Shown here in pieces: positions 1 to 64,000 of a DNA stretch of 64,000 nucleotides. Under the pieces are notes generated by a model. It ran no database searches, had not been told where the DNA came from, and saw only the letters and a list, made by a program, of their open reading frames with translations. Each line of letters starts with the position of its first letter. Within the stretch, counting starts at the first letter, position 1. Made by a program: the position numbers and the translations under genes. The stretch covers positions 1,881,169 to 1,945,168 of the forward strand of contig NZ_KN525716.1 of the NCBI RefSeq assembly GCF_000789235.1, given 5' to 3'. Source of the DNA: Wocania ichthyoenteri Th78 (GTDB taxonomy: Bacteria > Bacteroidota > Bacteroidia > Flavobacteriales > Flavobacteriaceae).

Positions 1-321
1 AGAAAAGAATTAATAACACATAATCAATATTTAACCTATGCCGTTATGTTTGGTTATGTTGGATTGTTAGTTTTTGTGGTTTATATGGCATTTTTTATAA
101 AATATTTCTATAAAAATAAACTACTTTTACCTCTTTTATTTTTAATTAGTATTATTTGTATTTGTGTTACAGAATCCTTTCTTTATGTTAATAAAGGCAT
201 TGTTTTTTTCGCCTTTTTTAGTAACTTATTTTTAATCAATCATTTTCATGGAAAAAAAACCAAAAGTCCTATTCATATTTCAACTTCCTCCTCCAGTACA
301 TGGCGCTTCATTGATGAATGA
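1..321 (+). CDS. O-antigen ligase/polymerase family protein, C-terminal part (5' end outside window)
   Basis: The reading frame is open from the first base, so this is the 3' end of a gene that begins upstream. The visible part has a short extracytoplasmic stretch with THNQYL followed by two hydrophobic helices and an E-S-F-L...G-I-V-F-F-A-F-F signature. This is the usual ending of Bacteroidota O-antigen ligase (WaaL/Wzy-type) membrane proteins, which join or polymerise polysaccharide units at the periplasmic face. The last roughly 25 codons overlap the next gene by 74 bases, which is unusually long. The family normally ends soon after the F-F-A-F-F helix, so the tail may be a read-on caused by loss of an earlier stop or by an indel. 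Ligase versus polymerase cannot be decided from the fragment. Confidence 0.7.
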   Translation, partial: RKELITHNQYLTYAVMFGYVGLLVFVVYMAFFIKYFYKNKLLLPLLFLISIICICVTESFLYVNKGIVFFAFFSNLFLINHFHGKKTKSPIHISTSSSSTWRFIDE

Positions 322-1366
322 TTTAATAAATCAAAGCCATGCAATTAATAACAATATTATTTTTGACCCATACTATATTAACTTAACTACGGCCAAAGAT
401 ATTAATGATGTTGGAAAAAATAAATTTTCAAAATACTTTGGAGCTCTAAGTATTTATAAAAAGTTGTTACTTACTCTTTTAAAGAATAAAATTGATTTAT
501 CTTATATAACATTGTCTCCTCATGGAATTGCTTTTTATAAAGATTCCTTGATTATTTTAATTTTACGCCTTTTTAGAATCAAGCGTGTAATTCATCTTCA
601 TGGAAAAGGGATCAATGCTATTATTAAAACAAATAGATTCAAAAAAAGCCTTTATGCTTTTATTTTCAAAAATGCCAAAGTAATTCACCTTTCTCCTAAG
701 TTATATTTTGACATTAAGGAGATTGTTAAAAAAGAAAACATTTACTTTCTTGCAAATGGTATAGGCCACAAAGAAGTTATTAAGAAAGAAAGCGTAAATA
801 ATCGCCTTTTGTACCTATCAAATTTGCAAGAAACTAAAGGCTCTTTTATATTGTTGCAAGCTGCAAGAATCTTAAAAGAAAGAAATGTTGATTTTAATGT
901 TGATTTTGTTGGAAAATGGCATAAGGACAAAAGTTTTAAAGAAAAATTCATATCCTATATTAGAGAGAACGGATTAAGCAATATTGTTAAACATCATGGA
1001 GCTAAATATGGAAAAGACAAGGAAACCTTTCTAGAAAACAGTTCTGTTTTTGTTCTTCCTACATTTTACAAAAATGAATGTTTCCCAATTTCTATTTTAG
1101 AAGCTATGTCGTATGGTTTAATCGTTATTTCTACATATGAGGGTGCTATTTCCGAAATTGTAGATAATAACAAAACAGGGCTTTTGCTTGACAAGGTTGA
1201 TCCGATCGAACTCGCAAATAAAATAGAGTTTCTATTAAAAAGCAAAGATAAAATGCTTGAAATGGGAGTTCAAGCCCAATCTAAATTTAAGTTATGCTAT
1301 ACCAAAGAAATCTTTGAAAACAAATTAATTCAAATTATATCTGATATTTTGAAAACTTATGAGTAA
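248..1366 (+). CDS. Glycosyltransferase family 4 protein
   Basis: This is a 372-residue GT-B fold sugar transferase, probably adding one sugar to a lipid-linked oligosaccharide at the inner face of the cytoplasmic membrane. The N-terminus begins directly with the first beta strand and the P-P-P-x-H-G-A-S loop (residues about 14-21), as in GT4 enzymes that start with a glycine/proline acceptor loop. The C-terminal nucleotide-sugar domain carries the EX7E motif (E277 and E285) followed by S-Y-G and the E-G-A-I-S-E-I strand and helix. The ATG at 248 is chosen because the first strand starts only a few residues later. It overlaps the upstream ligase gene by 74 bases and its 3' end overlaps the convergent polymerase gene by 32 bases. 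The sugar specificity is unknown. Confidence 0.85.
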   Translation: MEKKPKVLFIFQLPPPVHGASLMNDLINQSHAINNNIIFDPYYINLTTAKDINDVGKNKFSKYFGALSIYKKLLLTLLKNKIDLSYITLSPHGIAFYKDSLIILILRLFRIKRVIHLHGKGINAIIKTNRFKKSLYAFIFKNAKVIHLSPKLYFDIKEIVKKENIYFLANGIGHKEVIKKESVNNRLLYLSNLQETKGSFILLQAARILKERNVDFNVDFVGKWHKDKSFKEKFISYIRENGLSNIVKHHGAKYGKDKETFLENSSVFVLPTFYKNECFPISILEAMSYGLIVISTYEGAISEIVDNNKTGLLLDKVDPIELANKIEFLLKSKDKMLEMGVQAQSKFKLCYTKEIFENKLIQIISDILKTYE

Positions 1367-2579
1367 AAAAAAGAGCTATTGAAACCATGGCCCAGAAAAA
1401 ATTAATATCCATTATTGAAGCAGTTATTCCATAGGCCAAAACTGGAAGAAATAAAAGAACAAGAAAAGCACTCCTTGTTATTATTTTATAAAACTTTACA
1501 GTAATTAATATAAAAAAGGAAATCAACAAAAGCCCCCCTAAAACAAATAATTGCAATAATAAGTTATGCGGGGCTGGTATATAGCTTGTTCCAGATCTAA
1601 GTGGATACCAATGCTCAGGAGTCATAGATTTAGTAAATAAATCGTGAGTATCAAATCCATACCCAAAGATATAATCCATTAAGCCAAAATATTCTTGAAT
1701 GCCTTTAAAATAAATATTCCAAATAGAGCCTCTTCCAGTTAAAAATTGTGGATCAAAATAAGGAAAAGATAAATTGATGTTAAAATACGATAATTGTTCT
1801 TTTGGCATATATTTGAATATTATATAAGCTCCAAAAAACAATACAAATACAGATGATACAAACTTTATTTTCCGATACCTTTTATCAATAAATAAAAAAT
1901 AAAATAAGAATACCAATATACTTAAAACAAAGCCCATTTTTATTCTTACAATGAACATTATAAAGAGTAAAAAAAACAATATCACATATTTGCTTTTTTT
2001 TGATACCATATAAAATATGGTCATTAAAGAAAAATAGAAAAATATTGATAAGTCAAAAGGGTGGTAAAAAAAACCATTTAGTCTTTTTACCACACTTCCA
2101 TCGTCTAAATGAGTAGCATTAACATAGCCTGATGCGGATAATGATAAAGGAATTGCTCCCTCTAATTGACCTAGACTAATAACCAAAATAATTGCAAACT
2201 GTAGAACAAACCCGTAGAACAAAATTTTTATAACATTTTTATTAAAAAAATCTTTCTTAATCAATATATAAGAAACAAACAAAATGTTTAGGCTATTTAT
2301 AACATTAATAAAAGTTTTTAAATCAAATGATTTTGAAAAAATCGTGCTAAAAAAAATAAAAAACAAAATTACTCCTAAGTATTTTCTCCCAACTTTGTAC
2401 TTTATTAAGATTAAAAGCCCTAAGAAAAGAACAATTATCCAATAAACCCAAGAGAACTTTATTTTGCCGATTGATGGTAATAAGTTACCCAAAATAGAGG
2501 CCATTGGGCTAAAAATCAATACCTGTATAAATACGAATTCAAGTAATGTAGCCTTATTAATTTTTACCTTAGTTATCAT
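1335..2579 (-). CDS. O-antigen polymerase-like membrane protein (Wzy type)
   Basis: This 414-residue protein is almost entirely hydrophobic, with about ten or more predicted membrane helices and one long extracytoplasmic loop near residues 270-345 containing G-R-G-S-I-W and P-A-P-H-N-L-L-L-Q-L. That H-N-hydrophobic motif after a large periplasmic loop is typical of the O-antigen ligase/polymerase superfamily. It is the last gene of the minus-strand polysaccharide operon and overlaps the flippase gene by four bases (ATGA), which implies translational coupling. Beside a flippase and a Wzz-like gene, a Wzy polymerase acting on undecaprenyl-linked repeats is the likely role. The sequence is too divergent for a firm call, and a ligase function remains possible. 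Confidence 0.7.
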   Translation of the reverse strand: MITKVKINKATLLEFVFIQVLIFSPMASILGNLLPSIGKIKFSWVYWIIVLFLGLLILIKYKVGRKYLGVILFFIFFSTIFSKSFDLKTFINVINSLNILFVSYILIKKDFFNKNVIKILFYGFVLQFAIILVISLGQLEGAIPLSLSASGYVNATHLDDGSVVKRLNGFFYHPFDLSIFFYFSLMTIFYMVSKKSKYVILFFLLFIMFIVRIKMGFVLSILVFLFYFLFIDKRYRKIKFVSSVFVLFFGAYIIFKYMPKEQLSYFNINLSFPYFDPQFLTGRGSIWNIYFKGIQEYFGLMDYIFGYGFDTHDLFTKSMTPEHWYPLRSGTSYIPAPHNLLLQLFVLGGLLLISFFILITVKFYKIITRSAFLVLLFLPVLAYGITASIMDINFFWAMVSIALFFTHKFSKYQI

Positions 2580-3814
2580 ATTTTTCTACTAAGCTTTGTG
2601 GCAATAATAAATTGTATACCATATCCAATTAAAACAGGCAATGCGGCCAATACGAGCCCCTTATCACAATACATCAATACTAATAACAACAGAACGCTAA
2701 TGCCGCTGCCCGACAAAACAGAAGTGGTAATTAATGGGGTACGCTTATAATAAAGAAGAACTAAACTTCTTTCTCCATACAATAAAAGCAGTATTTGAGC
2801 CAATAACAATATTGGCAATAAATAAATAGCACTTATATAAACTCCATTTTTAAAATAAGTCAAAAATAAGTAGCTCATTGGAATAAAAAATAAAAAGGAT
2901 ATTAATGAAATGATTAAGATTTTTTTCCTATAAAAAGGGATTTCCCTCTTTTTTGTGTTCTTTTTTAAGTACTCAAATGCATTTGGAATATAACCTTTAA
3001 GCAAAGAGCTAGATACTAAATAAAAACTATTAGCCAAACTAGATGCTATATTGAAAATACCAAGCTCAGAATAGGATAGAAACAGTTTTAATAAGACTTT
3101 GTATCCATGTGAATAGCCAATCCCACTAACAGAATTAATCATTAGCGGGTAAGAAAACTTAAGATATTCTTTTATAGTTTTCAGTCTTATCCTCGTAAAT
3201 GGGTTAATTTTAAACTCTATTAATGTCCCTACAAAAATCAAAGAGGAAGCAATCGTGTAAGCTATAATATAGCTTTTTAAATCATTTTGAAAATAAAAGT
3301 AAACAAAAATTAAAGCGATAAATAAAAAAAGCCTCCCTAAAATTAAATGCAAGCCGTACTTTATAGGCTTTTTACCTACTATATAAATATTTAAAAAAGT
3401 TAAGTTAATTGAAAATAGAGCAGATGCTAATACAACTAAAATATAGAATTGAAAGGTAAACGGTAAATCGTAAAAAATTGAAAAAGATATCTTACCAACA
3501 ATTAAAAAAACAACTATTAAACATATGGCACATACAAGCCAAAAACCAAAAACTTCTTGTAATAACTGTTTCTCTTTCTTATCGTAATAATACCTTTGCA
3601 ATAATGCCCCAATACCAAATCCGAAAAAAGCTGATAGTGTCCCAAAAAGAGAAATAAAAAAAACCAATTTGCCGTAATTTTCTTCAGATAGAAGGGCTGC
3701 AAATAAAAAATTTTGTATAAACGGGATGCCAAAACCAATTAGTGAGCTAAAAAGATAAACTACCGAATCATTTTTAAAAAAATTTTCTGATTTTATCTTT
3801 TTTAAAAAAAACAT
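2576..3814 (-). CDS. Polysaccharide flippase (Wzx/MATE-like)
   Basis: A 412-residue integral membrane protein with roughly twelve hydrophobic helices, separated by short lysine-rich loops, matching the length and spacing of Wzx-type oligosaccharide flippases of the MOP exporter superfamily. The N-terminal pattern (V-V-Y-L-F-S-S-L-I-G-F-G-I-P-F-I-Q-N, then a polar F-A-A-L-L-S-E-E-N-Y-G-K-L turn) is characteristic, since flippases of this group share a helix-1 to helix-2 junction ending in Y-G. It would move undecaprenyl-diphosphate-linked repeat units across the inner membrane. The gene is coupled to the downstream polymerase by a four-base overlap and starts ten bases after the glycosyltransferase gene. 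Confidence 0.82.
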   Translation of the reverse strand: MFFLKKIKSENFFKNDSVVYLFSSLIGFGIPFIQNFLFAALLSEENYGKLVFFISLFGTLSAFFGFGIGALLQRYYYDKKEKQLLQEVFGFWLVCAICLIVVFLIVGKISFSIFYDLPFTFQFYILVVLASALFSINLTFLNIYIVGKKPIKYGLHLILGRLFLFIALIFVYFYFQNDLKSYIIAYTIASSLIFVGTLIEFKINPFTRIRLKTIKEYLKFSYPLMINSVSGIGYSHGYKVLLKLFLSYSELGIFNIASSLANSFYLVSSSLLKGYIPNAFEYLKKNTKKREIPFYRKKILIISLISFLFFIPMSYLFLTYFKNGVYISAIYLLPILLLAQILLLLYGERSLVLLYYKRTPLITTSVLSGSGISVLLLLVLMYCDKGLVLAALPVLIGYGIQFIIATKLSRKI

Positions 3815-3824
3815 GAAAAATTAA

Positions 3825-5078
3825 TTAATTATTAATAATCACATCAACAATTTGTGATACCGAAGAACTTCCTTTTTGGTGAAAAACTAAATCATTTTTT
3901 ATATAATCCTCTCTAGCTTCTTTATTTATTGACAAAGGTATTTTATCGTTTAAGTTTTGCCAATACTCAATAACTTTTAAGTCTTTAAAATAATCAACTG
4001 CATTTTTTGAAGCTCCAAATTTTGGGTAAACAATAGGTTTATTCAACAATATTGGTATTTCGTTAGTTGTTGAAGCATGTACAATACAAAAAGAAGAGTG
4101 GTAAACTAAAGCATAAATATCTGTCTCTTTTAACACTATTGTGTTATCGTCCATATCTAAATTAACTTTACTTATATCTGTATGGGGGTGCAATTTAACA
4201 ACTAAAATATACCCCTCCCTTTTTACTCGATAAGCTATGTTTTTTATATGCTGTATTCTATACTCATCAGTCCAACCTTTTAATTTTACTTCAGGATAAC
4301 CGTTTTCAATATATAAAGCATATTTTTTGCCGCTCGTCAAAATTTTATAAGGCTTGCCTTTAAGGTATGTAGATGCATCAAAATCATTTTTTGCAATTCT
4401 CCTATAGAAAACATCATAGTCTGGTTTACCAACAACTATTATTCTGTCTTTTGGATAATTTACTACTTCTTTATAATACTCCTCATATTTTTTTGAATAT
4501 ACAAGACAATAATCATTTAACAGGTCTTCAGTATAAATTGGTTGCATCATAGCTTGGTATTGATCTCTTAGATAAGAGAAAACAATCTTCCATAACTTAA
4601 TATTTAAAAGAAAAAGTGGTTTTTTATTCAAAACTGAATAAAAATAATTTGGAATTATTTTGCTTAAATATAAAAAAGCTTTGTTCTTTTTATTTGAGAA
4701 CTTACTTTTAGGTTTGAATGCTTCTATAGCATCTTTTAAGTAGTCTCCTAGAGGAAAATCCCCATGCATTAAAAATACTGTTTTTATACCTAACTTTCTG
4801 CAAGCCATAACATTTGCTCTATCCCAAATATATTTTGTATTCAACGAAACTAGAACATCTGGTTTTTCTCGTTTTAATACTTTATAAATAAACCGGGTAT
4901 TGTAATAACTAATATCTCTACATAAAATACCATTTACAACTTCCTCTTTAGGAGTGTTCTCTTTATAAGAACCTGTATGAATTAGAACTGTTTCATGTCC
5001 TAATCTTTTCAATTCCTTATCAAATGGAACAAAGCACCTTGTTCCATGGGTCCAAACATCATAATAAAAAATCTTCAT
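3825..5078 (-). CDS. Putative GT-B fold glycosyltransferase
   Basis: A 417-residue soluble protein I cannot assign to a numbered GT family. It begins with a Rossmann-like strand (M-K-I-F-Y-Y-D-V-W-T-H-G-T-R) and a second strand pair around V-S-L-N-T-K-Y. Its C-terminal half has V-V-K-L-H-P-H-T-D followed by C-I-V-H-A-S-T-T-N-E-I-P-I-L-L-N-K-P-I-V-Y-P. The basic-His-Pro segment followed by a His-Ala-Ser/Thr turn resembles the donor-binding end of CDP-glycerol transferases and capsule polysialyltransferases, which use CMP or CDP donors. The gene sits directly after the nonulosonic acid phosphatase gene (they share one base), so a role in transferring that CMP-activated sugar is plausible but is inference. 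Only the GT-B-like layout is supported. Confidence 0.55.
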   Translation of the reverse strand: MKIFYYDVWTHGTRCFVPFDKELKRLGHETVLIHTGSYKENTPKEEVVNGILCRDISYYNTRFIYKVLKREKPDVLVSLNTKYIWDRANVMACRKLGIKTVFLMHGDFPLGDYLKDAIEAFKPKSKFSNKKNKAFLYLSKIIPNYFYSVLNKKPLFLLNIKLWKIVFSYLRDQYQAMMQPIYTEDLLNDYCLVYSKKYEEYYKEVVNYPKDRIIVVGKPDYDVFYRRIAKNDFDASTYLKGKPYKILTSGKKYALYIENGYPEVKLKGWTDEYRIQHIKNIAYRVKREGYILVVKLHPHTDISKVNLDMDDNTIVLKETDIYALVYHSSFCIVHASTTNEIPILLNKPIVYPKFGASKNAVDYFKDLKVIEYWQNLNDKIPLSINKEAREDYIKNDLVFHQKGSSSVSQIVDVIINN

Positions 5079-5599
5079 TATTGAGAAAATGACTTAAGGT
5101 TTTTTAAATAATCTTCTATTGCTTTTTCCGTGTTTTCCTTTTCAATAATGAGCTCTACAAACTCTCTAAAAACACCATCTCCTCCATTCTTGGAAAGTAT
5201 AACTTTAGCATATTTCTTTATATAGTCTGGAGCATCTTGAGGGGTAGCACTTATTCTTGCTTTTTGTAAAACTTCAATATCGTTTAAATCGTCGCCAATA
5301 TAGGCTACATCATTCCAGTTTAAGCCTAAATTACTTAGGAGAGTTTCAACCACTTTTTTTTTGTTCTTAACTCCTACAAAAACATGTTCAATCTTCAATT
5401 TCTCTGCCCTCTTTTTAACTGCTTCAGAATTCTCACCAGTAACGATTCCAACCTTAATCCCTAAAATATGGCAAAACAAAACGCCTGCACTATCCGATGT
5501 GTTGAATTTTTTAAATTCTATTCCATCATTAGAGTAATACATTCCACCATCAGTCCATACTCCATCAATATCTGTCAATATTAGTTTAGGTAACATCAT
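5078..5599 (-). CDS. HAD phosphatase, KdsC-like (nonulosonic acid phosphate phosphatase)
   Basis: A 173-residue HAD hydrolase without a cap domain, the size of KDO-8-phosphate phosphatase. HAD motif I is D-I-D-G (D10 nucleophile, D12 acid/base), motif II is the T54 in V-T-G-E-N, motif III is a lysine near K80, and motif IV is G-D-D-L-N-D (D103, D104, D107). Free-standing KdsC-like enzymes next to a NeuB-family synthase dephosphorylate nonulosonate 9-phosphates, as described for the KDN pathway of Bacteroides thetaiotaomicron. Here the gene lies one base after the NeuB-like gene, which favours that role over genuine KDO synthesis. Exact substrate is inferred, not seen. Confidence 0.82.
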   Translation of the reverse strand: MMLPKLILTDIDGVWTDGGMYYSNDGIEFKKFNTSDSAGVLFCHILGIKVGIVTGENSEAVKKRAEKLKIEHVFVGVKNKKKVVETLLSNLGLNWNDVAYIGDDLNDIEVLQKARISATPQDAPDYIKKYAKVILSKNGGDGVFREFVELIIEKENTEKAIEDYLKNLKSFSQ

Positions 5600-5600
5600 C

Positions 5601-6635
5601 TTACTTAAGATTATTTATATAAATTATTTCGTCCTTGGGTAATGTTTTTATTAGTTTTTTTCCTAATACTTGATGTTTGTCCATCCATTTAAAACCATCT
5701 CCGGGACTTAATAAATGAATGTCATCTTCAGTTATAATATGCCCTGCCTCTAATGGTTTTAATGTGGCTATAGATCGTTCTAGTTTTTCACGTGCAATAC
5801 TTACTGATTCCTCGATACATATTTTTTCCTCCCCCATTGATTGATCAAGATTCCTAATATCTCTCATCATTCTATATATTCCGTCTATGGCAAGTGAACC
5901 AGCTTGATCGGTTCCTTTCATCTGTCTATCAAGTGTAATATGTTTCTCTATTATTTTAGCTCCCATGGCAACTGCTGCTATTGGAGTCGCTATTCCTATT
6001 GTGTGATCAGAATATCCAATTTTATATTTTGGATATTTCTTTTGCAAATACGTAATCGTTTTTAAGTTTACATTTTCGTATCGAGTGGGGTATTCTGAAA
6101 CACAGTGCAAAATAGATAGATCACTATTATATTTTGTAATAACATTGATAGCATCTTCTAGTTCTCTTTCTCCAGCCATGCCTGTAGATATAATCATAGG
6201 GATTTTTGTTTCCGCTAATGCTCCAAGTAAGGGCAGGTTCGTCAAATCTCTTGAAGCTACTTTTAATTTATCCGGCGTGAACAATTTCAACAAGCTCAAG
6301 CAGCCCACAGCGCATAAGGTTTCGATAAAATCTAAACCTTTATCTTTTGAATATTTATAAATTTCAAAATGCTCTTCATCATTTAATTCTAAAAAATCAC
6401 GATGCTCTCCGTAAGTTTTTCCGAAAGAATGGCTTCCATTATAAGGTCTTTTCATTTGAGATGCAGATAACTCTTGTGCTAAATCTCTTTTAGTTAATTT
6501 AACAGCATTCATCTGTTTAAGTTCTTTTCCAAATAATTTATCATGAATTGGTCTAGATACCACATCTACAATTAATTTTGCAATATCTACAGAACCGTTA
6601 TGGTTTTGCCCTATTTCTCCAATTATATATGTCAT
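5601..6635 (-). CDS. N-acetylneuraminate synthase family protein (NeuB-like, with SAF domain)
   Basis: This 344-residue enzyme condenses phosphoenolpyruvate with a hexosamine or hexose to give a nine-carbon acidic sugar. The N-terminal TIM barrel has E7 in the E-I-G-Q-N-H-N-G loop, K46, K125 in K-V-A-S-R-D-L-T-N, a Y-P-T segment near 182, and H211 in S-D-H-T-I-G with a following E-K-H-I-T-L-D strand. A C-terminal antifreeze-like SAF domain spans about 287-342 with its arginine at R287. All positions expected for NeuB/SpsE/PseI chemistry are present. The insert after residue 50 with a G-S-H-S-F-G-K-T-Y-G-E-H-R stretch is shared with several Bacteroidota homologues as far as I recall. No Pse- or Leg-type accessory genes lie nearby, so the product could be Neu5Ac-9-P or KDN-9-P. 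Confidence 0.88.
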   Translation of the reverse strand: MTYIIGEIGQNHNGSVDIAKLIVDVVSRPIHDKLFGKELKQMNAVKLTKRDLAQELSASQMKRPYNGSHSFGKTYGEHRDFLELNDEEHFEIYKYSKDKGLDFIETLCAVGCLSLLKLFTPDKLKVASRDLTNLPLLGALAETKIPMIISTGMAGERELEDAINVITKYNSDLSILHCVSEYPTRYENVNLKTITYLQKKYPKYKIGYSDHTIGIATPIAAVAMGAKIIEKHITLDRQMKGTDQAGSLAIDGIYRMMRDIRNLDQSMGEEKICIEESVSIAREKLERSIATLKPLEAGHIITEDDIHLLSPGDGFKWMDKHQVLGKKLIKTLPKDEIIYINNLK

Positions 6636-7381
6636 TTATTATATTTTTTAATGTTCAATTTCATTACTAGTGAAATATCTTGAGAGTTTTTTATATATTT
6701 TATTGTTTCATGTATATCTTTATTTAAAAAAACAAACTTGGTGTAAACTTTTTGAGCATTGATAAAATCTTCGTTATTATCTATAGTCAATCTTATTTCA
6801 TCTTCGTTAAAAACAATATCTGGTGCATCCAACAGATTAATTTTAAAAATATGATCATTTTCATAAATAAAATTTGTAACATGCTCTAAATGTGTTTTTG
6901 CAGTTGTTAGCTTTAATGTTCTTTCCATAGCGCCTAAGGAAATAATTTCTGCAAAAAGACCTAAATGAGTTTTAATTACTGGTATATTTCTATGATTTTT
7001 ATAGCTTAAGTAATCTAAACTCTCAGATGTTTTCCATGTCTCTATCATTTCATTTAAAAATCCAATATTCAAAAAAGGATTATCGGCACAAATTCTAATT
7101 ATGCCTTTAGCTTTAAACTCGTTACCAGCATTAACAAATCTTTCAAGAACATTATGCTCACTTCCTCGAAACCATGAAACTTTAAGTCTGTCTGCTAATT
7201 CTATAATTCGGTTATCATCATAATTTGTTGATGTACAAACTACACATTTTATATTTGTTTTTCTTAATTGATTAATTAATATCTCTAAAATTGATTTTCT
7301 TTTATAAAATGGTAATAATACTTTACCTGGAAGCCTACTTGACCCGGTTCTAGCTTGTATCAAAACAATTAAGTCATTCAT
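6632..7381 (-). CDS. Cytidylyltransferase (SpsF/acylneuraminate cytidylyltransferase-like)
   Basis: A 249-residue nucleotidyltransferase of the CTP_transf_3 type. The diagnostic N-terminal motif is I-V-L-I-Q-A-R-T-G-S-S-R-L-P-G-K-V-L (residues 5-22), the CTP-binding signature of CMP-sialate and CMP-KDO synthetases and SpsF. A second conserved strand I-I-R-I-C-A-D-N-P-F-L supplies the metal-binding aspartate. The stop overlaps the start of the NeuB-like gene by four bases, so both are probably translated together. In this cassette it would activate the nonulosonic acid as its CMP derivative in the cytoplasm. SpsF-type proteins are less well characterised than NeuA, so direct CMP-sugar formation is an inference. 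Confidence 0.8.
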   Translation of the reverse strand: MNDLIVLIQARTGSSRLPGKVLLPFYKRKSILEILINQLRKTNIKCVVCTSTNYDDNRIIELADRLKVSWFRGSEHNVLERFVNAGNEFKAKGIIRICADNPFLNIGFLNEMIETWKTSESLDYLSYKNHRNIPVIKTHLGLFAEIISLGAMERTLKLTTAKTHLEHVTNFIYENDHIFKINLLDAPDIVFNEDEIRLTIDNNEDFINAQKVYTKFVFLNKDIHETIKYIKNSQDISLVMKLNIKKYNK

Positions 7382-7421
7382 TATATTAGTATTAAAATAT
7401 AATTAGTAAAATTTAACATCT

Positions 7422-8645
7422 TTATTTAATAGCATCAACAACTCCACAAAAATCTAATACTGTTTTATCATTAGAAAGCTTTAAGTCTTTAAACTCATCA
7501 TGTGCCACTAAAAAAACAATAATATCAGCTAAATCGACTGCTTTTTTAAAGTCTGTTAACTTAAATATCTTATGCTCAGAAATATTAGGCTCGACAATAT
7601 AATGTGCTTCATTATTAGCATTTTGCAATACTTTTTGAGCTATGTATTTGGCTGGAGATTCTCGTAAATCGTCAATATTAGGTTTAAATGCAAGCCCCAT
7701 TAAGGCAATACTGGGTTTGCGCCCATGCCTTAATTCAAATTCTAACTTGGCTGTCTGTACCTTTTCGGCACACCAAAAAGATTTGTAGTTGTTAATTTCT
7801 CTTGCTTTTCCTATAATTTTAGATTCCATAGGGTAATCAGATACAATAAAATATGGGTCCACTGCAATGCAGTGACCACCAACACCACATCCTGGTTGCA
7901 ATATATTCACCCTTGGGTGTTTATTTGCCAATTCGATAAGCTCCCACACATTTATATTTGCCTTATCACATATAAGAGACAACTCATTTGCAAAAGCAAT
8001 CTGAACATCGCGTGAAGAATTTTCAACTAACTTACACATTTCGGCAGTTCTGGCGTTTGTTTCGTGTAAATCTCCTTTTATAAATTGGCTGTAAAACTTT
8101 ATGGCTTTTTTTGTAGATTGATCGTCTACACCTCCAATAACTCTATCATTATTAACAAGCTCATACATCACATTTCCAGGCAACACACGTTCTGGACAGT
8201 AAGCTATGTGTAATTTATTTTCGAGTTCGGGTCTTTCAGAATATATTAAACGCATCATTTTTTCTGTAGTTCCAATTGGAGATGTTGATTCAATAATATA
8301 TAAATCACCATCCTTTAATAAAGGAATTACAGCTTTTGTTGCAGCTTCAACAAAAGAGATATCTGGCTCATTTTTTCCTTTAAAAGGAGTTGGTACAACA
8401 ATAAGATATGTATTAGCTTCAACTGGAGTTGTTGATGCTTTTAAATAACCTTCTTTAACAGCATTTGCTACTGCTATATCTAATTCTGGTTCAACAATAT
8501 GTATTTTCCCTGCATTAATAGTTTCAACTACTTTTGGGTTAATATCTACTCCATGAACACTAGTTTTGTTTTGGGCAATTAACGCTGCTGTTGGCAGACC
8601 TATATATCCCAACCCTACCATAACAACTTCTGGGTTTTTATGCAT
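7422..8645 (-). CDS. wecC: UDP-N-acetyl-D-mannosamine dehydrogenase
   Basis: A 407-residue enzyme of the UDP-glucose/GDP-mannose dehydrogenase family, oxidising UDP-ManNAc in two NAD-dependent steps to UDP-ManNAcA. The NAD-binding loop is G-L-G-Y-I-G-L-P (11-18). K205 and N209 in K-L-V-E-N-S match the family's catalytic Lys/Asn, and C259 in G-G-H-C-I-A-V-D-P is the expected thiohemiacetal cysteine. The C-terminal UDP-binding domain includes G-L-A-F-K-P-N-I-D-D-L-R-E-S-P. It lies three bases from wecB, its substrate supplier, so the pair feeds UDP-ManNAcA into the polysaccharide. The length is normal for WecC/CapL-type proteins. Confidence 0.92.
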   Translation of the reverse strand: MHKNPEVVMVGLGYIGLPTAALIAQNKTSVHGVDINPKVVETINAGKIHIVEPELDIAVANAVKEGYLKASTTPVEANTYLIVVPTPFKGKNEPDISFVEAATKAVIPLLKDGDLYIIESTSPIGTTEKMMRLIYSERPELENKLHIAYCPERVLPGNVMYELVNNDRVIGGVDDQSTKKAIKFYSQFIKGDLHETNARTAEMCKLVENSSRDVQIAFANELSLICDKANINVWELIELANKHPRVNILQPGCGVGGHCIAVDPYFIVSDYPMESKIIGKAREINNYKSFWCAEKVQTAKLEFELRHGRKPSIALMGLAFKPNIDDLRESPAKYIAQKVLQNANNEAHYIVEPNISEHKIFKLTDFKKAVDLADIIVFLVAHDEFKDLKLSNDKTVLDFCGVVDAIK

Positions 8646-8648
8646 AAT

Positions 8649-9776
8649 TTAAAGGTTTGAAATAAAATTAACTATTTTTTCACAAGCTGTGCCGTCCCCG
8701 TAAGGGTTATGTAACATACTCATTGAATCATAAAATTCTTTATTATTTAATAGCTTATTGGTTTCATTTACTATTTTTTCACTATTGGTTCCTACTAATA
8801 AAACGGTACCAGCATCAACTGCTTCAGGGCGTTCAGTAGTATCTCGCATAACTAAAACAGGTTTTCCTAAGCTTGGTGCTTCTTCTTGAACACCACCACT
8901 ATCTGTAATTATTAAATAGGATTGGTTCATTAACCAAACAAATGCAGGGTACGACAATGGATTAATTAATTTGATATTAGTAATATCATTCAATAACTCA
9001 TAAACAGGTTTTTGAACATTTGGATTTAAATGCACAGGATAAATAATTTGGCAATCTTGATGTTGTTGTCCCAATTCCTTTAAAGCAGCGCATATATTAA
9101 CAAAGCCTTGTCCGTGATTTTCTCTTCTATGCCCAGTTACTAATATGAGTTTTTTAGACGAGTCTATAATTGTTTTTAGGCTATCTATCTCTTCATCTTG
9201 AAATTGAGGTAAATTAACTTTGTTTGTGCTAAAATTAAGCGCATCAATAACTGTATTTCCAGTAATTAGTATAGTCTTTTCATCTACATTCTCTCTAATC
9301 AAATTTGCTTTTGATGTAGGTGTTGGTGAAAAGTGAAAATCTGAAATACTTCCTGTTACACTTCTGTTTATTTCTTCTGGAAAAGGTGATCGTTTATTAA
9401 AAGTTCTTAGGCCTGCTTCAACATGACACACTTGGGCTCCTGAATAAAACGCTGCGATGCTTGTAGACATAGTAGTAGTTGTATCCCCATGAACATACAC
9501 GTAATCTGGTTTAAAATCTTCTAGAACAGTCTTCAAACCTGTAATTATATCTGCCGTAAGCGTATATAAGTTTTGGTTTGGTTTCATTAAATCTAAATCG
9601 AAATCTGGAGTGATTTCAAAAAAATCAAGAACTTGATCCAACATTTCTCTATGTTGAGCGGTTATACAAACCTTAGTTTCAAATTTATCTTGATGGCTTA
9701 AAAACTCCTTCACTAATGGCGCCATTTTAATGGCTTCAGGTCTTGTTCCAAAAACAATTAAATTTTTCTTTTTCAT
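8649..9776 (-). CDS. wecB: UDP-N-acetylglucosamine 2-epimerase (non-hydrolysing)
   Basis: A 375-residue cytoplasmic epimerase interconverting UDP-GlcNAc and UDP-ManNAc. Signature segments are G-T-R-P-E-A-I-K-M-A-P-L near the N-terminus, H-G-D-T-T-T-T-M with C-H-V-E-A-G-L-R-T-F in the middle, V-T-G-H-R-R-E-N-H-G, and the C-terminal S-G-G-V-Q-E-E-A-P loop. Presence of the G-H-R-R-E-N stretch and full length fit the non-hydrolysing (WecB/MnaA) class rather than the hydrolysing NeuC class. It overlaps the stop of rfbD by four bases and is followed at once by wecC. As the only UDP-HexNAc epimerase in the locus, it does not by itself explain a free ManNAc supply for the NeuB-like enzyme. Confidence 0.93.
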   Translation of the reverse strand: MKKKNLIVFGTRPEAIKMAPLVKEFLSHQDKFETKVCITAQHREMLDQVLDFFEITPDFDLDLMKPNQNLYTLTADIITGLKTVLEDFKPDYVYVHGDTTTTMSTSIAAFYSGAQVCHVEAGLRTFNKRSPFPEEINRSVTGSISDFHFSPTPTSKANLIRENVDEKTILITGNTVIDALNFSTNKVNLPQFQDEEIDSLKTIIDSSKKLILVTGHRRENHGQGFVNICAALKELGQQHQDCQIIYPVHLNPNVQKPVYELLNDITNIKLINPLSYPAFVWLMNQSYLIITDSGGVQEEAPSLGKPVLVMRDTTERPEAVDAGTVLLVGTNSEKIVNETNKLLNNKEFYDSMSMLHNPYGDGTACEKIVNFISNL

Positions 9777-10567
9777 TTGGGTAGATTTGTTAAAACACTA
9801 TGCTTGGGTCTGCGTGCAAAAGTACGATAATTCTTTGCCTTAACAAGTTTTACTTTATTATATAACCTGTTTTCTTTTAAAGTTTGTTCAGCAAAATCAT
9901 ACCAAGTCATAATCTTTTCATCACAAAAGTGTCTAATTCTGTAATCTTCTAGTTTATAGATAATTAAATTAATTGTATAATTTGCTAAACTTTCTGTGTT
10001 CGTAGGGCATCCTATTTGTGTATCTGTCACAAAGAGGTCTTCACCTGCTTTTGCTTTTTTAAAAATGGTTTTATAAAAATTATTGCCGTGTTTTTTGCTA
10101 TACAACCACGAGGTTCTTATTATAAAATACTTCTCTAAAATGTCTTGAATATGTTGCTCGCCTAATAGTTTTGATTTTCCGTATTCATTAATAGGGTTTG
10201 GTTTGTCTTCGACTGTATAAGGCTCTGTTTTCTCGCCATCAAAAACATAATCTGTTGAAATATGAATTAATACCGTGTCTGTTTCTTTACAAGCTTCAGC
10301 TAAATATTTTACACCTTCTGCGTTTACTTTATAAGCTATTTTAGGCATTTTTTCAGCTTGCTCTACATTGGTGTAAGCTGCGCAATTTATACAATAATCA
10401 AATTTATTCTTTTTAAAAAACAGTTTTAAATCTGCTTCTTTGGTAATGTCTAATTCTGCTTTAGTGACAAAGGTAAATTCAAGGCTGTATTCGTTTTTAG
10501 AGAACAACTCATTAATGGTTTTTCCTAATTGACCATTTGCACCTGTTACTAAAACTCGTTTATTCAT
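9773..10567 (-). CDS. rfbD: dTDP-4-dehydrorhamnose reductase
   Basis: A 264-residue short-chain dehydrogenase that performs the last step of dTDP-L-rhamnose synthesis. The cofactor loop is V-T-G-A-N-G-Q-L-G (7-15), followed by I-S-T-D-Y-V-F-D-G and the catalytic Y-G-K-S-K (YxxxK) pair. The substrate loop R-T-S-W-L-Y is also present. It overlaps rfbC by eight bases and wecB by four, so the genes are tightly coupled within the rhamnose block. It is slightly shorter than the enterobacterial enzyme (about 300), as is common in this phylum. Confidence 0.93.
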   Translation of the reverse strand: MNKRVLVTGANGQLGKTINELFSKNEYSLEFTFVTKAELDITKEADLKLFFKKNKFDYCINCAAYTNVEQAEKMPKIAYKVNAEGVKYLAEACKETDTVLIHISTDYVFDGEKTEPYTVEDKPNPINEYGKSKLLGEQHIQDILEKYFIIRTSWLYSKKHGNNFYKTIFKKAKAGEDLFVTDTQIGCPTNTESLANYTINLIIYKLEDYRIRHFCDEKIMTWYDFAEQTLKENRLYNKVKLVKAKNYRTFARRPKHSVLTNLPK

Positions 10568-11108
10568 TTAAGTAAGCTTCAAATGTTGGTAGTACTTTGT
10601 CTTTTTCTGAAAGTATTAAACCTTCCGTTGGAAAATTCCAATCAATATTTAGTTCTTTATCATTATAGATGATGCCTTTTTCTGAAGCTTTATTATAATA
10701 ATTATCACATTTATAAGAAAAAATAGTGTGATCTTCTAAAACTAAAAAACCATGTGCAAATCCTTTAGGAATAAAAAGTTGTTTGTGCTCAATAGTATCT
10801 AGAATTATTGAGAAATGTTTCCCGAATGTTAGTGATTTTTTTCTTAAATCAACACAAACATCTAAAACTCGCCCTTTAATAACCCTAACAAGTTTTGCTT
10901 GAGAAAACTTGCCTGTTTGAAAATGTAATCCTCTTAAAACACCTTTTGAAGATTGCGATTGATTATCTTGAATAAAGTTAGTAAGTATTCCTGTTTGGGC
11001 TTCAAATTTGGCTTTGTTAAAACTTTCGAAAAAATAGCCTCTTTCGTCTTTAATTACATTTGGAGTAACTACAAAACATTCTTTTAAAATGGTTTCTTCA
11101 ACTGTCAT
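10560..11108 (-). CDS. rfbC: dTDP-4-dehydrorhamnose 3,5-epimerase
   Basis: A 182-residue cupin-fold epimerase acting on dTDP-4-keto-6-deoxyglucose. The conserved elements are F-F-E-S-F-N near residue 27, the R-G-L-H-F-Q strand with the catalytic histidine, K-L-V-R-V-I-K-G-R-V-L-D-V-C-V-D-L-R, and P-K-G-F-A-H-G-F-L-V-L with a tyrosine in the following strand. Its length equals the family norm. It lies between rfbA (two-base gap) and rfbD (eight-base overlap), the third step of the four-gene rhamnose pathway. Confidence 0.94.
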   Translation of the reverse strand: MTVEETILKECFVVTPNVIKDERGYFFESFNKAKFEAQTGILTNFIQDNQSQSSKGVLRGLHFQTGKFSQAKLVRVIKGRVLDVCVDLRKKSLTFGKHFSIILDTIEHKQLFIPKGFAHGFLVLEDHTIFSYKCDNYYNKASEKGIIYNDKELNIDWNFPTEGLILSEKDKVLPTFEAYLNE

Positions 11109-11110
11109 AT

Positions 11111-11968
11111 TTATAGTAATTGTTGAAGGTATTCGCCGTATCCGCTTTTAAGCAATGGTTGTGCTAGTTTATTTAGTTGAACGCTGTCAATATATCCCAT
11201 TTTATAAGCTACTTCTTCAATACATCCTATTTTTTGCCCTTGTCGCTCTTCAATAACTTGCACAAATTGAGAGGCTTGCATAAGCGATGCAAAAGTGCCA
11301 GTGTCTAACCAAGCGGTGCCTTTATCTAATATTTGTACATTAAGTGCTCCTTTGCTTAAATATGCTTTATTAATATCGGTTATTTCTAGTTCTCCGCGAT
11401 GGCTAGGTTTAATAGTTTTTGCTATTTGTACGACAGCATTATCATAAAAATATATCCCTGGGACTGCAAAATTTGATTTAGGGTTGATTGGTTTTTCTTC
11501 TATTAAAATGGCTTTGTTTTGGGTATCGAATTCAACAACGCCATAACGTTTCGGGTCGTTAACATGATATGCAAAAATAACGCCTCCTTTTGGGTTAATA
11601 TTAGCTTGTAAAGTCTCGTTTAATCCAGATCCGTGAAAGATATTATCTCCTAAAATAAGAGCCACTTTATCATTCCCAATAAAGTCTTCTCCAATAATAA
11701 AAGCTTCGGCTAATCCGTTTGGTTGTTCTTGAATGGCATATTGAAAATTGCATCCATAATCACTTCCATCGCCCAATAACTCTTTAAATTTTGGGGTGTC
11801 TTTTGAAGTTGAAATAATTAAAATATCTTTTATTCCAGCAGACATTAAAGTAGTAAGCGGATAATAAATCATGGGTTTATCATAAATAGGCATAAGTTGT
11901 TTACTAATCACTTTTGTTAGTGGATGCAAACGTGTGCCCGAGCCTCCGGCTAAAATGATTCCCTTCAT
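11111..11968 (-). CDS. rfbA: Glucose-1-phosphate thymidylyltransferase
   Basis: A 285-residue nucleotidyltransferase forming dTDP-glucose from dTTP and glucose-1-phosphate, the first step of dTDP-L-rhamnose synthesis. The nucleotide-binding motif [13 protein letters not shown] (6-18) is followed by [16 protein letters not shown], which identifies the RmlA class. G-D-N-I-F-H-G carries the metal-binding aspartate, and W-L-D-T-G-T is near residue 220. The product is often allosterically inhibited by dTDP-rhamnose in this family. Gaps to rfbC and rfbB are two and three bases. Confidence 0.95.
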
Positions 11969-11971
11969 AAT

Positions 11972-12979
11972 TTAATTTGAATATTTATTTATATACCAAT
12001 TAATGGTTTTCATTATTCCTGTTTCAAAATTCTCTTGCGCCTGCCAACCTAATTCTTTTTCAATTTTTGTAGCGTCAATAGCATACCTATAATCATGACC
12101 TGGTCTGTCTGTAACAAAAGTAATTTGATTTTTGTACGACTTGTTTTTAGGTTTTATATCATCTAAAATCTCACAAATTCTATTTGCAATATATAAATTA
12201 TTACGTTCGTTTTTTCCACCAATATTATAAGTTTCTCCTGAAACGCCCTTGTTAAAAACTAAGTTTATCCCATTACAATGATCTTTAACATATAGCCAAT
12301 CGCGAATGTTTTTTCCATCGCCATAAATAGGAATATTTTCTCCAGAAAGAGCTTTTCTAATTATGGTTGGAATAAGTTTTTCGTCATGTTGATTTGGACC
12401 ATAATTATTTGAACAATTTGTGGTTACCACATGCATGCCGTAGGTATGAAAATAGCTTCGCACTATAAAATCCGATGATGCTTTTGATGCACTATACGGA
12501 CTGTTTGGTGCATAAGGGGTTTTTTCTGTAAATAAGCCTTGTTCTCCTAAAGTGCCGTAAACCTCATCAGTAGAAATATGATGAAACCTTGAGTTTTTAT
12601 GTTGTTCCTTTGGCAAATTTGGAGCTTCCATCCAATGGTTTTTTGCTACATCTAATAAATTAAAAGTGCCTAAAATATTAGTGTTTACAAAAGCTGTTGG
12701 TTTGTTAATTGAATTATCTACATGCGATTCTGCTGCAAAATGGATAACGCCGTTAAAATCATATTCAACAAATAAGCTTTCAACCAAAGCTCTATCACAA
12801 ATATCACCTTTAACAAAAGTGTATCTCGTGTTGTTTTCTACTGCTGCTAAATTAGATATGTTGGCAGCATAAGTTAGCTTATCTATGTTTACTATTTTAA
12901 CATGCTGATTGCTTTTTAAATAATAGGGAATAAAATTTGACCCTATAAATCCAGCACCACCAGTAATCAAAATAGTCAT
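11972..12979 (-). CDS. rfbB: dTDP-glucose 4,6-dehydratase
   Basis: A 335-residue extended short-chain dehydrogenase that converts dTDP-glucose to dTDP-4-keto-6-deoxyglucose. Visible signatures are the NAD loop I-T-G-G-A-G-F-I-G-S-N-F (4-15), F-A-A-E-S-H-V-D-N-S-I, the active-site S-T-D-E-V-Y-G (Thr, Asp, Glu), the catalytic Y-S-A-S-K, and N-N-Y-G-P-N-Q. It is the first of the four rhamnose genes and lies three bases after the Wzz-like gene. The gene order rfbB-rfbA-rfbC-rfbD is complete. Confidence 0.95.
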   Translation of the reverse strand: MTILITGGAGFIGSNFIPYYLKSNQHVKIVNIDKLTYAANISNLAAVENNTRYTFVKGDICDRALVESLFVEYDFNGVIHFAAESHVDNSINKPTAFVNTNILGTFNLLDVAKNHWMEAPNLPKEQHKNSRFHHISTDEVYGTLGEQGLFTEKTPYAPNSPYSASKASSDFIVRSYFHTYGMHVVTTNCSNNYGPNQHDEKLIPTIIRKALSGENIPIYGDGKNIRDWLYVKDHCNGINLVFNKGVSGETYNIGGKNERNNLYIANRICEILDDIKPKNKSYKNQITFVTDRPGHDYRYAIDATKIEKELGWQAQENFETGIMKTINWYINKYSN

Positions 12980-12982
12980 AAT

Positions 12983-14062
12983 CTATATTTTATCTTTATA
13001 ACGTCCTAAAAATTTAATGAACTCTAGGCTTATTAAAATTAAAAAAGTTAATGTTATTAAAATTAATGCATAATACCTTTTTATGCTAAGTGGTTTACCA
13101 AAAATTTCTTTGCCGTTATCCATTGAGCCGCTATCTTGTTTGCTCGAAGTTATTTCAATAAGATGTTGTTTATCGGCAATATTCCTTTCTATTTCAACTA
13201 GTTTTTCTCTTAATTCCAAATCTTTAGAGTACAACTCAAACTCTTTTGTAGAACTTCCAGTATCTTTATTATCAATTGTAATTCTGGCTTGGGAGTTGTT
13301 ATTGTTTTCAGCCGATTTTATAATTGCTTTTTGATAAACCGAAAGCAAAGTATCAGATTTAATCAATGATTTAGAAATTGCTAAAGCCTGATCTTTCAAT
13401 TCTTTTAAATCTTTGTCTTGCTCCCTTTTAAAGTATTCGTTTGAATTGATGTTTTCTATAATCTTCTTAAAAACTGCGTTAAAACTATTTCTTTGTTTAG
13501 CCTTTATAGTTATTTGCTGATATTTATGATTATAATCTTTATCATTCCTTAAAAAGGATTCATAATCAATTGTTGCAGCAACAGTAGAATCAAGGGTTTT
13601 TATATATGTATCATACACCTTTAACTTTTGATTTTCACTGATTATCGATTCAATTTCAAAATCTATAATGAAAGATAATTCATCTTGTTTCATCCCTAAA
13701 ACATTTTCTAAAGTGCTTATATCTCCCTGTGCCACTAAATCATTATAATAGCTAATGGCATTGTATAGATTTTCACCAGTATCATAATTTTGTTTAACTG
13801 TTATATAAGATTTATAAACGGGTTCGGATGTTTTTTCCAACAATAAACCTAGAGCAATTCCAACCACTCCAGCAATAACAAATTTTATAAAATGCTTTTT
13901 TAAGAAAAAGACACACCATACAAAGGCTAAAAACAGTTTATTGAATATGCTTCCAATAAACTTAAAAAAACGGTCAAAAGCATTTCCTATAAGCTTGAAT
14001 AACTGTCCTAAATCGACTTCTTCAGACTGATTAGGTTGTGGTTGTGGCAAATCTTTACTCAT
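12983..14062 (-). CDS. Wzz-like chain-length regulator (polysaccharide co-polymerase)
   Basis: A 359-residue membrane protein with a cytoplasmic N-terminus of about 55 residues, one hydrophobic helix near 58-82 (I-A-G-V-V-G-I-A-L-G-L-L-L-E), a long periplasmic, largely helical middle region rich in Lys, Glu and Asp, and a second helix near 330-350. That two-helix hairpin with a coiled-coil-like periplasmic arm is the architecture of Wzz/PCP proteins, which set the polymer length made by Wzy. It is the first gene of the polysaccharide biosynthesis run and starts eleven bases before the end of the upstream minus-strand gene's stop. Sequence motifs are weak, so the call rests on topology and context. 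Confidence 0.65.
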   Translation of the reverse strand: MSKDLPQPQPNQSEEVDLGQLFKLIGNAFDRFFKFIGSIFNKLFLAFVWCVFFLKKHFIKFVIAGVVGIALGLLLEKTSEPVYKSYITVKQNYDTGENLYNAISYYNDLVAQGDISTLENVLGMKQDELSFIIDFEIESIISENQKLKVYDTYIKTLDSTVAATIDYESFLRNDKDYNHKYQQITIKAKQRNSFNAVFKKIIENINSNEYFKREQDKDLKELKDQALAISKSLIKSDTLLSVYQKAIIKSAENNNNSQARITIDNKDTGSSTKEFELYSKDLELREKLVEIERNIADKQHLIEITSSKQDSGSMDNGKEIFGKPLSIKRYYALILITLTFLILISLEFIKFLGRYKDKI

Positions 14063-14074
14063 AATTTTATGATG

Positions 14075-15754
14075 TTAATTAAATAGTTGTTCTAATATTT
14101 TTCTTGTAATTAAATAAGTGGGTTTTACACCAGAAGTACCTAATCCGCCAGATGCTAATGTGCTTCCAGTTTCTAAAGGGTTATCACTGGCATAATAGGC
14201 ATAGCGTACTTTTACATTTGGGCTTATACTATTTCTAACTTTTGATGCCGCTTGAATAGCTTTTTGGTAATGTGCACCTTCCATTTCTAAACCTATAACA
14301 CGCCATGTGGAATTGTAAAAGAATTTTAAAATGTCTTTATTTTGTAGCGATGTACCTAAAACCGTAATCATTGAGCCTTCGTAAACATTAACACCTTGGC
14401 ATTCAAAATCTTCTTTTTTAAGCTCATTTTTAAAAGGATAATTGTCCGCTGTTCCTTCAAAAATATGCGCAGTTGGAATCATAATATCTCCCTTACCTCC
14501 TTCTAAAATTCCTGCTTTACCCATTATAGAAATAGATTCTACATTCAAATGAATATTCTTTCCTTTTACTTTATAGGGTTTTAATAATTCATCAATAGTT
14601 TCATAAGCTTGCTCTCCAAAAGCATAGTCCATTACAAAAATTACTGGTTTTTTATCTTTTAAAATTGTTTCGTCTGTCTTTATATCAATTTTAGAAACAT
14701 CTATTTTATCAGTATCAAAAATTTGAACATCTATATTAGCCCCAGATGTATCTTCAATATAAATCATACCTCGAAGTAACGCTTCTTTAGTTACCTTATT
14801 TCGAAGATTTTCACTTTCTTTTTGGCTTAAAGACTCATAAACCTCGAAAACACCTTTTTTAGACTTCAATGCATTTGGAGCAAAAAGTGTATTCATAACA
14901 CTATGCATATTTGCACTTATAATATGTATTGGTCTTTCTAATAAATCGTTTTTATGTAGTGCTTCTTTTATAGTATTCGCCCAAATTTCACCATGAATGT
15001 GATGTCCAAGGCGCTCTCTAAGTACGGGGCTAAAAGTAACTGTACGTTTATTATTATTTATTTGCTCTTCAATGGCTAATTTACCTAGCCAATATACTAT
15101 ATGTAATAAACGCTCTGGTTGTGTAGTTGTTGCAAATTTAGAATACACAGTACTTAATTCGCTAAAAGTACGTCCTAAAATATTAGCGGTATGTGTAATA
15201 GCAATTTCTCGCTCGGGTTGTGTTAGTTTTTTTGTTGATAAAACTGCTTTTTCTAACTTAACCCAATCTCTTGTTGTAGATCCTGTATCGTTAATTAAAA
15301 CACGATTACTTATTTTATGAGACTCTACAAAAAGAAAAGTAAGGTGCGTTAAAATATCATAGATTTCTGAGCGTCCTCTGGTTATCTCAATATTCATTTG
15401 CTCCTCATCAATTCGGTAACAATTACGACGCCTTTTTGGAGGAATAATGGATTTGAAATGAGAATCTGAATATCCTTCATCACTAGTCAAATTAATAAAA
15501 GTACATTCTTCTATCCCAATTGGCAATCTATCAATAACATAAAGTAAGCCTTCTAGTTCTGCTTTTTCATCACCAATAGAACCATAAATTTCTGGACGCA
15601 ATAATAATAATGATTGCCTTAACGTTTCTCCAGAAACCCCCATAGGCTTATAAAACCCTCGGTTAAACAAATGGCGCATAGTAATGTACATTCTCTCAAT
15701 AGCATTCGAGCTTTCTTGGGCTCTCGTTCTTTCGTGATGTTTCTTTTTACTCAT
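14075..15754 (-). CDS. Uncharacterised two-part protein with nucleoside-phosphorylase-like C-terminus (DUF6909-type)
   Basis: A 559-residue soluble protein found widely in Bacteroidota; I recall it as DUF6909, with moderate certainty. The N-terminal half starts with a basic segment (M-S-K-K-K-H-H-E-R-T-R) and is helical, without a motif I recognise. In the C-terminal half, M-G-K-A-G-I-L-E-G-G-K-G-D-I-M-I-P (about 420-436) and G-L-E-M-E-G-A-H (about 504-511) match the order and spacing of the phosphate/base loop and the Glu-Met-Glu ribose site of purine nucleoside phosphorylases and MTA/SAH nucleosidases. A role in nucleoside or nucleotide-sugar turnover is possible but not shown. A -7-like promoter element lies just upstream, and the gene could be the leader of the polysaccharide operon. 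Confidence 0.6.
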   Translation of the reverse strand: MSKKKHHERTRAQESSNAIERMYITMRHLFNRGFYKPMGVSGETLRQSLLLLRPEIYGSIGDEKAELEGLLYVIDRLPIGIEECTFINLTSDEGYSDSHFKSIIPPKRRRNCYRIDEEQMNIEITRGRSEIYDILTHLTFLFVESHKISNRVLINDTGSTTRDWVKLEKAVLSTKKLTQPEREIAITHTANILGRTFSELSTVYSKFATTTQPERLLHIVYWLGKLAIEEQINNNKRTVTFSPVLRERLGHHIHGEIWANTIKEALHKNDLLERPIHIISANMHSVMNTLFAPNALKSKKGVFEVYESLSQKESENLRNKVTKEALLRGMIYIEDTSGANIDVQIFDTDKIDVSKIDIKTDETILKDKKPVIFVMDYAFGEQAYETIDELLKPYKVKGKNIHLNVESISIMGKAGILEGGKGDIMIPTAHIFEGTADNYPFKNELKKEDFECQGVNVYEGSMITVLGTSLQNKDILKFFYNSTWRVIGLEMEGAHYQKAIQAASKVRNSISPNVKVRYAYYASDNPLETGSTLASGGLGTSGVKPTYLITRKILEQLFN

Positions 15755-15770
15755 ACATTTTTAATTCTTG

Positions 15771-15778
15771 CAAAGATA
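15771..15778 (-). promoter_or_regulatory. -7 promoter element for the gene at 14075-15754
   Basis: The minus strand reads TATCTTTG, an exact match to the Bacteroidota -7 consensus TAnnTTTG. It ends 16 bases before the start codon. No clear -33 TTTG is seen at the usual distance. The 45-base gap to the GH3 gene makes an independent transcript likely. Confidence 0.4.
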
Positions 15779-15799
15779 ATACTATTTGCCTTAATTAGA

Positions 15800-17284
15800 T
15801 TACGAAAAACCCTCAACAATCTTTCTATCGTTTGATAAACGTGGTATTTTGTTTTGTCCGCCTAATTTCCCGACAGATTTCATATACTTTTGAAATCCGT
15901 CTTTTTTAACCTTAGTAATTTTAAGCGGTTGCAACACTTTACCTTCTATTAAATCGAAATAATAACTATTCTGTTTTTGAAGCGATTCGTCTATTTTTTT
16001 CGCTAAAGCGGAAAGGTTTTCTGGTTCGTTTTCAAACTCTACAAACCATTCGTGGTATGGCAATCCTTCATTTGGATTTATTTGTGGAGCAACGGTAAAC
16101 TCTGAAACTCTAACTTGAGTATTTAAAGTAGCGTCTCGCATGGCTTGCTCAACTTCTTTTCCAATAACATGCTCGCCAAAAGCCGAAATAAAATGTTTTA
16201 TTCTACCTGAAACAATTACACGATATGGGTTAGTTGATGTAAATTCAACCGTATCGCCAATATTATATGCCCAAAGACCAGCGTTTGTTGAAATTATCAT
16301 CACATAATTTATACCCACTTCAACATCGGCAATAGTGATACGTTTTGGGTTGTCATTAAAAAATTCATCGGCTTTTATAAACTCGTAAAAAATACCCGAA
16401 TTTAATTGAAGCAACATGCCTTTCTCGTTCTGTTTATCTTGGAATGCAAAAAAACCTTCACTGGCAGGATACAATTCAATACTATCAACTTTTCTACCAA
16501 TAAGGTTTTCGAATTTAGCTCGGTAAGGTTCGTAATTAACACCACCAAAAATAAAAAGATTGAAATTCTTAAAAATGTCACCAACCTGTTTTCCTGTTTT
16601 CTGCTGCAATTTTTCAAAATACATTTGCACCCACGAAGGGATTCCAGAAATAACCGTCATATCTTCCCGCACTGTTTCTTCAACAATGGCATCTACTTTT
16701 GTTTCCCAATCTTCAATACAATTTGTTTTAAAAGAAGGCATCCTGTTTTTTTGAAGATATTTTGGCACATAATGCGCTACAATACCTGAAAGCCGTCCTA
16801 ATTGAATGCCATTTTGTTCTTTTAAAACTGGGCTTCCTTGTAAAAAAATCATTTTGCCATCAACAAATTTAGCATTGCCAGTTTCGTGAATGTATAATAA
16901 AATAGCATTTCTAGCAGCCTCAACATGAGTTGGCATACTTTCTTTTGTGATAGGAATGTATTTAGAACCCGACGTTGTTCCCGATGTTTTTGCAAAATAA
17001 AGTGGTTTGCCTATCCAAAGTATATTTTCTTCGCCTGCAACCACTCTTTCAACATAAGATTTAAGACCTTCATAATCTCTAACTGGAACGTGTTTTACAA
17101 AGTCTGAATAATTATTTATACTTATAAAGTCATGATCTTTACCAAAAGCGGTCACGGCTGCTTTACTTATTAAATCTTGAAATACTTTTTCTTGTGTTTC
17201 AATAGGCTTATTTGCCCATTTTTTAATATTCTTATAAACACGTTTTGCTAAAGATTTAGCAATGGCAGGTTTTAATGATAGCAT
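15800..17284 (-). CDS. GH3 family adenylate-forming protein
   Basis: A 494-residue protein of the GH3 family, known in plants as acyl-acid-amido synthetases that adenylate a carboxylic acid and join it to an amino acid. The ATP-binding P-loop-like motif A-K-T-S-G-T-T-S-G-S-K-Y-I-P (about 108-121), the Y-P-A-S-E-G-F-F motif near 300 and Y-N-I-G-D-T-V-E-F near 345 are the three ANL-type motifs. The C-terminal lid contains the L-P-Y-H-E-W-F-V-E-F strand. Bacterial GH3 proteins are common in Bacteroidota but their substrates are unknown. The gene follows the M23 peptidase gene without a gap (start codon immediately after the peptidase stop on the minus strand), so the two are co-transcribed. Confidence 0.85.
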   Translation of the reverse strand: MLSLKPAIAKSLAKRVYKNIKKWANKPIETQEKVFQDLISKAAVTAFGKDHDFISINNYSDFVKHVPVRDYEGLKSYVERVVAGEENILWIGKPLYFAKTSGTTSGSKYIPITKESMPTHVEAARNAILLYIHETGNAKFVDGKMIFLQGSPVLKEQNGIQLGRLSGIVAHYVPKYLQKNRMPSFKTNCIEDWETKVDAIVEETVREDMTVISGIPSWVQMYFEKLQQKTGKQVGDIFKNFNLFIFGGVNYEPYRAKFENLIGRKVDSIELYPASEGFFAFQDKQNEKGMLLQLNSGIFYEFIKADEFFNDNPKRITIADVEVGINYVMIISTNAGLWAYNIGDTVEFTSTNPYRVIVSGRIKHFISAFGEHVIGKEVEQAMRDATLNTQVRVSEFTVAPQINPNEGLPYHEWFVEFENEPENLSALAKKIDESLQKQNSYYFDLIEGKVLQPLKITKVKKDGFQKYMKSVGKLGGQNKIPRLSNDRKIVEGFS

Positions 17285-18154
17285 TTATTTAAAGTCTATA
17301 AAATTTGTTGGATTAATTGGATAGCCGTCGTTCCAAAGCTCGAAATGCAAATGTGGTCCTGTTGAAAGCTCTCCAGAATTACCCGCAGTGGCAATAACTT
17401 CGCCAGCTTTTACTAAATCGCCTTGTGCTTTTGTTAAAGCACCATTGTGTTTGTAAACAGAAATTAAACCGTAACTATGCTCAATAATTATAACATGTCC
17501 CGTGCTTGGTGTCCATTCTGCAAAAATCACAATACCATCTGCAGTGGCTTTAACTGGTGCATCTTTAGCTACCACAATGTCTACGGCATAATGCTTTTTT
17601 TTAAGATTATAGTCTTCACTTATAGTACCGTTTACTGGAGGAAACAATACAAAATTTGCTGCCGATGTAGCCGATTCAAATAAATTATATTTATCTTCTT
17701 TATCAACTTTTTGACGTAATAAAGAATCTTCTAAGTTTGGATTTAAATCTACTTCTCCTACTTCAAGTTTAACCGCTTCTATTATAGAATCTTTATTAAA
17801 TTCTGTTGCGCTAACATCACCTTGTAATACTTTTTTAATTGAAGCATAGTACAACTCATTCATAGAAATAACTTGTTGTAACGAATCGGTTTTATAGTTA
17901 AGTTCTATGGCTTTCTTTTTTAAAGCTGTTGAAGAATACCCAGGAATATACTCTCTAAGTGGCGTAAAAGCTATTAATGCGTAAGTCGCACTTATTAAAA
18001 GAATAATAGATATTGATGCTAATACAAAAACGTTTAGCCGTGTTAATTTAAAAGATAAACGTTCTTCAAACGTGTTTTCATTTAAGATAACTAATCGATA
18101 CTTGTCAAGAAGTTTTCGTTTTATCTTTTTTGGTTCTTTTTTTTTATCCTCCAT
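17285..18154 (-). CDS. M23 family metallopeptidase (LytM domain)
   Basis: A 289-residue membrane-anchored cell-wall hydrolase or regulator. A lysine-rich cytoplasmic N-terminus precedes one membrane helix at about residues 37-62, then a coiled-coil-like periplasmic stem, and a C-terminal LytM domain. In the domain, H-Y-A-V-D (the HxxxD zinc pair) and H-L-H-F-E near residue 265 give the zinc and catalytic histidines, and H-S-Y-G-L-I-S-V-Y-K-H lies between them, so the domain looks catalytically competent. It would act on peptidoglycan cross-links or activate other hydrolases. The start lies in a 126-base divergent region shared with tatA. Confidence 0.9.
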   Translation of the reverse strand: MEDKKKEPKKIKRKLLDKYRLVILNENTFEERLSFKLTRLNVFVLASISIILLISATYALIAFTPLREYIPGYSSTALKKKAIELNYKTDSLQQVISMNELYYASIKKVLQGDVSATEFNKDSIIEAVKLEVGEVDLNPNLEDSLLRQKVDKEDKYNLFESATSAANFVLFPPVNGTISEDYNLKKKHYAVDIVVAKDAPVKATADGIVIFAEWTPSTGHVIIIEHSYGLISVYKHNGALTKAQGDLVKAGEVIATAGNSGELSTGPHLHFELWNDGYPINPTNFIDFK

Positions 18155-18245
18155 GTTAAAAACAAAAATATATAAAATTATTGCAAGAGGTGTTTCTCTT
18201 TATGCTAAAGTTATGCTTAAAACGCCATTATTAAACTTTAATTAT

Positions 18246-18253
18246 TAACTTTG
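18246..18253 (+). promoter_or_regulatory. -7 promoter element for tatA
   Basis: TAACTTTG matches TAnnTTTG and lies 27 bases before the preferred ATG at 18281. Because a start codon upstream at 18251 would lie inside this element, the element also argues for the downstream start. No good -33 TTTG is visible. Confidence 0.4.
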
Positions 18254-18280
18254 CTATTTAAATCTTTAAATTTAAAAGTT

Positions 18281-18463
18281 ATGAGTTTATATATATTACC
18301 ATTAGCAATCGGTCCTTGGCAAATAGCATTAATTGTTGTTATTGTTTTATTATTATTTGGAGGTAAAAAAATACCAGAATTAATGAGAGGATTGGGTAGC
18401 GGCATTAAAGAATTTAAAGACGCTAGTAAAGAAGAAGATAAAAAAGACAATAAAAAAGAATAG
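18281..18463 (+). CDS. tatA: Sec-independent protein translocase TatA/TatE
   Basis: A 60-residue TatA-type pore subunit for export of folded, twin-arginine-signal proteins across the inner membrane. It has a short periplasmic start ([14 protein letters not shown]), one helix ([12 protein letters not shown]), the hinge F-G-G-K-K-I-P-E-L and an amphipathic helix G-S-G-I-K-E-F-K, then an acidic/lysine tail. The ATG at 18281 is preferred over 18251, because it leaves the normal TatA N-terminus and the upstream extension overlaps a promoter element. No tatC is visible nearby, which is usual when TatA is encoded alone. A strong hairpin follows. Confidence 0.9.
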
Positions 18464-18470
18464 TCATATT

Positions 18471-18517
18471 TTTTGATATAAAAAAACAGCACAATGTGCT
18501 GTTTTTTTATATCAAAA
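18471..18517. terminator. Bidirectional intrinsic terminator between tatA and the convergent lipoprotein gene
   Basis: A perfect inverted repeat of 22 bp with a 3-base loop (AAT) spans this region; the core is CAGCAC/GTGCTG flanked by runs of A and T. A T-run follows the G/C core on both strands, so it can terminate transcription from tatA (plus) and from the gene ending at 18578 (minus). Confidence 0.85.
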
Positions 18518-18577
18518 TTTTAAATAGAATCATCGTTACAGAAGCTAATAAAAAATTCTTCGCAATAGCGTAAACAT

Positions 18578-19585
18578 CTAATTTATCTTAATAGATTTAA
18601 TTATAGCTTCTAACTCGAACATATAATCTCTTTTTTCTACCGATGGTGCAAAAACAAAACCTTCTGCAATAACCCACCTATTATTAATTTTATCTTCAAT
18701 AGCGTAATTTATAAAAGGTCCTGCCATAATTGCGCCTTCTTTTAAATCCCAAAGTCCTCTAGTTTCTAAAGCTGGTTTATTATCTAAAATAGTTTCTGAA
18801 TTAAATGGTGTGTAAGCGTCCTCAGTTGCCATATAAGACCCTTCAATAGCGCCTTGAATAAATTTTTTGCCTATGGAGTCTCTCATTTTAATAACTTGAC
18901 TTACAATAGTTGAATCCCTATTGATAGCACTTAAAGGTACTTGGTATAATAGTATATTCAAATCTCCTGAAAAATTTGAGCTTGCTTTAAACTCTTTTTT
19001 TATCCAAAAAAACTTGTCCTCTTTTGTGGCAGTTGTTTTTACAATTCTATACGCTGTTTGAAATTTAATATTTAAGCCTAAACGTTCCTGAATAATATCA
19101 GCATTATAAAGCGACTTACCAATACGACGTTGCTGCTCCTTTAGCTCTTCGTTTTTAAATTCCTCTAATATTTTTTCTGAGTTCTCTTTAAGTAAACCTA
19201 TAACATCGTCTTTTGTTTTTCCAGAAACAACAATTACTTTTTGTGGTTGTGCGTATACGTTTTCAGCAACTTTAAATCCTGATTCTTTACCTAATTCTAT
19301 TTTTAAAATCGTTCTGTTTCTTGTGATAAAATCAGAAAACACCTTAGTTGGTATTTGGTTTATACTAAACATGGGCTCGTCTTGTGGCAACCCATAAATT
19401 GGAGTGGTAAGTACGCCTCTAATGGCTTCGCCAACGCTACCATTCCATAGTTCATTACTTACTACAACAGATATATGATTTACATTTCCAGACGAATCGA
19501 AAAGTATTCTGTCGTTCGAAGATTTTTTGTCGCCGCAAGAGACTAGTAGTGCAATTGCTAATGCTGTTAAAAGAAAATTACGCAT
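18578..19585 (-). CDS. DUF4837 family lipoprotein
   Basis: A 335-residue predicted lipoprotein. The signal peptide ends in the lipobox L-L-V-S-C at residues 13-17, after which the mature protein starts with G-D-K-K-S-S-N. The remainder, with V-V-V-S-N-E-L-W, the T-T-P-I-Y-G-L-P-Q-D-E-P segment and the R-N-R-T-I-L motif, matches what I know as DUF4837, a Bacteroidota family of unknown function. It lies 23 bases after the transglycosylase gene on the same strand and likely shares its transcript, which hints at an envelope role. I cannot name an activity. Confidence 0.75.
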   Translation of the reverse strand: MRNFLLTALAIALLVSCGDKKSSNDRILFDSSGNVNHISVVVSNELWNGSVGEAIRGVLTTPIYGLPQDEPMFSINQIPTKVFSDFITRNRTILKIELGKESGFKVAENVYAQPQKVIVVSGKTKDDVIGLLKENSEKILEEFKNEELKEQQRRIGKSLYNADIIQERLGLNIKFQTAYRIVKTTATKEDKFFWIKKEFKASSNFSGDLNILLYQVPLSAINRDSTIVSQVIKMRDSIGKKFIQGAIEGSYMATEDAYTPFNSETILDNKPALETRGLWDLKEGAIMAGPFINYAIEDKINNRWVIAEGFVFAPSVEKRDYMFELEAIIKSIKIN

Positions 19586-19608
19586 AATTAAGTTTTGGTT
19601 AATAGGAA

Positions 19609-21162
19609 TTACCCTTTCGATATTTTAAGCTTCATTCCTGGTTTTAATTTATTACCACTAATATCGTTCCAATCTTTAATATTTTGAACAGAAACTCCAG
19701 GAAATTTTTGAGAAATACTCCAAAGTGAGTCTCCACTTTTTACAGTATAGGTAGTTACATTTCCTGAAATAGGCTTTGTTTTTGCAACCTTTTTGGTTGA
19801 AGATGAACTTGCTACATAAGGTTTTCGAGGATAAATTGTTAATCGTTGCCCAATTTTTAAATTGTTACTTCTTAATCCATTCCATTGCTTTATTTGACTT
19901 ACTCTAACACCATATTTTCTGGCTATTTTTCCTAAATAATCACCAGATCTAACTCGATAGCGTATTTTATCGTTAGCATTAAAAAATTGTGGTAATGGTT
20001 TTTCGCGTTTTGCAAACTCTTCTTTTACAAAAGCATAAATTTTTTCTTCGTTATTTACAAAACTGCCAACCACATCTCGTGGTAATCGCAACGCATAGTT
20101 TTCTTTTTCTATAAAAGGAATAATATCTAATTTGTATGAAGGGTTTAAAAACTGAAGCTGTTCGATAGGTGTTCCTGTGACCTCTGAAACCTGATCGAGT
20201 GTTATCATATGTTTTACTCTAACGGTATCGGTTTCAATTAATGCAAATTCTGGTTTAAGTTTTTTAAAACCGTGTGCTTCAGCATATTCAAAAATATACA
20301 TATTCGCTAAAAATGCTGGTAAATAGCCTGCGGTTTCTCGTGGTAAATTATGCCTTATATTCCAGTAGTTTTGGTATCCGCCAGAACGTCTAATAGCTTT
20401 TGTTACATTTCCTGGTCCTGAATTGTATGCTGCCAAAGCTAAGTCCCAATCGCCAAAAATTTTATATAATCGTGTTAAATACTCTGCTGCTGCTTTGGTA
20501 GATTTTATGGGATCGCTACGTTCATCGACATAACTGCTTACATCCAATCCGTGTTCTTTACCTGTGCCAAACATAAACTGCCATAAACCCGTTGCACCCA
20601 CTCTAGATTTTGCTCGTGGTTTTAAAGCAGACTCAACTATGGCTAAATATTTTATTTCTAACGGAATATCATGTTTGTCTAATTCCTCCTCGAACATGGG
20701 GAAATAAAAAGCACTCAACGTCATCAACTTTTGTAAATGTTTTCTACGACGTTTTAAATACGACTTTATAACACTTTCTAAAGCTGGATTGTATTCTACA
20801 TTAAAAGGTGTTCTGGCATCAAGCTCTTTTAATCGTCTTTTTAATGTGTCGGTGTGTAATTCTGGGTAATCGACAGGCTCATAAGTAAGCTCTGTAACCG
20901 ATTTATAAATGGTGTCGAATAGATTATTACTGTACAGTTCTTCAAGCCATTTTTCATCTAATTTTGCGGCAAACTCGAGATCTTCTAATTTTTTAATTGA
21001 GGCACTATCTTTTACGGCTTCAATTTTTTTTACAGTAAGATCTTTTCCATCTATTATAGAATCTTTAACCTGTTGTTTTTGAGACAATGTAGAGTCTTGT
21101 ATTTGCGAAAAACAAGTTCCAAAACCTAAAAACAAGTATACTATAAAAAATCGAAAAGCCAT
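19609..21162 (-). CDS. Membrane-bound lytic murein transglycosylase (MltD-like, SLT plus two LysM)
   Basis: A 517-residue periplasmic muramidase that cleaves glycan strands of peptidoglycan. After a signal peptide and a Lys/Glu-rich linker, the SLT domain spans about 145-285, with the catalytic glutamate in the A-I-V-E-S-A-L-K-P motif, then G-A-T-G-L-W-Q-F-M and A-A-Y-N-S-G-P-G-N-V, all diagnostic of family 1 lytic transglycosylases. Two LysM repeats follow, at about 405-450 (Y-R-V-R-S-G-D-Y-L) and 470-515 (Y-T-V-K-S-G-D-S-L), which bind peptidoglycan. No obvious lipobox cysteine is in the right place, so it is probably soluble or loosely anchored. Confidence 0.9.
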   Translation of the reverse strand: MAFRFFIVYLFLGFGTCFSQIQDSTLSQKQQVKDSIIDGKDLTVKKIEAVKDSASIKKLEDLEFAAKLDEKWLEELYSNNLFDTIYKSVTELTYEPVDYPELHTDTLKRRLKELDARTPFNVEYNPALESVIKSYLKRRRKHLQKLMTLSAFYFPMFEEELDKHDIPLEIKYLAIVESALKPRAKSRVGATGLWQFMFGTGKEHGLDVSSYVDERSDPIKSTKAAAEYLTRLYKIFGDWDLALAAYNSGPGNVTKAIRRSGGYQNYWNIRHNLPRETAGYLPAFLANMYIFEYAEAHGFKKLKPEFALIETDTVRVKHMITLDQVSEVTGTPIEQLQFLNPSYKLDIIPFIEKENYALRLPRDVVGSFVNNEEKIYAFVKEEFAKREKPLPQFFNANDKIRYRVRSGDYLGKIARKYGVRVSQIKQWNGLRSNNLKIGQRLTIYPRKPYVASSSSTKKVAKTKPISGNVTTYTVKSGDSLWSISQKFPGVSVQNIKDWNDISGNKLKPGMKLKISKG

Positions 21163-21241
21163 AAAATCTATTCCGTTGGTTATTGAACGACAGTATGGCT
21201 AAAATCGTATTTTTTAATGTAATTTGAAAACTTAATTTAGT

Positions 21242-22429
21242 TTATTCTAAAATAGCAGCAATTCCAGGTAATGTTTTTCCCTCTAAACTTTCAAGCATCG
21301 CGCCACCACCAGTACTTACGTAACTTACTTTATCTTCAAAACCAAATTGTTTTACAGCTGCCACAGAATCGCCACCACCAACTAGTGAGAACGCTCCATT
21401 TTTAGTGGCTTCTGCAATGGAATTTCCTAATTCTATAGTTCCGCCAGCAAAACTTTCCATTTCGAAAACACCAAGAGGGCCATTCCAAAGAATAGTTTTA
21501 GAACCCATTACAACTTTATGAAATTGTGCTCTGGATTTTGGTCCAGCATCAACCCCTTCCCATCCATCAGGGATTTCATTAATATCAACAGTTTGCGTAT
21601 TGGCATCGTTGCTAAAATCGTCTGCAGCAATGGTATCTACAGGTATATGAACTTGAACACTTTTAGCTTTAGCTTGCTTTAAAATCTCTAAGGCTAAAGG
21701 CATTTTATCATCTTCACAAATTGAGTTTCCAATTTTTCCACCTTGAGCTTTTACAAAGGTAAATGCCATACCACCACCAATAATTAAATGGTCTACTTTA
21801 TCAAGAATATTTTCAATAATGGTAATTTTTGAAGATACTTTAGCACCACCAAGTATTGCTAAAACTGGCTTTTCGCCTGTTTCCATAACTTTTTTAATGC
21901 TTTCAATTTCTTGAGCTAATAAATTACCAAAGCATTTTTTACCTTCAAAAAACTGTGCTACAATAGTTGTTGAAGCATGCGCACGGTGTGCCGTACCAAA
22001 AGCATCATTTACATAAATATCACCTAACTTTGATAATTTTTCGGCAAACGCAACATCGCCTGCGGTTTCTTCTTTGTAATACCGTAAGTTTTCTAACAAT
22101 AAAATTTGACCAGGCTCTAAGTTTGCTGCAGCAGCTTCTACTTCTGCACCAATACAATCTGCTACAAATTTAACGTCGACACCTAAAACATCTTCAACTT
22201 TAGCTGCAATATGCTTTAATGAAAATTCGTCTTGAAATCCTTTCGGGCGACCTAAATGCGACATTAAAATACAGCTACCTCCATCTTCTAAAATTTTAAT
22301 GATTGTTGGTTTTGCAGATACTATTCTTGTGGCATCTGTAACTTCAAAGTTTTCGTTTAAAGGCACATTAAAATCTACACGGATTAATGCTTTTTTATTG
22401 TCGAAATTAAAATCGTTAAGCGTTTTCAT
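21242..22429 (-). CDS. pgk: Phosphoglycerate kinase
   Basis: A 395-residue glycolytic enzyme that transfers phosphate from 1,3-bisphosphoglycerate to ADP. Visible signatures are R-V-D-F-N-V-P-L-N (17-25), S-H-L-G-R-P with the sugar-binding histidine and arginine, the N-domain [11 protein letters not shown], the hinge and G-G-G-D-S-V-A-A-V near 350, and the terminal G-G-G-A-M-L-E. Its length is close to other bacterial enzymes. Two -7 elements lie upstream on the same strand, at 22459-22466 and 22557-22564. It is a single-gene unit. Confidence 0.97.
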
Positions 22430-22458
22430 TTGTTATCTTTTTATTTTTAATTATTTGT

Positions 22459-22466
22459 CAAATGTA
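22459..22466 (-). promoter_or_regulatory. -7 promoter element for pgk
   Basis: The minus strand reads TACATTTG (TAnnTTTG) about 30 bases before the pgk start. A second identical octamer lies at 22557-22564 on the same strand, possibly a second promoter. No matching -33 motif is clear for either. Confidence 0.4.
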
Positions 22467-22704
22467 ACATTCATATCATCATTTTATTATCATTGAATCT
22501 TTAAGTTATGAATGTTTCATTATATATATGTTTTTGTTTTTTAGTTATTTGAATCACAAATGTAACCAATTATGAACAGGTAAAAAATGACTTTTTTTAC
22601 GAAAACGATATAGCTAATAAAGAATATTTCAATACTTATAAAAGTGCTATTTTAAGTCCCTCATTTTTTAATATTCCCACTTTATTTATTAGTAAAAAAT
22701 TATG

Positions 22705-22712
22705 TAGGTTTG
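22705..22712 (+). promoter_or_regulatory. -7 promoter element overlapping the start of holB
   Basis: TAGGTTTG matches TAnnTTTG. Its last base is only four bases before the holB ATG at 22717, so transcription from here would start at or inside the start codon. Confidence 0.35.
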
Positions 22713-22716
22713 TTTT

Positions 22717-23871
22717 ATGCTTTTTGAAGATATTTTAGGACAAGAACATATTAAAAACCATTTAACGCAAAGTGTTAATAATGGCAGAATACCACATGCA
22801 CAATTGTTTGTTGGTAACGAAGGTTCTGGTACTTTACCTATGGCAATTGCTTACGCACAGTATGTTTTATGTTCAAATTCTGATGGTGAAAATAATACAG
22901 GAAATGATGCTTGTAACCTAAAGTTTAAAAACTTTTCGCATCCCGATTTACATTTTGCTTTTCCGGTTACGACAAGCGATAAAGTGAAAAGCAAACCGGT
23001 TTCTAGTTTTTATTTAGAGGAATGGAGGCAACTTTTAAAAGACCAACCATACGGTAACCTATTTGACTGGTATAAACTTCTGGGTGTTGATAATAAACAA
23101 GGGCAAATTGGAGTTGATGAAGCGCATGAAATTGTAAAATCACTTACACTAAAAGCTTACGAAGGCGGTTATAAAGTAATGTTGATTTGGATGGCTGAAA
23201 AAATGAATACAGCTTGTGCTAACAAACTTTTAAAGCTGATTGAAGAGCCGCCAAATAAAACTATTTTTTTGTTAATTGCTGAAGATGAGGAGCAAATTAT
23301 AAATACAATTAGATCGCGTTGCCAAATATTACATTTTCCGCCTTTAGCTGAAGATGTAGTAAAAGAAGCTTTAATTAAAAATTACAGTTTAGAGGTTTCT
23401 GTAGCAACAAAAATTGCTCATCAATCTAACGGTAATTATAACAAAGCTTGTGATTTGGTTTATCAAGATTCTGAAGACATTCAGTTTGAAACTTGGTTTA
23501 TTTTCTGGATTAGAAGTGCTTTTAAAGCTAAAGGCAATAAAGCGGCAATTCACGATTTAATTTCGTGGAGCGAGGATATTGCAAAAACAGGACGTGAAAC
23601 CCAAAAGCAATTTTTAAATTTTTGTTTAGATTTTTTCCGTCAAGCTTTACTATTAAATTATAACGCTACTGATCTTGTTTTTTTAGAGCCAAAAACTGAA
23701 AAATTTAAACTTGAGAATTTTGCGCCTTTTGTGCATGGAAATAATATTATGGATATTAGTAACGAACTTCAAGATGCTATTTACCATATTGAGCGCAACG
23801 GAAATTCTAAAATAATTTTGACGGACTTGTCAATTAAATTGACGCGGTTATTGCATAAAAAGGCAGATTAA
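22717..23871 (+). CDS. holB: DNA polymerase III subunit delta'
   Basis: A 384-residue clamp-loader subunit of the DnaX family. The N-terminus (M-L-F-E-D-I-L-G-Q-E) is the standard start. The nucleotide-binding loop G-N-E-G-S-G-T-L has lost the Walker A lysine, which is expected for the delta' subunit that does not hydrolyse ATP. A four-cysteine type zinc-binding region is reduced, with C-S...C-N-L visible, then I-R-S-R-C-Q is the SRC motif that stimulates neighbouring ATPase sites. It loads the beta clamp on primed DNA. The last four bases overlap the stop of the convergent gene. Confidence 0.9.
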   Translation: MLFEDILGQEHIKNHLTQSVNNGRIPHAQLFVGNEGSGTLPMAIAYAQYVLCSNSDGENNTGNDACNLKFKNFSHPDLHFAFPVTTSDKVKSKPVSSFYLEEWRQLLKDQPYGNLFDWYKLLGVDNKQGQIGVDEAHEIVKSLTLKAYEGGYKVMLIWMAEKMNTACANKLLKLIEEPPNKTIFLLIAEDEEQIINTIRSRCQILHFPPLAEDVVKEALIKNYSLEVSVATKIAHQSNGNYNKACDLVYQDSEDIQFETWFIFWIRSAFKAKGNKAAIHDLISWSEDIAKTGRETQKQFLNFCLDFFRQALLLNYNATDLVFLEPKTEKFKLENFAPFVHGNNIMDISNELQDAIYHIERNGNSKIILTDLSIKLTRLLHKKAD

Positions 23872-24548
23872 TTAAAATCGTCCTTTACTTTCTTTTTACG
23901 TCCCATATTAAATATTCCTATTTTGATTCCCAATCCAGCTGAAAACCCGCTCATATCTCCTTTTCCATAAAATGGGACGTTATATTTTTCGGAAAAACGA
24001 TACTTAATTCCTGTTTCAATTTGTACAAATCGCGAAATATTATACAATAAATTCACACCTGGTTCTATTATAAAGAAATGATCGAAATCGAATTTACCAT
24101 TTTCGTATTCATCCGAGGTAAACTCATAACCACCCTGTTCTCTTTCTTCTAATAAAGTGATAGCACCTCCACCAATTAATACAGGAAAAGATACGCTTAT
24201 AAACTTATTGCCAAACAAAATAGGTTCTAAATGTAACCCTCCGTAGCTTCCAATCAATAAAGCTTCATCACCTCTGTAAATGCCCATTTTATTAGGAACT
24301 TCGCTGAAAAAGAAAGTCCCTACAAAGCCTATCTCTAATTTTCGATTAGCTACATAAGCTAATTTTAGGCTAGTAAAACTTGCCCATTCATTTTCTAGTT
24401 TACCTACATGCTGTGTTAAGCCAATATAAACACCATGAACTGTGTTTTTTCGATCATCAAATTGTATATAATCTCCTTGTTCTTTCTTTTGTGCTGAAAG
24501 TGAATTTGTCACTATCAAAACAAAAATTATAGTAATTATTCTTTTCAT
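23868..24548 (-). CDS. Uncharacterised outer-membrane beta-barrel-like protein
   Basis: A 226-residue protein with an N-terminal signal peptide (I-I-F-V-L-I-V-T-N-S-L-S-A-Q, cleavage likely after the alanine) and a mature part of alternating hydrophobic and polar residues with many aromatic girdle residues and glycine turns. The last strand is G-L-G-I-K-I-G-I-F. This is the pattern of a small outer-membrane barrel, but no family name comes to mind. It is the last gene of the ECF sigma operon (11 bases after the adhesin-like gene), so it is likely co-expressed with that regulator. A basic tail (M-G-R-K-K-K-V-K-D-D-F-N) follows the barrel, which is odd for a barrel C-terminus. Confidence 0.6.
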   Translation of the reverse strand: MKRIITIIFVLIVTNSLSAQKKEQGDYIQFDDRKNTVHGVYIGLTQHVGKLENEWASFTSLKLAYVANRKLEIGFVGTFFFSEVPNKMGIYRGDEALLIGSYGGLHLEPILFGNKFISVSFPVLIGGGAITLLEEREQGGYEFTSDEYENGKFDFDHFFIIEPGVNLLYNISRFVQIETGIKYRFSEKYNVPFYGKGDMSGFSAGLGIKIGIFNMGRKKKVKDDFN

Positions 24549-24559
24549 GAATTTATTGT

Positions 24560-25654
24560 TTAGAGTTCTTTAAAAATGATGATGCCTTTATAACCTGTTA
24601 TATCAAAAATACCTTTATTCTTTTTACCGTAAATAGCTCGTATTTGTCTTATTTTATTCTTTTCGTCCAAGACTTTGCTTGTTATACTATACATCGTTTT
24701 TGGTATTCTTAACACACCTTGCTCCAGTTCTGCTCCGAAATTAAAACTGGTTCCTGAAATATTAATGTATACTTCTGAAGACTTTTGTTGCACATTAACC
24801 ACTGGCGATTCTGTATCTAATTTTAAGATACGTAATTCGGCTAAATTTAAATTTAAATTTACTTTGCTTGTAACGGTATTAAACACCACTTTAGAATATT
24901 TTACTTTACCAAAAACATTGTTTATTGTGTTAATTTCTAAATCGTCTTTATTAGAATCAATATCCAATTCATTAACCTTTTCAATATTAATTTCAGAACC
25001 ATCAGATTCTAATTTTAAAATTTTAGCATAATCAAAAAATACTGTGGCATCTTTAGTATTAATATTCGTTTCGTGTAAACTGTTTGCTCTTAGTTTTCCA
25101 TACCTTACTGATAATTTAGAATTTGTAATGCTATCTGTAATTCTTAAATCGCCATGTTCTACATCAGCAATTAGTTTTCCATTCCATCCAGATATAATAA
25201 TGTCTCCGTATTTATTAAATACTTCTACTTCGGCATACCTAGGAAGGTAAACGGTATAATTAATATTAGTGTTTGCTTTTTCGCTTTTAAAAGGATCTAT
25301 TTTATTGAAGTATTTATTGAAAAATGAGGATTCCCTTTCGCCAATTTCCGACTTAACAATCACCTGCTTTTTTGTGTTTACAATATTAGATGTAATTCTG
25401 TTTAATAGTGCTTTCGCTTTATCAAAATTTTTGCCTTTTACTTCAATATTTACTAATATTTGGATAGAATCTTTATCCCATCCATTGATAAAAACATCTC
25501 CATATTTATTATTCAAATAGAGCGCACCGTTATCCGATAAAGGAAACGTTTTCCTTGTTTCTTTGGTCGCTTTACTTTGCCCAAACACACTAAGTGAAAG
25601 CAACATAATTGCACCGTAAAGTATATTTTTATAAAATAATTGCTTCATCTTCAA
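24560..25654 (-). CDS. Secreted adhesin-like protein (DUF4097-type beta-repeat)
   Basis: A 364-residue exported protein with an N-terminal signal (L-L-S-L-S-V-F-G-Q). The mature part has repeated short beta strands with tokens such as N-N-K-Y-G-D-V-F-I-N-G-W, E-V-F-N-K-Y-G-D-I-I-I-S-G-W and R-Y-G-K-L-R-A, which give a right-handed beta-helix-like profile seen in DUF4097 and related putative adhesins. Such proteins often accompany ECF sigma/anti-sigma pairs in Bacteroidota and in Firmicutes. An alternative start two codons downstream (25648) is possible. Its 5' end overlaps the anti-sigma-like gene by 26 bases, so translation is coupled. Confidence 0.65.
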   Translation of the reverse strand: MKMKQLFYKNILYGAIMLLSLSVFGQSKATKETRKTFPLSDNGALYLNNKYGDVFINGWDKDSIQILVNIEVKGKNFDKAKALLNRITSNIVNTKKQVIVKSEIGERESSFFNKYFNKIDPFKSEKANTNINYTVYLPRYAEVEVFNKYGDIIISGWNGKLIADVEHGDLRITDSITNSKLSVRYGKLRANSLHETNINTKDATVFFDYAKILKLESDGSEINIEKVNELDIDSNKDDLEINTINNVFGKVKYSKVVFNTVTSKVNLNLNLAELRILKLDTESPVVNVQQKSSEVYINISGTSFNFGAELEQGVLRIPKTMYSITSKVLDEKNKIRQIRAIYGKKNKGIFDITGYKGIIIFKEL

Positions 25655-26180
25655 AGTCGGTTTTAATTGGATAAGATCGTTTTAGCAAATCCTCCATTAA
25701 TTGTATCTTTTTTCTATAATTGCTAATTATGGCTTCAATAATTTTTTCGTTGTTGATGCCTAATTTAAGTTCCTCTTTTAGTTTTTTATATTCGTTATCT
25801 AAATCATCTATTAGTGATAAGAAATCATCTTGATCTTCTTTAGATAAGTTTGCGTTGTTCTTTATTAAATCTATTTGATTATTTACTAATAACTTATAAT
25901 GGTTGTCAATCTCGTATAATTCTTCATTAGCTATTTGATGCTCTGTATTTATATGCCCTGAAATATAAAAGAACAATGTACAACCTAACAAAAGCAAAAC
26001 ACTTGCCGCCACTCTAAAGGCTGGTTTACTCCATAATGGAATGACCTTTTTAGGTGCTTCTGGTAATTCTGAAACAATATCACTCCAAAGTCTTAGTTTG
26101 TCTACTTCATCTAAATCGTAATCGTCAAACTTACCTTCGTGTTTAGCTGTATATTTTCTTAATTCATCCTTCATGTTCAA
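25629..26180 (-). CDS. Probable anti-sigma factor (single-pass membrane protein)
   Basis: A 183-residue protein with a cytoplasmic N-terminus of about 50 residues (acidic, E-L-R-K-Y-T-A-K-H-E-G-K-F), one hydrophobic helix near residues 54-72 (F-R-V-A-A-S-V-L-L-L-L-G-C), and a periplasmic coiled-coil-like domain with many Glu/Lys. It overlaps the sigma factor gene by four bases (ATGA), the typical layout of an anti-sigma factor that holds the ECF sigma factor at the membrane. The zinc-binding HxxxCxxC motif of ZAS-type anti-sigma factors is absent, so it belongs to another class. The role is inferred from position and topology. Confidence 0.65.
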   Translation of the reverse strand: MNMKDELRKYTAKHEGKFDDYDLDEVDKLRLWSDIVSELPEAPKKVIPLWSKPAFRVAASVLLLLGCTLFFYISGHINTEHQIANEELYEIDNHYKLLVNNQIDLIKNNANLSKEDQDDFLSLIDDLDNEYKKLKEELKLGINNEKIIEAIISNYRKKIQLMEDLLKRSYPIKTDFEDEAIIL

Positions 26181-26716
26181 TTCATTAATGCTATTAATTT
26201 CTTTTTTGCTCTATGATATTGAGATTTTGATGTGGACGTGCTAATTCCTAAAATTTCACCTATCTCAACATGATCGTACCCTTCAATTAAATATAAATTG
26301 ATAATGGTTTGATACCCATCGGGAAGCTGCGCTATGGCTAATTTTATACTACTTATATCTAAGTCTTGTTCTTTAACCTGTTCATCTTCCTGTTCGGGAA
26401 TCCAATTTTCATGTTCCTCAAATGCTATTAATGGTATTCTTTTTAATTTTAAATGATTAATACTTTTGTTAATCACAATACGTTTTAACCAAGAACCAAA
26501 AGTACTTTCGTATCTAAAACTCTCTAAGTTTTTAAAAGCATCAATAAAGCTTTCTTGTAAAATATCTTCTGCATCTTCTTTAGATTTAACCATCCTAACA
26601 CTCACATTAAACATAGCGTTTACGTATAGTGAATACAGTTTGTATTGCGTTTTACGGTCGCCCAATTTACTCCTCTCAACAAGGTCTTTATGTGTAAATA
26701 GTACTTGGTTGGTCAC
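26177..26716 (-). CDS. ECF-type RNA polymerase sigma-70 factor
   Basis: A 179-residue sigma factor with only regions 2 and 4. Region 2 has L-Y-S-L-Y-V-N-A-M-F-N-V and the E-D-A-E-D-I-L-Q-E-S-F-I-D-A-F segment, then S-F-G-S-W-L-K-R-I-V-I-N-K. Region 4 has Q-L-P-D-G-Y-Q-T-I-I-N-L-Y and the helix-turn-helix D-H-V-E-I-G-E-I-L-G-I-S-T-S-T-S-K-S-Q-Y-H-R-A. It would direct transcription of an envelope regulon in response to the adjacent membrane anti-sigma-like protein. It starts the four-gene group sigma, anti-sigma, adhesin, barrel. A -7 element lies upstream at 26801-26808, next to a palindrome. Confidence 0.93.
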   Translation of the reverse strand: MTNQVLFTHKDLVERSKLGDRKTQYKLYSLYVNAMFNVSVRMVKSKEDAEDILQESFIDAFKNLESFRYESTFGSWLKRIVINKSINHLKLKRIPLIAFEEHENWIPEQEDEQVKEQDLDISSIKLAIAQLPDGYQTIINLYLIEGYDHVEIGEILGISTSTSKSQYHRAKKKLIALMN

Positions 26717-26776
26717 TACGTTTTTTTGGTTGTAATCTAATTATCGAATGAGTTCCTATTATTAAAAGACAATAGA

Positions 26777-26790
26777 AACCTTTAAAGGTT
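26777..26790. promoter_or_regulatory. 14-bp perfect palindrome upstream of the ECF sigma gene
   Basis: AACCTTTAAAGGTT is a perfect palindrome just downstream of a -7 match (TAAATTTG on the minus strand, 26801-26808). It would sit in the 5' leader of the sigma operon, and could be an operator or the tail terminator of the preceding lipoprotein gene. Confidence 0.35.
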
Positions 26791-26800
26791 GCATGTGGAG

Positions 26801-26808
26801 CAAATTTA
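26801..26808 (-). promoter_or_regulatory. -7 promoter element for the ECF sigma operon
   Basis: The minus strand reads TAAATTTG (TAnnTTTG). It overlaps the last bases of the upstream lipoprotein gene, and its 3' end is 84 bases before the sigma factor start. No -33 TTTG was found at the usual distance. Confidence 0.3.
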
Positions 26809-27462
26809 ATTTGAATTAATTACAGAACCATCACTACTTGTTGATACATTTACTGTTGGATTGCCTTTATAAAACAAAACAGCATCGCTACTCACAGAAC
26901 CAGACAAAGCCTCTAAACAAGTTATTGATACACTAGCATCTGAAGAACTATTTACATGGCATGCTTTTGTTTCAAAATTAAAACCTTCGATTCTCGCATC
27001 GCTACTAGCATCAATATCCATACTGTTTGATGAACCCGATTGTAAGATTATAAACGAATCGCTAGATACTTTTAATCTAAAAGTGTCTAAATTTTCAAAA
27101 CCTGAAAGTGTTCCGAAGCTATCTGCTGAAAGCTCTAATCGGGTAATGGTAGGTATGGTGATTTCTAATCGTAAAATATTTAACCTTCTAATAGACCCTT
27201 TTACTCTTGCTGTTAGTTTTCCTCCACTAACTATAGTTGTTACTTTTCTTTGAATGTTATCACTGGTTGTTACTTTAACGGATTGAACAGAGCCTTGTTT
27301 GATTATAAGTTCAATATCGCTTGACACATCAACCTCATTAAAGTCTGATAAAACACGTTCTTCAGTTACAATATCTGCTGATGCTTTTATCGATTCTATA
27401 GAACATGACGTGAGAATTAAACCAAGCGCAATAATTAGGTAAAATAGATGAATTGTTTTCAT
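26806..27462 (-). CDS. Head-GIN/DUF2807 adhesin-like lipoprotein
   Basis: A 218-residue predicted lipoprotein with a lipobox cysteine in L-T-S-C. The mature part shows the DUF2807 (head GIN domain) pattern: F-N-E-V-D-V-S-S-D-I-E-L-I-I-K-Q-G at the start and repeated S-S-D-A/S-S-D-G turns between short strands (for example I-D-A-S-S-D-A-R-I and V-S-T-S-S-D-G-S-V). The family is a beta-helical surface protein of unknown ligand, common next to ECF regulators in Bacteroidota. It lies 27 bases after the DUF4249-like gene and before the sigma factor, probably all one transcript. Confidence 0.75.
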   Translation of the reverse strand: MKTIHLFYLIIALGLILTSCSIESIKASADIVTEERVLSDFNEVDVSSDIELIIKQGSVQSVKVTTSDNIQRKVTTIVSGGKLTARVKGSIRRLNILRLEITIPTITRLELSADSFGTLSGFENLDTFRLKVSSDSFIILQSGSSNSMDIDASSDARIEGFNFETKACHVNSSSDASVSITCLEALSGSVSSDAVLFYKGNPTVNVSTSSDGSVINSN

Positions 27463-27489
27463 GATGTTATGTTTTTTAAATGATTGTTT

Positions 27490-28335
27490 TTATTGAAATG
27501 TATAGGTTACGGTATCAAATTCTGAAAGCCTAAAGTATCCGAAAGCATAATCCTCAGGTGAATCTATATTAATGCAATTGCCTTTTAATTTTGATGGGAC
27601 TGGACTAAATGGATCGCCTGCACTATCATACTGCTCTATTAACATACTCATATAATTATTGTAACGTTTTGAAACACCATACAATGTAAATTCTACAACA
27701 TCTCCAGGGTTATATTCTGCTTGGTCATCAGCATCGTCTTTTTCTGCTTCAAAGAGAGCATCTAGCTCATTTCCGTTTACAAACTCATCAGAAGAATCTC
27801 CAAATATGGGTATTAAATCTCCTTGCTCTATAAATTTTATTAAATAAAAGTTCTCTTCATCAACTGGGTCATCCCAAAAAATTGAAACATCTAAAACGTC
27901 TTCATCAAAACCACCTTCCAAAGATTGTTCTACTCTTTTTATTGGCGAAACAGACTTAAATGTTTCTGTAGCATTATAAGTTTCATTGTTATATACAACC
28001 TCTAAAGTGTAATTGTTATTAATTACTGGCACAAAATTATTAACAGTATAGGTACCATCATTTTGGTCTACAAACACATATTCTGCATTGCTGTTATTAT
28101 TAGTAACTTTCACCAAGGCTCCAGATACACTATTATTTATAGTGTTTTCAAAATATGGTTTTGAAGTACTTAATTTTATAATTTGGTTATTTCCAGATGT
28201 GCCTTTTTGCCAATCTAAAGAGGCTTCAATGACTAATCTAGGTTTTGAAGTTGGTACCTCTACATCTATAACATCTTCGCAAGATGTGATGCCGATGCAC
28301 AATAGTATTAAAAATGATTTTATATATATTTTCAT
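27490..28335 (-). CDS. DUF4249-type lipoprotein (TonB receptor partner)
   Basis: A 281-residue predicted lipoprotein. I chose the internal ATG at 28335 over a longer 329-residue reading because M-K-I-Y-I-K-S-F-L-I-L-L-C-I-G-I-T-S-C is a clean lipoprotein signal (cysteine at the end), and the extra N-terminal 48 residues lie inside the upstream gene. The mature part is acidic with beta-rich motifs such as P-R-L-V-I-E-A-S-L-D. DUF4249 lipoproteins are encoded directly after TonB receptors and may help the receptor, like SusD partners, at the cell surface. The gap to the receptor stop is four bases. Confidence 0.75.
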   Translation of the reverse strand: MKIYIKSFLILLCIGITSCEDVIDVEVPTSKPRLVIEASLDWQKGTSGNNQIIKLSTSKPYFENTINNSVSGALVKVTNNNSNAEYVFVDQNDGTYTVNNFVPVINNNYTLEVVYNNETYNATETFKSVSPIKRVEQSLEGGFDEDVLDVSIFWDDPVDEENFYLIKFIEQGDLIPIFGDSSDEFVNGNELDALFEAEKDDADDQAEYNPGDVVEFTLYGVSKRYNNYMSMLIEQYDSAGDPFSPVPSKLKGNCINIDSPEDYAFGYFRLSEFDTVTYTFQ

Positions 28336-28339
28336 GATA

Positions 28340-30715
28340 CTAAAATTTAAAGTTATAAGTGATTGAAGGAATGAGACCAAAAATGGCTGTTCTAGAAGCT
28401 TCATTAACGCCTGTATCATCATTTTGACGGAACGAAATTGATGCTGCATTTTTACGATTATAAGCGTTATAGATTCCAAAAACCCATTCGCCTTGCCATT
28501 TTCTATTAAGATTCTTTTTTGGATTATATGTTGCTGAAAGATCTAACCTGTGATAAGCTGGTAATCTACTTGCATTTCTATCAGAAAAGCTAGCAATTGA
28601 TAAGCCTTCATATTCATATTGTCCGTCTGGATAGGTTACTGGTCTTCCTGTTTGGAATACGGCATTGGCACTAAAATTCCATCTGTCATTAAGTTTATAA
28701 ACTCCAGTAACAGATATATCATGCGTTCTATCATAAGCTGTATTATACCATTTACCGCCATTTATACCTGGTCCACCAGCAATACTACCTAAAGTTCGTT
28801 GTTCAGATTTGGCAAGTGTGTAGGCGAACCAACCTGTAAAACGTCCTTTATTTTTTCGTAATAACACCTCCAAACCGTAAGCTCTAGCCTCTCCGTTTAA
28901 AATTTCAGTTTCAATGGTGTTTGTCCCTATTAAATCTGAGCCATCCACATAATCAATTCTATTATCTATAGCTTTATAATACGTCTCTAGCTCTAGTGAA
29001 TATTTGCTGTTTTTGAAGTTTTTATAAAAACCCAAAGCATATTGTGTAGAGAGCTGAGGTTTAATATACTTTCCACTTGGTGTCCAAACATCAACTGGTG
29101 TTACGGCAGATGTGTTGGATAATAAATGTAAATATTGAGAAGATTTTGTAAAGCTTGCTTTTATTGATGATGAAAGATTTAATTGATAGGATAAACCTAA
29201 CCTTGGTTCAAGATTATCAAAAGTTTCTATGCTTTCGTTCTTTTTAAAAAATGTGTTCCCTGTTTCTTCACCTTCTTCATAAATATCTAATTCATCATTA
29301 TAAATAACTGGCATATTGTCCACATAATTCATAATATTTTGTCCACCTAGTCTGTTAAACCTACTATATCTTAAACCATAATTTAATGTGAGTTTATCTG
29401 TTAATTGGTGTTCTGCACTTACGTACAATCCACTTTCAAAAGCACGTTTTTGTTCTAATTTTAAATAGTTTACAGGCGAAGTTTCCGAAGTTGGTTTTAC
29501 TTCTCCTGGATTTAAATTATATAGTATCCCGCTTACTCCAAAGTCTATATTCAATTTATCATTTACATAGTATTTAAAATCGTACTTCAAATTATAATTT
29601 TTGATATCTGCTATCCAATCTAACTCTACAAAATCTAATATAATTTGATAATCATACTTGCTATAAATTAATGATACATTGGAAAATAGTTTGTCATTGA
29701 AAACATGATTCCACCTTAAATTTCCCGATGCATTTCCGTAAGTATTCTTAATAATATTTGATAAATCGAATATATCCCTACCAAAATATCCAGAGAGGTA
29801 AACGCGGTTATTTTTATTGATTTCGTAGTTCGTTTTTAAGTTTAAATCGTAGAAAGATATTTTATCATCTTTCACCTCTTCAATGCCTTTCATCAACAAA
29901 TGTGCGTATGACGAGCGTCCAGCAATTAAAAAAGAACCTTTATCTTTAAACAACGGTGCTTCTGCTGTTAATCTGCTTGAAATAAGTCCTACACCACCGC
30001 TTAATGTAAATGCTTTACTATTTCCGTCTTTTTGGCGTACATCTAATACTGAAGATACGCGTCCACCAAATTTAGCAGGAATGTCTCCCTTATACAATTT
30101 CACATCTTTAATGGCATCATTATTAAATACCGAAAAAAAACCGAAAAAGTGCGAAGTGTTATAAATAATAGCCTCATCCAGTAGTACTAAATTTTGGTCT
30201 GCTGCGCCTCCTCTAACATTAAATCCAGGTGTACCTTCACCACCATTGGTAACTCCTGGCAACATCTGAATAGATTTAATAACATCTACTTCTCCCAAAA
30301 CCGCTGGCATCTGTTTTATTGTTGATGCATTTAATTTAGAGACACTCATTTGAGGTTTCTTAATACTAATGCGTTCTGGTTCTTCTGCTGTAATAACGAC
30401 TTCGTCTAATTGTTGCGATGATTCAGTAAGCTCAAAATCAATAATTTGGTCTTCTTTTAAAATAATCTCTTTGGATATATCTTCATATCCCATATAAGAA
30501 ACTATTAATGTATATGTTCCCTCTTTAGCTGTTAAAGAATAAAAACCATATGGATTTGTAACTGCACCATTTGTTGTGCTTTTTAAAAATACGGTTGCTC
30601 CTAATAGTGTTTCACCGTTTTTTAAATCTTTAACTGTTCCTCTAATACTGTATGTATTTTGAGCAGTTATTGCTGTGCCTAATAATAAGCACAGAACTAG
30701 TACAATGTGTTTCAT
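28340..30715 (-). CDS. TonB-dependent receptor with N-terminal carboxypeptidase-like regulatory domain
   Basis: A 791-residue outer-membrane receptor. After a signal peptide (L-L-G-T-A-I-T-A-Q), a CarboxypepD_reg-like domain occupies about residues 22-105, with S-I-R-G-T-V-K-D at its start. A plug domain follows (about 120-225, with L-P-G-V-T-N-G-G-E-G-T-P-G-F-N-V-R-G-G near 165), then a long beta-barrel ending in T-Y-N-F-K-F, a typical outer-membrane C-terminus. The Bacteroidota-specific plug signature identifies the SusC-like or CarboxypepD-regulated receptor group; the substrate is unknown. The gene leads the envelope block DUF4249, head-GIN, sigma. A 13-bp inverted repeat lies in its upstream region. 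Confidence 0.92.
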   Translation of the reverse strand: MKHIVLVLCLLLGTAITAQNTYSIRGTVKDLKNGETLLGATVFLKSTTNGAVTNPYGFYSLTAKEGTYTLIVSYMGYEDISKEIILKEDQIIDFELTESSQQLDEVVITAEEPERISIKKPQMSVSKLNASTIKQMPAVLGEVDVIKSIQMLPGVTNGGEGTPGFNVRGGAADQNLVLLDEAIIYNTSHFFGFFSVFNNDAIKDVKLYKGDIPAKFGGRVSSVLDVRQKDGNSKAFTLSGGVGLISSRLTAEAPLFKDKGSFLIAGRSSYAHLLMKGIEEVKDDKISFYDLNLKTNYEINKNNRVYLSGYFGRDIFDLSNIIKNTYGNASGNLRWNHVFNDKLFSNVSLIYSKYDYQIILDFVELDWIADIKNYNLKYDFKYYVNDKLNIDFGVSGILYNLNPGEVKPTSETSPVNYLKLEQKRAFESGLYVSAEHQLTDKLTLNYGLRYSRFNRLGGQNIMNYVDNMPVIYNDELDIYEEGEETGNTFFKKNESIETFDNLEPRLGLSYQLNLSSSIKASFTKSSQYLHLLSNTSAVTPVDVWTPSGKYIKPQLSTQYALGFYKNFKNSKYSLELETYYKAIDNRIDYVDGSDLIGTNTIETEILNGEARAYGLEVLLRKNKGRFTGWFAYTLAKSEQRTLGSIAGGPGINGGKWYNTAYDRTHDISVTGVYKLNDRWNFSANAVFQTGRPVTYPDGQYEYEGLSIASFSDRNASRLPAYHRLDLSATYNPKKNLNRKWQGEWVFGIYNAYNRKNAASISFRQNDDTGVNEASRTAIFGLIPSITYNFKF

Positions 30716-30723
30716 TTGATCTG

Positions 30724-30774
30724 TTCGTTTTTTGATTGATGATTGATACTACTATTGACATATCAAAAAACGAA
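30724..30774. repeat. 13-bp inverted repeat upstream of the TonB receptor
   Basis: The arms TTCGTTTTTTGAT (30724-30736) and ATCAAAAAACGAA (30762-30774) are exact complements, separated by 25 bases. The pair lies 9 bases upstream of the receptor start and could be an operator or a hairpin in the leader. Confidence 0.45.
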
Positions 30775-30810
30775 GGGTTGCATCAAGTTGAAAGTTTAAC
30801 TTTTAAGCAT

Positions 30811-30840
30811 AAAAAAAGACAAGCTATTCACTTGACTTTT
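30811..30840 (-). terminator. Intrinsic terminator of the OmpH-like lipoprotein gene
   Basis: On the minus strand a 10-bp stem (AAAAGTCAAG with CTTGTCTTTT, one mismatch) and a loop of 7 bases are followed by a run of seven T. It lies 24 bases past the stop at 30864. Confidence 0.6.
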
Positions 30841-30863
30841 AGTTGTTTATGTTTAAATTATTT

Positions 30864-31394
30864 TTATTCTTTTTTGTCGGCTTCTTTTTTAGTTCCGTTT
30901 AAAGCATCCAAAATAGTTTGTGTTAAATCATTTTCATCTGTCCCGTACATAACGGTTGATGCTGCATCAGTTGTTCCTAAAATATAAGTGTAACCGTTTT
31001 TCTTGCCGTAATCTTTAACAAAATCTTTTACTTTAATAATTACTGAATCTATTTCAGTTTGAAAAGATTGAGTCAGCAACTGTTGCTCATATTGCATTTG
31101 TTGCTGTAGTTGTTGTTGTTTTTGCTGCAAACCGCCCATTAATTCTTGTGCCTTTTTTTGAGAAGATTTTTGGGCCTTAGCTTGAGTTTGTTGTACTTCA
31201 ACCTGAAAGGCTTTACCAATACTATCTGCTCTTTTCTTAAAAGCATCTTCTTTTAATTGAAATTTTGCTTCAAGGTCTTTCTTTTCTTGAAAATCGTTTA
31301 TAACCGTGCCGTTATTTACATATCCAATTTTTGCTTGTTTTTCACAAGAAGATAAAACGATCATTGCTAATACTACGTAAACTATATTTTTCAT
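30864..31394 (-). CDS. OmpH/Skp-family lipoprotein
   Basis: A 176-residue predicted lipoprotein (lipobox I-V-L-S-S-C at residues 12-17). The mature part resembles OmpH/Skp periplasmic chaperones: a first strand K-I-G-Y-V-N-N-G-T-V-I-N-D-F, a long helical, Gln- and Lys-rich hairpin (about 35-125), and a final strand Y-T-Y-I-L-G-T. Skp-type proteins bind unfolded outer-membrane proteins, and this one would be tethered to a membrane. The tail is Lys/Glu-rich. The Gln-rich stretch may be part of the coiled-coil arm. It is a single-gene unit with its own terminator. Confidence 0.75.
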   Translation of the reverse strand: MKNIVYVVLAMIVLSSCEKQAKIGYVNNGTVINDFQEKKDLEAKFQLKEDAFKKRADSIGKAFQVEVQQTQAKAQKSSQKKAQELMGGLQQKQQQLQQQMQYEQQLLTQSFQTEIDSVIIKVKDFVKDYGKKNGYTYILGTTDAASTVMYGTDENDLTQTILDALNGTKKEADKKE

Positions 31395-31425
31395 GTGCTT
31401 GATTTTTCTATTTTAAGATTTCGCA

Positions 31426-31433
31426 CAAATGTA
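31426..31433 (-). promoter_or_regulatory. -7 promoter element for the OmpH-like gene
   Basis: TACATTTG on the minus strand (TAnnTTTG) lies 31 bases before the start codon at 31394. No good -33 TTTG is seen. Confidence 0.4.
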
Positions 31434-31630
31434 ATAAAGTAACTGATAATTTAAAGCGGAATTATTTTGAATTTAACATATAACAAAAATTTATTGGTAA
31501 TATTAATTTAAATAATTATTATCTATTAAAAACAAAGACGTTTAAAGCGATATAAGACGTTTTTATGAAATTGACTAGCATTTGTCTATTTACTCCATTA
31601 AGAACCTACTAAAACAAATAAAAATTAGTT

Positions 31631-32506
31631 TTAGCTATTTTTAATTATATAAATTAAAGATGAAGCCTCTTTTGTTGTTATTGCTTTTAAATTAGAAACC
31701 AATCCAATCCAAATTCCTTTGATTGAATTCATTTTTTTAGATTTATATTTTTCTGAAAGCATGCTCACATAAAATGAATCAAACCACATGGGTTTTACGT
31801 TTTCAACTTTAAAAGATTGTTTTGAAACTAATTTTGAAATTGATTTTTTATTAAAATGCCAAAGGTGCCTCGGCACATCGTAAGCTGCCCAAAATTGCTT
31901 GTAATGTTTTGCGTCGAAACTTTTATAGTTTGGTACTGCAATTATTAAAGTACCATTTGTTTTTATAAGCTTTTTAAAAATTTGAATCTGATTTTCTAAA
32001 TCTGGTAAATGTTCTAATACATGCCAAAGTGTAATGACATCAAAACTGTTTTCTTCAAACTTTAATAATTGTTCAGTTTTATAAACTGAATTATTAGTTT
32101 TTTTATTAGCAATTGTTCGAGCTTGCTCGTTAGGTTCTATTCCAAAAATATGCCAATTATTTTGTAGTGCAATCTCTAAAAAATCACCTGTGCCACATCC
32201 AACATCTAATAGTTTTTTTTCTTCTGAAGTTTTATACTGAGGTTCTCGAGGTGCAAATGAATTAATTAAACTTAATTTCTTTTTAAGAGAAATACTTCTT
32301 ACTAAATGATATACTTTTTCGAATAGATTTCTTTTAGAATCTGTATGCGAAATGTAGTCTTCACTTTTATAGTATTCTGGTAATTTATTTGAAGATGGTT
32401 GTGGAGTAGTTTCAAGAAAACCATATTCTGAATTTGGGATTAATTCAAATTCCTCTCCTGAAACGGAGTGGTCTTTTACTTTTAAAAAAATAGATTTTTT
32501 ATCCAT
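31631..32506 (-). CDS. Class I SAM-dependent methyltransferase
   Basis: A 291-residue methyltransferase with a Rossmann fold. The SAM-binding motif I is L-L-D-V-G-C-G-T-G-D-F-L (about 100-111), with acidic E-P-N-E near 125, and the motif D-V-I-T-L-W-H-V-L-E-H-L-P-D (about 150-163) typical of ubiquinone/sterol-type enzymes and of the Methyltransf_23 group. The N-terminal 90 residues are a non-catalytic extension. A longer reading starts at 32527 and adds seven residues; I prefer 32506 because the extra residues are not conserved-looking. The acceptor is unknown; the C-terminus is hydrophobic and could associate with membranes or lipids. Confidence 0.75.
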   Translation of the reverse strand: MDKKSIFLKVKDHSVSGEEFELIPNSEYGFLETTPQPSSNKLPEYYKSEDYISHTDSKRNLFEKVYHLVRSISLKKKLSLINSFAPREPQYKTSEEKKLLDVGCGTGDFLEIALQNNWHIFGIEPNEQARTIANKKTNNSVYKTEQLLKFEENSFDVITLWHVLEHLPDLENQIQIFKKLIKTNGTLIIAVPNYKSFDAKHYKQFWAAYDVPRHLWHFNKKSISKLVSKQSFKVENVKPMWFDSFYVSMLSEKYKSKKMNSIKGIWIGLVSNLKAITTKEASSLIYIIKNS

Positions 32507-32562
32507 TTGAAATAGATTCTGAAACAAATTCAGAATGACAATAAAAGAAAATTAAAACACTA

Positions 32563-32578
32563 TGTTCCACGTGGAACG
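32563..32578. promoter_or_regulatory. parS-like ParB-binding palindrome (one mismatch)
   Basis: TGTTCCACGTGGAACG matches the general parS consensus TGTTnCACGTGnAACA in 15 of 16 positions, including the central CACGTG. It lies between the methyltransferase start and the mnmG stop. See the paired site at 34477-34492. Confidence 0.75.
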
Positions 32579-32585
32579 TTAAAAA

Positions 32586-34457
32586 TTATCTACCCATATA
32601 CACCAATAAAACAGAAATATCATTAGGCGACACTCCACTTATTCTTGACGCTTGAGATACCGTAGTTGGTTGGATTTTTTTCAACTTTTCACGAGCTTCA
32701 TAACTCATAGACTTAATCTGAGAGTAGTCAAAATGCTCAGGTATCTTTACATATTCTAGCCTGCTTAACTTATCAGCATTGTTTTTTTCCTTAGCAATAT
32801 ATCCTGCATATTTAACTTGAATTTCTGCTTGCTCAACAACTTCCCTGTCCAAATTATTCTCTTGAATGTAAGCTTCAACACTTTTTACTTTCCTAACATC
32901 ATCCATCTCAATATTAGGCCTTGCAAATACTTTAAACAACTTCCCAGATTGCTTTACAGCTGATGAATTTTTGTTTTCCAAAATAGGGTTTATCTCTTCT
33001 GGTTTTACACTTTGTGATTCAAAAAAGTTTACAAATTTTTCTGCCGCTTGGTGTTTTTCTTCCATGCGTTTTAAACGCTTTTCTGAAGCTAAACCAAGTT
33101 CAAAACCTTTAGGTGTTAATCTTAAATCCGCATTATCTTGACGCAATAGTGTTCTATATTCTGCTCTCGATGTAAACATTCTATAAGGCTCTTCTGTTCC
33201 CTTTGTGATTAAATCATCTATTAAAACACCAATGTAAGCCTCATCTCTTTTTAAAGTAAAAGGTTCTTTTTCTTGAACTTTTAAACTCGCATTTATACCC
33301 GCCATTAAGCCTTGCGATGCTGCTTCTTCATAGCCAGTAGTTCCATTAATTTGACCTGCAAAATATAACCCTTCAACTAACTTAGTTTCTAAAGTGTGCC
33401 TTAATTGTGTTGGCGGAAAATAATCATATTCTATAGCGTATCCAGGTCTGAAGAATTTTACATTCTCAAAACCAACCACAGAACGTAATGCCTTAAATTG
33501 TACGTCTTCTGGCAAAGATGTAGAAAACCCGTTTACATAAACTTCACAGGTATTCCAACCTTCTGGTTCTATAAATAATTGATGTCTATCTTTATCAGCA
33601 AAACGATTAATCTTATCTTCAATTGACGGGCAATATCTTGGGCCTAAACTTTTAATTCTACCATTAAACATTGGTGATCTTTCAAAGCCTTCTCTAAGTA
33701 AATCATGTACCAATTCACTAGTGTAAGTCATGTAGCATGAACGCTGATTTTCTAATGGCTTAGTAATATCTAAATACGAGAATTTTTCTGGGTTTTCATC
33801 TCCAGGTTGTTCAACCATTTTGGAAAAATCTAACGACCTCCCATCAACTCTTGGTGGTGTTCCAGTTTTCATTCTACCAGATTCAAAACCTAAATCGACA
33901 AGTTGCTCTGTTATTCCTGTAGCCGCTCTTTCGCCTGCTCTTCCTCCACCAAAATTCTTGTCGCCTATATGAATTAATCCATTTAAAAAAGTGCCGTTTG
34001 TAAGCACAACAGACCTTGCCTTTATTTCTAATCCTAGGGACGTTTTTATTCCTATGACCTTATGGTTTTTCACCAACAATCCAGAAACCATTTCTTGATA
34101 AAAATCAAGATTACGTGTGCCTTCCAAAAGCAACCTCCAGTCTTCTGCAAAACGCATTCTGTCACTCTGTACTCTCGGGCTCCACATTGCAGGCCCTTTA
34201 GATTTATTTAGCATTTTAAATTGAATCGCCGATGTATCTGACACAATTCCGCTATAACCTCCTAGCGCATCTATCTCTCTTACAATTTGCCCTTTTGCAA
34301 TACCCCCCATAGCAGGATTACAAGACATTTGCGCAATGTTCTGTAAGTTCATGGTAACAAGCAGTGTTTTGCTTCCCATGTTTGCAGCAGCAGCAGCAGC
34401 TTCACTTCCTGCGTGACCCGCTCCTACGACTATAACATCATAAACTTCATTAAACAT
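32586..34457 (-). CDS. mnmG: tRNA uridine-5-carboxymethylaminomethyl modification enzyme
   Basis: A 623-residue FAD-dependent enzyme that works with MnmE to modify the wobble uridine of several tRNAs. The FAD loop is V-G-A-G-H-A-G (11-17), then C-N-P-A-M-G-G-I-A-K-G near residue 50, and the FAD-binding G-T-T-G-Y-E-E-A-A-S-Q-G-L near 390, with a C-terminal helical domain containing the V-S-Q-A-S-R-I-S-G-V-S-P motif. I start at ATG 34457, because an earlier in-frame ATG at 34514 would read through a parS-like palindrome and give F-H-V-E-H-V residues, an artefact rather than protein. The gene lies between two parS-like sites, as near origins of many bacteria. Confidence 0.95.
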   Translation of the reverse strand: MFNEVYDVIVVGAGHAGSEAAAAAANMGSKTLLVTMNLQNIAQMSCNPAMGGIAKGQIVREIDALGGYSGIVSDTSAIQFKMLNKSKGPAMWSPRVQSDRMRFAEDWRLLLEGTRNLDFYQEMVSGLLVKNHKVIGIKTSLGLEIKARSVVLTNGTFLNGLIHIGDKNFGGGRAGERAATGITEQLVDLGFESGRMKTGTPPRVDGRSLDFSKMVEQPGDENPEKFSYLDITKPLENQRSCYMTYTSELVHDLLREGFERSPMFNGRIKSLGPRYCPSIEDKINRFADKDRHQLFIEPEGWNTCEVYVNGFSTSLPEDVQFKALRSVVGFENVKFFRPGYAIEYDYFPPTQLRHTLETKLVEGLYFAGQINGTTGYEEAASQGLMAGINASLKVQEKEPFTLKRDEAYIGVLIDDLITKGTEEPYRMFTSRAEYRTLLRQDNADLRLTPKGFELGLASEKRLKRMEEKHQAAEKFVNFFESQSVKPEEINPILENKNSSAVKQSGKLFKVFARPNIEMDDVRKVKSVEAYIQENNLDREVVEQAEIQVKYAGYIAKEKNNADKLSRLEYVKIPEHFDYSQIKSMSYEAREKLKKIQPTTVSQASRISGVSPNDISVLLVYMGR

Positions 34458-34476
34458 AATTCTTTTTTTTAAAACA

Positions 34477-34492
34477 TGTTCCACGTGGAACA
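34477..34492. promoter_or_regulatory. Perfect parS-like ParB-binding palindrome
   Basis: TGTTCCACGTGGAACA is a 16-bp perfect palindrome and matches the general parS consensus TGTTnCACGTGnAACA at every fixed position. It lies upstream of mnmG, in its presumed leader. parA/parB are not in this window. Confidence 0.85.
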
Positions 34493-34511
34493 CATCGTAA
34501 TTTTGAGTTTG

Positions 34512-34519
34512 CAAATATA
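34512..34519 (-). promoter_or_regulatory. -7 promoter element for mnmG
   Basis: TATATTTG on the minus strand matches TAnnTTTG. A transcript from here would start upstream of the parS-like site at 34477-34492, which would then lie in the mnmG leader. It lies in the 79-base gap between ybeY and mnmG. Confidence 0.4.
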
Positions 34520-34536
34520 CGTTGAAATACTGAATT

Positions 34537-34947
34537 TTATCCTAACTGTTTTAAGTAGTGATTTTCTTTTTCACGCATTACCCTAGCATCTACATCTGTC
34601 TTATCTTTATAGCCGCAGTAATGCAGTATGCCATGAATAATAACACGATGCAACTCTTCAATAAAAGACGTTTGAAAATCTTTAGCATTATCTTCTACCC
34701 TTGCAATGGAAATAAAAATATCGCCCTGTATTATTTTTCCGACTGAATAGTCAAAGCTAATAATATCGGTTAAGGTATCATGATTTAGAAATTCAACATT
34801 TAATTTATGAAGATATTTATCATCACAAAAAACGTAATTAATCTCATCTTCTTTAAAACCTTCCGCGTTAATTACCTTTGAAATCCATGAACAAACATCA
34901 TCTTCATTCTTTAATAAAAAATCGGTTTCGTAATTAAAACTAATCAT
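34537..34947 (-). CDS. ybeY: Endoribonuclease YbeY (rRNA maturation)
   Basis: A 136-residue zinc metalloprotein for 16S rRNA 3' maturation. The metal motif is H-R-V-I-I-H-G-I-L-H-Y-C-G-Y-K-D, where the first and second histidines and the third histidine are present but the classical last histidine (G-Y-D-H) is replaced by G-Y-K-D. That change is, as far as I recall, common in Bacteroidota, so I do not regard it as inactivation. The upstream D-I-I-S-F-D-Y and F-L-N-H-D-T-L-T-D motifs agree. It overlaps the large upstream gene by eight bases. mnmG follows 79 bases later. Confidence 0.88.
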   Translation of the reverse strand: MISFNYETDFLLKNEDDVCSWISKVINAEGFKEDEINYVFCDDKYLHKLNVEFLNHDTLTDIISFDYSVGKIIQGDIFISIARVEDNAKDFQTSFIEELHRVIIHGILHYCGYKDKTDVDARVMREKENHYLKQLG

Positions 34948-37900
34948 TTGTTTTTTTAAAATACTCTTGAACTTTCTTTCTGTAAACTTGACGCAAAGGT
35001 AAGGTTTGTCTATTCAATATTTCTGTAGTATTAAAATATTGTTTAGCAGAAGGTATTTGATTATTTGTGTTATTTATAAAATCAATCTTGTTAGTTTCAG
35101 ATTCGCGTTTATTGTCTTCTCCTTGTTGAAAAGTAGCATTCTCCATTTTTAATAGTTGATGCTTTAATTCCATCATTTTTTGAAGCGTTTGATTTGTAAA
35201 ACCTCTATTTAATAAATCCAATTCAATCTCTTCCATTTTTTTTAATAGTGCATCGCCTTTTCCTTTCGATCCTTTTCCTTCTTTATCTAAACGCTGCTTT
35301 AAGGCTTGTCTTAATTCTTGTTGTTGCTGATAAATCTCGTAAAGCATACCATTTAAATCTTCACTGTCTCCTTCGCCTTCACCATCGTTTTGATTGCCCT
35401 CATTTCCTTTTCCTTCATTATTTCCTTGTTTTCCATCCTTCCCTTTATTCCCTCTTTTGTCTCCTTCACCTTCTTTATCCCCTTCTCCTTTTTTAGGTTT
35501 TTGACCTTCACCCTTTTTCATACCTTCTTCCATCATTTTATTAAGCTGTTCCTGGCTCATAATAATATCTGGAAGTTGCATATCACCTTGTCCACCTTTA
35601 CCTTGAGACATACTCATGCTTTCCTGCATATTGTCCAAAACATCACTTAAAAAATTGGCTAAATTATTAGCCGCAGTAATAGCAAATTGTTGATTAGACA
35701 CGCCTTGATATAATTGATTTTCAGCCAATAAGCTAAGTGATTTATCAATATTATAAAACACTTCTGTAACCTCTTTGTTTACAGTTTCAGATAGTTTTGG
35801 TTGACGTAAGGATAAAGCAAATAAACTATCATCAATATGCTCGAAATGCTCTTTTAAGTTATGCTGTTTTCTTAAAAAAGAAGCATACTTATTATGATTG
35901 ATTTCTATAGCTCTAAATTGATTCATTAAAGCTTCTTGGTCAAAAGAAAATAACACTAAATTATCGAGAATTTGTCGTAGCATTTCGACATCTTCTTGCA
36001 TTTGATTTGAATCTCCTCCTCCCATTGAGTTTTTCATTTTCTCGCTCATTTCCATCATTTTTTTTGCAGCTTTCTTTTGACTTTTTTTAGCGTTTTGTTT
36101 ATTCTCAGGCTTTGGTTTAGTAGAATCGTTCTCTTGCTTTTCTAAAGCTTTTTCTTCTTCATTTTTTTCTAATTCTTCAGATGCTTTTTGCTGCTCTTTT
36201 TCAACTTCATTTTCATCTAATTTATCTCGTGGAACTTCAATTGGTTTTTTTAATTCTTTACTGCCTTTTTCGAGTTGCTCGATTTCCTTTTTAAATTCTT
36301 GGAACTGTTTATTTAAATCATCTTGCTTTTTTTTAGTGTTGTCTGGGTCTTTTTCCTTAGATAATTTTTCTTGATCTATTGCCAATTTCATTAAATCTTC
36401 TTTTAGCTTATCTAGTTTCTTTTCAACATAAAAGCGTTTAGTCAATTCTATTAATTGCTGCAAGCTTCTCTTTTTGTTTTTGTTCTGTTTTGCTAATTCT
36501 TCAAGTTTTTGAGTTAACTCTTCTTTATTAATTTTTTCTTGAAGTTTTTTTAATTCCTCTAAAAGTTTTTCGTCTTTTTTAAGCTGCTCTTCATTTTCTT
36601 CTAATCGCTTTTTTAAATCTTCTTTAAAAACATCTTCTTTTTCATTTTCCTTTTGAAAATCTTCTAAATTCTCTTGTAGTTTTTTGTTGAAATTTTTCAT
36701 CATTTCGTCTTGTTGTTCTTGACGTTTTAAAAATGATTCTAATTTCTTTTTATCATTAAAGTTTAAATTGGATTTTTCCTTTTGGATTTTAGACAACTCT
36801 TCTAGCTTTTTATCTTGTTCTTCAAATTTTTCTAGAGATTTATTTAAGTCTTTAATGGTTTCACTTTGTTCTTCTAACTTCTTTTGTTCATCTTCGTCTT
36901 TAGTGCGTTTTCTATAGGTAAACACATTACTTTTTGTACGTTTATATTTATTAACAACATCATTATCAAATACCTGAAAATACAATTCGTAAGCAACTCC
37001 AGCTTCAATATTCAAATTATTTGGAAATGCCGTAATAAATTCATCAATATTTGTATTGGAAATTGGCAGATTTTCCATTTGTTTTTTAGATTCATCATTT
37101 ACAGGATAATACACCATTTGAAGTTTGCTAAACCCGTAATCATCACTAATTTGTCCGTAAAAATAAAGCGTCTGCAAATCAAGACTGTCAACCTGCATTT
37201 TTAAGTTAAGTTCTGGATATTCATCTTTAACCACATCAATTCTAAAAGCTAAATTTTCGTAGTTTTTAAGGTTGGTATTACTTGTGCTTAAACTATAGTC
37301 TAAATGATTATAAAGACGTCTAGATAACTGAAAACCATTTTCTACCACTGAAGAAAAACGCACTGTATCTTTTGCGTATAAATGCACATCATCAGTAGAC
37401 TTCGTTTTAAGCTGCCATGTAATTTGTGTGCCTTCAGGAACCAAAGCATTTCCAGTGCTCTTTAAAGTTTCGTCTCGCTTTTTGGTATAACTTGGGTAAT
37501 CCAATACCATTTGAAAACTTAATAACGTTGGTGTTTCAACCACATCAATCGTATATGGTTTTGAGGTTACTTCATTAGCAGACAACTGAAATCTAACCGC
37601 TTCTTTTGGCTGTGTAAATACATATTCAAATTCGCCAACAGCTTTTTGTTGTAGAAAATAAGTTTCATTATTATAAGTAATTTGAGCACTTTCTGGAGTA
37701 ACCTCGCCTACTGTTTTTACAATCAACTTAAAATCTTTATTTTCTATCGCATTCAAATTTTCATTCACTACAAAAAACTGAAATGGCGCAGGTGGTTCGT
37801 AAGCAGTTTTGTAATGCACAATACGCTCGTAACTATCGCTAAACCAATTAGATTTTCCTGTTAAAAAGGTTATTAAAATGATTAAAATAGGAATTGCGGC

Positions 37901-38365
37901 GTATTTTAAATAGCCAATATTCTTTTTAAAATTAACAGCTAATTTAAACGGAATGGGTTTCAATTCTGCCGATTTTTGCTCAATGCTCGCCAATAATAAT
38001 TCAGATTCCAATGGGTTTTGTTGTAGCTGTAATACATTCAACAATTTATCATTAACTTCTGGGAAATACTCTCCTATAATTTTAGATGCATCTTCATAAT
38101 TGATGCCTTTTTGTAACTTAAATAATTTAGCTAACGGAATTGCTATAAACTTAGTGAGTAAAACAACTTCAACTAAAATAAACACCCAAAATAGAATGGT
38201 TCTCGCCAAAGGATTTAACCATAAAACATGCTCAATAAACAACGTAAACAAAAAGTAAAGTAGCCCAATAGCAAAAAATAAAATTGCGCCTTTTATTAAT
38301 TCGTTAGTGTAATACCGACTAATAAATTGCTCTAATTTGGTTTGTATGTTTTTAAAATTGTTCAT
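34940..38365 (-). CDS. DUF4175-type giant membrane/coiled-coil protein
   Basis: A 1141-residue protein (start ATG 38365, after a non-conserved six-codon extension). Two or three membrane helices lie near the N-terminus (about 20-75 and 155-175), followed by a large beta-rich extracytoplasmic domain (about 190-480) with Y-F-Y-G-Q-I-S-D-D-Y-G-F. Then comes a very long charged coiled coil (about 500-770, dominated by Glu, Lys, Gln), a helical region, and a low-complexity Gly/Lys/Glu/Asn-rich segment (about 930-1010). This matches what I know as DUF4175, a Bacteroidota family of unknown function. It precedes ybeY with an eight-base overlap. Its role is unknown, and I would not infer ribosome function from position alone. 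Confidence 0.75.
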   Translation of the reverse strand: MNNFKNIQTKLEQFISRYYTNELIKGAILFFAIGLLYFLFTLFIEHVLWLNPLARTILFWVFILVEVVLLTKFIAIPLAKLFKLQKGINYEDASKIIGEYFPEVNDKLLNVLQLQQNPLESELLLASIEQKSAELKPIPFKLAVNFKKNIGYLKYAAIPILIILITFLTGKSNWFSDSYERIVHYKTAYEPPAPFQFFVVNENLNAIENKDFKLIVKTVGEVTPESAQITYNNETYFLQQKAVGEFEYVFTQPKEAVRFQLSANEVTSKPYTIDVVETPTLLSFQMVLDYPSYTKKRDETLKSTGNALVPEGTQITWQLKTKSTDDVHLYAKDTVRFSSVVENGFQLSRRLYNHLDYSLSTSNTNLKNYENLAFRIDVVKDEYPELNLKMQVDSLDLQTLYFYGQISDDYGFSKLQMVYYPVNDESKKQMENLPISNTNIDEFITAFPNNLNIEAGVAYELYFQVFDNDVVNKYKRTKSNVFTYRKRTKDEDEQKKLEEQSETIKDLNKSLEKFEEQDKKLEELSKIQKEKSNLNFNDKKKLESFLKRQEQQDEMMKNFNKKLQENLEDFQKENEKEDVFKEDLKKRLEENEEQLKKDEKLLEELKKLQEKINKEELTQKLEELAKQNKNKKRSLQQLIELTKRFYVEKKLDKLKEDLMKLAIDQEKLSKEKDPDNTKKKQDDLNKQFQEFKKEIEQLEKGSKELKKPIEVPRDKLDENEVEKEQQKASEELEKNEEEKALEKQENDSTKPKPENKQNAKKSQKKAAKKMMEMSEKMKNSMGGGDSNQMQEDVEMLRQILDNLVLFSFDQEALMNQFRAIEINHNKYASFLRKQHNLKEHFEHIDDSLFALSLRQPKLSETVNKEVTEVFYNIDKSLSLLAENQLYQGVSNQQFAITAANNLANFLSDVLDNMQESMSMSQGKGGQGDMQLPDIIMSQEQLNKMMEEGMKKGEGQKPKKGEGDKEGEGDKRGNKGKDGKQGNNEGKGNEGNQNDGEGEGDSEDLNGMLYEIYQQQQELRQALKQRLDKEGKGSKGKGDALLKKMEEIELDLLNRGFTNQTLQKMMELKHQLLKMENATFQQGEDNKRESETNKIDFINNTNNQIPSAKQYFNTTEILNRQTLPLRQVYRKKVQEYFKKTND

Positions 38366-38463
38366 ATATAAACAGATTTCCACCTTTGCGGAAATGATAA
38401 AACGGTTTTAACTTACTAAACTACAATTTTATTTTTATAAGGTTTATAATTATCTGTTAATTG

Positions 38464-38471
38464 TATCTTTG
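38464..38471 (+). promoter_or_regulatory. -7 promoter element for gltX
   Basis: TATCTTTG matches TAnnTTTG and lies 16 bases before the gltX start at 38488. No convincing -33 TTTG was found at the usual spacing. Confidence 0.45.
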
Positions 38472-38487
38472 CCAAAAATAACAAAAC

Positions 38488-40071
38488 ATGACCAAAAAAG
38501 TTCGTGTGCGTTTTGCACCAAGTCCAACTGGGCCTTTACATATAGGAGGCGTTCGAACCGCTCTTTTTAACTATTTATTTGCTAAAAAACACAACGGAAC
38601 TTTTATCTTAAGAATAGAAGATACCGACCAAAACCGCTATGTTGAAGGTGCAGAACAGTATATTATTGATGCGTTGAATTGGTGTGGTATGCCTACTGAT
38701 GAAAGTCCTGTGGATACTGGTAAATATGGCCCTTACCGACAGAGCGAACGCAAACACTTATATAAACAATACGCGAATAAATTAATTGCTTCTGGTAATG
38801 CATATTATGCTTTTGATACTGCTGAAACTTTAGATTTCCACAGAAAAGACCACGAAGCCAAAGGCAAAACTTTTATTTACAATTGGCACAACCGCTTAAA
38901 GTTAAGTAACTCTTTATCGCTTAGCGCGGAAGAAACACAAGTAAAACTAGATGCTGGTGAAGATTATGTAATTCGGTTTAAATCGCCTCAAGATGAAACG
39001 CTGCATTTAAAAGACATTATTCGTGGTGATATTAAAATTGATACCAATATTTTAGACGATAAAGTTTTGTTTAAAAGCGATGGTATGCCTACCTATCATT
39101 TAGCAAATATTGTTGATGACCATTTAATGGAAATATCCCATGTTATTCGTGGCGAAGAGTGGTTGCCAAGTTTAGCATTACACTATCAATTATACAAAGC
39201 ATTTGGTTGGGAAACACCAGAATTTGCACATTTACCATTAATTTTAAAACCAACAGGCAAGGGGAAGTTAAGCAAACGTGATGGTGATAAATTAGGTTTT
39301 CCAGTGTTTCCGTTACAATGGACAGATCCTAAAACCAACGACGTTTCTAGAGGCTATAAAGAAGATGGCTATTTCCCAGAAGCTATGGTTAATTTTTTAG
39401 CCTTTTTAGGTTGGAACCCAGGAACTGAGCAAGAAATTTTTAATCTTGAAGAATTGATTGCTGCTTTCGATTTAAATAAAGTAAACAAATCTGGTGCTCG
39501 TTTTGACCCAGATAAAATAAAGTGGTTTAATCATCATTATATGCAAGAGCAAAGTAATGATGTTTTGGCTGAATTGTTTAAACCCATTGTTGATGAAAAT
39601 TTAAACGTCATTGCGAGTAAAACGAAGCAATCTGTTTCAAATGATGAGATTACCACGTCGCAAGCTCCTCGTAATGACGTTGATGCTAATTACATATCAA
39701 TGGTTATTGGTTTAATAAAAGAGCGTGCCACTTTTGTATCAAATTTTTGGGATTTGAGTCATTTCTTTTTTACTGCACCAAATTCTTATGATGAAAAAGC
39801 CTCGAAAAAGGCATTTAAAGAGGATACAAAGGGCATTCTAGAAGAGGTCGTTTCAATTATAAATACTACAGAAGATTTTACCGTCGAAAACCTTCAAACT
39901 AATATTAAAGGCTGGATAACTTCTAAAGAAATAGGTTTTGGGAAAGTAATGATGCCATTGCGTTTAGCTTTAGTTGGCGCTTTACAAGGACCCGATGTGT
40001 TTGATATTATATTTATGATTGGAAAAGCAGAAACGGTAAAGCGTATTGAAAAAGTGATTAACTTACTATAA
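38488..40071 (+). CDS. gltX: Glutamyl-tRNA synthetase (with repeat-derived insertion)
   Basis: A 527-residue class I aminoacyl-tRNA synthetase charging tRNA-Glu (possibly tRNA-Gln too, though glnS exists here). The HIGH motif is P-L-H-I-G-G (16-21), and the KMSKS equivalent is G-K-L-S-K-R-D near residue 260. Between residues about 373 and 400 the chain carries an unusual segment, V-I-A-S-K-T-K-Q-S...S-Q-A-P-R-N-D, encoded by a palindromic chromosomal repeat (39606-39679). The surrounding anticodon-binding helical domain remains in frame. No stop is introduced, so the enzyme is likely functional with an inserted loop. Its own -7 element lies upstream. Confidence 0.96.
   Translation: MTKKVRVRFAPSPTGPLHIGGVRTALFNYLFAKKHNGTFILRIEDTDQNRYVEGAEQYIIDALNWCGMPTDESPVDTGKYGPYRQSERKHLYKQYANKLIASGNAYYAFDTAETLDFHRKDHEAKGKTFIYNWHNRLKLSNSLSLSAEETQVKLDAGEDYVIRFKSPQDETLHLKDIIRGDIKIDTNILDDKVLFKSDGMPTYHLANIVDDHLMEISHVIRGEEWLPSLALHYQLYKAFGWETPEFAHLPLILKPTGKGKLSKRDGDKLGFPVFPLQWTDPKTNDVSRGYKEDGYFPEAMVNFLAFLGWNPGTEQEIFNLEELIAAFDLNKVNKSGARFDPDKIKWFNHHYMQEQSNDVLAELFKPIVDENLNVIASKTKQSVSNDEITTSQAPRNDVDANYISMVIGLIKERATFVSNFWDLSHFFFTAPNSYDEKASKKAFKEDTKGILEEVVSIINTTEDFTVENLQTNIKGWITSKEIGFGKVMMPLRLALVGALQGPDVFDIIFMIGKAETVKRIEKVINLL
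39606..39679. repeat. Palindromic repeat inserted in frame inside gltX
   Basis: The arms CGTCATTGCGAG (39606-39617) and CTCGTAATGACG (39668-39679) are inverted with one mismatch, and inner segments GAAGCAATCT and AGATTACCACGTCGC are also roughly complementary. The segment belongs to the CGTCATTGCGAG-type repeats seen in flavobacterial genomes, in a form that adds about 25 residues to the protein. Confidence 0.75.
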
Positions 40072-40128
40072 ACTGTTTCATAGTTGTTAGAAGACTAAAC
40101 CTTGACTTTGTCAGAAAAAAAGCATAAC

Positions 40129-40197
40129 TTAAGTCGTTTAACTGCTGATATAAAACATTAAAACGATTTCATATCAGTTGAGCATTAAACGACTTAA
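40129..40197. repeat. Palindromic repeat, copy 1 (13-bp outer stem)
   Basis: The outer arms TTAAGTCGTTTAA and TTAAACGACTTAA are exact complements, with inner arms CTGATAT (40145-40151) and ATATCAG (40171-40177). A second, diverged copy lies at 50666-50726. An IS3-family element begins a few bases downstream. Confidence 0.75.
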
Positions 40198-40236
40198 TGA
40201 CCCGTCCTGAAATAAGGCTACATAATTTTAAACATT

Positions 40237-40608
40237 ATGTATAGAAATGACAAAGTAATTAGACGTTACAGTGAACCTTTCAAATTAAAAATTTTAGCCG
40301 AACTTACAACCGGAAAACACACAAAGAGCGAACTTTGTAAACTCTACTCTATTGCGCCTACAACAGTCAATGAGTGGATTAAAAAATATAATCGTAAAGA
40401 CTTAATGAACACCAGAGTAAAAGTGGAAACAAAAGACGAAATATCTAGAATTAAAGCACTGCAAAAAGAGATTGAACAGCTTAAAAAACTACTGCTTAAA
40501 AAGGATTTGGATGCTATGGTATTAGATTCATATCTGGAAGTAGCTGCTGAAGATTTAGGTTATAAATCCATTGCTGAACTAAAAAAAAAGTTAAGTATAA
40601 AGCCTTAA
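40237..40608 (+). CDS. IS3-family transposase OrfA (DNA-binding HTH protein)
   Basis: A 123-residue IS3 OrfA protein. A helix-turn-helix of the HTH_28-like type covers about residues 10-50 (F-K-L-K-I-L-A-E-L...S-E-L-C-K-L-Y-S-I-A-P-T-T-V-N-E-W), followed by a leucine-zipper-like coil (about 65-95). OrfA binds the terminal repeats and regulates transposition. Its end contains an A9G run (40581-40590) that fits a -1 slippage site (A-AAA-AAG), by which the ribosome moves into the orfB frame to make the full OrfAB transposase. Confidence 0.85.
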   Translation: MYRNDKVIRRYSEPFKLKILAELTTGKHTKSELCKLYSIAPTTVNEWIKKYNRKDLMNTRVKVETKDEISRIKALQKEIEQLKKLLLKKDLDAMVLDSYLEVAAEDLGYKSIAELKKKLSIKP

Positions 40609-41459
40609 TCAAAGCTAAAGAAAAATCTAAGGGATTTACCTCTTTAACAACTATAACCAGTTGTTTTGGACTTAAACGTGATGCGTATTACAAATACAAA
40701 TCTAGAGCTGATAGGCGTTTAAAAATAGAACAACAGATTATAAACATAGTCAGTAAAAAACGTAAATCCCTTCCTAGAGAAGGTGTGCGTAAACTCATGA
40801 AATCATTAGATAACGAGTTTACTAAAGCTAGCCTTAAAGTTGGTAGAGATACCTTATTTAATGTCCTTAGAAAACACAATATGCTAACACTTAGAAAGAA
40901 AACTAGTGCCAGAACAACAAATTCTTATCATCGTTTTTATAAGTATAATAACATGATAAAGGATATGAAAGTCACTAGATCAAATCAAGTTTGGGTATCT
41001 GATATTACATACATCAGAACAGTAAAAGGTTTTTGTTATCTGGCTTTAATTACAGACATGCATTCCAGAAAAATTGTTGGTTATGACCTTAGTGATAGCT
41101 TAGAACTTAAAGGATGTGTAAGAGCCCTTAATAAGGCCATTTATCAAGCTAAAAACATTAAACAGCTTGTTCATCATTCGGACAGAGGAATACAGTATTG
41201 TAGTAATGTATACACTCAAATACTTAAAAGAAAAAAGATAGGTATTAGTATGACTGAAGAAAATCATTGCTATGAAAACGCAATGGCAGAGCGTGTAAAT
41301 GGAATCTTAAAAGACGAATTTTATCTCGACCAAACCTTTGATAACGTGACTCACGCTAAAAGAACCGCAAAAAATGCAATTAATTTATACAATGAAATAA
41401 GATTACATTTATCTTTAGACTATAAAACACCTAATATGGTATACAAATTATCAGCCTAA
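40578..41459 (+). CDS. IS3-family transposase OrfB (DDE integrase domain, made by -1 frameshift)
   Basis: The orfB frame is open from 40578 and continues to a stop at 41459, so the domain is longer than the ATG-initiated reading from 40785. The catalytic DDE triad is visible: W-V-S-D-I-T-Y-I-R-T (first Asp), H-H-S-D-R-G-I-Q-Y (second Asp) and E-N-A-M-A-E-R-V-N-G-I-L-K (Glu). The most likely product is the OrfAB fusion from slippage at the A-run shared with orfA; the ATG at 40785 would omit part of the N-terminal domain. The motif set assigns it to the IS3 family; I do not name a subgroup. Confidence 0.85.
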   Translation, partial: TKKKVKYKALIKAKEKSKGFTSLTTITSCFGLKRDAYYKYKSRADRRLKIEQQIINIVSKKRKSLPREGVRKLMKSLDNEFTKASLKVGRDTLFNVLRKHNMLTLRKKTSARTTNSYHRFYKYNNMIKDMKVTRSNQVWVSDITYIRTVKGFCYLALITDMHSRKIVGYDLSDSLELKGCVRALNKAIYQAKNIKQLVHHSDRGIQYCSNVYTQILKRKKIGISMTEENHCYENAMAERVNGILKDEFYLDQTFDNVTHAKRTAKNAINLYNEIRLHLSLDYKTPNMVYKLSA

Positions 41460-41514
41460 ATTAAATTTTAACCTGTAGCCATATTTCAGGACAAGACATT
41501 TCAAAAAACAACAA

Positions 41515-42204
41515 CTAAAACGAGATTATTCCACCCAAAACCAACATAGACTGATTCCCTTTAAAACTATTAACACCACCAGAAGCATCAATAGTTTCAG
41601 AATTTAATCTCTTTAAAATATTGGTAAACCCATAAATGTATTGAGCTTTAAGCTTAAAGTTTTTAACTCCAACCGATGCACCAATGGCACCATTAATATT
41701 AAACTGAGAAATATTTGTAATGTCTTCAGCAGTTAAATTGCTGTAATTATTAATATAGTAGCCTTTATTAGCCTCGTCTTTAAGCTCTAGTTTTCCATTA
41801 TATTGTAGCATTGGCCCTATGCCAATAGTAAAATACTCTGGCACTACTTTTATATGCATAAGCATTGCCACTTGGGCTGCAAACATTTTGTAATCGATAA
41901 ACTCGTTAGAATTGCTATTACTTAACTGCGTTGGTCTTGCAGAAATATCAATAGAGCTTTCAGAAAGCTGCATGCCAAAACTTATATTATACCATCTGTT
42001 AGGAATATCTACAGTTGAAGACAGTCCACCAACAAACCCGTTTGACGATTTGGTTATAAAATTATCTGTAGTAATATCAAATTGAGTAATGCCTCCTGTT
42101 ATACCAATGCCGTTACTAATTCTGTAATTTCCTTTTTGCGAAAAACTTTTTGTAACAAAACACACTATAAATGCTACTAATAAGAAAAGTCGATTATATT
42201 TCAT
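41515..42204 (-). CDS. Outer-membrane beta-barrel protein (PorT-like pattern)
   Basis: A 229-residue protein with a signal peptide (F-I-V-C-F-V-T-K-S-F-S) and a mature part of alternating strands and glycine turns (for example I-G-I-T-G-G-I-T-Q-F-D-I), ending in V-L-G-G-I-I-S-F with the aromatic C-terminus typical of outer-membrane barrels. The profile resembles the PorT-like eight-strand families in Bacteroidota. Its exact family is not clear. It lies just downstream (convergently) of the insertion sequence, about 20 bases from the right end, and has a -7 element at 42225-42232. Confidence 0.65.
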   Translation of the reverse strand: MKYNRLFLLVAFIVCFVTKSFSQKGNYRISNGIGITGGITQFDITTDNFITKSSNGFVGGLSSTVDIPNRWYNISFGMQLSESSIDISARPTQLSNSNSNEFIDYKMFAAQVAMLMHIKVVPEYFTIGIGPMLQYNGKLELKDEANKGYYINNYSNLTAEDITNISQFNINGAIGASVGVKNFKLKAQYIYGFTNILKRLNSETIDASGGVNSFKGNQSMLVLGGIISF

Positions 42205-42224
42205 AAGTTAAGGATATAAGCGAC

Positions 42225-42232
42225 CAAATATA
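42225..42232 (-). promoter_or_regulatory. -7 promoter element for the barrel gene at 41515-42204
   Basis: The minus strand reads TATATTTG (TAnnTTTG), 21 bases before the start codon. No clear -33 motif is present. Confidence 0.4.
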
Positions 42233-42282
42233 GTATAATTTTTGTATCTTAATTTTTCTAATCATTTTTTAATAAATTTATT

Positions 42283-43203
42283 ATGAATTACTATCTTATC
42301 CCTTTTATTTTTATCGGATTAATCATATTAATCTCTGCCTTTTTTGTTGTTAAACAACAAACTGCTGCTATTATTGAGCGTTTTGGAAAATTTCAAAGCA
42401 TTCGACATTCTGGTTTACAATTAAAAATTCCTTTAATTGATAAAGTAGCAGGAAGGTTAAGCTTAAAAATCCAGCAATTGGATGTTCTTATTGAAACCAA
42501 AACTCTAGATGATGTTTTTGTTAAACTAAAAGTTTCTGTGCAATACAGGGTATTAAATCAAAAGGTATATGATGCATTTTATAAACTAGATTATCCGCAT
42601 GAGCAAATTACCAGTTATGTATTTGATGTCGTACGTGCCGAAGTGCCAAAAATGAAATTGGATGACGTATTTGTTAAAAAAGATGACATTGCATTGGCCG
42701 TAAAATCTGAATTGAACGATGCTATGCTCGATTATGGTTTTGACATTATTAAAACCTTAGTAACCGATATTGACCCTGATGCTCAAGTTAAGGCGGCGAT
42801 GAACCGAATTAATGCATCCGATAGAGAAAAAACAGCAGCGCAATACGAAGGTGATGCAGCACGTATTTTAATTGTTGAAAAAGCAAAAGCTGAAGCTGAA
42901 AGCAAACGTTTACAAGGACAAGGTATTGCAGATCAGCGTCGAGAAATTGCTCGTGGTTTAGAAGAATCTGTTGATGTTTTAAACCGTGTTGGAATTAACT
43001 CTCAAGAAGCCTCTGCACTAATTGTTGTAACCCAGCATTATGACACATTACAAGCTATTGGTAGTGAAACAAATAGCAACTTAATATTGCTGCCTAATTC
43101 GCCACAAGCCGGAAGCACCATGTTAAATGATATGGTAGCTAGTTTTACAGCAAGTAATCAAATTGGTGAAGCCATGAAAAATGCTAAAAAGAAGAACGAA
43201 TAG
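42283..43203 (+). CDS. SPFH/band-7 domain membrane protein (stomatin-like)
   Basis: A 306-residue protein with one N-terminal membrane helix (residues 3-24) and a band-7 domain: V-K-Q-Q-T-A-A-I-I-E-R-F-G-K-F, then K-I-P-L-I-D-K-V-A-G-R-L-S-L-K and the Y-R-V-L-N strand, ending in a long helical, Ala/Glu/Lys-rich segment with the A-R-I-L-I-V-E-K-A-K-A-E-A-E-S-K-R-L motif. Such proteins form oligomers at membranes and scaffold protein quality control or lipid domains. No partner NfeD or HflK/C gene is visible next to it. The terminator at 43224-43262 closes the unit. Confidence 0.85.
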   Translation: MNYYLIPFIFIGLIILISAFFVVKQQTAAIIERFGKFQSIRHSGLQLKIPLIDKVAGRLSLKIQQLDVLIETKTLDDVFVKLKVSVQYRVLNQKVYDAFYKLDYPHEQITSYVFDVVRAEVPKMKLDDVFVKKDDIALAVKSELNDAMLDYGFDIIKTLVTDIDPDAQVKAAMNRINASDREKTAAQYEGDAARILIVEKAKAEAESKRLQGQGIADQRREIARGLEESVDVLNRVGINSQEASALIVVTQHYDTLQAIGSETNSNLILLPNSPQAGSTMLNDMVASFTASNQIGEAMKNAKKKNE

Positions 43204-43223
43204 AATTCCTTTTAAAAATTGAA

Positions 43224-43262
43224 AGGTTGTCTGAAAAATATAACTTTCAGGCAGCCTCTTTT
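43224..43262 (+). terminator. Intrinsic terminator of the SPFH gene
   Basis: AGGTTGTCTGAAA (43224-43236) pairs with TTTCAGGCAGCCT (43245-43257) with two G-U pairs, around an 8-base loop, and a short T-rich tract follows. Confidence 0.7.
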
Positions 43263-43279
43263 ATTTGTTTCTTAAACTA

Positions 43280-43771
43280 ATGAAAAAAAACGTTTTAATT
43301 GTTTTAGGGTCTCCAAATTCTCCCGAAGGAATATTAAGTGATATTTCTAAAAGTAGATTGAATTTTTGTGCAAGTGTGTATTCAAAAAACAATCTTGTGC
43401 TTTGTACCGGAGGTTGGGGTGATCACTTTAATACAGCCAATAAACCTCACGCTTATTATGCCAAAGCATATCTAATAAAAAAAGGTATTGTAGAAAAAGA
43501 TTTTTTAGATCATGCTATATCGTCAAACACTGTTGAAGACGCGGTAAAAATAAAGTCAATTATAGAAAAATTAAATGGTGTTAGTTTAACAATTATTACT
43601 TCAGATTATCACTTAAACAGAGTTAAACTCATTTTTAATGAAATTTTAAAACCGTTTAAATTAGATTTTGTTGGAGTTAAGTCTAACCTAGATAAAAAAG
43701 ACTATGACTTATTGGTAAATCATGAGAAAAAGGCCATAAAATCAATTTTAGAAAATGGATTATATTATTAA
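43280..43771 (+). CDS. YdcF/SanA-like DUF218 protein
   Basis: A 163-residue protein from ATG 43280 (a TTG five codons upstream would extend it). The DUF218 (ElyC/SanA/YdcF) fold is shown by V-L-I-V-L-G-S-P near the N-terminus, the T-G-G-W-G motif near residue 45, S-S-N-T-V-E-D-A near residue 83, and T-S-D-Y-H-L-N-R near residue 110, all characteristic positions. Unlike SanA or ElyC it lacks a membrane anchor, so it is a soluble member. The family binds nucleotides or supports envelope integrity, but no reaction is established. The spacing to the SPFH gene and the intervening terminator argue for separate transcription. Confidence 0.8.
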   Translation: MKKNVLIVLGSPNSPEGILSDISKSRLNFCASVYSKNNLVLCTGGWGDHFNTANKPHAYYAKAYLIKKGIVEKDFLDHAISSNTVEDAVKIKSIIEKLNGVSLTIITSDYHLNRVKLIFNEILKPFKLDFVGVKSNLDKKDYDLLVNHEKKAIKSILENGLYY

Positions 43772-43860
43772 ATGGTATTTAAATAGAATAGAACCTATTT
43801 AAAACAGTATTGATATAAATTAAAAGAAAGAAAAATTAGAATAAAATTCTTGTATTTATT

Positions 43861-44082
43861 CTAACTGTTAGATTTTTCTATATCATAGCCTTGGATGAGT
43901 TCTTTAAGGCTATCCCTATATTCTTCAAGAGTTTCCTTTTTTATTTTACCACTATCAAAACTTCCTTGAGGTAGTGTTCCTCTAGTCTCATCAAGGTATT
44001 TTTGAAGTTCTGGATATTGGTCTTCAATTATTCTTGTAAGTTTAGATATTTCGCCTATTATATCTGTTTTTATATGCTCCAT
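43861..44082 (-). CDS. Small uncharacterised protein
   Basis: A 73-residue, acidic, soluble, mostly helical protein with no signal or membrane segment. It begins M-E-H-I-K-T-D-I-I and ends D-I-E-K-S-N-S. I do not recognise a family. An A/T-only inverted repeat of 10 bp (43836-43845 and 43855-43864) overlaps its stop and might serve as a weak convergent terminator with the YdcF-like gene. Coding status is plausible because the frame uses Glu/Lys-rich, non-repetitive codons and is isolated from larger overlapping frames. Confidence 0.45.
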   Translation of the reverse strand: MEHIKTDIIGEISKLTRIIEDQYPELQKYLDETRGTLPQGSFDSGKIKKETLEEYRDSLKELIQGYDIEKSNS

Positions 44083-44149
44083 TATTGCTATAATTTAATA
44101 CCAAAATATAATAAATTTTATGCAACCATTGTCTTAAAGAACTGCTAAA

Positions 44150-45307
44150 CTATCTAAACGGATGCCTTTCCTCCCATTTTTTAATAGGATTCATATATTT
44201 TACAATACACTTTAAAACCGTATTAGCAATAAAATTATTAGTATGCTTTAAATATACGTGCATCGTGTTAGGTTTTGCTCCAATCGAATTTTTAATTTCC
44301 ATAGCGGTTCTGGCATATACAATAGTTTTAAAATTGTTTTCAATACCAAAAAAAGCCATATTAAATAACATGTTTAAATACATTTGATACTTTTGTTGTA
44401 AATCTTTATTATAACCTAAAAAATAAGTTTCTAAAACATCATTATTTAAAATTAGTGTATAAAAACCAATCAATTCTTCTTTTAAAAAGAAACCAAAAAC
44501 TTTAAACTTTTCGCCTAAACTGACTTTTAAATTATAAAAATGTGATTTATGTAATTTAAATGAATTGACTCCAGCATTGTCTGAAACCGTTTCATAAAGT
44601 TTAAAAATAGCCTCAGAATTATTCTTAATAAAATCTTCGCTTAATGCTTTACATTCTATATTTGATGCCTTTTTTCTTGCAGTTTTGTAGCGTCTTTTAT
44701 ATTTCTTGTTAAATGCAGAAACATAATTTTCTGCTGTTTTCCAAGTATCTAAAATAGAAAGCACCATGTTGGGTTGCACCTGTACTTTATATAAATTATT
44801 GGTGTTGAAGAACTCAGAATCCTCATGAATTGTGTCTGTTTCAAAATAATCTTTAAAAGCAATAATCCGTATCTTTTTATTGAACTTAAATTTAATTTCT
44901 GTTGTTAAGTCTTTTAGTGCTTTTTCAAGTTGTTTTAAATACTCTTTTTGCGATATGTGTTGGATATCAAAATAAATTCCATGTTGCCCCGTATGCATTA
45001 AGTTGCCAACAATTAGCGCATTCCCTTTTATAATTTTAGAGACTATTTGTTTTGCTGTTTGTTTTATAATGCTACTGGATGTTTTTCTAAATATATCATC
45101 TAAATACATTTCTACACGTTGTATAATGGCAATGCCAACTAATCTTTCAGCTTTAAAAACGCCTAAATAATACGATGTAATATTGTTGGGAGAAGATAAT
45201 TCGAGTCCTTCTAAAAAATCAGTTTTTAAAAAAATATCGTTGTTTGAAAGTGCATCCCAAGAATTTGGAAGTTTATTAACCGAATTATATATTTTATAGT
45301 GTATCAA
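44150..45307 (-). CDS. GNAT-fold acyltransferase-like protein
   Basis: A 385-residue cytoplasmic protein. The C-terminal half (about 215-370) looks like an acetyltransferase fold of the BioF2/Acetyltransf_6 kind: S-F-K-L-H-K-S-H-F-Y near 250, F-G-F-F-L-K-E-E-L-I-G-F-Y-T-L-I-L strand near 275, and G-Y-N-K-D-L-Q-Q-K-Y-Q-M-Y-L-N-M near 305. The N-terminal half contains another acyl-CoA-type strand pair (L-V-G-I-A-I-I-Q-R-V-E). Proteins of this layout include FemAB-like and cell-wall or lipid acyltransferases. The substrate is unknown. It follows the DUF1761 gene after a terminator and is probably monocistronic. Confidence 0.6.
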   Translation of the reverse strand: MIHYKIYNSVNKLPNSWDALSNNDIFLKTDFLEGLELSSPNNITSYYLGVFKAERLVGIAIIQRVEMYLDDIFRKTSSSIIKQTAKQIVSKIIKGNALIVGNLMHTGQHGIYFDIQHISQKEYLKQLEKALKDLTTEIKFKFNKKIRIIAFKDYFETDTIHEDSEFFNTNNLYKVQVQPNMVLSILDTWKTAENYVSAFNKKYKRRYKTARKKASNIECKALSEDFIKNNSEAIFKLYETVSDNAGVNSFKLHKSHFYNLKVSLGEKFKVFGFFLKEELIGFYTLILNNDVLETYFLGYNKDLQQKYQMYLNMLFNMAFFGIENNFKTIVYARTAMEIKNSIGAKPNTMHVYLKHTNNFIANTVLKCIVKYMNPIKKWEERHPFR

Positions 45308-45317
45308 TACAAAAGAA

Positions 45318-45346
45318 AAAGACCGAAGTTAAACACCTCAGTCTTT
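45318..45346 (-). terminator. Intrinsic terminator of the DUF1761 gene
   Basis: On the minus strand AAAGACTGA (45338-45346) pairs with TCGGTCTTT (45318-45326) with one G-U pair around an 11-base loop, followed by a T-rich run. It lies 24 bases past the DUF1761 stop at 45371. Confidence 0.6.
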
Positions 45347-45370
45347 ATTTATGTTAAAATTACAAATTTA

Positions 45371-45856
45371 TTATTTCCAACCGCAAACAATAGCTCCCAT
45401 CACGCCAAGTGTAACAATCCAATACCCACTATTTATAAATATATATTTAGCACTTTTACGCTCAAATAAAGCGTTAGTACCAATTATTGGCAGCGCTACA
45501 AATACACCAGCTAAAACACCGTGTAATGCGCCATGTTTATAGGTTCTAAAAGCATCACCATAATCAGCCATAAAAGCAGCATAAGATGGTAAAGCAGCAC
45601 TAGCGTCTCCTCCAACTAAGCTCAGCGCTCCGGTTTGATGAATACTCAGTTGCATCATAGTCATGGCTAGCAGAAAAGCAAAAACAAAGGCTAGGATAAA
45701 AATCTTTGCCATATTACCACCTTTAACTTGTTCGTCGGTCATACCAGCTGCTTGCATCCAAGCGTTGCCAAAAACTTTTGGGTTATACCAAATAAATCCG
45801 ACAACTAATGCCGAAACCGCTGCAACAAGAATTGCAGGGAAATTTAAAAATTCCAT
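45371..45856 (-). CDS. DUF1761 family membrane protein
   Basis: A 161-residue integral membrane protein with four hydrophobic helices, G-F-I-W-Y-N-P-K-V-F-G in the first loop, M-A-K-I-F-I-L-A-F-V-F near residue 50, and a tandem of Gly-rich helices near the C-terminus ending G-W-K. The F-I-W-Y-N-P motif after the first helix is the signature of DUF1761, a membrane family of unknown function. The loop near residue 75-100 is Ala/Gly-rich. It is followed by an intrinsic terminator and preceded by glnS, 77 bases away. Confidence 0.7.
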   Translation of the reverse strand: MEFLNFPAILVAAVSALVVGFIWYNPKVFGNAWMQAAGMTDEQVKGGNMAKIFILAFVFAFLLAMTMMQLSIHQTGALSLVGGDASAALPSYAAFMADYGDAFRTYKHGALHGVLAGVFVALPIIGTNALFERKSAKYIFINSGYWIVTLGVMGAIVCGWK

Positions 45857-45933
45857 AATAATTTAGTTTTAGTTAGAAGTTAAATATAACTAAAATTATT
45901 ATACTACTCTTACTTTTAACACTTTACAAATTA

Positions 45934-47940
45934 TTAAATTGATTGAGCCTCAGCGACTAACAATTCATTTTTATCTTCTAAGGCTTTAGCAATAAAGTCA
46001 TTTATATCCCCATTTCGTTCTAATCCATTTTTAAGTAAAACACCTAAAGTTAGCATTGCAGCAATACGAGTTCCTGCTTTTTTAACAGCAGTTCCAAATA
46101 AGGGTTCTAAATCTTCGTAAGATACATTTTTTGCTAAGTCTTGAATTTCGGCTTTAGCTTTTAACTGCTTTTCTTCTGGAAGATTGGTGTATTTTTTTCC
46201 GAGTTGCTGAATAACACTAATCGGTTTTCGCTGATTTCGTTGTTGTGGTTTAGGTTGATTTTGATTCACATTTTCTTTAGGCTTAACTTTCGCCCAAGAA
46301 TCTCGTAAACCAACCGTTTTGTTAAATACTAAATGATTTGACGTTGAATCGTCATCAACATTAAAATAGCCCAAACGTTGAAACTGAAACCTATCACCTA
46401 TTTTAGCTTCTTTTAAACTTGGCTCAACAAAAGCTTCAATAGTTTTTAACGAATTGGGATTGATAAAATCCATAAAACTTTTATCTTGATGACTATCTGG
46501 AGCTTCATCCATAAATAATCTGTCGTATTCTCTAACTTCAGCTTTTATAGCATGTTTTATAGACACCCAATGAAGTGTGCCTTTTATTCTTCGTTCTGTA
46601 TCTTCAGAATATGTACAATGTATTTCTGTAATATTTCCATTAACATCTTTTACAACACTTTCAGCTTTAATAATATATGCGTTTTTCAATCTAACTTCAC
46701 CACCTAATTTCAATCTAAAAAACTTATTACCAGCTTCTTCTTTAAAATCATCTTTTTCTATATACAACTCACGAGAAAACGGTACTTTTCTATAGCCTGT
46801 ACTTTCATCTTCTTGATTATTTTCTGCTTCTAACCACTCTGCTTTATCTTCAGGATAATTAGTAATAACTAACTTTACAGGGTTTAAAACCGCCATAACT
46901 CGTGGTGCAGTTTTGTTTAAATCTTCACGGATACAAAATTCTAAAAGAGATACATCAATAACATTATCGCGCTTTGCAACGCCAACGGTTTCAATAAATT
47001 TTCTAATGGCGTTTGGTGTATAACCGCGACGACGTAACCCTGAAATGGTAGGCATACGCGGATCGTCCCAACCCTTTACAATACCATCTTCCACCAATTG
47101 AAGCAACTTACGTTTACTCATTATAGTATAACTCAAATTCAAACGTGCAAATTCACGCTGTTTAGGAAGTTTAGGGTATTTATTTTTGCTATAACTATAC
47201 ACTTGTTCCTTAAACCAATTATAAAGCTCTCTATGAGGCTTAAATTCAAGTGAGCACAATGAGTGTGAAATTTGTTCAATATAATCGCTTTCGCCATGTG
47301 TCCAATCGTACATGGGGTAGATACACCAATCGTTAGCTGTTCTATGATGATGCTTCTTTAAAACACGGTACATAATGGGGTCTCTCATCAACATATTAAC
47401 ATGTTGCATATCAATTTTTGCTCTAAGAATGTGTGAACCTTCTTCAAATTCGCCATTTTTCATACGTTCGAAAAGGTCTAAGTTTTCAGCAATACTTCTG
47501 TTTCTATATGGCCCATCAACTCCTGGTTGGGTTGGTGTGCCTTTTTGTTCTGCCATAGCTTCACTAGATTGAGAATCTACATAAGCTTTTCCGTCTTTAA
47601 TAAGTAAAACTGCCCAATCATAAAGTTGTTGGAAATAATCTGAAGAATACAACTCATTAGCCCAAGTATAGCCCAACCATGCAATATCGCGTTTTATAGC
47701 GTCTACATATTCTTGCTCTTCTTTAGCTGGATTTGTATCATCAAAACGTAAGTTTACTGGCGCATTATATTTTTCGCCTAAACCAAAACTAATACCTATC
47801 GCTTTTGTATGACCAATATGTAAATAGCCATTGGGTTCTGGTGGGAAACGAAAACGTAACTCATTTTTCAACATGCCGTTAGCTAAATCTTCTTCTATGA
47901 TTTGCTCTAAAAAGTTAAGTGATTTTTTTTCTTCGGACAT
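45934..47940 (-). CDS. glnS: Glutaminyl-tRNA synthetase
   Basis: A 668-residue class I aminoacyl-tRNA synthetase that charges tRNA-Gln. I start at ATG 47940, because the 21-codon extension to 48003 is not conserved-looking and would take in divergent promoter elements. The HIGH motif is L-H-I-G-H (40-44), the KMSKS equivalent is I-M-S-K-R-K near residue 270, and C-terminal beta-barrel domains follow. It is about 110 residues longer than the E. coli enzyme; the extra C-terminal piece after residue about 550 begins with a Gln/Pro/Asn-rich linker and ends in a helical domain. Presence of glnS next to gltX suggests direct charging of glutamine. Confidence 0.95.
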   Translation of the reverse strand: MSEEKKSLNFLEQIIEEDLANGMLKNELRFRFPPEPNGYLHIGHTKAIGISFGLGEKYNAPVNLRFDDTNPAKEEQEYVDAIKRDIAWLGYTWANELYSSDYFQQLYDWAVLLIKDGKAYVDSQSSEAMAEQKGTPTQPGVDGPYRNRSIAENLDLFERMKNGEFEEGSHILRAKIDMQHVNMLMRDPIMYRVLKKHHHRTANDWCIYPMYDWTHGESDYIEQISHSLCSLEFKPHRELYNWFKEQVYSYSKNKYPKLPKQREFARLNLSYTIMSKRKLLQLVEDGIVKGWDDPRMPTISGLRRRGYTPNAIRKFIETVGVAKRDNVIDVSLLEFCIREDLNKTAPRVMAVLNPVKLVITNYPEDKAEWLEAENNQEDESTGYRKVPFSRELYIEKDDFKEEAGNKFFRLKLGGEVRLKNAYIIKAESVVKDVNGNITEIHCTYSEDTERRIKGTLHWVSIKHAIKAEVREYDRLFMDEAPDSHQDKSFMDFINPNSLKTIEAFVEPSLKEAKIGDRFQFQRLGYFNVDDDSTSNHLVFNKTVGLRDSWAKVKPKENVNQNQPKPQQRNQRKPISVIQQLGKKYTNLPEEKQLKAKAEIQDLAKNVSYEDLEPLFGTAVKKAGTRIAAMLTLGVLLKNGLERNGDINDFIAKALEDKNELLVAEAQSI

Positions 47941-48000
47941 AAAATTAACAACTCTATTTACTAGCTTATAAAAACTAATAATATTAAACAAAATATTGTG

Positions 48001-48018
48001 CAAAATTAGGTAATTTTG
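48001..48018. promoter_or_regulatory. Back-to-back -7 elements of glnS and folB
   Basis: The segment CAAAATTAGGTAATTTTG contains TAATTTTG on the plus strand (48011-48018), facing folB, and the same octamer on the minus strand (48001-48008), facing glnS. The two are separated by only two bases, forming an inverted repeat. Confidence 0.5.
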
Positions 48019-48038
48019 ACGACTTAAAATGACGTATA

Positions 48039-48401
48039 ATGGGAATTATAAAAGTTGAAAATATTCGTGTATTCGCTTATCATGGTTGTTTGAAAGAAGA
48101 AACAAAAATAGGTAGTGATTATCGTGTAGATTTAGAGGTTAAAGCTAATTTACAAGAATCTGCAAAAACTGATAAATTAACAGATACGGTAGATTATGTG
48201 TTTTTAAACCGAATTATTAAAGAAGAAATGGAGAAACCTTCTCATTTACTCGAAGCCGTTGCAAAACGTATTTTAGATAGAATTTTTGCAGCAGATAAAT
48301 TAGTTGAAAAAGCCACCGTTTGGGTTAGTAAACTAAACCCTCCTATTGGTGGCGATGTTGCACGCGTAACGATAAAAATGACTGATAAGCGTAAAAAGTG
48401 A
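48039..48401 (+). CDS. folB: Dihydroneopterin aldolase
   Basis: A 120-residue enzyme of folate synthesis, cleaving 7,8-dihydroneopterin to 6-hydroxymethyl-dihydropterin. Visible positions are I-R-V-F-A-Y-H-G-C-L-K-E-E (the Y-H-G-C segment is the substrate-binding motif), Y-R-V-D-L-E-V-K, the V-D-Y-V-F-L-N strand with the catalytic tyrosine, and T-V-W-V-S-K-L-N-P-P-I. Length fits the FolB family. Its stop overlaps a -33 element of the downstream tRNA gene. Other folate genes are not visible in the window. Confidence 0.93.
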   Translation: MGIIKVENIRVFAYHGCLKEETKIGSDYRVDLEVKANLQESAKTDKLTDTVDYVFLNRIIKEEMEKPSHLLEAVAKRILDRIFAADKLVEKATVWVSKLNPPIGGDVARVTIKMTDKRKK

Positions 48402-48404
48402 TAT

Positions 48405-48439
48405 TTTGTAAGGAAAAGTGATATTTTTTTTTACATTTG
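48405..48439 (+). promoter_or_regulatory. Promoter of tRNA-Cys (-33 TTTG, -7 TACATTTG)
   Basis: TTTG (48405-48408) and TACATTTG (48432-48439) match the Bacteroidota -33 and -7 consensus, with a 23-base spacer. The tRNA starts 62 bases after the -7 element. Confidence 0.65.
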
Positions 48440-48501
48440 CAGCAAGTTTTTGATTCCCTCTTCAAGAATATTTATAGATACATTTAATAGTAAAAAATAA
48501 T

Positions 48502-48572
48502 GGCGTCGTGGCCGAGTGGCTAGGCAGAGGTCTGCAAAACCTTCTACAGCGGTTCGAATCCGCTCGACGCCT
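48502..48572 (+). tRNA. tRNA-Cys (GCA)
   Basis: A full cloverleaf is visible: acceptor GGCGTCG with CGACGCC, D-stem GCC/GGC, anticodon stem GAGGT/ACCTT with loop CTGCAAA (anticodon GCA at 48534-48536), a short variable region, T-stem AGCGG/CCGCT with loop TTCGAAT. The discriminator base after the acceptor is T (U73), as expected for tRNA-Cys. The CCA tail is not encoded. A hairpin terminator follows directly. Confidence 0.97.
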
Positions 48573-48574
48573 CT

Positions 48575-48605
48575 AAAACCTTCAAGTTACTCTTGAGGGT
48601 TTTTT
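48575..48605 (+). terminator. Intrinsic terminator of tRNA-Cys
   Basis: AAAACCTTCAAG (48575-48586) pairs with CTTGAGGGTTTT (48592-48603) with one G-U pair, and a T-run follows. Confidence 0.7.
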
Positions 48606-48692
48606 ATTGTAATCATTTACAAGAAATTATATTAAAGTAGAGAAAGCCCTCTAATAAACAGTTAGAATTTACTCGATGATTTAAAAAAGTTT

Positions 48693-49373
48693 TTAATTTA
48701 TAGAATTGATTTGTTCTAATTTTTCCTTTATTAATTTTTTTTCATCAGGAAAAAACCCTTGTACAAGTAGCAAAATTCCAAATCCTAAAATTACTAGAGC
48801 TACAATTTTTTTAGTCTTAAAAATAAGCCTGGGCGTTAATTTATTTTTTAATTTTTTTGCAATTACAATTTTAACCAAATCCACTAAAAAATAAACAATC
48901 AATATTGTAGATAGAAATACCACTACACCATCTTTAGATTCGGTTAAAGAATTTGCTAAAACTATAAAAGCAACCCAACCTAACAATACACCAATATTTA
49001 TAAAATTAAGTAAAAACCCTTTTAAAAATAGTTTACCGTATCCTTTTTTTATTTCAATTTTGTGATATTCTCTAACAATTTCGCGAAATGATTTTGAGGT
49101 TTTAACAAATGAAATGATGCCGTAGGTAACTAGCAAAACGCCTCCAAAAATTAAAAAACTGGGATCGTCTTTTACTTTTTCTAATAACCGGTTTGTGCTA
49201 TAAAAAGCAATAACAATAAATAGAATATCGGCAAGCATAACACCGCAATCGAAAATTAAAGCACTTTTAAATCCTTTTGTTGCGCTGGTTTCTAGAAGCA
49301 CAAAAAATACCGGGCCTATTGTAAAGGCTAATATAAAACCAAAAGGTATTGCTGCTAAAATATCATCAAACAT
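48693..49373 (-). CDS. LysE-type amino-acid/metabolite exporter
   Basis: A 226-residue membrane protein with six hydrophobic helices. The N-terminal F-G-F-I-L-A-F-T-I-G-P-V-F-F-V-L-L motif is the LysE superfamily signature (F-x-x-G-P near the first helix), followed by E-T-S-A-T-K-G-F-K-S-A-L. LysE-type carriers export amino acids or related compounds. The substrate cannot be read from the sequence. It is a single gene between a tRNA unit and a secreted head-GIN-like gene, and its start is 75 bases from the terminator at 49448-49473. Confidence 0.8.
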   Translation of the reverse strand: MFDDILAAIPFGFILAFTIGPVFFVLLETSATKGFKSALIFDCGVMLADILFIVIAFYSTNRLLEKVKDDPSFLIFGGVLLVTYGIISFVKTSKSFREIVREYHKIEIKKGYGKLFLKGFLLNFINIGVLLGWVAFIVLANSLTESKDGVVVFLSTILIVYFLVDLVKIVIAKKLKNKLTPRLIFKTKKIVALVILGFGILLLVQGFFPDEKKLIKEKLEQINSIN

Positions 49374-49447
49374 AATTGTGAGAAGCTTTACACAAAGTAA
49401 AGAAATATTTTATGATTATTAAATGCTTTACATACTATTTAAAAAAG

Positions 49448-49473
49448 AAAACCCACTGTAAACAGTGGGTTTT
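49448..49473 (-). terminator. Intrinsic terminator downstream of the DUF2807 gene
   Basis: AAAACCCACTGT (49448-49459) and ACAGTGGGTTTT (49462-49473) are exact complements around a 2-base loop, and the minus strand continues into a T-rich run, fitting termination of the gene ending at 49494. Confidence 0.85.
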
Positions 49474-49493
49474 AATTTAAATTTATATATTTT

Positions 49494-50168
49494 TTAATTC
49501 ATACGTTTTACACGACCACCAAATACTCTACTTTCATTTACATTTTCTGGATCTCCGTAAATAAAGGCATCACCTCCGGCTCTTATTTTAATATCGGCCA
49601 ATTTAGACGCATTTACATGAGCCTCACCTGCGGCTTTAATAGTAACTTCGGTTTTATCGGTTTTTAATTCTTCTCCTTTATAAACACCACCTGTTAGTAA
49701 TGATACTTTTTGGTTTTTCGATTTTCCAGATGTTGTAATTACACCACCTGTAACCGATTTTATATTAGTATAACTAACATTCAATTTAACGTCTATTTTG
49801 CCACCTTCTTGGGCTTTTAAATTTATCTCGAATTGTTTTATTTTATCTTTGGAGTGTACATGTGCGCCTTCGTTAACATCAATAACTTCAACACCGGTAT
49901 AATATAGTTTTACTTTAGTGTTATTACCATCAAAAATTTCTTCTAAATTCATTTTAATTTTTAGCTTTCCGTTTTTGTTATTCACAATAACATCATTGGC
50001 ATTATTTCCTGAAATAACCACTTTGTTTTCTTTAGATTTAATTAATTCTACTTCTATTAAATCGAAAACTTTAAGTTCTGAGAATTCACCAATTGATTTC
50101 TCTATTGGATTTTGAGCGATTGCTAATGTTGAAATAAAAATAGTGAGGATTGTTACTAAGCGTTTCAT
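49494..50168 (-). CDS. Secreted head-GIN/DUF2807 adhesin-like protein
   Basis: A 224-residue exported protein with a signal peptide (I-F-I-S-T-L-A-I-A-Q, cleaved after the alanine) and no lipobox. The mature part repeats strand-turn units (for example V-N-E-G-A-H-V-H-S-K, L-K-A-Q-E-G-G-K-I-D-V, T-G-G-V-I-T-T-S-G-K) typical of DUF2807 beta-helical proteins. It resembles the lipoprotein at 26806-27462 in pattern but not closely in sequence. Ligand and role unknown. It ends with a basic tail G-R-V-K-R-M-N. It seems to be a single-gene transcript. Confidence 0.72.
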   Translation of the reverse strand: MKRLVTILTIFISTLAIAQNPIEKSIGEFSELKVFDLIEVELIKSKENKVVISGNNANDVIVNNKNGKLKIKMNLEEIFDGNNTKVKLYYTGVEVIDVNEGAHVHSKDKIKQFEINLKAQEGGKIDVKLNVSYTNIKSVTGGVITTSGKSKNQKVSLLTGGVYKGEELKTDKTEVTIKAAGEAHVNASKLADIKIRAGGDAFIYGDPENVNESRVFGGRVKRMN

Positions 50169-50266
50169 TTGTTTTGATTTATTGTTTTTAACCTAACGCA
50201 AAACTATCAATAATTATTCCGTAGTTATTTTAATTATAAAAAATTTAATAATTATACATTTTATTT

Positions 50267-50569
50267 TTACTGTAAAACCAGTACCGCAGTTCCTGTAATT
50301 GAAACAAAAATTAAACCTGAAGTTGGCGAAGTTTCAACATCTAAGCTAATTCCTACTACCGCATTAGCTTTTAATTTTAAAGCATTATCTCTAAGTTTTT
50401 GAAAAGCTTCTTCTTTGACTTCGTTAATTTTAACCTCGTAAGATTCATAATATTTTTTCATATTAAAAGAAAAAGTAGCTTTTGGCATATTTACACTTAT
50501 TCCTGTGACTATACCTAAATAATCTTGAATTTTATACCCTTCTATTGAATTTGTTGTTGTAAGTATCAT
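50267..50569 (-). CDS. YbjQ-like heavy-metal-binding/DUF74 protein
   Basis: A 100-residue protein of the YbjQ (DUF74) family. The pattern I-L-T-T-T-N-S-I-E-G-Y-K-I-Q-D-Y-L-G-I-V-T-G at the N-terminus and A-N-A-V-V-G-I-S-L-D in the second half are the diagnostic positions, and its length is normal. Members form small pentameric beta barrels; a heavy-metal role has been suggested but is not established. The family has no reaction assigned. It is the last minus-strand gene before a repeat-containing gap. Confidence 0.85.
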   Translation of the reverse strand: MILTTTNSIEGYKIQDYLGIVTGISVNMPKATFSFNMKKYYESYEVKINEVKEEAFQKLRDNALKLKANAVVGISLDVETSPTSGLIFVSITGTAVLVLQ

Positions 50570-50953
50570 GGTTTATATATTTTTATACAGAATAAGTAGA
50601 TAATCCTTATAAAAAGTTACACAGGTAATTAATAAACAATTTATTTATGAGAAAAAAAAGACAAATTCGTTTAACGGCTGGTATAAAACATTAAAATGAT
50701 TTCATATCAATTGAATATTAAACGAAACTCTTTAAAAATAAACAGCTTTCTGATTTTAAAACTCAAAATAACAAATATGTACGTTAGGGATTGCAACCCT
50801 TCAACAAGCTCAAGGTAAACTCATCCTTTTTTTAAAAGATAAATTACAACTTTGTTTGGAACTAAAATTTAACAGATAGTCACGTCCTTTGTCATCGCTA
50901 TGACGTTAAAAAGATATAGCAGAAAGCCCGACCCCTTTCAAGGTAACGCTCAA
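50570..50953. repeat. 384-bp non-coding gap built from repeat fragments
   Basis: This gap holds no supported gene. It contains a diverged second copy of the palindromic repeat (50666-50726), one arm of a CTTGAGC-type repeat with the core AACAAGCTCAAGG (50803-50815), and a TGTCATCGCTATGACG hairpin fragment (50890-50905). It separates two minus-strand units (YbjQ-like gene and rnr), so it may act as a spacer where repeats accumulate. Confidence 0.6.
50666..50726. repeat. Palindromic repeat, copy 2
   Basis: The outer arms TTCGTTTAA (50666-50674) and TTAAACGAA (50718-50726) match; the internal sequence follows copy 1 closely (shared ATAAAACATTAAAA and GATTTCATATCA blocks) with several substitutions in both arms. 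No insertion element is present at this copy. Confidence 0.75.
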
Positions 50954-53152
50954 TTAACTTTCTGGTTTCCCTATAAGATTAAAATCAAGATGTTTTTTAA
51001 CTAAATCGGTGTTTTTAACTTTTACAACAACTTCATCTCCAAGCTGATACATCGTTTTTGTGTTTCTGCCAACCATAGCGTATTGGTCTTGATCGAAGGC
51101 GTAATGATCGTCTTTCATATCGCGTACACTTACCATACCTTCACATTTATTTGATATGATTTCTACATAAATTCCCCAATCGGTTACCCCAGAAATTACG
51201 CCAACAAATTCCTCGTCTTTATGGTCTTCCATAAATTTAATTTGCATGTATTTTATAGAGTCGCGTTCTGCTTTTGTTGCCAGATTTTCCATGTTGCTAG
51301 AATGATTGCATTTATCCTCGTAAACGGCTTCGTTTACCGATTTTCCGCCATCTAAATAATGTTGTAATAATCGGTGTGCCATCACATCGGGATACCTACG
51401 AATAGGTGATGTAAAATGACTATAATAATCAAAAGCTAAACCATAATGCCCAATATTTTTGGTTGTATATTCTGCTTTACTCATGGTTCTAATGGTTAAT
51501 GTATCCACTAAATTTTGTTCTTTTTTACCATTTACATCTTTAAGTAAATTATTAAGTGATGCTGAAACACTTTTACGGTCTTTAAAATTTAATTTATACC
51601 CAAATCTACTAACCACATTTTGTAAACTAGCAAGTTTACTATCATCTGGCTCATCATGTACACGATATACAAATGTTTTTTTAGGCGATTGTTTACCAAC
51701 AAATTCTGATACTTTTCTGTTTGCTAATAACATAAACTCTTCAATTAATTTATTAGCATCTTTACTAGTTTTAAAGAACACACCTATTGGATTTGCTTCT
51801 TCATCAAGATTGAATTTTACTTCTACTTTATCAAACGAAATAGCTCCAGAACTCATACGTTTATTACGCATTTTTTTTGCTAATTCATCCATTTTTAAGA
51901 TAGCATCTGTAATAGCTTGGTTTATTTTATAAGCTTTTCCTGTTAAAGAAACTTCTGCAGGAATATCATTAGTTTTAGATTCTATAACAGCCTGCGCTTC
52001 TTCGTAAGCAAATCGTGCATCAGAATAAGTAACTGTTCTTCCAAACCACTCGTTTTTTATTTCGCATTTATCATTCATTTGAAACACTGCTGAAAAAGTG
52101 TATTTTTCTTCATGCGGTCGTAATGAACAGGCATTATTTGATAATACTTCTGGTAACATAGGAACAACTCTATCTACCAAATATACAGATGTGGCACGCT
52201 CGTAAGCTTCATCATCTAAAACAGTTCCTTCTTGCAAATAATGTGATACATCTGCGATATGAATGCCTATTTCATATAATCCATTTTCCAGTACCTTAAA
52301 AGATAATGCATCATCAAAATCTTTTGCATCTTTTGGATCGATAGTAAAAGTTAAATCTTGTCGCATATCACGACGTTTTTTAATCTCTTCTTTGGTTATT
52401 GAAGTATCTAATTTATTTGCAAATTCTTCTACTTCGTGTGGAAATTCGTTTGGTAAACCATATTCAGCGAGTATCGCATGAATCTCAGTATTATGATCTC
52501 CTGGTTTTCCTAAAACTTGAATCACTTTTCCGTATGGAGAATCAGCTTTTTCTGGCCAATCTTCTAGTTTTACTAAAACTTTATCACCGTCTTCTGCTTT
52601 ATTAATTTTATTTATAGGTACAAAAATATCTTTGTACATTTTATTACTATCAGCTACTACAAATGCAAAATTCTTTTTTTCATGTATTTGAATTACACCA
52701 ACATATTCGCTTTTTTCACGCTTAATTATGTTTGTTATTTCGCCTTCTAATTTTCCTCGTTTACGTCGTTTGTAAACATAAAATTCTACCTCATCACCGT
52801 TTAATGCTTTATTTATATTGTTTGATGCTATAAATACATCATCTTCAAATTCATCACTAATAATATAACCATTTCCTTTAGCTGCTAAATCTAAAATACC
52901 TGTATGATATTCTGTATTTATAATCGCTTTATATTTACCACGTTCTACTTCTTCAATTTCTTGTTTTCCTTGTAAATCACGTAACTTTTTTATAATTTGA
53001 TTTCTGCTACTTGCATCATTTACACTAAGTTTTGCAGCTATTTGTTTATAGTTTAAAGCTTGGTTTTTTTCTTTTTTTAAAATACTTAATATTGTATTTG
53101 TTAGGTTGGAAATTCCTTTATTTTTGGATTTCCCTTTTTTCTTTCTTGTCAT
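50954..53152 (-). CDS. rnr: Ribonuclease R (RNB/S1 exoribonuclease)
   Basis: A 732-residue 3'-to-5' exoribonuclease that degrades structured RNA. The order is an N-terminal winged-helix-like region, two cold-shock domains (about 65-220), the RNB catalytic domain with the L-T-F-T-I-D-P-K-D-A-K-D-F-D-D-A metal-binding aspartates near residue 275, and a C-terminal S1 domain (about 645-725, ending near S-V-R-D-M-K-D-D and F-N-L-I-G-K). It lacks the basic tail seen in the E. coli enzyme. The start is in a 705-base, A/T-rich gap it shares with rpiB, and a -7 element is at 53249-53256. Confidence 0.95.
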   Translation of the reverse strand: MTRKKKGKSKNKGISNLTNTILSILKKEKNQALNYKQIAAKLSVNDASSRNQIIKKLRDLQGKQEIEEVERGKYKAIINTEYHTGILDLAAKGNGYIISDEFEDDVFIASNNINKALNGDEVEFYVYKRRKRGKLEGEITNIIKREKSEYVGVIQIHEKKNFAFVVADSNKMYKDIFVPINKINKAEDGDKVLVKLEDWPEKADSPYGKVIQVLGKPGDHNTEIHAILAEYGLPNEFPHEVEEFANKLDTSITKEEIKKRRDMRQDLTFTIDPKDAKDFDDALSFKVLENGLYEIGIHIADVSHYLQEGTVLDDEAYERATSVYLVDRVVPMLPEVLSNNACSLRPHEEKYTFSAVFQMNDKCEIKNEWFGRTVTYSDARFAYEEAQAVIESKTNDIPAEVSLTGKAYKINQAITDAILKMDELAKKMRNKRMSSGAISFDKVEVKFNLDEEANPIGVFFKTSKDANKLIEEFMLLANRKVSEFVGKQSPKKTFVYRVHDEPDDSKLASLQNVVSRFGYKLNFKDRKSVSASLNNLLKDVNGKKEQNLVDTLTIRTMSKAEYTTKNIGHYGLAFDYYSHFTSPIRRYPDVMAHRLLQHYLDGGKSVNEAVYEDKCNHSSNMENLATKAERDSIKYMQIKFMEDHKDEEFVGVISGVTDWGIYVEIISNKCEGMVSVRDMKDDHYAFDQDQYAMVGRNTKTMYQLGDEVVVKVKNTDLVKKHLDFNLIGKPES

Positions 53153-53248
53153 TTAAATTTTTGTAATCATTTTCATTTCCTAAGATAATGGAAACTTCGT
53201 TATTAAATAGCGTTGTTATAAAGGAGAAGATTTGCTATTTATTTTTTA

Positions 53249-53256
53249 CAAAGCTA
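53249..53256 (-). promoter_or_regulatory. -7 promoter element for rnr
   Basis: The minus strand reads TAGCTTTG (TAnnTTTG), about 97 bases before the rnr start. No -33 motif is clear. Confidence 0.35.
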
Positions 53257-53309
53257 CGGTTTTTATATTAAATAGTATTTTTTTTATGTTAAGCTTAAGT
53301 AAATTGAAG

Positions 53310-53318
53310 TTATCCACA
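53310..53318 (+). promoter_or_regulatory. DnaA box, perfect
   Basis: TTATCCACA is identical to the bacterial DnaA box consensus TTATnCACA. It lies in the 705-bp A/T-rich gap between rnr and rpiB. Confidence 0.6.
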
Positions 53319-53826
53319 TTATATATTATATAATTAGTTTTCTTTTAAAATTTAAAAAAATAAATAGTGGTTATTATAGTGTGTTAATATGTGGTATAAC
53401 TTTTTTAAGTTTTATTTTGATTACAATTATTTTACATTCTATTAATAGTTAATTAACAAGTTATATTATTTTAATAGGTTCATTTTTAACTATTTTATGT
53501 TTTATATAAACAGCTGTTAATAATTAAAAAAAGATATTAATTACTAATAAGTATTTTAATCATTGTGTTTATATCTATCATTTTTAATCTCATAACATTG
53601 CTAAAAAAAGTGAGTTAAAATTTTGGTTAATTGATATGGATTTTTGATTGGAAAAATAAATGAATAATCAATATTTTTCTTTTAAAAACTAATGAACAGT
53701 TATTAACAAGTAATGAATATATTAATGCACATTGTTTATAATTGAAAAAGAATTCCTTTAATAAAATTAAAGGTTTCCGTTGAAGTAGTCATTCTCGCCT
53801 TCACGAGAATATAACTCTTAATTTAT

Positions 53827-53834
53827 TACCTTTG
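53827..53834 (+). promoter_or_regulatory. -7 promoter element for rpiB
   Basis: TACCTTTG matches TAnnTTTG and lies 23 bases before the rpiB start. No clear -33 TTTG is visible. Confidence 0.4.
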
Positions 53835-53857
53835 TTTAATAAAATAAAAATATAAAA

Positions 53858-54292
53858 ATGACAATTTCTATAGGTAACGATCACGCAGGAACAGATTATA
53901 AATTTGCTATTAAAAAGCATTTAGAAACTAAAGGATATATAGTATCTAATTATGGAACCAATGCTAGTGATAGCGTAGATTATCCAGATTTTGTACATCC
54001 GGTCGCTAAAGATGTTGTTGCTAAAAAAGCTAATTTTGGAATACTAATATGTGGTAGTGCTAATGGTGTTGCCATGACTGCTAATAAATATCAGGATATT
54101 CGTGCTGGTTTGTGTTGGAATAAAGAAATTGTTAGTTTAATTAGGCAACACAATAATGCTAATATTTTATGTATTCCTGCACGTTTTACAGCTATTCATC
54201 AAGCTATAGAAATGGTTGATACATTTTTAAATACTGAATTTGAAGGCGGACGACACCAAAATAGAATTGATAAAATTCCATTGTCTTGCTAA
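53858..54292 (+). CDS. rpiB: Ribose 5-phosphate isomerase B
   Basis: A 144-residue sugar isomerase interconverting ribose 5-phosphate and ribulose 5-phosphate. The phosphate-binding N-D-H-A-G motif near the start, the active-site C-G-S-A-N-G-V-A-M-T-A-N-K loop near residue 66 (Cys and Gly-rich oxyanion loop) and the later R-A-G-L-C-W-N motif identify RpiB. The H-N-N-A-N-I-L-C motif near residue 102 holds the catalytic histidine/asparagine region. The next gene begins immediately after its stop, so the pair is co-transcribed. Confidence 0.93.
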   Translation: MTISIGNDHAGTDYKFAIKKHLETKGYIVSNYGTNASDSVDYPDFVHPVAKDVVAKKANFGILICGSANGVAMTANKYQDIRAGLCWNKEIVSLIRQHNNANILCIPARFTAIHQAIEMVDTFLNTEFEGGRHQNRIDKIPLSC

Positions 54293-55210
54293 ATGGGACA
54301 TAACCATTCTCATAATCATACTCATGATCATCCAGATTTAAAAGGAAGAAATCTTTTTATATCTATCTTATTAAATATTGGTATTACAGTAGCTCAAGTA
54401 ATAGGTGGTTTAATGTCTGGTAGTTTAGCACTTTTAAGTGATGCGTTGCATAATTTTAGCGATGTTATTTCGCTTATTATAAGTTATGTTGCTGATAAAA
54501 TTTCAAAACGTAAGGCATCATTTCAAAAAACTTTTGGGTATAAACGTGCCGAAATATTAGCGGCTTTTATAAATGCTGCTACTTTAATAATTGTTGCTGT
54601 TTTATTAATTATTGAAGCTGTCGAGCGTTTTCAAAATCCACAAGAAATAGAATCTAATTTAGTTATTTGGTTGTCTTTAGTAGCTATTTTAGGAAATGGT
54701 TTAAGTGTGCTTTTATTAAAAAAAGATGCTGAAGCTAATATGAATATGAAAAGTGCATACCTGCATTTATTAACCGATATGATGGCTAGTGTAGCGGTTT
54801 TAATTGGCGGTTTATTAATGAAATATTATCAGTTATATTGGGTTGATAGTGTGCTTACTTTTGTAATTGCTTTATATTTAATTTGGATGGGTTTTGATTT
54901 ATTAAAAGATTCAACCAAAGTACTTATGTTGTTTACACCAGATTCTACTCCTATAAATAAAATAGTAGCTGAAATTAATACATTTGAAAGTGTTAAAAAT
55001 GTACACCATGTACATATTTGGCAATTAAATGAAGAGGAAATTCATTTAGAAGCGCATATCGATTTTAATGAAGATATTAGCATATCTCAATTCGATATTA
55101 TTTTACATAAAATTGAAGATTTTTTATTGCATAAATACGATATTAACCATGTTAATATTCAACCAGAATTTAGAAAAGATGATGCTAAAGATGTAATTGT
55201 TCAAGATTGA
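54293..55210 (+). CDS. Cation diffusion facilitator family metal transporter
   Basis: A 305-residue zinc/cation-proton antiporter exporting Zn2+, Cd2+ or similar ions to the periplasm. The N-terminus is His-rich (M-G-H-N-H-S-H-N-H-T-H-D-H), then six hydrophobic helices and a C-terminal cytoplasmic domain. The metal-binding S-D-A-L-H-N-F-S-D helix and the L-T-D-M-M-A-S helix carry the Asp/His metal site of CDF transporters. It starts immediately after the rpiB stop, without a gap. Metal identity is not readable from the sequence. Confidence 0.9.
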   Translation: MGHNHSHNHTHDHPDLKGRNLFISILLNIGITVAQVIGGLMSGSLALLSDALHNFSDVISLIISYVADKISKRKASFQKTFGYKRAEILAAFINAATLIIVAVLLIIEAVERFQNPQEIESNLVIWLSLVAILGNGLSVLLLKKDAEANMNMKSAYLHLLTDMMASVAVLIGGLLMKYYQLYWVDSVLTFVIALYLIWMGFDLLKDSTKVLMLFTPDSTPINKIVAEINTFESVKNVHHVHIWQLNEEEIHLEAHIDFNEDISISQFDIILHKIEDFLLHKYDINHVNIQPEFRKDDAKDVIVQD

Positions 55211-55216
55211 TTTGAA

Positions 55217-55334
55217 ACGTCATTCCGAGGAGGTACGACGTGGGAATCTGTTTATGTTTAAAAACAGTTAAATGATATATTATAAGTTCAATTAAAAAGA
55301 TTGTTACGCCTTAAAAAAGGCTCACAATGACGAA
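55217..55334. repeat. CGTCATT-type palindromic repeat upstream of the ElaA-like gene
   Basis: The outer arms start CGTCATTCCGAGG and end CACAATGACG, complementary in the usual manner of this repeat class. The insert supplies the in-frame ATG at 55327 that precedes the preferred start of the acetyltransferase gene. Confidence 0.6.
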
Positions 55335-55338
55335 TTTT

Positions 55339-55782
55339 ATGTTAGAAATAAAAGTTAAAACATTTCAAGAACTAACTATACAAGAACTTTACGATTCACT
55401 CCAATTACGTAGTGAAATTTTTGTAGTTGAACAAGACTGCGTTTACCAAGACCTTGATGGTAAAGACCAAAAATCACTTCATGTTTTAGGTTTTAAAAAT
55501 AATAAAATAATAGCTTATACACGTATTTTTAAACCAGGTGATTATTTTGAAGAAGCTAGCATTGGTAGAGTAGTGGTTAAAAAAAATGAACGTCAATATA
55601 AATATGGTTATGATATTATGAAAGCTTCAATTGAAGCTATAAAAAATCATTTTAACGAAACAAAAATTAAAATTTCAGCTCAGATTTATTTAAAACAATT
55701 TTATAATAATTTAGGTTTTAAAGAAATAGGAGATTTGTATCTTGAAGATGATATTCCGCATATTACTATGACACGAGAGTAG
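55339..55782 (+). CDS. GNAT acetyltransferase (ElaA-like)
   Basis: A 147-residue GNAT-fold acetyltransferase. The ATG at 55339 is preferred, since an in-frame ATG four codons upstream is formed by a palindromic repeat. The ElaA pattern is clear: F-Q-E-L-T-I-Q-E-L-Y-D-S-L-Q-L-R-S-E-I-F-V-V-E-Q near the start, Y-Q-D-L-D-G-K-D near residue 40, and the acetyl-CoA-binding I-G-R-V-V-V-K-K-N-E-R region. The acceptor is unknown in most species. The gene ends one base before the convergent stop of the LRR protein. Confidence 0.85.
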   Translation: MLEIKVKTFQELTIQELYDSLQLRSEIFVVEQDCVYQDLDGKDQKSLHVLGFKNNKIIAYTRIFKPGDYFEEASIGRVVVKKNERQYKYGYDIMKASIEAIKNHFNETKIKISAQIYLKQFYNNLGFKEIGDLYLEDDIPHITMTRE

Positions 55783-57249
55783 TTAGCGTTTTAAAGTAAA
55801 ATAACCTGTTAAAATGGCTTTATTATTTAAAACTATTTTATACCAATAACTATCAACAGGTAAAAGCTTTCCATTTAAAGTACCGTCCCAACCTTTCGAT
55901 GTGGGGAGTAAAAATTTTAGTAATTTTCCGTATCGGTTATAAATAACAATATTATTCACACTGTTGTTATTGTCAATAACATTCCAATAGTCGTGCTTTC
56001 CATCGTTATTCGGGGTAAAATATTTAGGAATAAAATAATCTTCGTTAGTAATAGTTACCGTAAAATTGGTTTCGTTACTATCGCAAATCGTTTCGTTATA
56101 AATAAAAATAGTTTGGGAACTGGTAATAACATCTCCAGCTTTTAATCGAGTGCCATTTCCACCAGATTGCGTAAAATAGTTACCATTATTAAGTGCTGGT
56201 AACGTATAGCTTTTTCCTATAAAATTAGCTAAAGTATCAACAGGAACAAAATTGCTACAATCATCTAAATCACTAACAAAGCTTGAATAAGGGTGTGGTC
56301 TCCAATTAATGTAATCTATCGAAGCATCATCAACTACAACACAGCTTAAATTTGGGTTAAATTCAAAATCTACAACACTTTCAGTTGTGCTATTTTTTAT
56401 ATCTAACCAACACAAATTATTATCACTACAATCTAAATTTATTAATGTTTTATTATTTGACATGTCTAGTTGAGTAAGTTGATTGAATTCACAGCTTAAA
56501 TCGCTCAGTAATATGTTTTTGGTAACATCTAAACTTGTTAATAGGTTATTAAAGCATAACAATACTCGTAAATTAAGATTATTTGAAACATCTAAACTTG
56601 ATATTTGATTTAAACCTACATCAAAAAAAGTTATGTTTGGATTTTGAGTTACATCAATACTCGTTAATAAATTATTTCTAGCAATTAAGGTATTTAAATT
56701 TGAGTGTTGAGTAACATCTAAATTAGGTATTTGATTATTATCGCATACCAAAACAGTTAGTCCTAGGTTTTGAGAGATATCTAAACTGGTTAAAAGATTG
56801 TTACCACATGTTAAAGAAATTAAATTAGTGTTGTTAACAACGTTTATATTGGCAATTTGATTAAAGTCAAACCAAAGAATTTTTAAAGCGTCAAGCGCAG
56901 AAACATTAAGTGATGACAACATGTTATTATTACAATATAATTCTGTAAGATTTAAATTAGATGAAATATCTAAACTTAGAAGATTATTATCAGAACAATT
57001 TAGAATAGATAATACTGTAAAATCTTGAATACCAGTTAAATCGGTAATATTTAACTTAGAAACATCTAATTCAGGTACAATATTAATATTAGCAGTGGGT
57101 ACAAAATCATCTAAAGGACCAGAATCGTAACCTAAATCAATTAAAGCTTGTTCAAAATTATCATCAGGAACAAAGGTGTTGTTTTGAGCAACACAATAAT
57201 TACTTATTAAAAATAAAAATAAAGTAAAAAAGTTGATTTTATTAACCAT
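55783..57249 (-). CDS. Secreted leucine-rich-repeat protein with type IX (type B) sorting domain
   Basis: A 488-residue exported protein. A signal peptide (F-L-I-S-N-Y-C-V-A-Q) is followed by about ten 21-residue leucine-rich repeats of the form L-x-x-L-D-[IV]-S-x-N-x-x-L-x-x-L-x-C-x-x-N-x over about 60-300. The C-terminus (from about 400: I-P-K-Y-F-T-P-N-N-D-G-K-H-D-Y-W, then Y-N-R-Y-G-K-L-L-K and K-G-W-D-G) is the CHU_C-like type B sorting domain recognised by the type IX secretion system, so the protein is displayed or secreted. It is co-oriented with a tandem OmpA-domain gene six bases upstream. Confidence 0.9.
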   Translation of the reverse strand: MVNKINFFTLFLFLISNYCVAQNNTFVPDDNFEQALIDLGYDSGPLDDFVPTANINIVPELDVSKLNITDLTGIQDFTVLSILNCSDNNLLSLDISSNLNLTELYCNNNMLSSLNVSALDALKILWFDFNQIANINVVNNTNLISLTCGNNLLTSLDISQNLGLTVLVCDNNQIPNLDVTQHSNLNTLIARNNLLTSIDVTQNPNITFFDVGLNQISSLDVSNNLNLRVLLCFNNLLTSLDVTKNILLSDLSCEFNQLTQLDMSNNKTLINLDCSDNNLCWLDIKNSTTESVVDFEFNPNLSCVVVDDASIDYINWRPHPYSSFVSDLDDCSNFVPVDTLANFIGKSYTLPALNNGNYFTQSGGNGTRLKAGDVITSSQTIFIYNETICDSNETNFTVTITNEDYFIPKYFTPNNDGKHDYWNVIDNNNSVNNIVIYNRYGKLLKFLLPTSKGWDGTLNGKLLPVDSYWYKIVLNNKAILTGYFTLKR

Positions 57250-57255
57250 AAACCC

Positions 57256-58110
57256 TTAATTCTCATTACCTACATAAGTAATTAAAATTTCTACACGTCT
57301 ATCTAATTTTGGGTCGCCACCAAGTGGAAATTTTCTACGCATACCCATATAGCGCATCCGTTTTTTGTTAACACCTTTCTTTACAAAATAATTATATACA
57401 TACTTTGCTCTAGCTTCTGATAGATTACGTTTTTTAGTTTTTCTATCTACAGCATCTCGAGAAAATTGAGTACAACATACATGCCCTTGAATAGTAAAAT
57501 AAATATCGTCACGCTCTACTAATGATTTTGCAATTTCCTGAAGTATTCTTTTAGAATCTGGAGTTACCGTGGCATATCCAGTTTTAAATAAAATATTTTC
57601 AAAAATTATTTTATCACCAACTTTAAGCTTGCCTTTTATTTTATCGGGAACATCTTTCTTTTTAACAGCTTCAACAATTGGTTTTTCTTCTTCAATAACC
57701 TCCGGTTTAGGCTTTACTATAATTTCTACTTTTCGATTTAAACCTCTAATTTTTAATATATTTTTTTCATTAACTATTTTTAGTAAAACTTCACCTTTTC
57801 CATCAACATTTGTGATTAAAGATTCGCTTATTTCGTTGTTTGAAAAAATGGCTTTTATAGCGTCGGCACGTTGTTGAGATAGTTTCAAGTTATAATCTAC
57901 TGCGCCAATATCATCACAAAAACCGTAAATAGAAATAGATTCAATATCAACATCTGTTAACGTTGAAATAAAGAGTAGTAACCTATTTTCTTCGGTAGGG
58001 ATAACATTAAATTTATCTGTATCAAAATAAACATCGTGTGTGAGTTTGCTTTGAGAAGAAGCAATATTAAAGCAAAGTATAATTAGTATAAGTCTAAATA
58101 ATTTATTCAT
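57256..58110 (-). CDS. OmpA-family protein with two tandem OmpA-like domains
   Basis: A 284-residue exported protein (signal peptide ending near S-S-Q). Residues about 28-130 form a first OmpA-like peptidoglycan-binding domain (Y-F-D-T-D-K-F-N-V-I, Y-G-F-C-D-D-I-G, L-S-Q-Q-R-A-D-A-I), and about 165-280 a second one (L-F-K-T-G-Y-A-T-V, L-S-E-A-R-A-K-Y-V-Y, D-R-R-V-E-I), joined by a Lys/Glu/Pro-rich linker. No outer-membrane barrel is present, so the domains are likely both periplasmic or exported. It pairs with the LRR gene downstream and would anchor or position it, but that is inference. Confidence 0.82.
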   Translation of the reverse strand: MNKLFRLILIILCFNIASSQSKLTHDVYFDTDKFNVIPTEENRLLLFISTLTDVDIESISIYGFCDDIGAVDYNLKLSQQRADAIKAIFSNNEISESLITNVDGKGEVLLKIVNEKNILKIRGLNRKVEIIVKPKPEVIEEEKPIVEAVKKKDVPDKIKGKLKVGDKIIFENILFKTGYATVTPDSKRILQEIAKSLVERDDIYFTIQGHVCCTQFSRDAVDRKTKKRNLSEARAKYVYNYFVKKGVNKKRMRYMGMRRKFPLGGDPKLDRRVEILITYVGNEN

Positions 58111-58239
58111 TACAGGGGAATAGAATATGCTATAAAGATACTCTTTTTAATTAAAAAATAACTCCTCAACGCTTGTGCTAAGGTTTCTTAATAAACTGTG
58201 GTGTCCTTAAAAAAGGAAATCTAATGATTAAAATAAGTT

Positions 58240-59874
58240 TTATCTTAAGTAATTTGAATAAGCTGACGGACTATTTAGTATTTCTGTAGCTTTCTTTATT
58301 TTAGGGTCGTTAATTTTGTAATAGTCGTACAAACCTTCTCTGTAAACATATCTTTTAACTATTTCTTCGGTTAAAAGCATTAATAAATAATCTTTGTTTT
58401 CATCAATAGCTTTTGTTTTTGAAATATTTAAGTTAGAAATTAAAGTATTGTAATCATTATTAATATCATCACTCAAATCTTCTTTTTTAGCAGCCTCAAA
58501 AGCTTTTGCAAGGGCTTTTTCAGTATTAGTTTCAAAAGAAAAATTATTAGCTTTTAAGTAGTTTTTAAAGTTAGAAAAATCTTGGGTAGATAGTTTAAAA
58601 TTAACAATGTCTGTAATTTGATTGTTATAATAATAATCGGTAGCAAAATTAAAAATTAAGTTATCGTTTGCTATGGCATTTATAACTGCGGAGTTTTTTG
58701 AAGCTCCTAAATTTTCATCAGGTAAAACGCCTCCACCATCAAAAACCTGTCGTCCGTTTTTAGTTTTATATTCATTATAATTTTCTTGTTTTACTTTAAC
58801 CGCTTCTCCTTTTTCATTTCTATTCCAATAATCTAAAGATTGAATACATCTACCAGAAGGTGTGTAATATCTCGAAATAGTTATTTTTACCTGAGTACCA
58901 TAGGTTAGTAATTTAGGACGTTGTACTAAGCCTTTGCCAAAGCTTCTAGAGCCTACAATTACGGCACGATCTAAATCTTGTAATGCACCAGAAACAATTT
59001 CGCTTGCCGATGCACTACCACCATCTATTAAAACCACTAATGGGATTTCGGTATCAATAGGTTCTTTTTGAGTGTAATACGTTCGGTTATATTTTTTTAC
59101 TTTAGATTTTGTGGTCACTACCAATTGTCCTTTTGGCACAAACAAGTTTACAATTTTAATGGCCTCGTTTAAAAGTCCGCCGGGGTTTCCGCGTAAATCT
59201 AAAATAATACGCTTTGCACCTTGAGCTTTTAAATCTCTTAGCGCATAATTAGTTTGAGATGCTGCTTTATTATTAAACTGAGACAAAACAATATAACCTG
59301 TCTTATCATTAACCATTGAAAAATGTGGTACTGCATTAATCTCAACTTCAGCTCTTTTAATAGTGGTGGTTTTGGTTTGGTTTTGGCGTTTGTAAGTCAC
59401 TTCAACCGAAGTTCCTGGAGCGCCTTTTAGTAAATTTCCAGCATCATCTTTATAGCTCTCAATACTAGTATTTCCAACTTTTATAATTTCATCTCCAGCT
59501 TTTAAACCTGCTTTATCTGCAGGATAATCTTTATAAGGCTCAACAATTACTAGCTTGTCTTTAAGCGTTCTAACCTTAGCGCCAATGCCTATATAATCGC
59601 CAGTATTGTTAATTCTAGCAGCTTCAACATCTTGTTCGTTTAAAAAGTTAGTGTACGGGTCTAAATCTGCTAACATACTTTTTATGGCGGTATCCATTAA
59701 ATCACCCGGATTGGTTTCATCAACATAATTCATGTTGAGTTCTTTAAACAAGGTGGTAAATATTTCAATTTGTTTAGCAATTTCAAAAAAATCATTTTTA
59801 AAAGCAGAGCCAGTAAAAAGAATGGTAAGTGCTAAAACAGGAATTAGTATTTTCTTTTTTAGGAGATTTTTCAT
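58240..59874 (-). CDS. Carboxy-terminal processing peptidase (S41)
   Basis: A 544-residue periplasmic serine protease. A signal anchor/peptide (L-I-P-V-L-A-L-T-I-L-F) is followed by a PDZ domain around 85-170 and the S41 catalytic core. The nucleophile is the Ser in D-G-G-S-A-S-A-S-E-I, and the general base Lys is in R-S-F-G-K-G-L-V-Q, both present and in the family spacing. An extended C-terminus (about 380-544) is helical. CTPs trim the C-termini of exported proteins. The gene starts 14 bases after rnpA, so the two may be co-transcribed. Confidence 0.92.
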   Translation of the reverse strand: MKNLLKKKILIPVLALTILFTGSAFKNDFFEIAKQIEIFTTLFKELNMNYVDETNPGDLMDTAIKSMLADLDPYTNFLNEQDVEAARINNTGDYIGIGAKVRTLKDKLVIVEPYKDYPADKAGLKAGDEIIKVGNTSIESYKDDAGNLLKGAPGTSVEVTYKRQNQTKTTTIKRAEVEINAVPHFSMVNDKTGYIVLSQFNNKAASQTNYALRDLKAQGAKRIILDLRGNPGGLLNEAIKIVNLFVPKGQLVVTTKSKVKKYNRTYYTQKEPIDTEIPLVVLIDGGSASASEIVSGALQDLDRAVIVGSRSFGKGLVQRPKLLTYGTQVKITISRYYTPSGRCIQSLDYWNRNEKGEAVKVKQENYNEYKTKNGRQVFDGGGVLPDENLGASKNSAVINAIANDNLIFNFATDYYYNNQITDIVNFKLSTQDFSNFKNYLKANNFSFETNTEKALAKAFEAAKKEDLSDDINNDYNTLISNLNISKTKAIDENKDYLLMLLTEEIVKRYVYREGLYDYYKINDPKIKKATEILNSPSAYSNYLR

Positions 59875-59888
59875 TTTGTGGGCTTTTT

Positions 59889-60263
59889 TTATTCAGAAAT
59901 CTTATCCAAAAACTTTTCAAATAAGTGTTTCATTTTGGTTTCAACTTGGGCAAATTTGGGTTTATCTTTGCCAATGTACAAAATCATAAACGCATGTTGT
60001 GTTGTTAAATTGTTAAAAAAATCAGCTTTATTAAGTCTGTAAGATTCTCTTAATAAACGCTTTATACGATTTCTATCTACAGCAGTTTTAAAATTTCGTT
60101 TACTTACAGAAATTCCTGTTTTAATTAACACATCGTCATCAAAAGTGATTTGTAAATAAACTAAACGCAAAGGATAGGACGAAACCGAATGTCCATCGGT
60201 AAATAACTGATCGATTAGTTTTTTGCTTTTAAGCTTTTCTTTTTTATTGTAGGTGAATTTCAA
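59889..60263 (-). CDS. rnpA: Ribonuclease P protein component
   Basis: A 124-residue basic RNA-binding protein that assists RNase P in 5' maturation of tRNA. The RNP-like motif A-V-D-R-N-R-I-K-R-L-L-R-E (about 61-73) is diagnostic, and the N-terminal F-T-Y-N-K-K-E-K-L-K-S-K segment is the usual start. The rpmH gene that lies upstream of rnpA in many bacteria is absent here. A -7-like octamer TACCTTTG is on the minus strand at 60283-60290, about 20 bases upstream, consistent with its own promoter. Confidence 0.93.
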   Translation of the reverse strand: MKFTYNKKEKLKSKKLIDQLFTDGHSVSSYPLRLVYLQITFDDDVLIKTGISVSKRNFKTAVDRNRIKRLLRESYRLNKADFFNNLTTQHAFMILYIGKDKPKFAQVETKMKHLFEKFLDKISE

Positions 60264-60282
60264 GTGCCCGATTTAATGGTTT

Positions 60283-60290
60283 CAAAGGTA
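60283..60290 (-). promoter_or_regulatory. -7 promoter element for rnpA
   Basis: The minus strand reads TACCTTTG (TAnnTTTG), about 20 bases before the rnpA start. A -33 TTTG is not seen. Confidence 0.4.
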
Positions 60291-60522
60291 ACAAAATAAG
60301 AAAAGCTCTTAGCCTTTAATTCCTTTTTGAACATTTAGGTTGTTTTTTTCAATATACAGCGAATCAATCGCTAGATTATTCTGAACATGCCATCTTTAAT
60401 ATTTAAGTGTTCTTGTTTGAAAGAATTATGGGTTAATAGGAGGGCACTGAAATGGTATAAGATAATAAAAGCTGTAAAATATAGAGTCAATCTTCATTTT
60501 TACTGCTTTTTCGTATATTGAT

Positions 60523-61632
60523 TTACTGCCAGTTGTTGGTCCAATCTTTCCAAACAACTTCGTAACCTTGCGATTTAATCATTTGGTGTATTTCTTCAGT
60601 ATTTCTTTCGTCCGCAATTTCAAACTGTTCTAATGATTTTGGATCCACAGCATAACCACCTGGGTTTGTTTTAGATTCGGCACTTATAGAGTTAATCCCT
60701 AATTTAATAATGTTATTTCTAAAGTTTTCACTTTCTCTAGTAGATATGGATAATTCTACATCTTCATCTAATAATCGATAAGCACAAATTAACTGTACCA
60801 AATCAAAATCGGTAATTTCAACTTTTGGCTGTACTTCTCCTTGGTGTGGACGAAGGCGAGGAAACGAAATTGAGAATTTCGTTTTCCAATAGGTTTTTTG
60901 TAAATATTTTAAATGAAGTGCTGTATAAAAACTATCTACGCGCCAGTCTTCTAAACCAAATAAAGCCCCAAGACCTATTTTATGAATTCCAGCTTTTCCT
61001 AGTCTATCAGGTGTATCTAAACGATAATCAAAATTTGATTTTTTACCTTTTGGATGGTGAATTTTATAAGTGGCTTTATGATAGGTTTCCTGATACACTA
61101 ATACAGCGTATAAACCAGCATCTATAAGCTGTTTGTATTCATCTTGATCTAGTGGTTGCACCTCAATACTAATATTAGAAAAATGTTCTCGAATTAATGC
61201 AATAGCATGTTTTATATAAGCGACACCAACGGTTTTATTAGCTTCGCCAGTAACCAATAAAATATGATCGTAACCTTTGGTTTTTAAGAATTCAACTTCT
61301 TTTAAAATCTCGTTATCTTTTAATGTTCTACGTGGTATTTTATTGGTCATACTAAATCCACAATAGGTACAAATATTTTGACATTCGTTAGACAAATACA
61401 TAGGAACATACATTTGTATGGTATTTCCAAACCTCTTTTTTGTTAGGGCATGACTACGCTGTGCCATTTCTTCAAGAAAGGGTTTTGCAGCAGGAGAAAT
61501 TAAAGCTTTAAAATCTTCCAAACCAATTTTTTCTTTATCAAGAATTTGCTTTACATCGCTTGTTGTATAGCTATAAATTTCTTTTTCTAAGGTATCCCAA
61601 TCGTAGGTCTCAAAAGTGTTTTTAAAAGACAT
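60523..61632 (-). CDS. thiH: 2-iminoacetate synthase (thiamine thiazole branch)
   Basis: A 369-residue radical-SAM enzyme that makes dehydroglycine from tyrosine for the thiazole ring. The radical-SAM cluster motif is C-Q-N-I-C-T-Y-C (C84, C88, C91), in N-terminal position near 84 as expected for ThiH, followed by P-R-R-T-L and V-T-G-E-A-N-K. The C-terminal biotin/thiamine-synthesis-associated region is present. It is the last of the four visible thiamine genes, 47 bases after thiG, and requires ThiG and ThiS. Confidence 0.93.
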   Translation of the reverse strand: MSFKNTFETYDWDTLEKEIYSYTTSDVKQILDKEKIGLEDFKALISPAAKPFLEEMAQRSHALTKKRFGNTIQMYVPMYLSNECQNICTYCGFSMTNKIPRRTLKDNEILKEVEFLKTKGYDHILLVTGEANKTVGVAYIKHAIALIREHFSNISIEVQPLDQDEYKQLIDAGLYAVLVYQETYHKATYKIHHPKGKKSNFDYRLDTPDRLGKAGIHKIGLGALFGLEDWRVDSFYTALHLKYLQKTYWKTKFSISFPRLRPHQGEVQPKVEITDFDLVQLICAYRLLDEDVELSISTRESENFRNNIIKLGINSISAESKTNPGGYAVDPKSLEQFEIADERNTEEIHQMIKSQGYEVVWKDWTNNWQ

Positions 61633-61679
61633 GTTTTTTTGCTTTTAGCCTCTAGCGTTTCGCTTTTGGTATATAAATT

Positions 61680-62450
61680 CTAATTAAGAAAAGATGTTAG
61701 CGGGCTACTTGCATCCGCATGTTTTTTTACCGAAGCTAATTTTGCATTAAATGCCATCCGGCCAGCTATTACTGCCATTTTAAATGCTTTTGCCATGTCT
61801 ATTGGGTTTTTAGATACTGCAATGGCTGTATTTACTAAAACCGCATCGGCACCTAGTTCCATAGCATAAGCAGCATGCGACGGACTTCCAATACCGGCAT
61901 CTACAATAACTGGCACATTACTTTGTTCTATAATAATTTCTAAAAAATCTATGGTTTTAATGCCTTTATTGGTTCCTATTGGAGCGCCTAATGGCATAAC
62001 ACATTGTGCACCCACATCTTCAAGTCTTTTACATAAAACAGGGTCTGCATGAATATATGGCATGACTACAAAACCTAATTTTACAAGTTCTTCAGCAGCT
62101 TTAAGTGTTTCAATGGGATCTGGTAATAAATACTTCGGGTCTGGATGAATTTCTAATTTAATCCAATTGGTTTCTAATGCCTCACGTGCAAGTTGAGCTG
62201 CAAAAACCGCTTCTTTAGCATCTCTAACTCCAGAAGTATTTGGCAGTAGGTTTACGCTTGGACGTAAAATACTTTGTAGCATTTTATCCTCTTCATTACC
62301 AAGGTCTACACGCTTAAGAGCAACTGTAATTAATTCACTTTCTGATGCTATTAAAGCTTTGGACATTAAGTTATTCGAGCTAAATTTTCCTGTTCCAGTA
62401 AACAGTCTTGAACTAAACTCTTTATCTGCTATTTTTAAAATATCGTTCAT
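61680..62450 (-). CDS. thiG: Thiazole synthase
   Basis: A 256-residue TIM-barrel enzyme assembling the thiazole phosphate from deoxyxylulose 5-phosphate, ThiS-thiocarboxylate and dehydroglycine. The catalytic lysine is K98 in W-I-K-L-E-I-H-P-D, and the conserved L-P-N-T-S-G segment (69-74) and [11 protein letters not shown] (phosphate loop) are present. Length is normal. It lies 20 bases after thiE. ThiS and ThiF must be encoded outside the window. Confidence 0.95.
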
Positions 62451-62470
62451 AAATTAAGGCTAATAAATGT

Positions 62471-63115
62471 TTATTTAAATGTATGGCGTTGCTCTTGTGT
62501 TGAAGATGCATTTAGCAATTCGTTAAATGTTCTTATTCTGTTAAAATTATAAGTAATATCTCCAGATACAGCAATTCCAGAAATACCAGCTTCTAATAAG
62601 CCTGTAACATCATTTAAAGTTATGCCTCCAATACCAATTATAGGAACTTCGGTGTTTAAGGCTTCTATAATTGCTGTGTACCCTTCTAAGCCTAAAACTG
62701 GGCTTAAATTATCTTTGGTTGTTGTAAATCTAAAGGGTCCTAATCCAATATAGTCGACTTCTTTACCTATTAATGATTCGCAATCTTGCAAGGTATTTGC
62801 TGTTCCGCCAATCATTTGCCAGGTGTATATATGTTTTCTAGCAATGGTAGGGCAGGTGTCTTGTTTTCCTAAATGCACGCCGTCTGCCTTAACGGCTTTG
62901 GCTATTTTATAATAATCATTTATAATTAATCTGGTTTGAAAATGAGACGTAATTTCTCTAGCTTCCGTAGCTAGTTTTAAAATCTTCTTTTCCGATACAT
63001 TTTTTAAACGCAATTGGACTAATTCTGCTCCAGAAGTGCATGCTTTTTGAATGTTTTCTAAATGTTTTTTTGGAGAAGCACCTTGCGATATATAATGTAA
63101 TTTAGGTATAGTCAT
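62471..63115 (-). CDS. thiE: Thiamine phosphate synthase
   Basis: A 214-residue TIM-barrel enzyme that joins the pyrimidine and thiazole moieties to thiamine phosphate. The phosphate-binding and substrate positions are visible as V-Q-L-R-L-K-N-V, R-L-I-I-N-D-Y (where the enzyme binds HMP-PP), D-G-V-H-L-G-K-Q-D, and I-G-I-G-G-I-T-L-N-D. Gaps to thiD and thiG are 3 and 20 bases. Its C-terminus is followed by a short polar tail. It is a standard monomer of the family. Confidence 0.92.
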   Translation of the reverse strand: MTIPKLHYISQGASPKKHLENIQKACTSGAELVQLRLKNVSEKKILKLATEAREITSHFQTRLIINDYYKIAKAVKADGVHLGKQDTCPTIARKHIYTWQMIGGTANTLQDCESLIGKEVDYIGLGPFRFTTTKDNLSPVLGLEGYTAIIEALNTEVPIIGIGGITLNDVTGLLEAGISGIAVSGDITYNFNRIRTFNELLNASSTQEQRHTFK

Positions 63116-63118
63116 GTC

Positions 63119-63889
63119 TTAGTTCTTTATTATTGGGTATTTGTGGTTGCCAAGTAAACTTGTGTTTGAATTTAAAAACGCCTCGATGTAATTTTTTGTA
63201 AAAATACAAGCATCTTCTAGCGGAATATCATGCATTATATTACACGCTAAAGCAGCAGATAACACACAACCACTTCCATGTTTTTCTGAAATTTTTTCTG
63301 CTTTTGGAGGGATATTTACCATTACAATTTTACGGTAATATAATGCATCCCATCCCTTTTTGTCTGTTCTATGTCCGCCTTTTAAATAGATATTTGTTAA
63401 ACGACTAATGTGTTCTATGGTATCCAGAACATCTAAATTTGGATGTAAAAGTTTTATTTCATCATAATTAGGTGTAATAAGGAAACATTGCGTCCAGATT
63501 TTATCCAATAGATTTTGATTTTCAGTGGCATGAAAATCAAAACCAGTTGTTGCCTTTATAATAGGATCTAATATGATTTTAACTTCGGAATTTAAGATGT
63601 GTAATTTATCCAATACCACCGCTAATACCTCCCAAGATTTTATTATACCAATTTTAACTACTGAAATTTTAAAACGTTCGAAAAGTATTTCTATTTGAGA
63701 AAGAATAACTTCGGGAGACATCCATTCGCAGTGTTTAAAATCAATATCGTTTTGAACAGTAACAGCAGTACAAACAGATAATCCATATAAATTATGCGCT
63801 TCAAATGTTTTAATATCCGAAGTTATACCAGCGCCTCCCGAAGGATCATGACCGGCAATGGTTAGTATGTACTTTTTATCGTTTTGCAT
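63119..63889 (-). CDS. thiD: Hydroxymethylpyrimidine/phosphomethylpyrimidine kinase
   Basis: A 256-residue ribokinase-fold kinase phosphorylating HMP and HMP-P. The N-terminal I-A-G-H-D-P-S-G-G-A-G-I-T-S-D-I motif and C-terminal G-S-G-C-V-L-S-A-A-L-A motif (the anion hole and ATP site) identify it. It is the first visible gene of the thiamine run thiD-thiE-thiG-thiH, with tight spacing. thiC, thiS and any TPP riboswitch, if present, would lie beyond the right edge. A 27-bp inverted repeat lies immediately upstream. Confidence 0.93.
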   Translation of the reverse strand: MQNDKKYILTIAGHDPSGGAGITSDIKTFEAHNLYGLSVCTAVTVQNDIDFKHCEWMSPEVILSQIEILFERFKISVVKIGIIKSWEVLAVVLDKLHILNSEVKIILDPIIKATTGFDFHATENQNLLDKIWTQCFLITPNYDEIKLLHPNLDVLDTIEHISRLTNIYLKGGHRTDKKGWDALYYRKIVMVNIPPKAEKISEKHGSGCVLSAALACNIMHDIPLEDACIFTKNYIEAFLNSNTSLLGNHKYPIIKN

Positions 63890-63919
63890 TATTCAAATTT
63901 GTAATCTTTAGCTTGTTAG

Positions 63920-63988
63920 TTATTGTCACCTTGAGCGCAGTCGAAACCTATTTTTAATACCTTTCGACTGCGCTCAAGGTGACAATAA
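63920..63988. repeat. 27-bp perfect inverted repeat (CACCTTGAGCGCAGTCGA type)
   Basis: Arms at 63920-63946 and 63962-63988 are exact complements with a 15-base loop; the core is CACCTTGAGCGCAGTCGAAA and its reverse complement. It is another genome-repeat-type hairpin and lies in the region upstream of thiD. Confidence 0.8.
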
Positions 63989-64000
63989 ATTTTTAAAGTG

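Follow-up and report, generated by a model that had tools for sequence, protein, structure and literature searches.

Two parS-like palindromes at the ends of mnmG, probable centromere of a Flavobacteriaceae chromosome

Chromosomal parS sites, such as those of Bacillus subtilis Spo0J and of the Caulobacter and Pseudomonas ParB proteins, share a 16-bp palindrome, occur in small numbers at a single location that skew places near the origin, and belong to systems with both ParA and ParB. The Noc-binding site (NBS) system has a protein with Q173 and R201, and its sites are spread over the chromosome except near ter. Origin genes listed in the literature include gidA (mnmG). According to the passages of PMC10197239 available, clusters of parS mark the origin in gut bacteria, two Bacteroidetes among them, and no known condensins were found in those two species. 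The parS site, the ParABS system, and the place of gidA among origin genes are known; titles and the openings of abstracts revealed no report of parS at mnmG across Bacteroidota; the survey of Livny et al. 2007 may contain it, and a first report of the mnmG-parS tie is not claimed here.

The palindrome pair and its ParB

The window, meaning the whole 64-kb stretch of DNA analysed (C1:1881169-1945168), comes from a genome of 3,953,230 bases in 5 contigs, all of which were searched. Its minus-strand gene at 32586-34457, encoding 623 amino acids from the start MFNEVYDV, is presumably mnmG (gidA), a tRNA-modification enzyme, a name taken from an earlier sequence-only reading and from recognition of the sequence. 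That reading had described ParB-site palindromes on either side of the gene, and both were found again. The 5' site (34477-34492, TGTTCCACGTGGAACA) agrees with the parS consensus TGTTNCACGTGNAACA at 16/16 positions, without mismatch, and ends 19 nt before the mnmG ATG; the 3' site (32563-32578, TGTTCCACGTGGAACG on the plus strand) agrees at 15/16, with one mismatch, and begins 7 nt after the stop. Neither is assigned a strand. The same reading had warned of a false N-terminal extension of mnmG in which the palindrome is translated, and a minus-strand ORF started by TTG does run to 34514, reading FHVEHV across the palindrome; its part at 34458-34514 is probably such an extension. About 6 kb from mnmG, at 40237-41459, two ORFs resemble an IS3-type transposase pair as judged by reading.

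With up to two mismatches, TGTTCCACGTGGAACA occurs in only two places in the whole 3.95 Mb genome, 1.9 kb apart, and these are the mnmG pair; the same sequence read backwards as a control has no match in the genome at this threshold. The genome-wide search that the sequence-only reading had proposed thus gave a cluster and no scatter, while its suggestion that the sites might be distant members of a larger segregation centre did not hold, as the pair is the whole centre at this threshold and parAB lies elsewhere. Only the 16-bp form is discriminating, because the 12-bp core TTCCACGTGGAA, with up to one mismatch, is found at five places in the genome (the mnmG pair exactly, three others with one mismatch) and its backward control also at five. 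With up to three mismatches the window contains nine matches, where 100 shuffles averaged 2.61 and reached at most 7; the seven that remain without the mnmG pair equal that highest value. In consensus match and in being few and clustered, the pair has the characters of chromosomal parS.

A search of the genome with TIGR00180 gave three ParB-family matches above the cut-off, at C1:3235502, C1:2789955, and C1:1775394. All are outside the window, consistent with the earlier statement that it holds no parA or parB, and the lack of any ParB homologue, which would have counted against parS in that account, is not what was found, since ParB is present with ParA. The best match (C1:3235502) belongs to an intact parA-parB operon, 1.32 Mb from the palindrome pair, with a ParA of 254 aa and a ParB of 303 aa, and this ParB matches the ParB, Spo0J, and Noc chains of solved structures (best E 1e-50). 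Seven of eight named contact positions agree (Q162, G170, K171, R173, N178, G201, and R204 in Caulobacter numbering, placed by spacing against the numbering of PMC7383237 and not by alignment to the Caulobacter sequence); position 172 is K (S in PMC7383237), 179 is Y, and 184 is K. In the passages of PMC7383237 available, R173 and G201 are called absolutely conserved in extant ParB orthologs, and Noc has Q and R. The genome thus has both a ParA and a candidate cognate ParB that carries most parS-contact residues.

The pair does not fit the Noc/NBS system in these two characters: ParB here has R173 and G201, and the sites are not spread. The extra ParB-family matches (C1:2789955-2790380 and C1:1775394-1775687) comprise one in a 602-aa frame and one with an internal stop. 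A single SMC model (TIGR02168) gave four weak matches in this genome, none above the curated cut-off, despite the presence of ParA and ParB. A ParB-family protein was found in all 20 genomes checked, including several without sites by mnmG.

Conservation at mnmG in Bacteroidota

Sixty genomes were drawn from Flavobacteriaceae, among them the present one. One or more sites (up to one mismatch to TGTTCCACGTGGAACA) occur in 56 and exactly two in 39, with 105 sites in total; the backward control matches in two of the 60. G010 and G016 have no site at one mismatch and do have one at a looser setting. G005 and G035, also without sites, were rejected as counter-evidence: both have ParB, and mnmG gave no match in G005 and only a weak fragment in G035, so an assembly gap is likely in each. 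mnmG is full length in 56 of the 60 and split over contigs in G015 and G037. When these 56 loci were scanned for sites within 200 bp of an mnmG end (up to two mismatches and an exact CACGTG core), 55 had at least one; it was 5' of the gene in 54 and 3' of it in 52, and 51 loci had both. Permuted palindromes matched in composition, 60 in all, hit 0.02 loci on average, 1 at most, and none on both sides; this control covered the 56 family loci and the 79 non-family loci described below, not the 80 named loci. Genome-wide, 98 of the 101 sites (up to one mismatch) in the 56 genomes are within 1.5 kb of mnmG, the exceptions being one approximately 2.8 kb upstream in G003 and two in G023. The 3' site is less well kept, with 26 of 53 matching the consensus perfectly versus 53 of 58 for the 5' site. 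Matches to both ybeY and a methyltransferase are found in the flanks of 53 of the 56 loci (ybeY alone in two, neither in one), and because of this kept gene order the neighbourhood could by itself hold the sites in place within the family. Genomes share ancestry, and neither the family counts nor the phylum counts are independent.

A draw across the phylum comprised 118 genomes, of which 117 have mnmG and 87 have an exact TGTTNCACGTGNAACA somewhere, compared to one for the backward control. From the 117 loci, 89 were examined; the 28 left out are the present window and 27 loci, 16 from f15, whose families had other members in the set. Of the loci outside Flavobacteriaceae (29 families, 12 with one locus each), 67/79 have a site within 200 bp of mnmG and 19/79 have sites on both sides, while the permuted controls reach at most 1. 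The tie between mnmG and parS is not peculiar to this genome, as 55/56 family loci and 67/79 loci from other families have it. The arrangement differs by family: sites bracket the gene in f2, f12, and 7 of 10 loci in f15, are only upstream in f3, f8, and f14, and are only downstream in f11, f18, and f21. The 12 of 79 loci with no site within 200 bp are from f5 (2), f16 (2), f19 (3), and f23, f29, f30, f4, and f21 (1 each); f19 and f23 have sites 0.3-1.8 kb downstream of mnmG, and f29 has one inside the frame. In 24 of the 29 families the flanks examined gave no match to ybeY or the methyltransferase, though divergent homologues may be missed; it thus looks as if the sites remained beside mnmG as its neighbours changed.

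Among named genomes, the best 80 mnmG loci listed overlap the genomes drawn above and are not an independent sample. Within 250 bp of mnmG, both sides carry sites in 24 of these, the 3' side alone in 24, the 5' side alone in 14, and neither side in 18. Those with sites include Olleya, Winogradskyella, Dokdonia, Flagellimonas, Pedobacter, Chitinophaga, Roseivirga, and Prevotella. The 18 without a site within 250 bp include all three Saprospiraceae records, Phaeodactylibacter, Neolewinella, Blattabacterium, and a Capnocytophaga record; five of the 18 have a site inside the gene, and in L293 and L317 the sequence ends close to the gene.

Several loci show other arrangements. Six of the best 80 named loci, of Bacteroidales type (L329, L332, L334, L342, L344, and L345), have an in-frame parS inside mnmG at approximately 1565-1580 nt that encodes VPRGT, exact in five and with one mismatch in L329. 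Arrays of parS-like sites upstream of mnmG are found in Flavobacterium sp. MC2016-06 (L271), with 11 sites, four of which have a CACATG core, and in Terrimonas ferruginea (L301), with nine, where one to three are usual. In Candidatus Fibrimonas (L347), whose name may place it outside the phylum, TGTTTCACGTGGAACG follows mnmG by 8 nt, a hint of a wider link.

Sites, gene, and leader

In G023 (2.6 Mb, one contig), the sites and the gene are naturally separated. Its mnmG, at 1.277 Mb, has no site in flanks of 3 kb each. Matches to the methyltransferase and an OmpH-like gene are at approximately 0.997 Mb, and next to them are three perfect parS sites but no mnmG; ybeY was not found at the latter locus. 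Because the gene is siteless and its former neighbours keep three perfect sites, the sites appear to serve, and to belong to, the locus rather than mnmG, as judged from this one genome. The same separation contradicts the idea that mnmG is carried by a mobile cassette bounded by the two palindromes. Near-identical sequences do bracket a single gene, as such a cassette would have, but the only clear relocation parted mnmG from its sites, one-sided sites also occur, and ybeY and the methyltransferase flank the gene in 53/56 family loci; the cassette was rejected as almost certainly wrong.

The closeness of the sites to the ends of the gene raises the question of control elements, that is, whether the palindromes could be an operator, RNA hairpin, or terminator of mnmG with nothing to do with segregation. 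In the family, the median gap is 15 nt between the 5' site and the start codon (54 loci) and 7.5 nt between the stop and the 3' site (52 loci). The Bacteroidetes -7 promoter consensus is TAnnTTTG, and in the window TATATTTG at 34512-34519 on the minus strand is a promoter-like match to it; 24/54 family loci carry the motif 20-45 nt ahead of their first 5' site (mononucleotide shuffles, mean 0.68, maximum 4), which fits this reading. RNA folding of the 5' and 3' regions gave -11.2 and -6.2 kcal/mol, respectively, values without a shuffled control, and a T-run of at least five follows the 3' site in 13/52 loci versus 4/54 for the 5' site. However, 39/52 3' sites lack the T-run (of five) that a terminator would require, sites are confined to one side of the gene, upstream or downstream, in several families, the siteless mnmG of G023 lies apart from three perfect sites by its former neighbours, and the same 16-mer is printed in the available portions of papers on ParB/parS of other bacteria. 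Control elements unrelated to segregation are highly improbable.

A parS site could still affect the gene. If TATATTTG is a -7 box, then the 5' parS is inside the mnmG 5' UTR, where it would begin approximately 15 nt past the transcription start, and ParB and RNA polymerase must meet there. The sites may be parS and have a second effect, with ParB on the 5' one, in the leader, lowering transcription of mnmG and so coupling tRNA modification to the state of the centromere. According to the passages of PMC7022226 available, ParB of P. aeruginosa at the intergenic parS3 and parS4 represses adjacent genes, but genes next to parS are unchanged in B. subtilis without Spo0J. Several families also lack a 5' site, as does the moved mnmG of G023, and such a double role is considered unlikely, if worth keeping in mind.

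Replication origin and comparison with described systems

Sampled GC skew (40 stretches and the window) is mainly negative from approximately 0.45 to 2.0 Mb and, from approximately 2.2 Mb round to 0.2 Mb, mainly positive; the zones between the two are mixed. In a contiguous 544 kb, cumulative GC skew reaches its minimum at C1:2,000,078, so that mnmG is 85 kb (2.2% of the contig) away, and for AT the cumulative minimum is at approximately 2.01-2.02 Mb; the minimum of the cumulative strand balance of long ORFs is at approximately 2.24-2.25 Mb, some 0.34 Mb (8.5%) from mnmG. mnmG is thus near the presumed origin, which is placed only coarsely, by GC-skew and gene-strand proxies; the nearness to the origin characteristic of parS is 85 kb by the former versus 0.34 Mb by the latter. 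In four other single-contig genomes (10 stretches each), skew changes from negative to positive at or near mnmG in G014 and G056 and is unclear in G032 and G023.

In contrast, dnaA (C1:344693-346087) is near the skew maximum, where sampled skew turns towards negative, and because it is approximately 1.66 Mb from the GC-skew minimum it would mislead origin calling here. DnaA boxes were rejected as a marker of oriC: the exact box TTATCCACA occurs 23 times in the genome (12 forward, 11 reverse), scattered and rarer than its backward control (86, 40 + 46), and a looser form never exceeds two per 500 bases in the contiguous 544 kb. Since the boxes gave no marker, oriC is placed by skew only. The orientation of 16S was of little use as a cue, with one copy found.

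The two palindromes are very probably chromosomal parS sites that together form the centromere of this Flavobacteriaceae chromosome and to which ParB is predicted to bind. The evidence is the sequence match, the uniqueness of the pair, the presence of ParA and of ParB with most contact residues, the conservation, and the rough closeness to the skew minimum. ParB, encoded with ParA 1.32 Mb away, would bind each site and close as a CTP-dependent clamp; the clamps would slide onto the DNA between and around the sites, covering mnmG, and ParA would pull apart the two copies of this origin-proximal locus soon after replication. The sites would then have been retained at the two ends of mnmG. Loading, sliding, and separation follow general knowledge of ParABS, including the passages of PMC7333895 available. 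A further proposal, speculative and probably wrong as a whole, is that mnmG is a long-standing centromere address in Bacteroidota, whatever the position of parAB and dnaA, and that the bracketing is functional, with clamps at both ends of the unit meeting RNA polymerase so that the state of the centromere and the expression of a tRNA-modification gene influence each other.

The locus may offer a one-gene centromere address for a large bacterial group on which little segregation literature was found and whose origins can be misassigned if dnaA is taken as the guide. It may also offer a minimal two-site parS system, possibly without canonical SMC, for the study of ParB clamps spreading over a transcribed gene. 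Compared to the chromosomal ParABS systems of B. subtilis, Caulobacter, and Pseudomonas, there are two sites here, one at each end of a single gene, while parAB is 1.32 Mb off, dnaA is near the skew maximum, and one SMC model gave nothing above its cut-off. Compared to the known origin gene set, parS is at mnmG but parAB and dnaA are far away; an rnpA-like ORF (59889-60263 in the window, approximately 25 kb from mnmG, identified by reading) is shared with that set. Unlike here, mnmG is unmentioned in the available passages on the gut bacteria (PMC10197239). In those same passages, parS is at the origin as defined by skew and the origin is not always at dnaA, and in both respects the gut bacteria resemble the genome described here.
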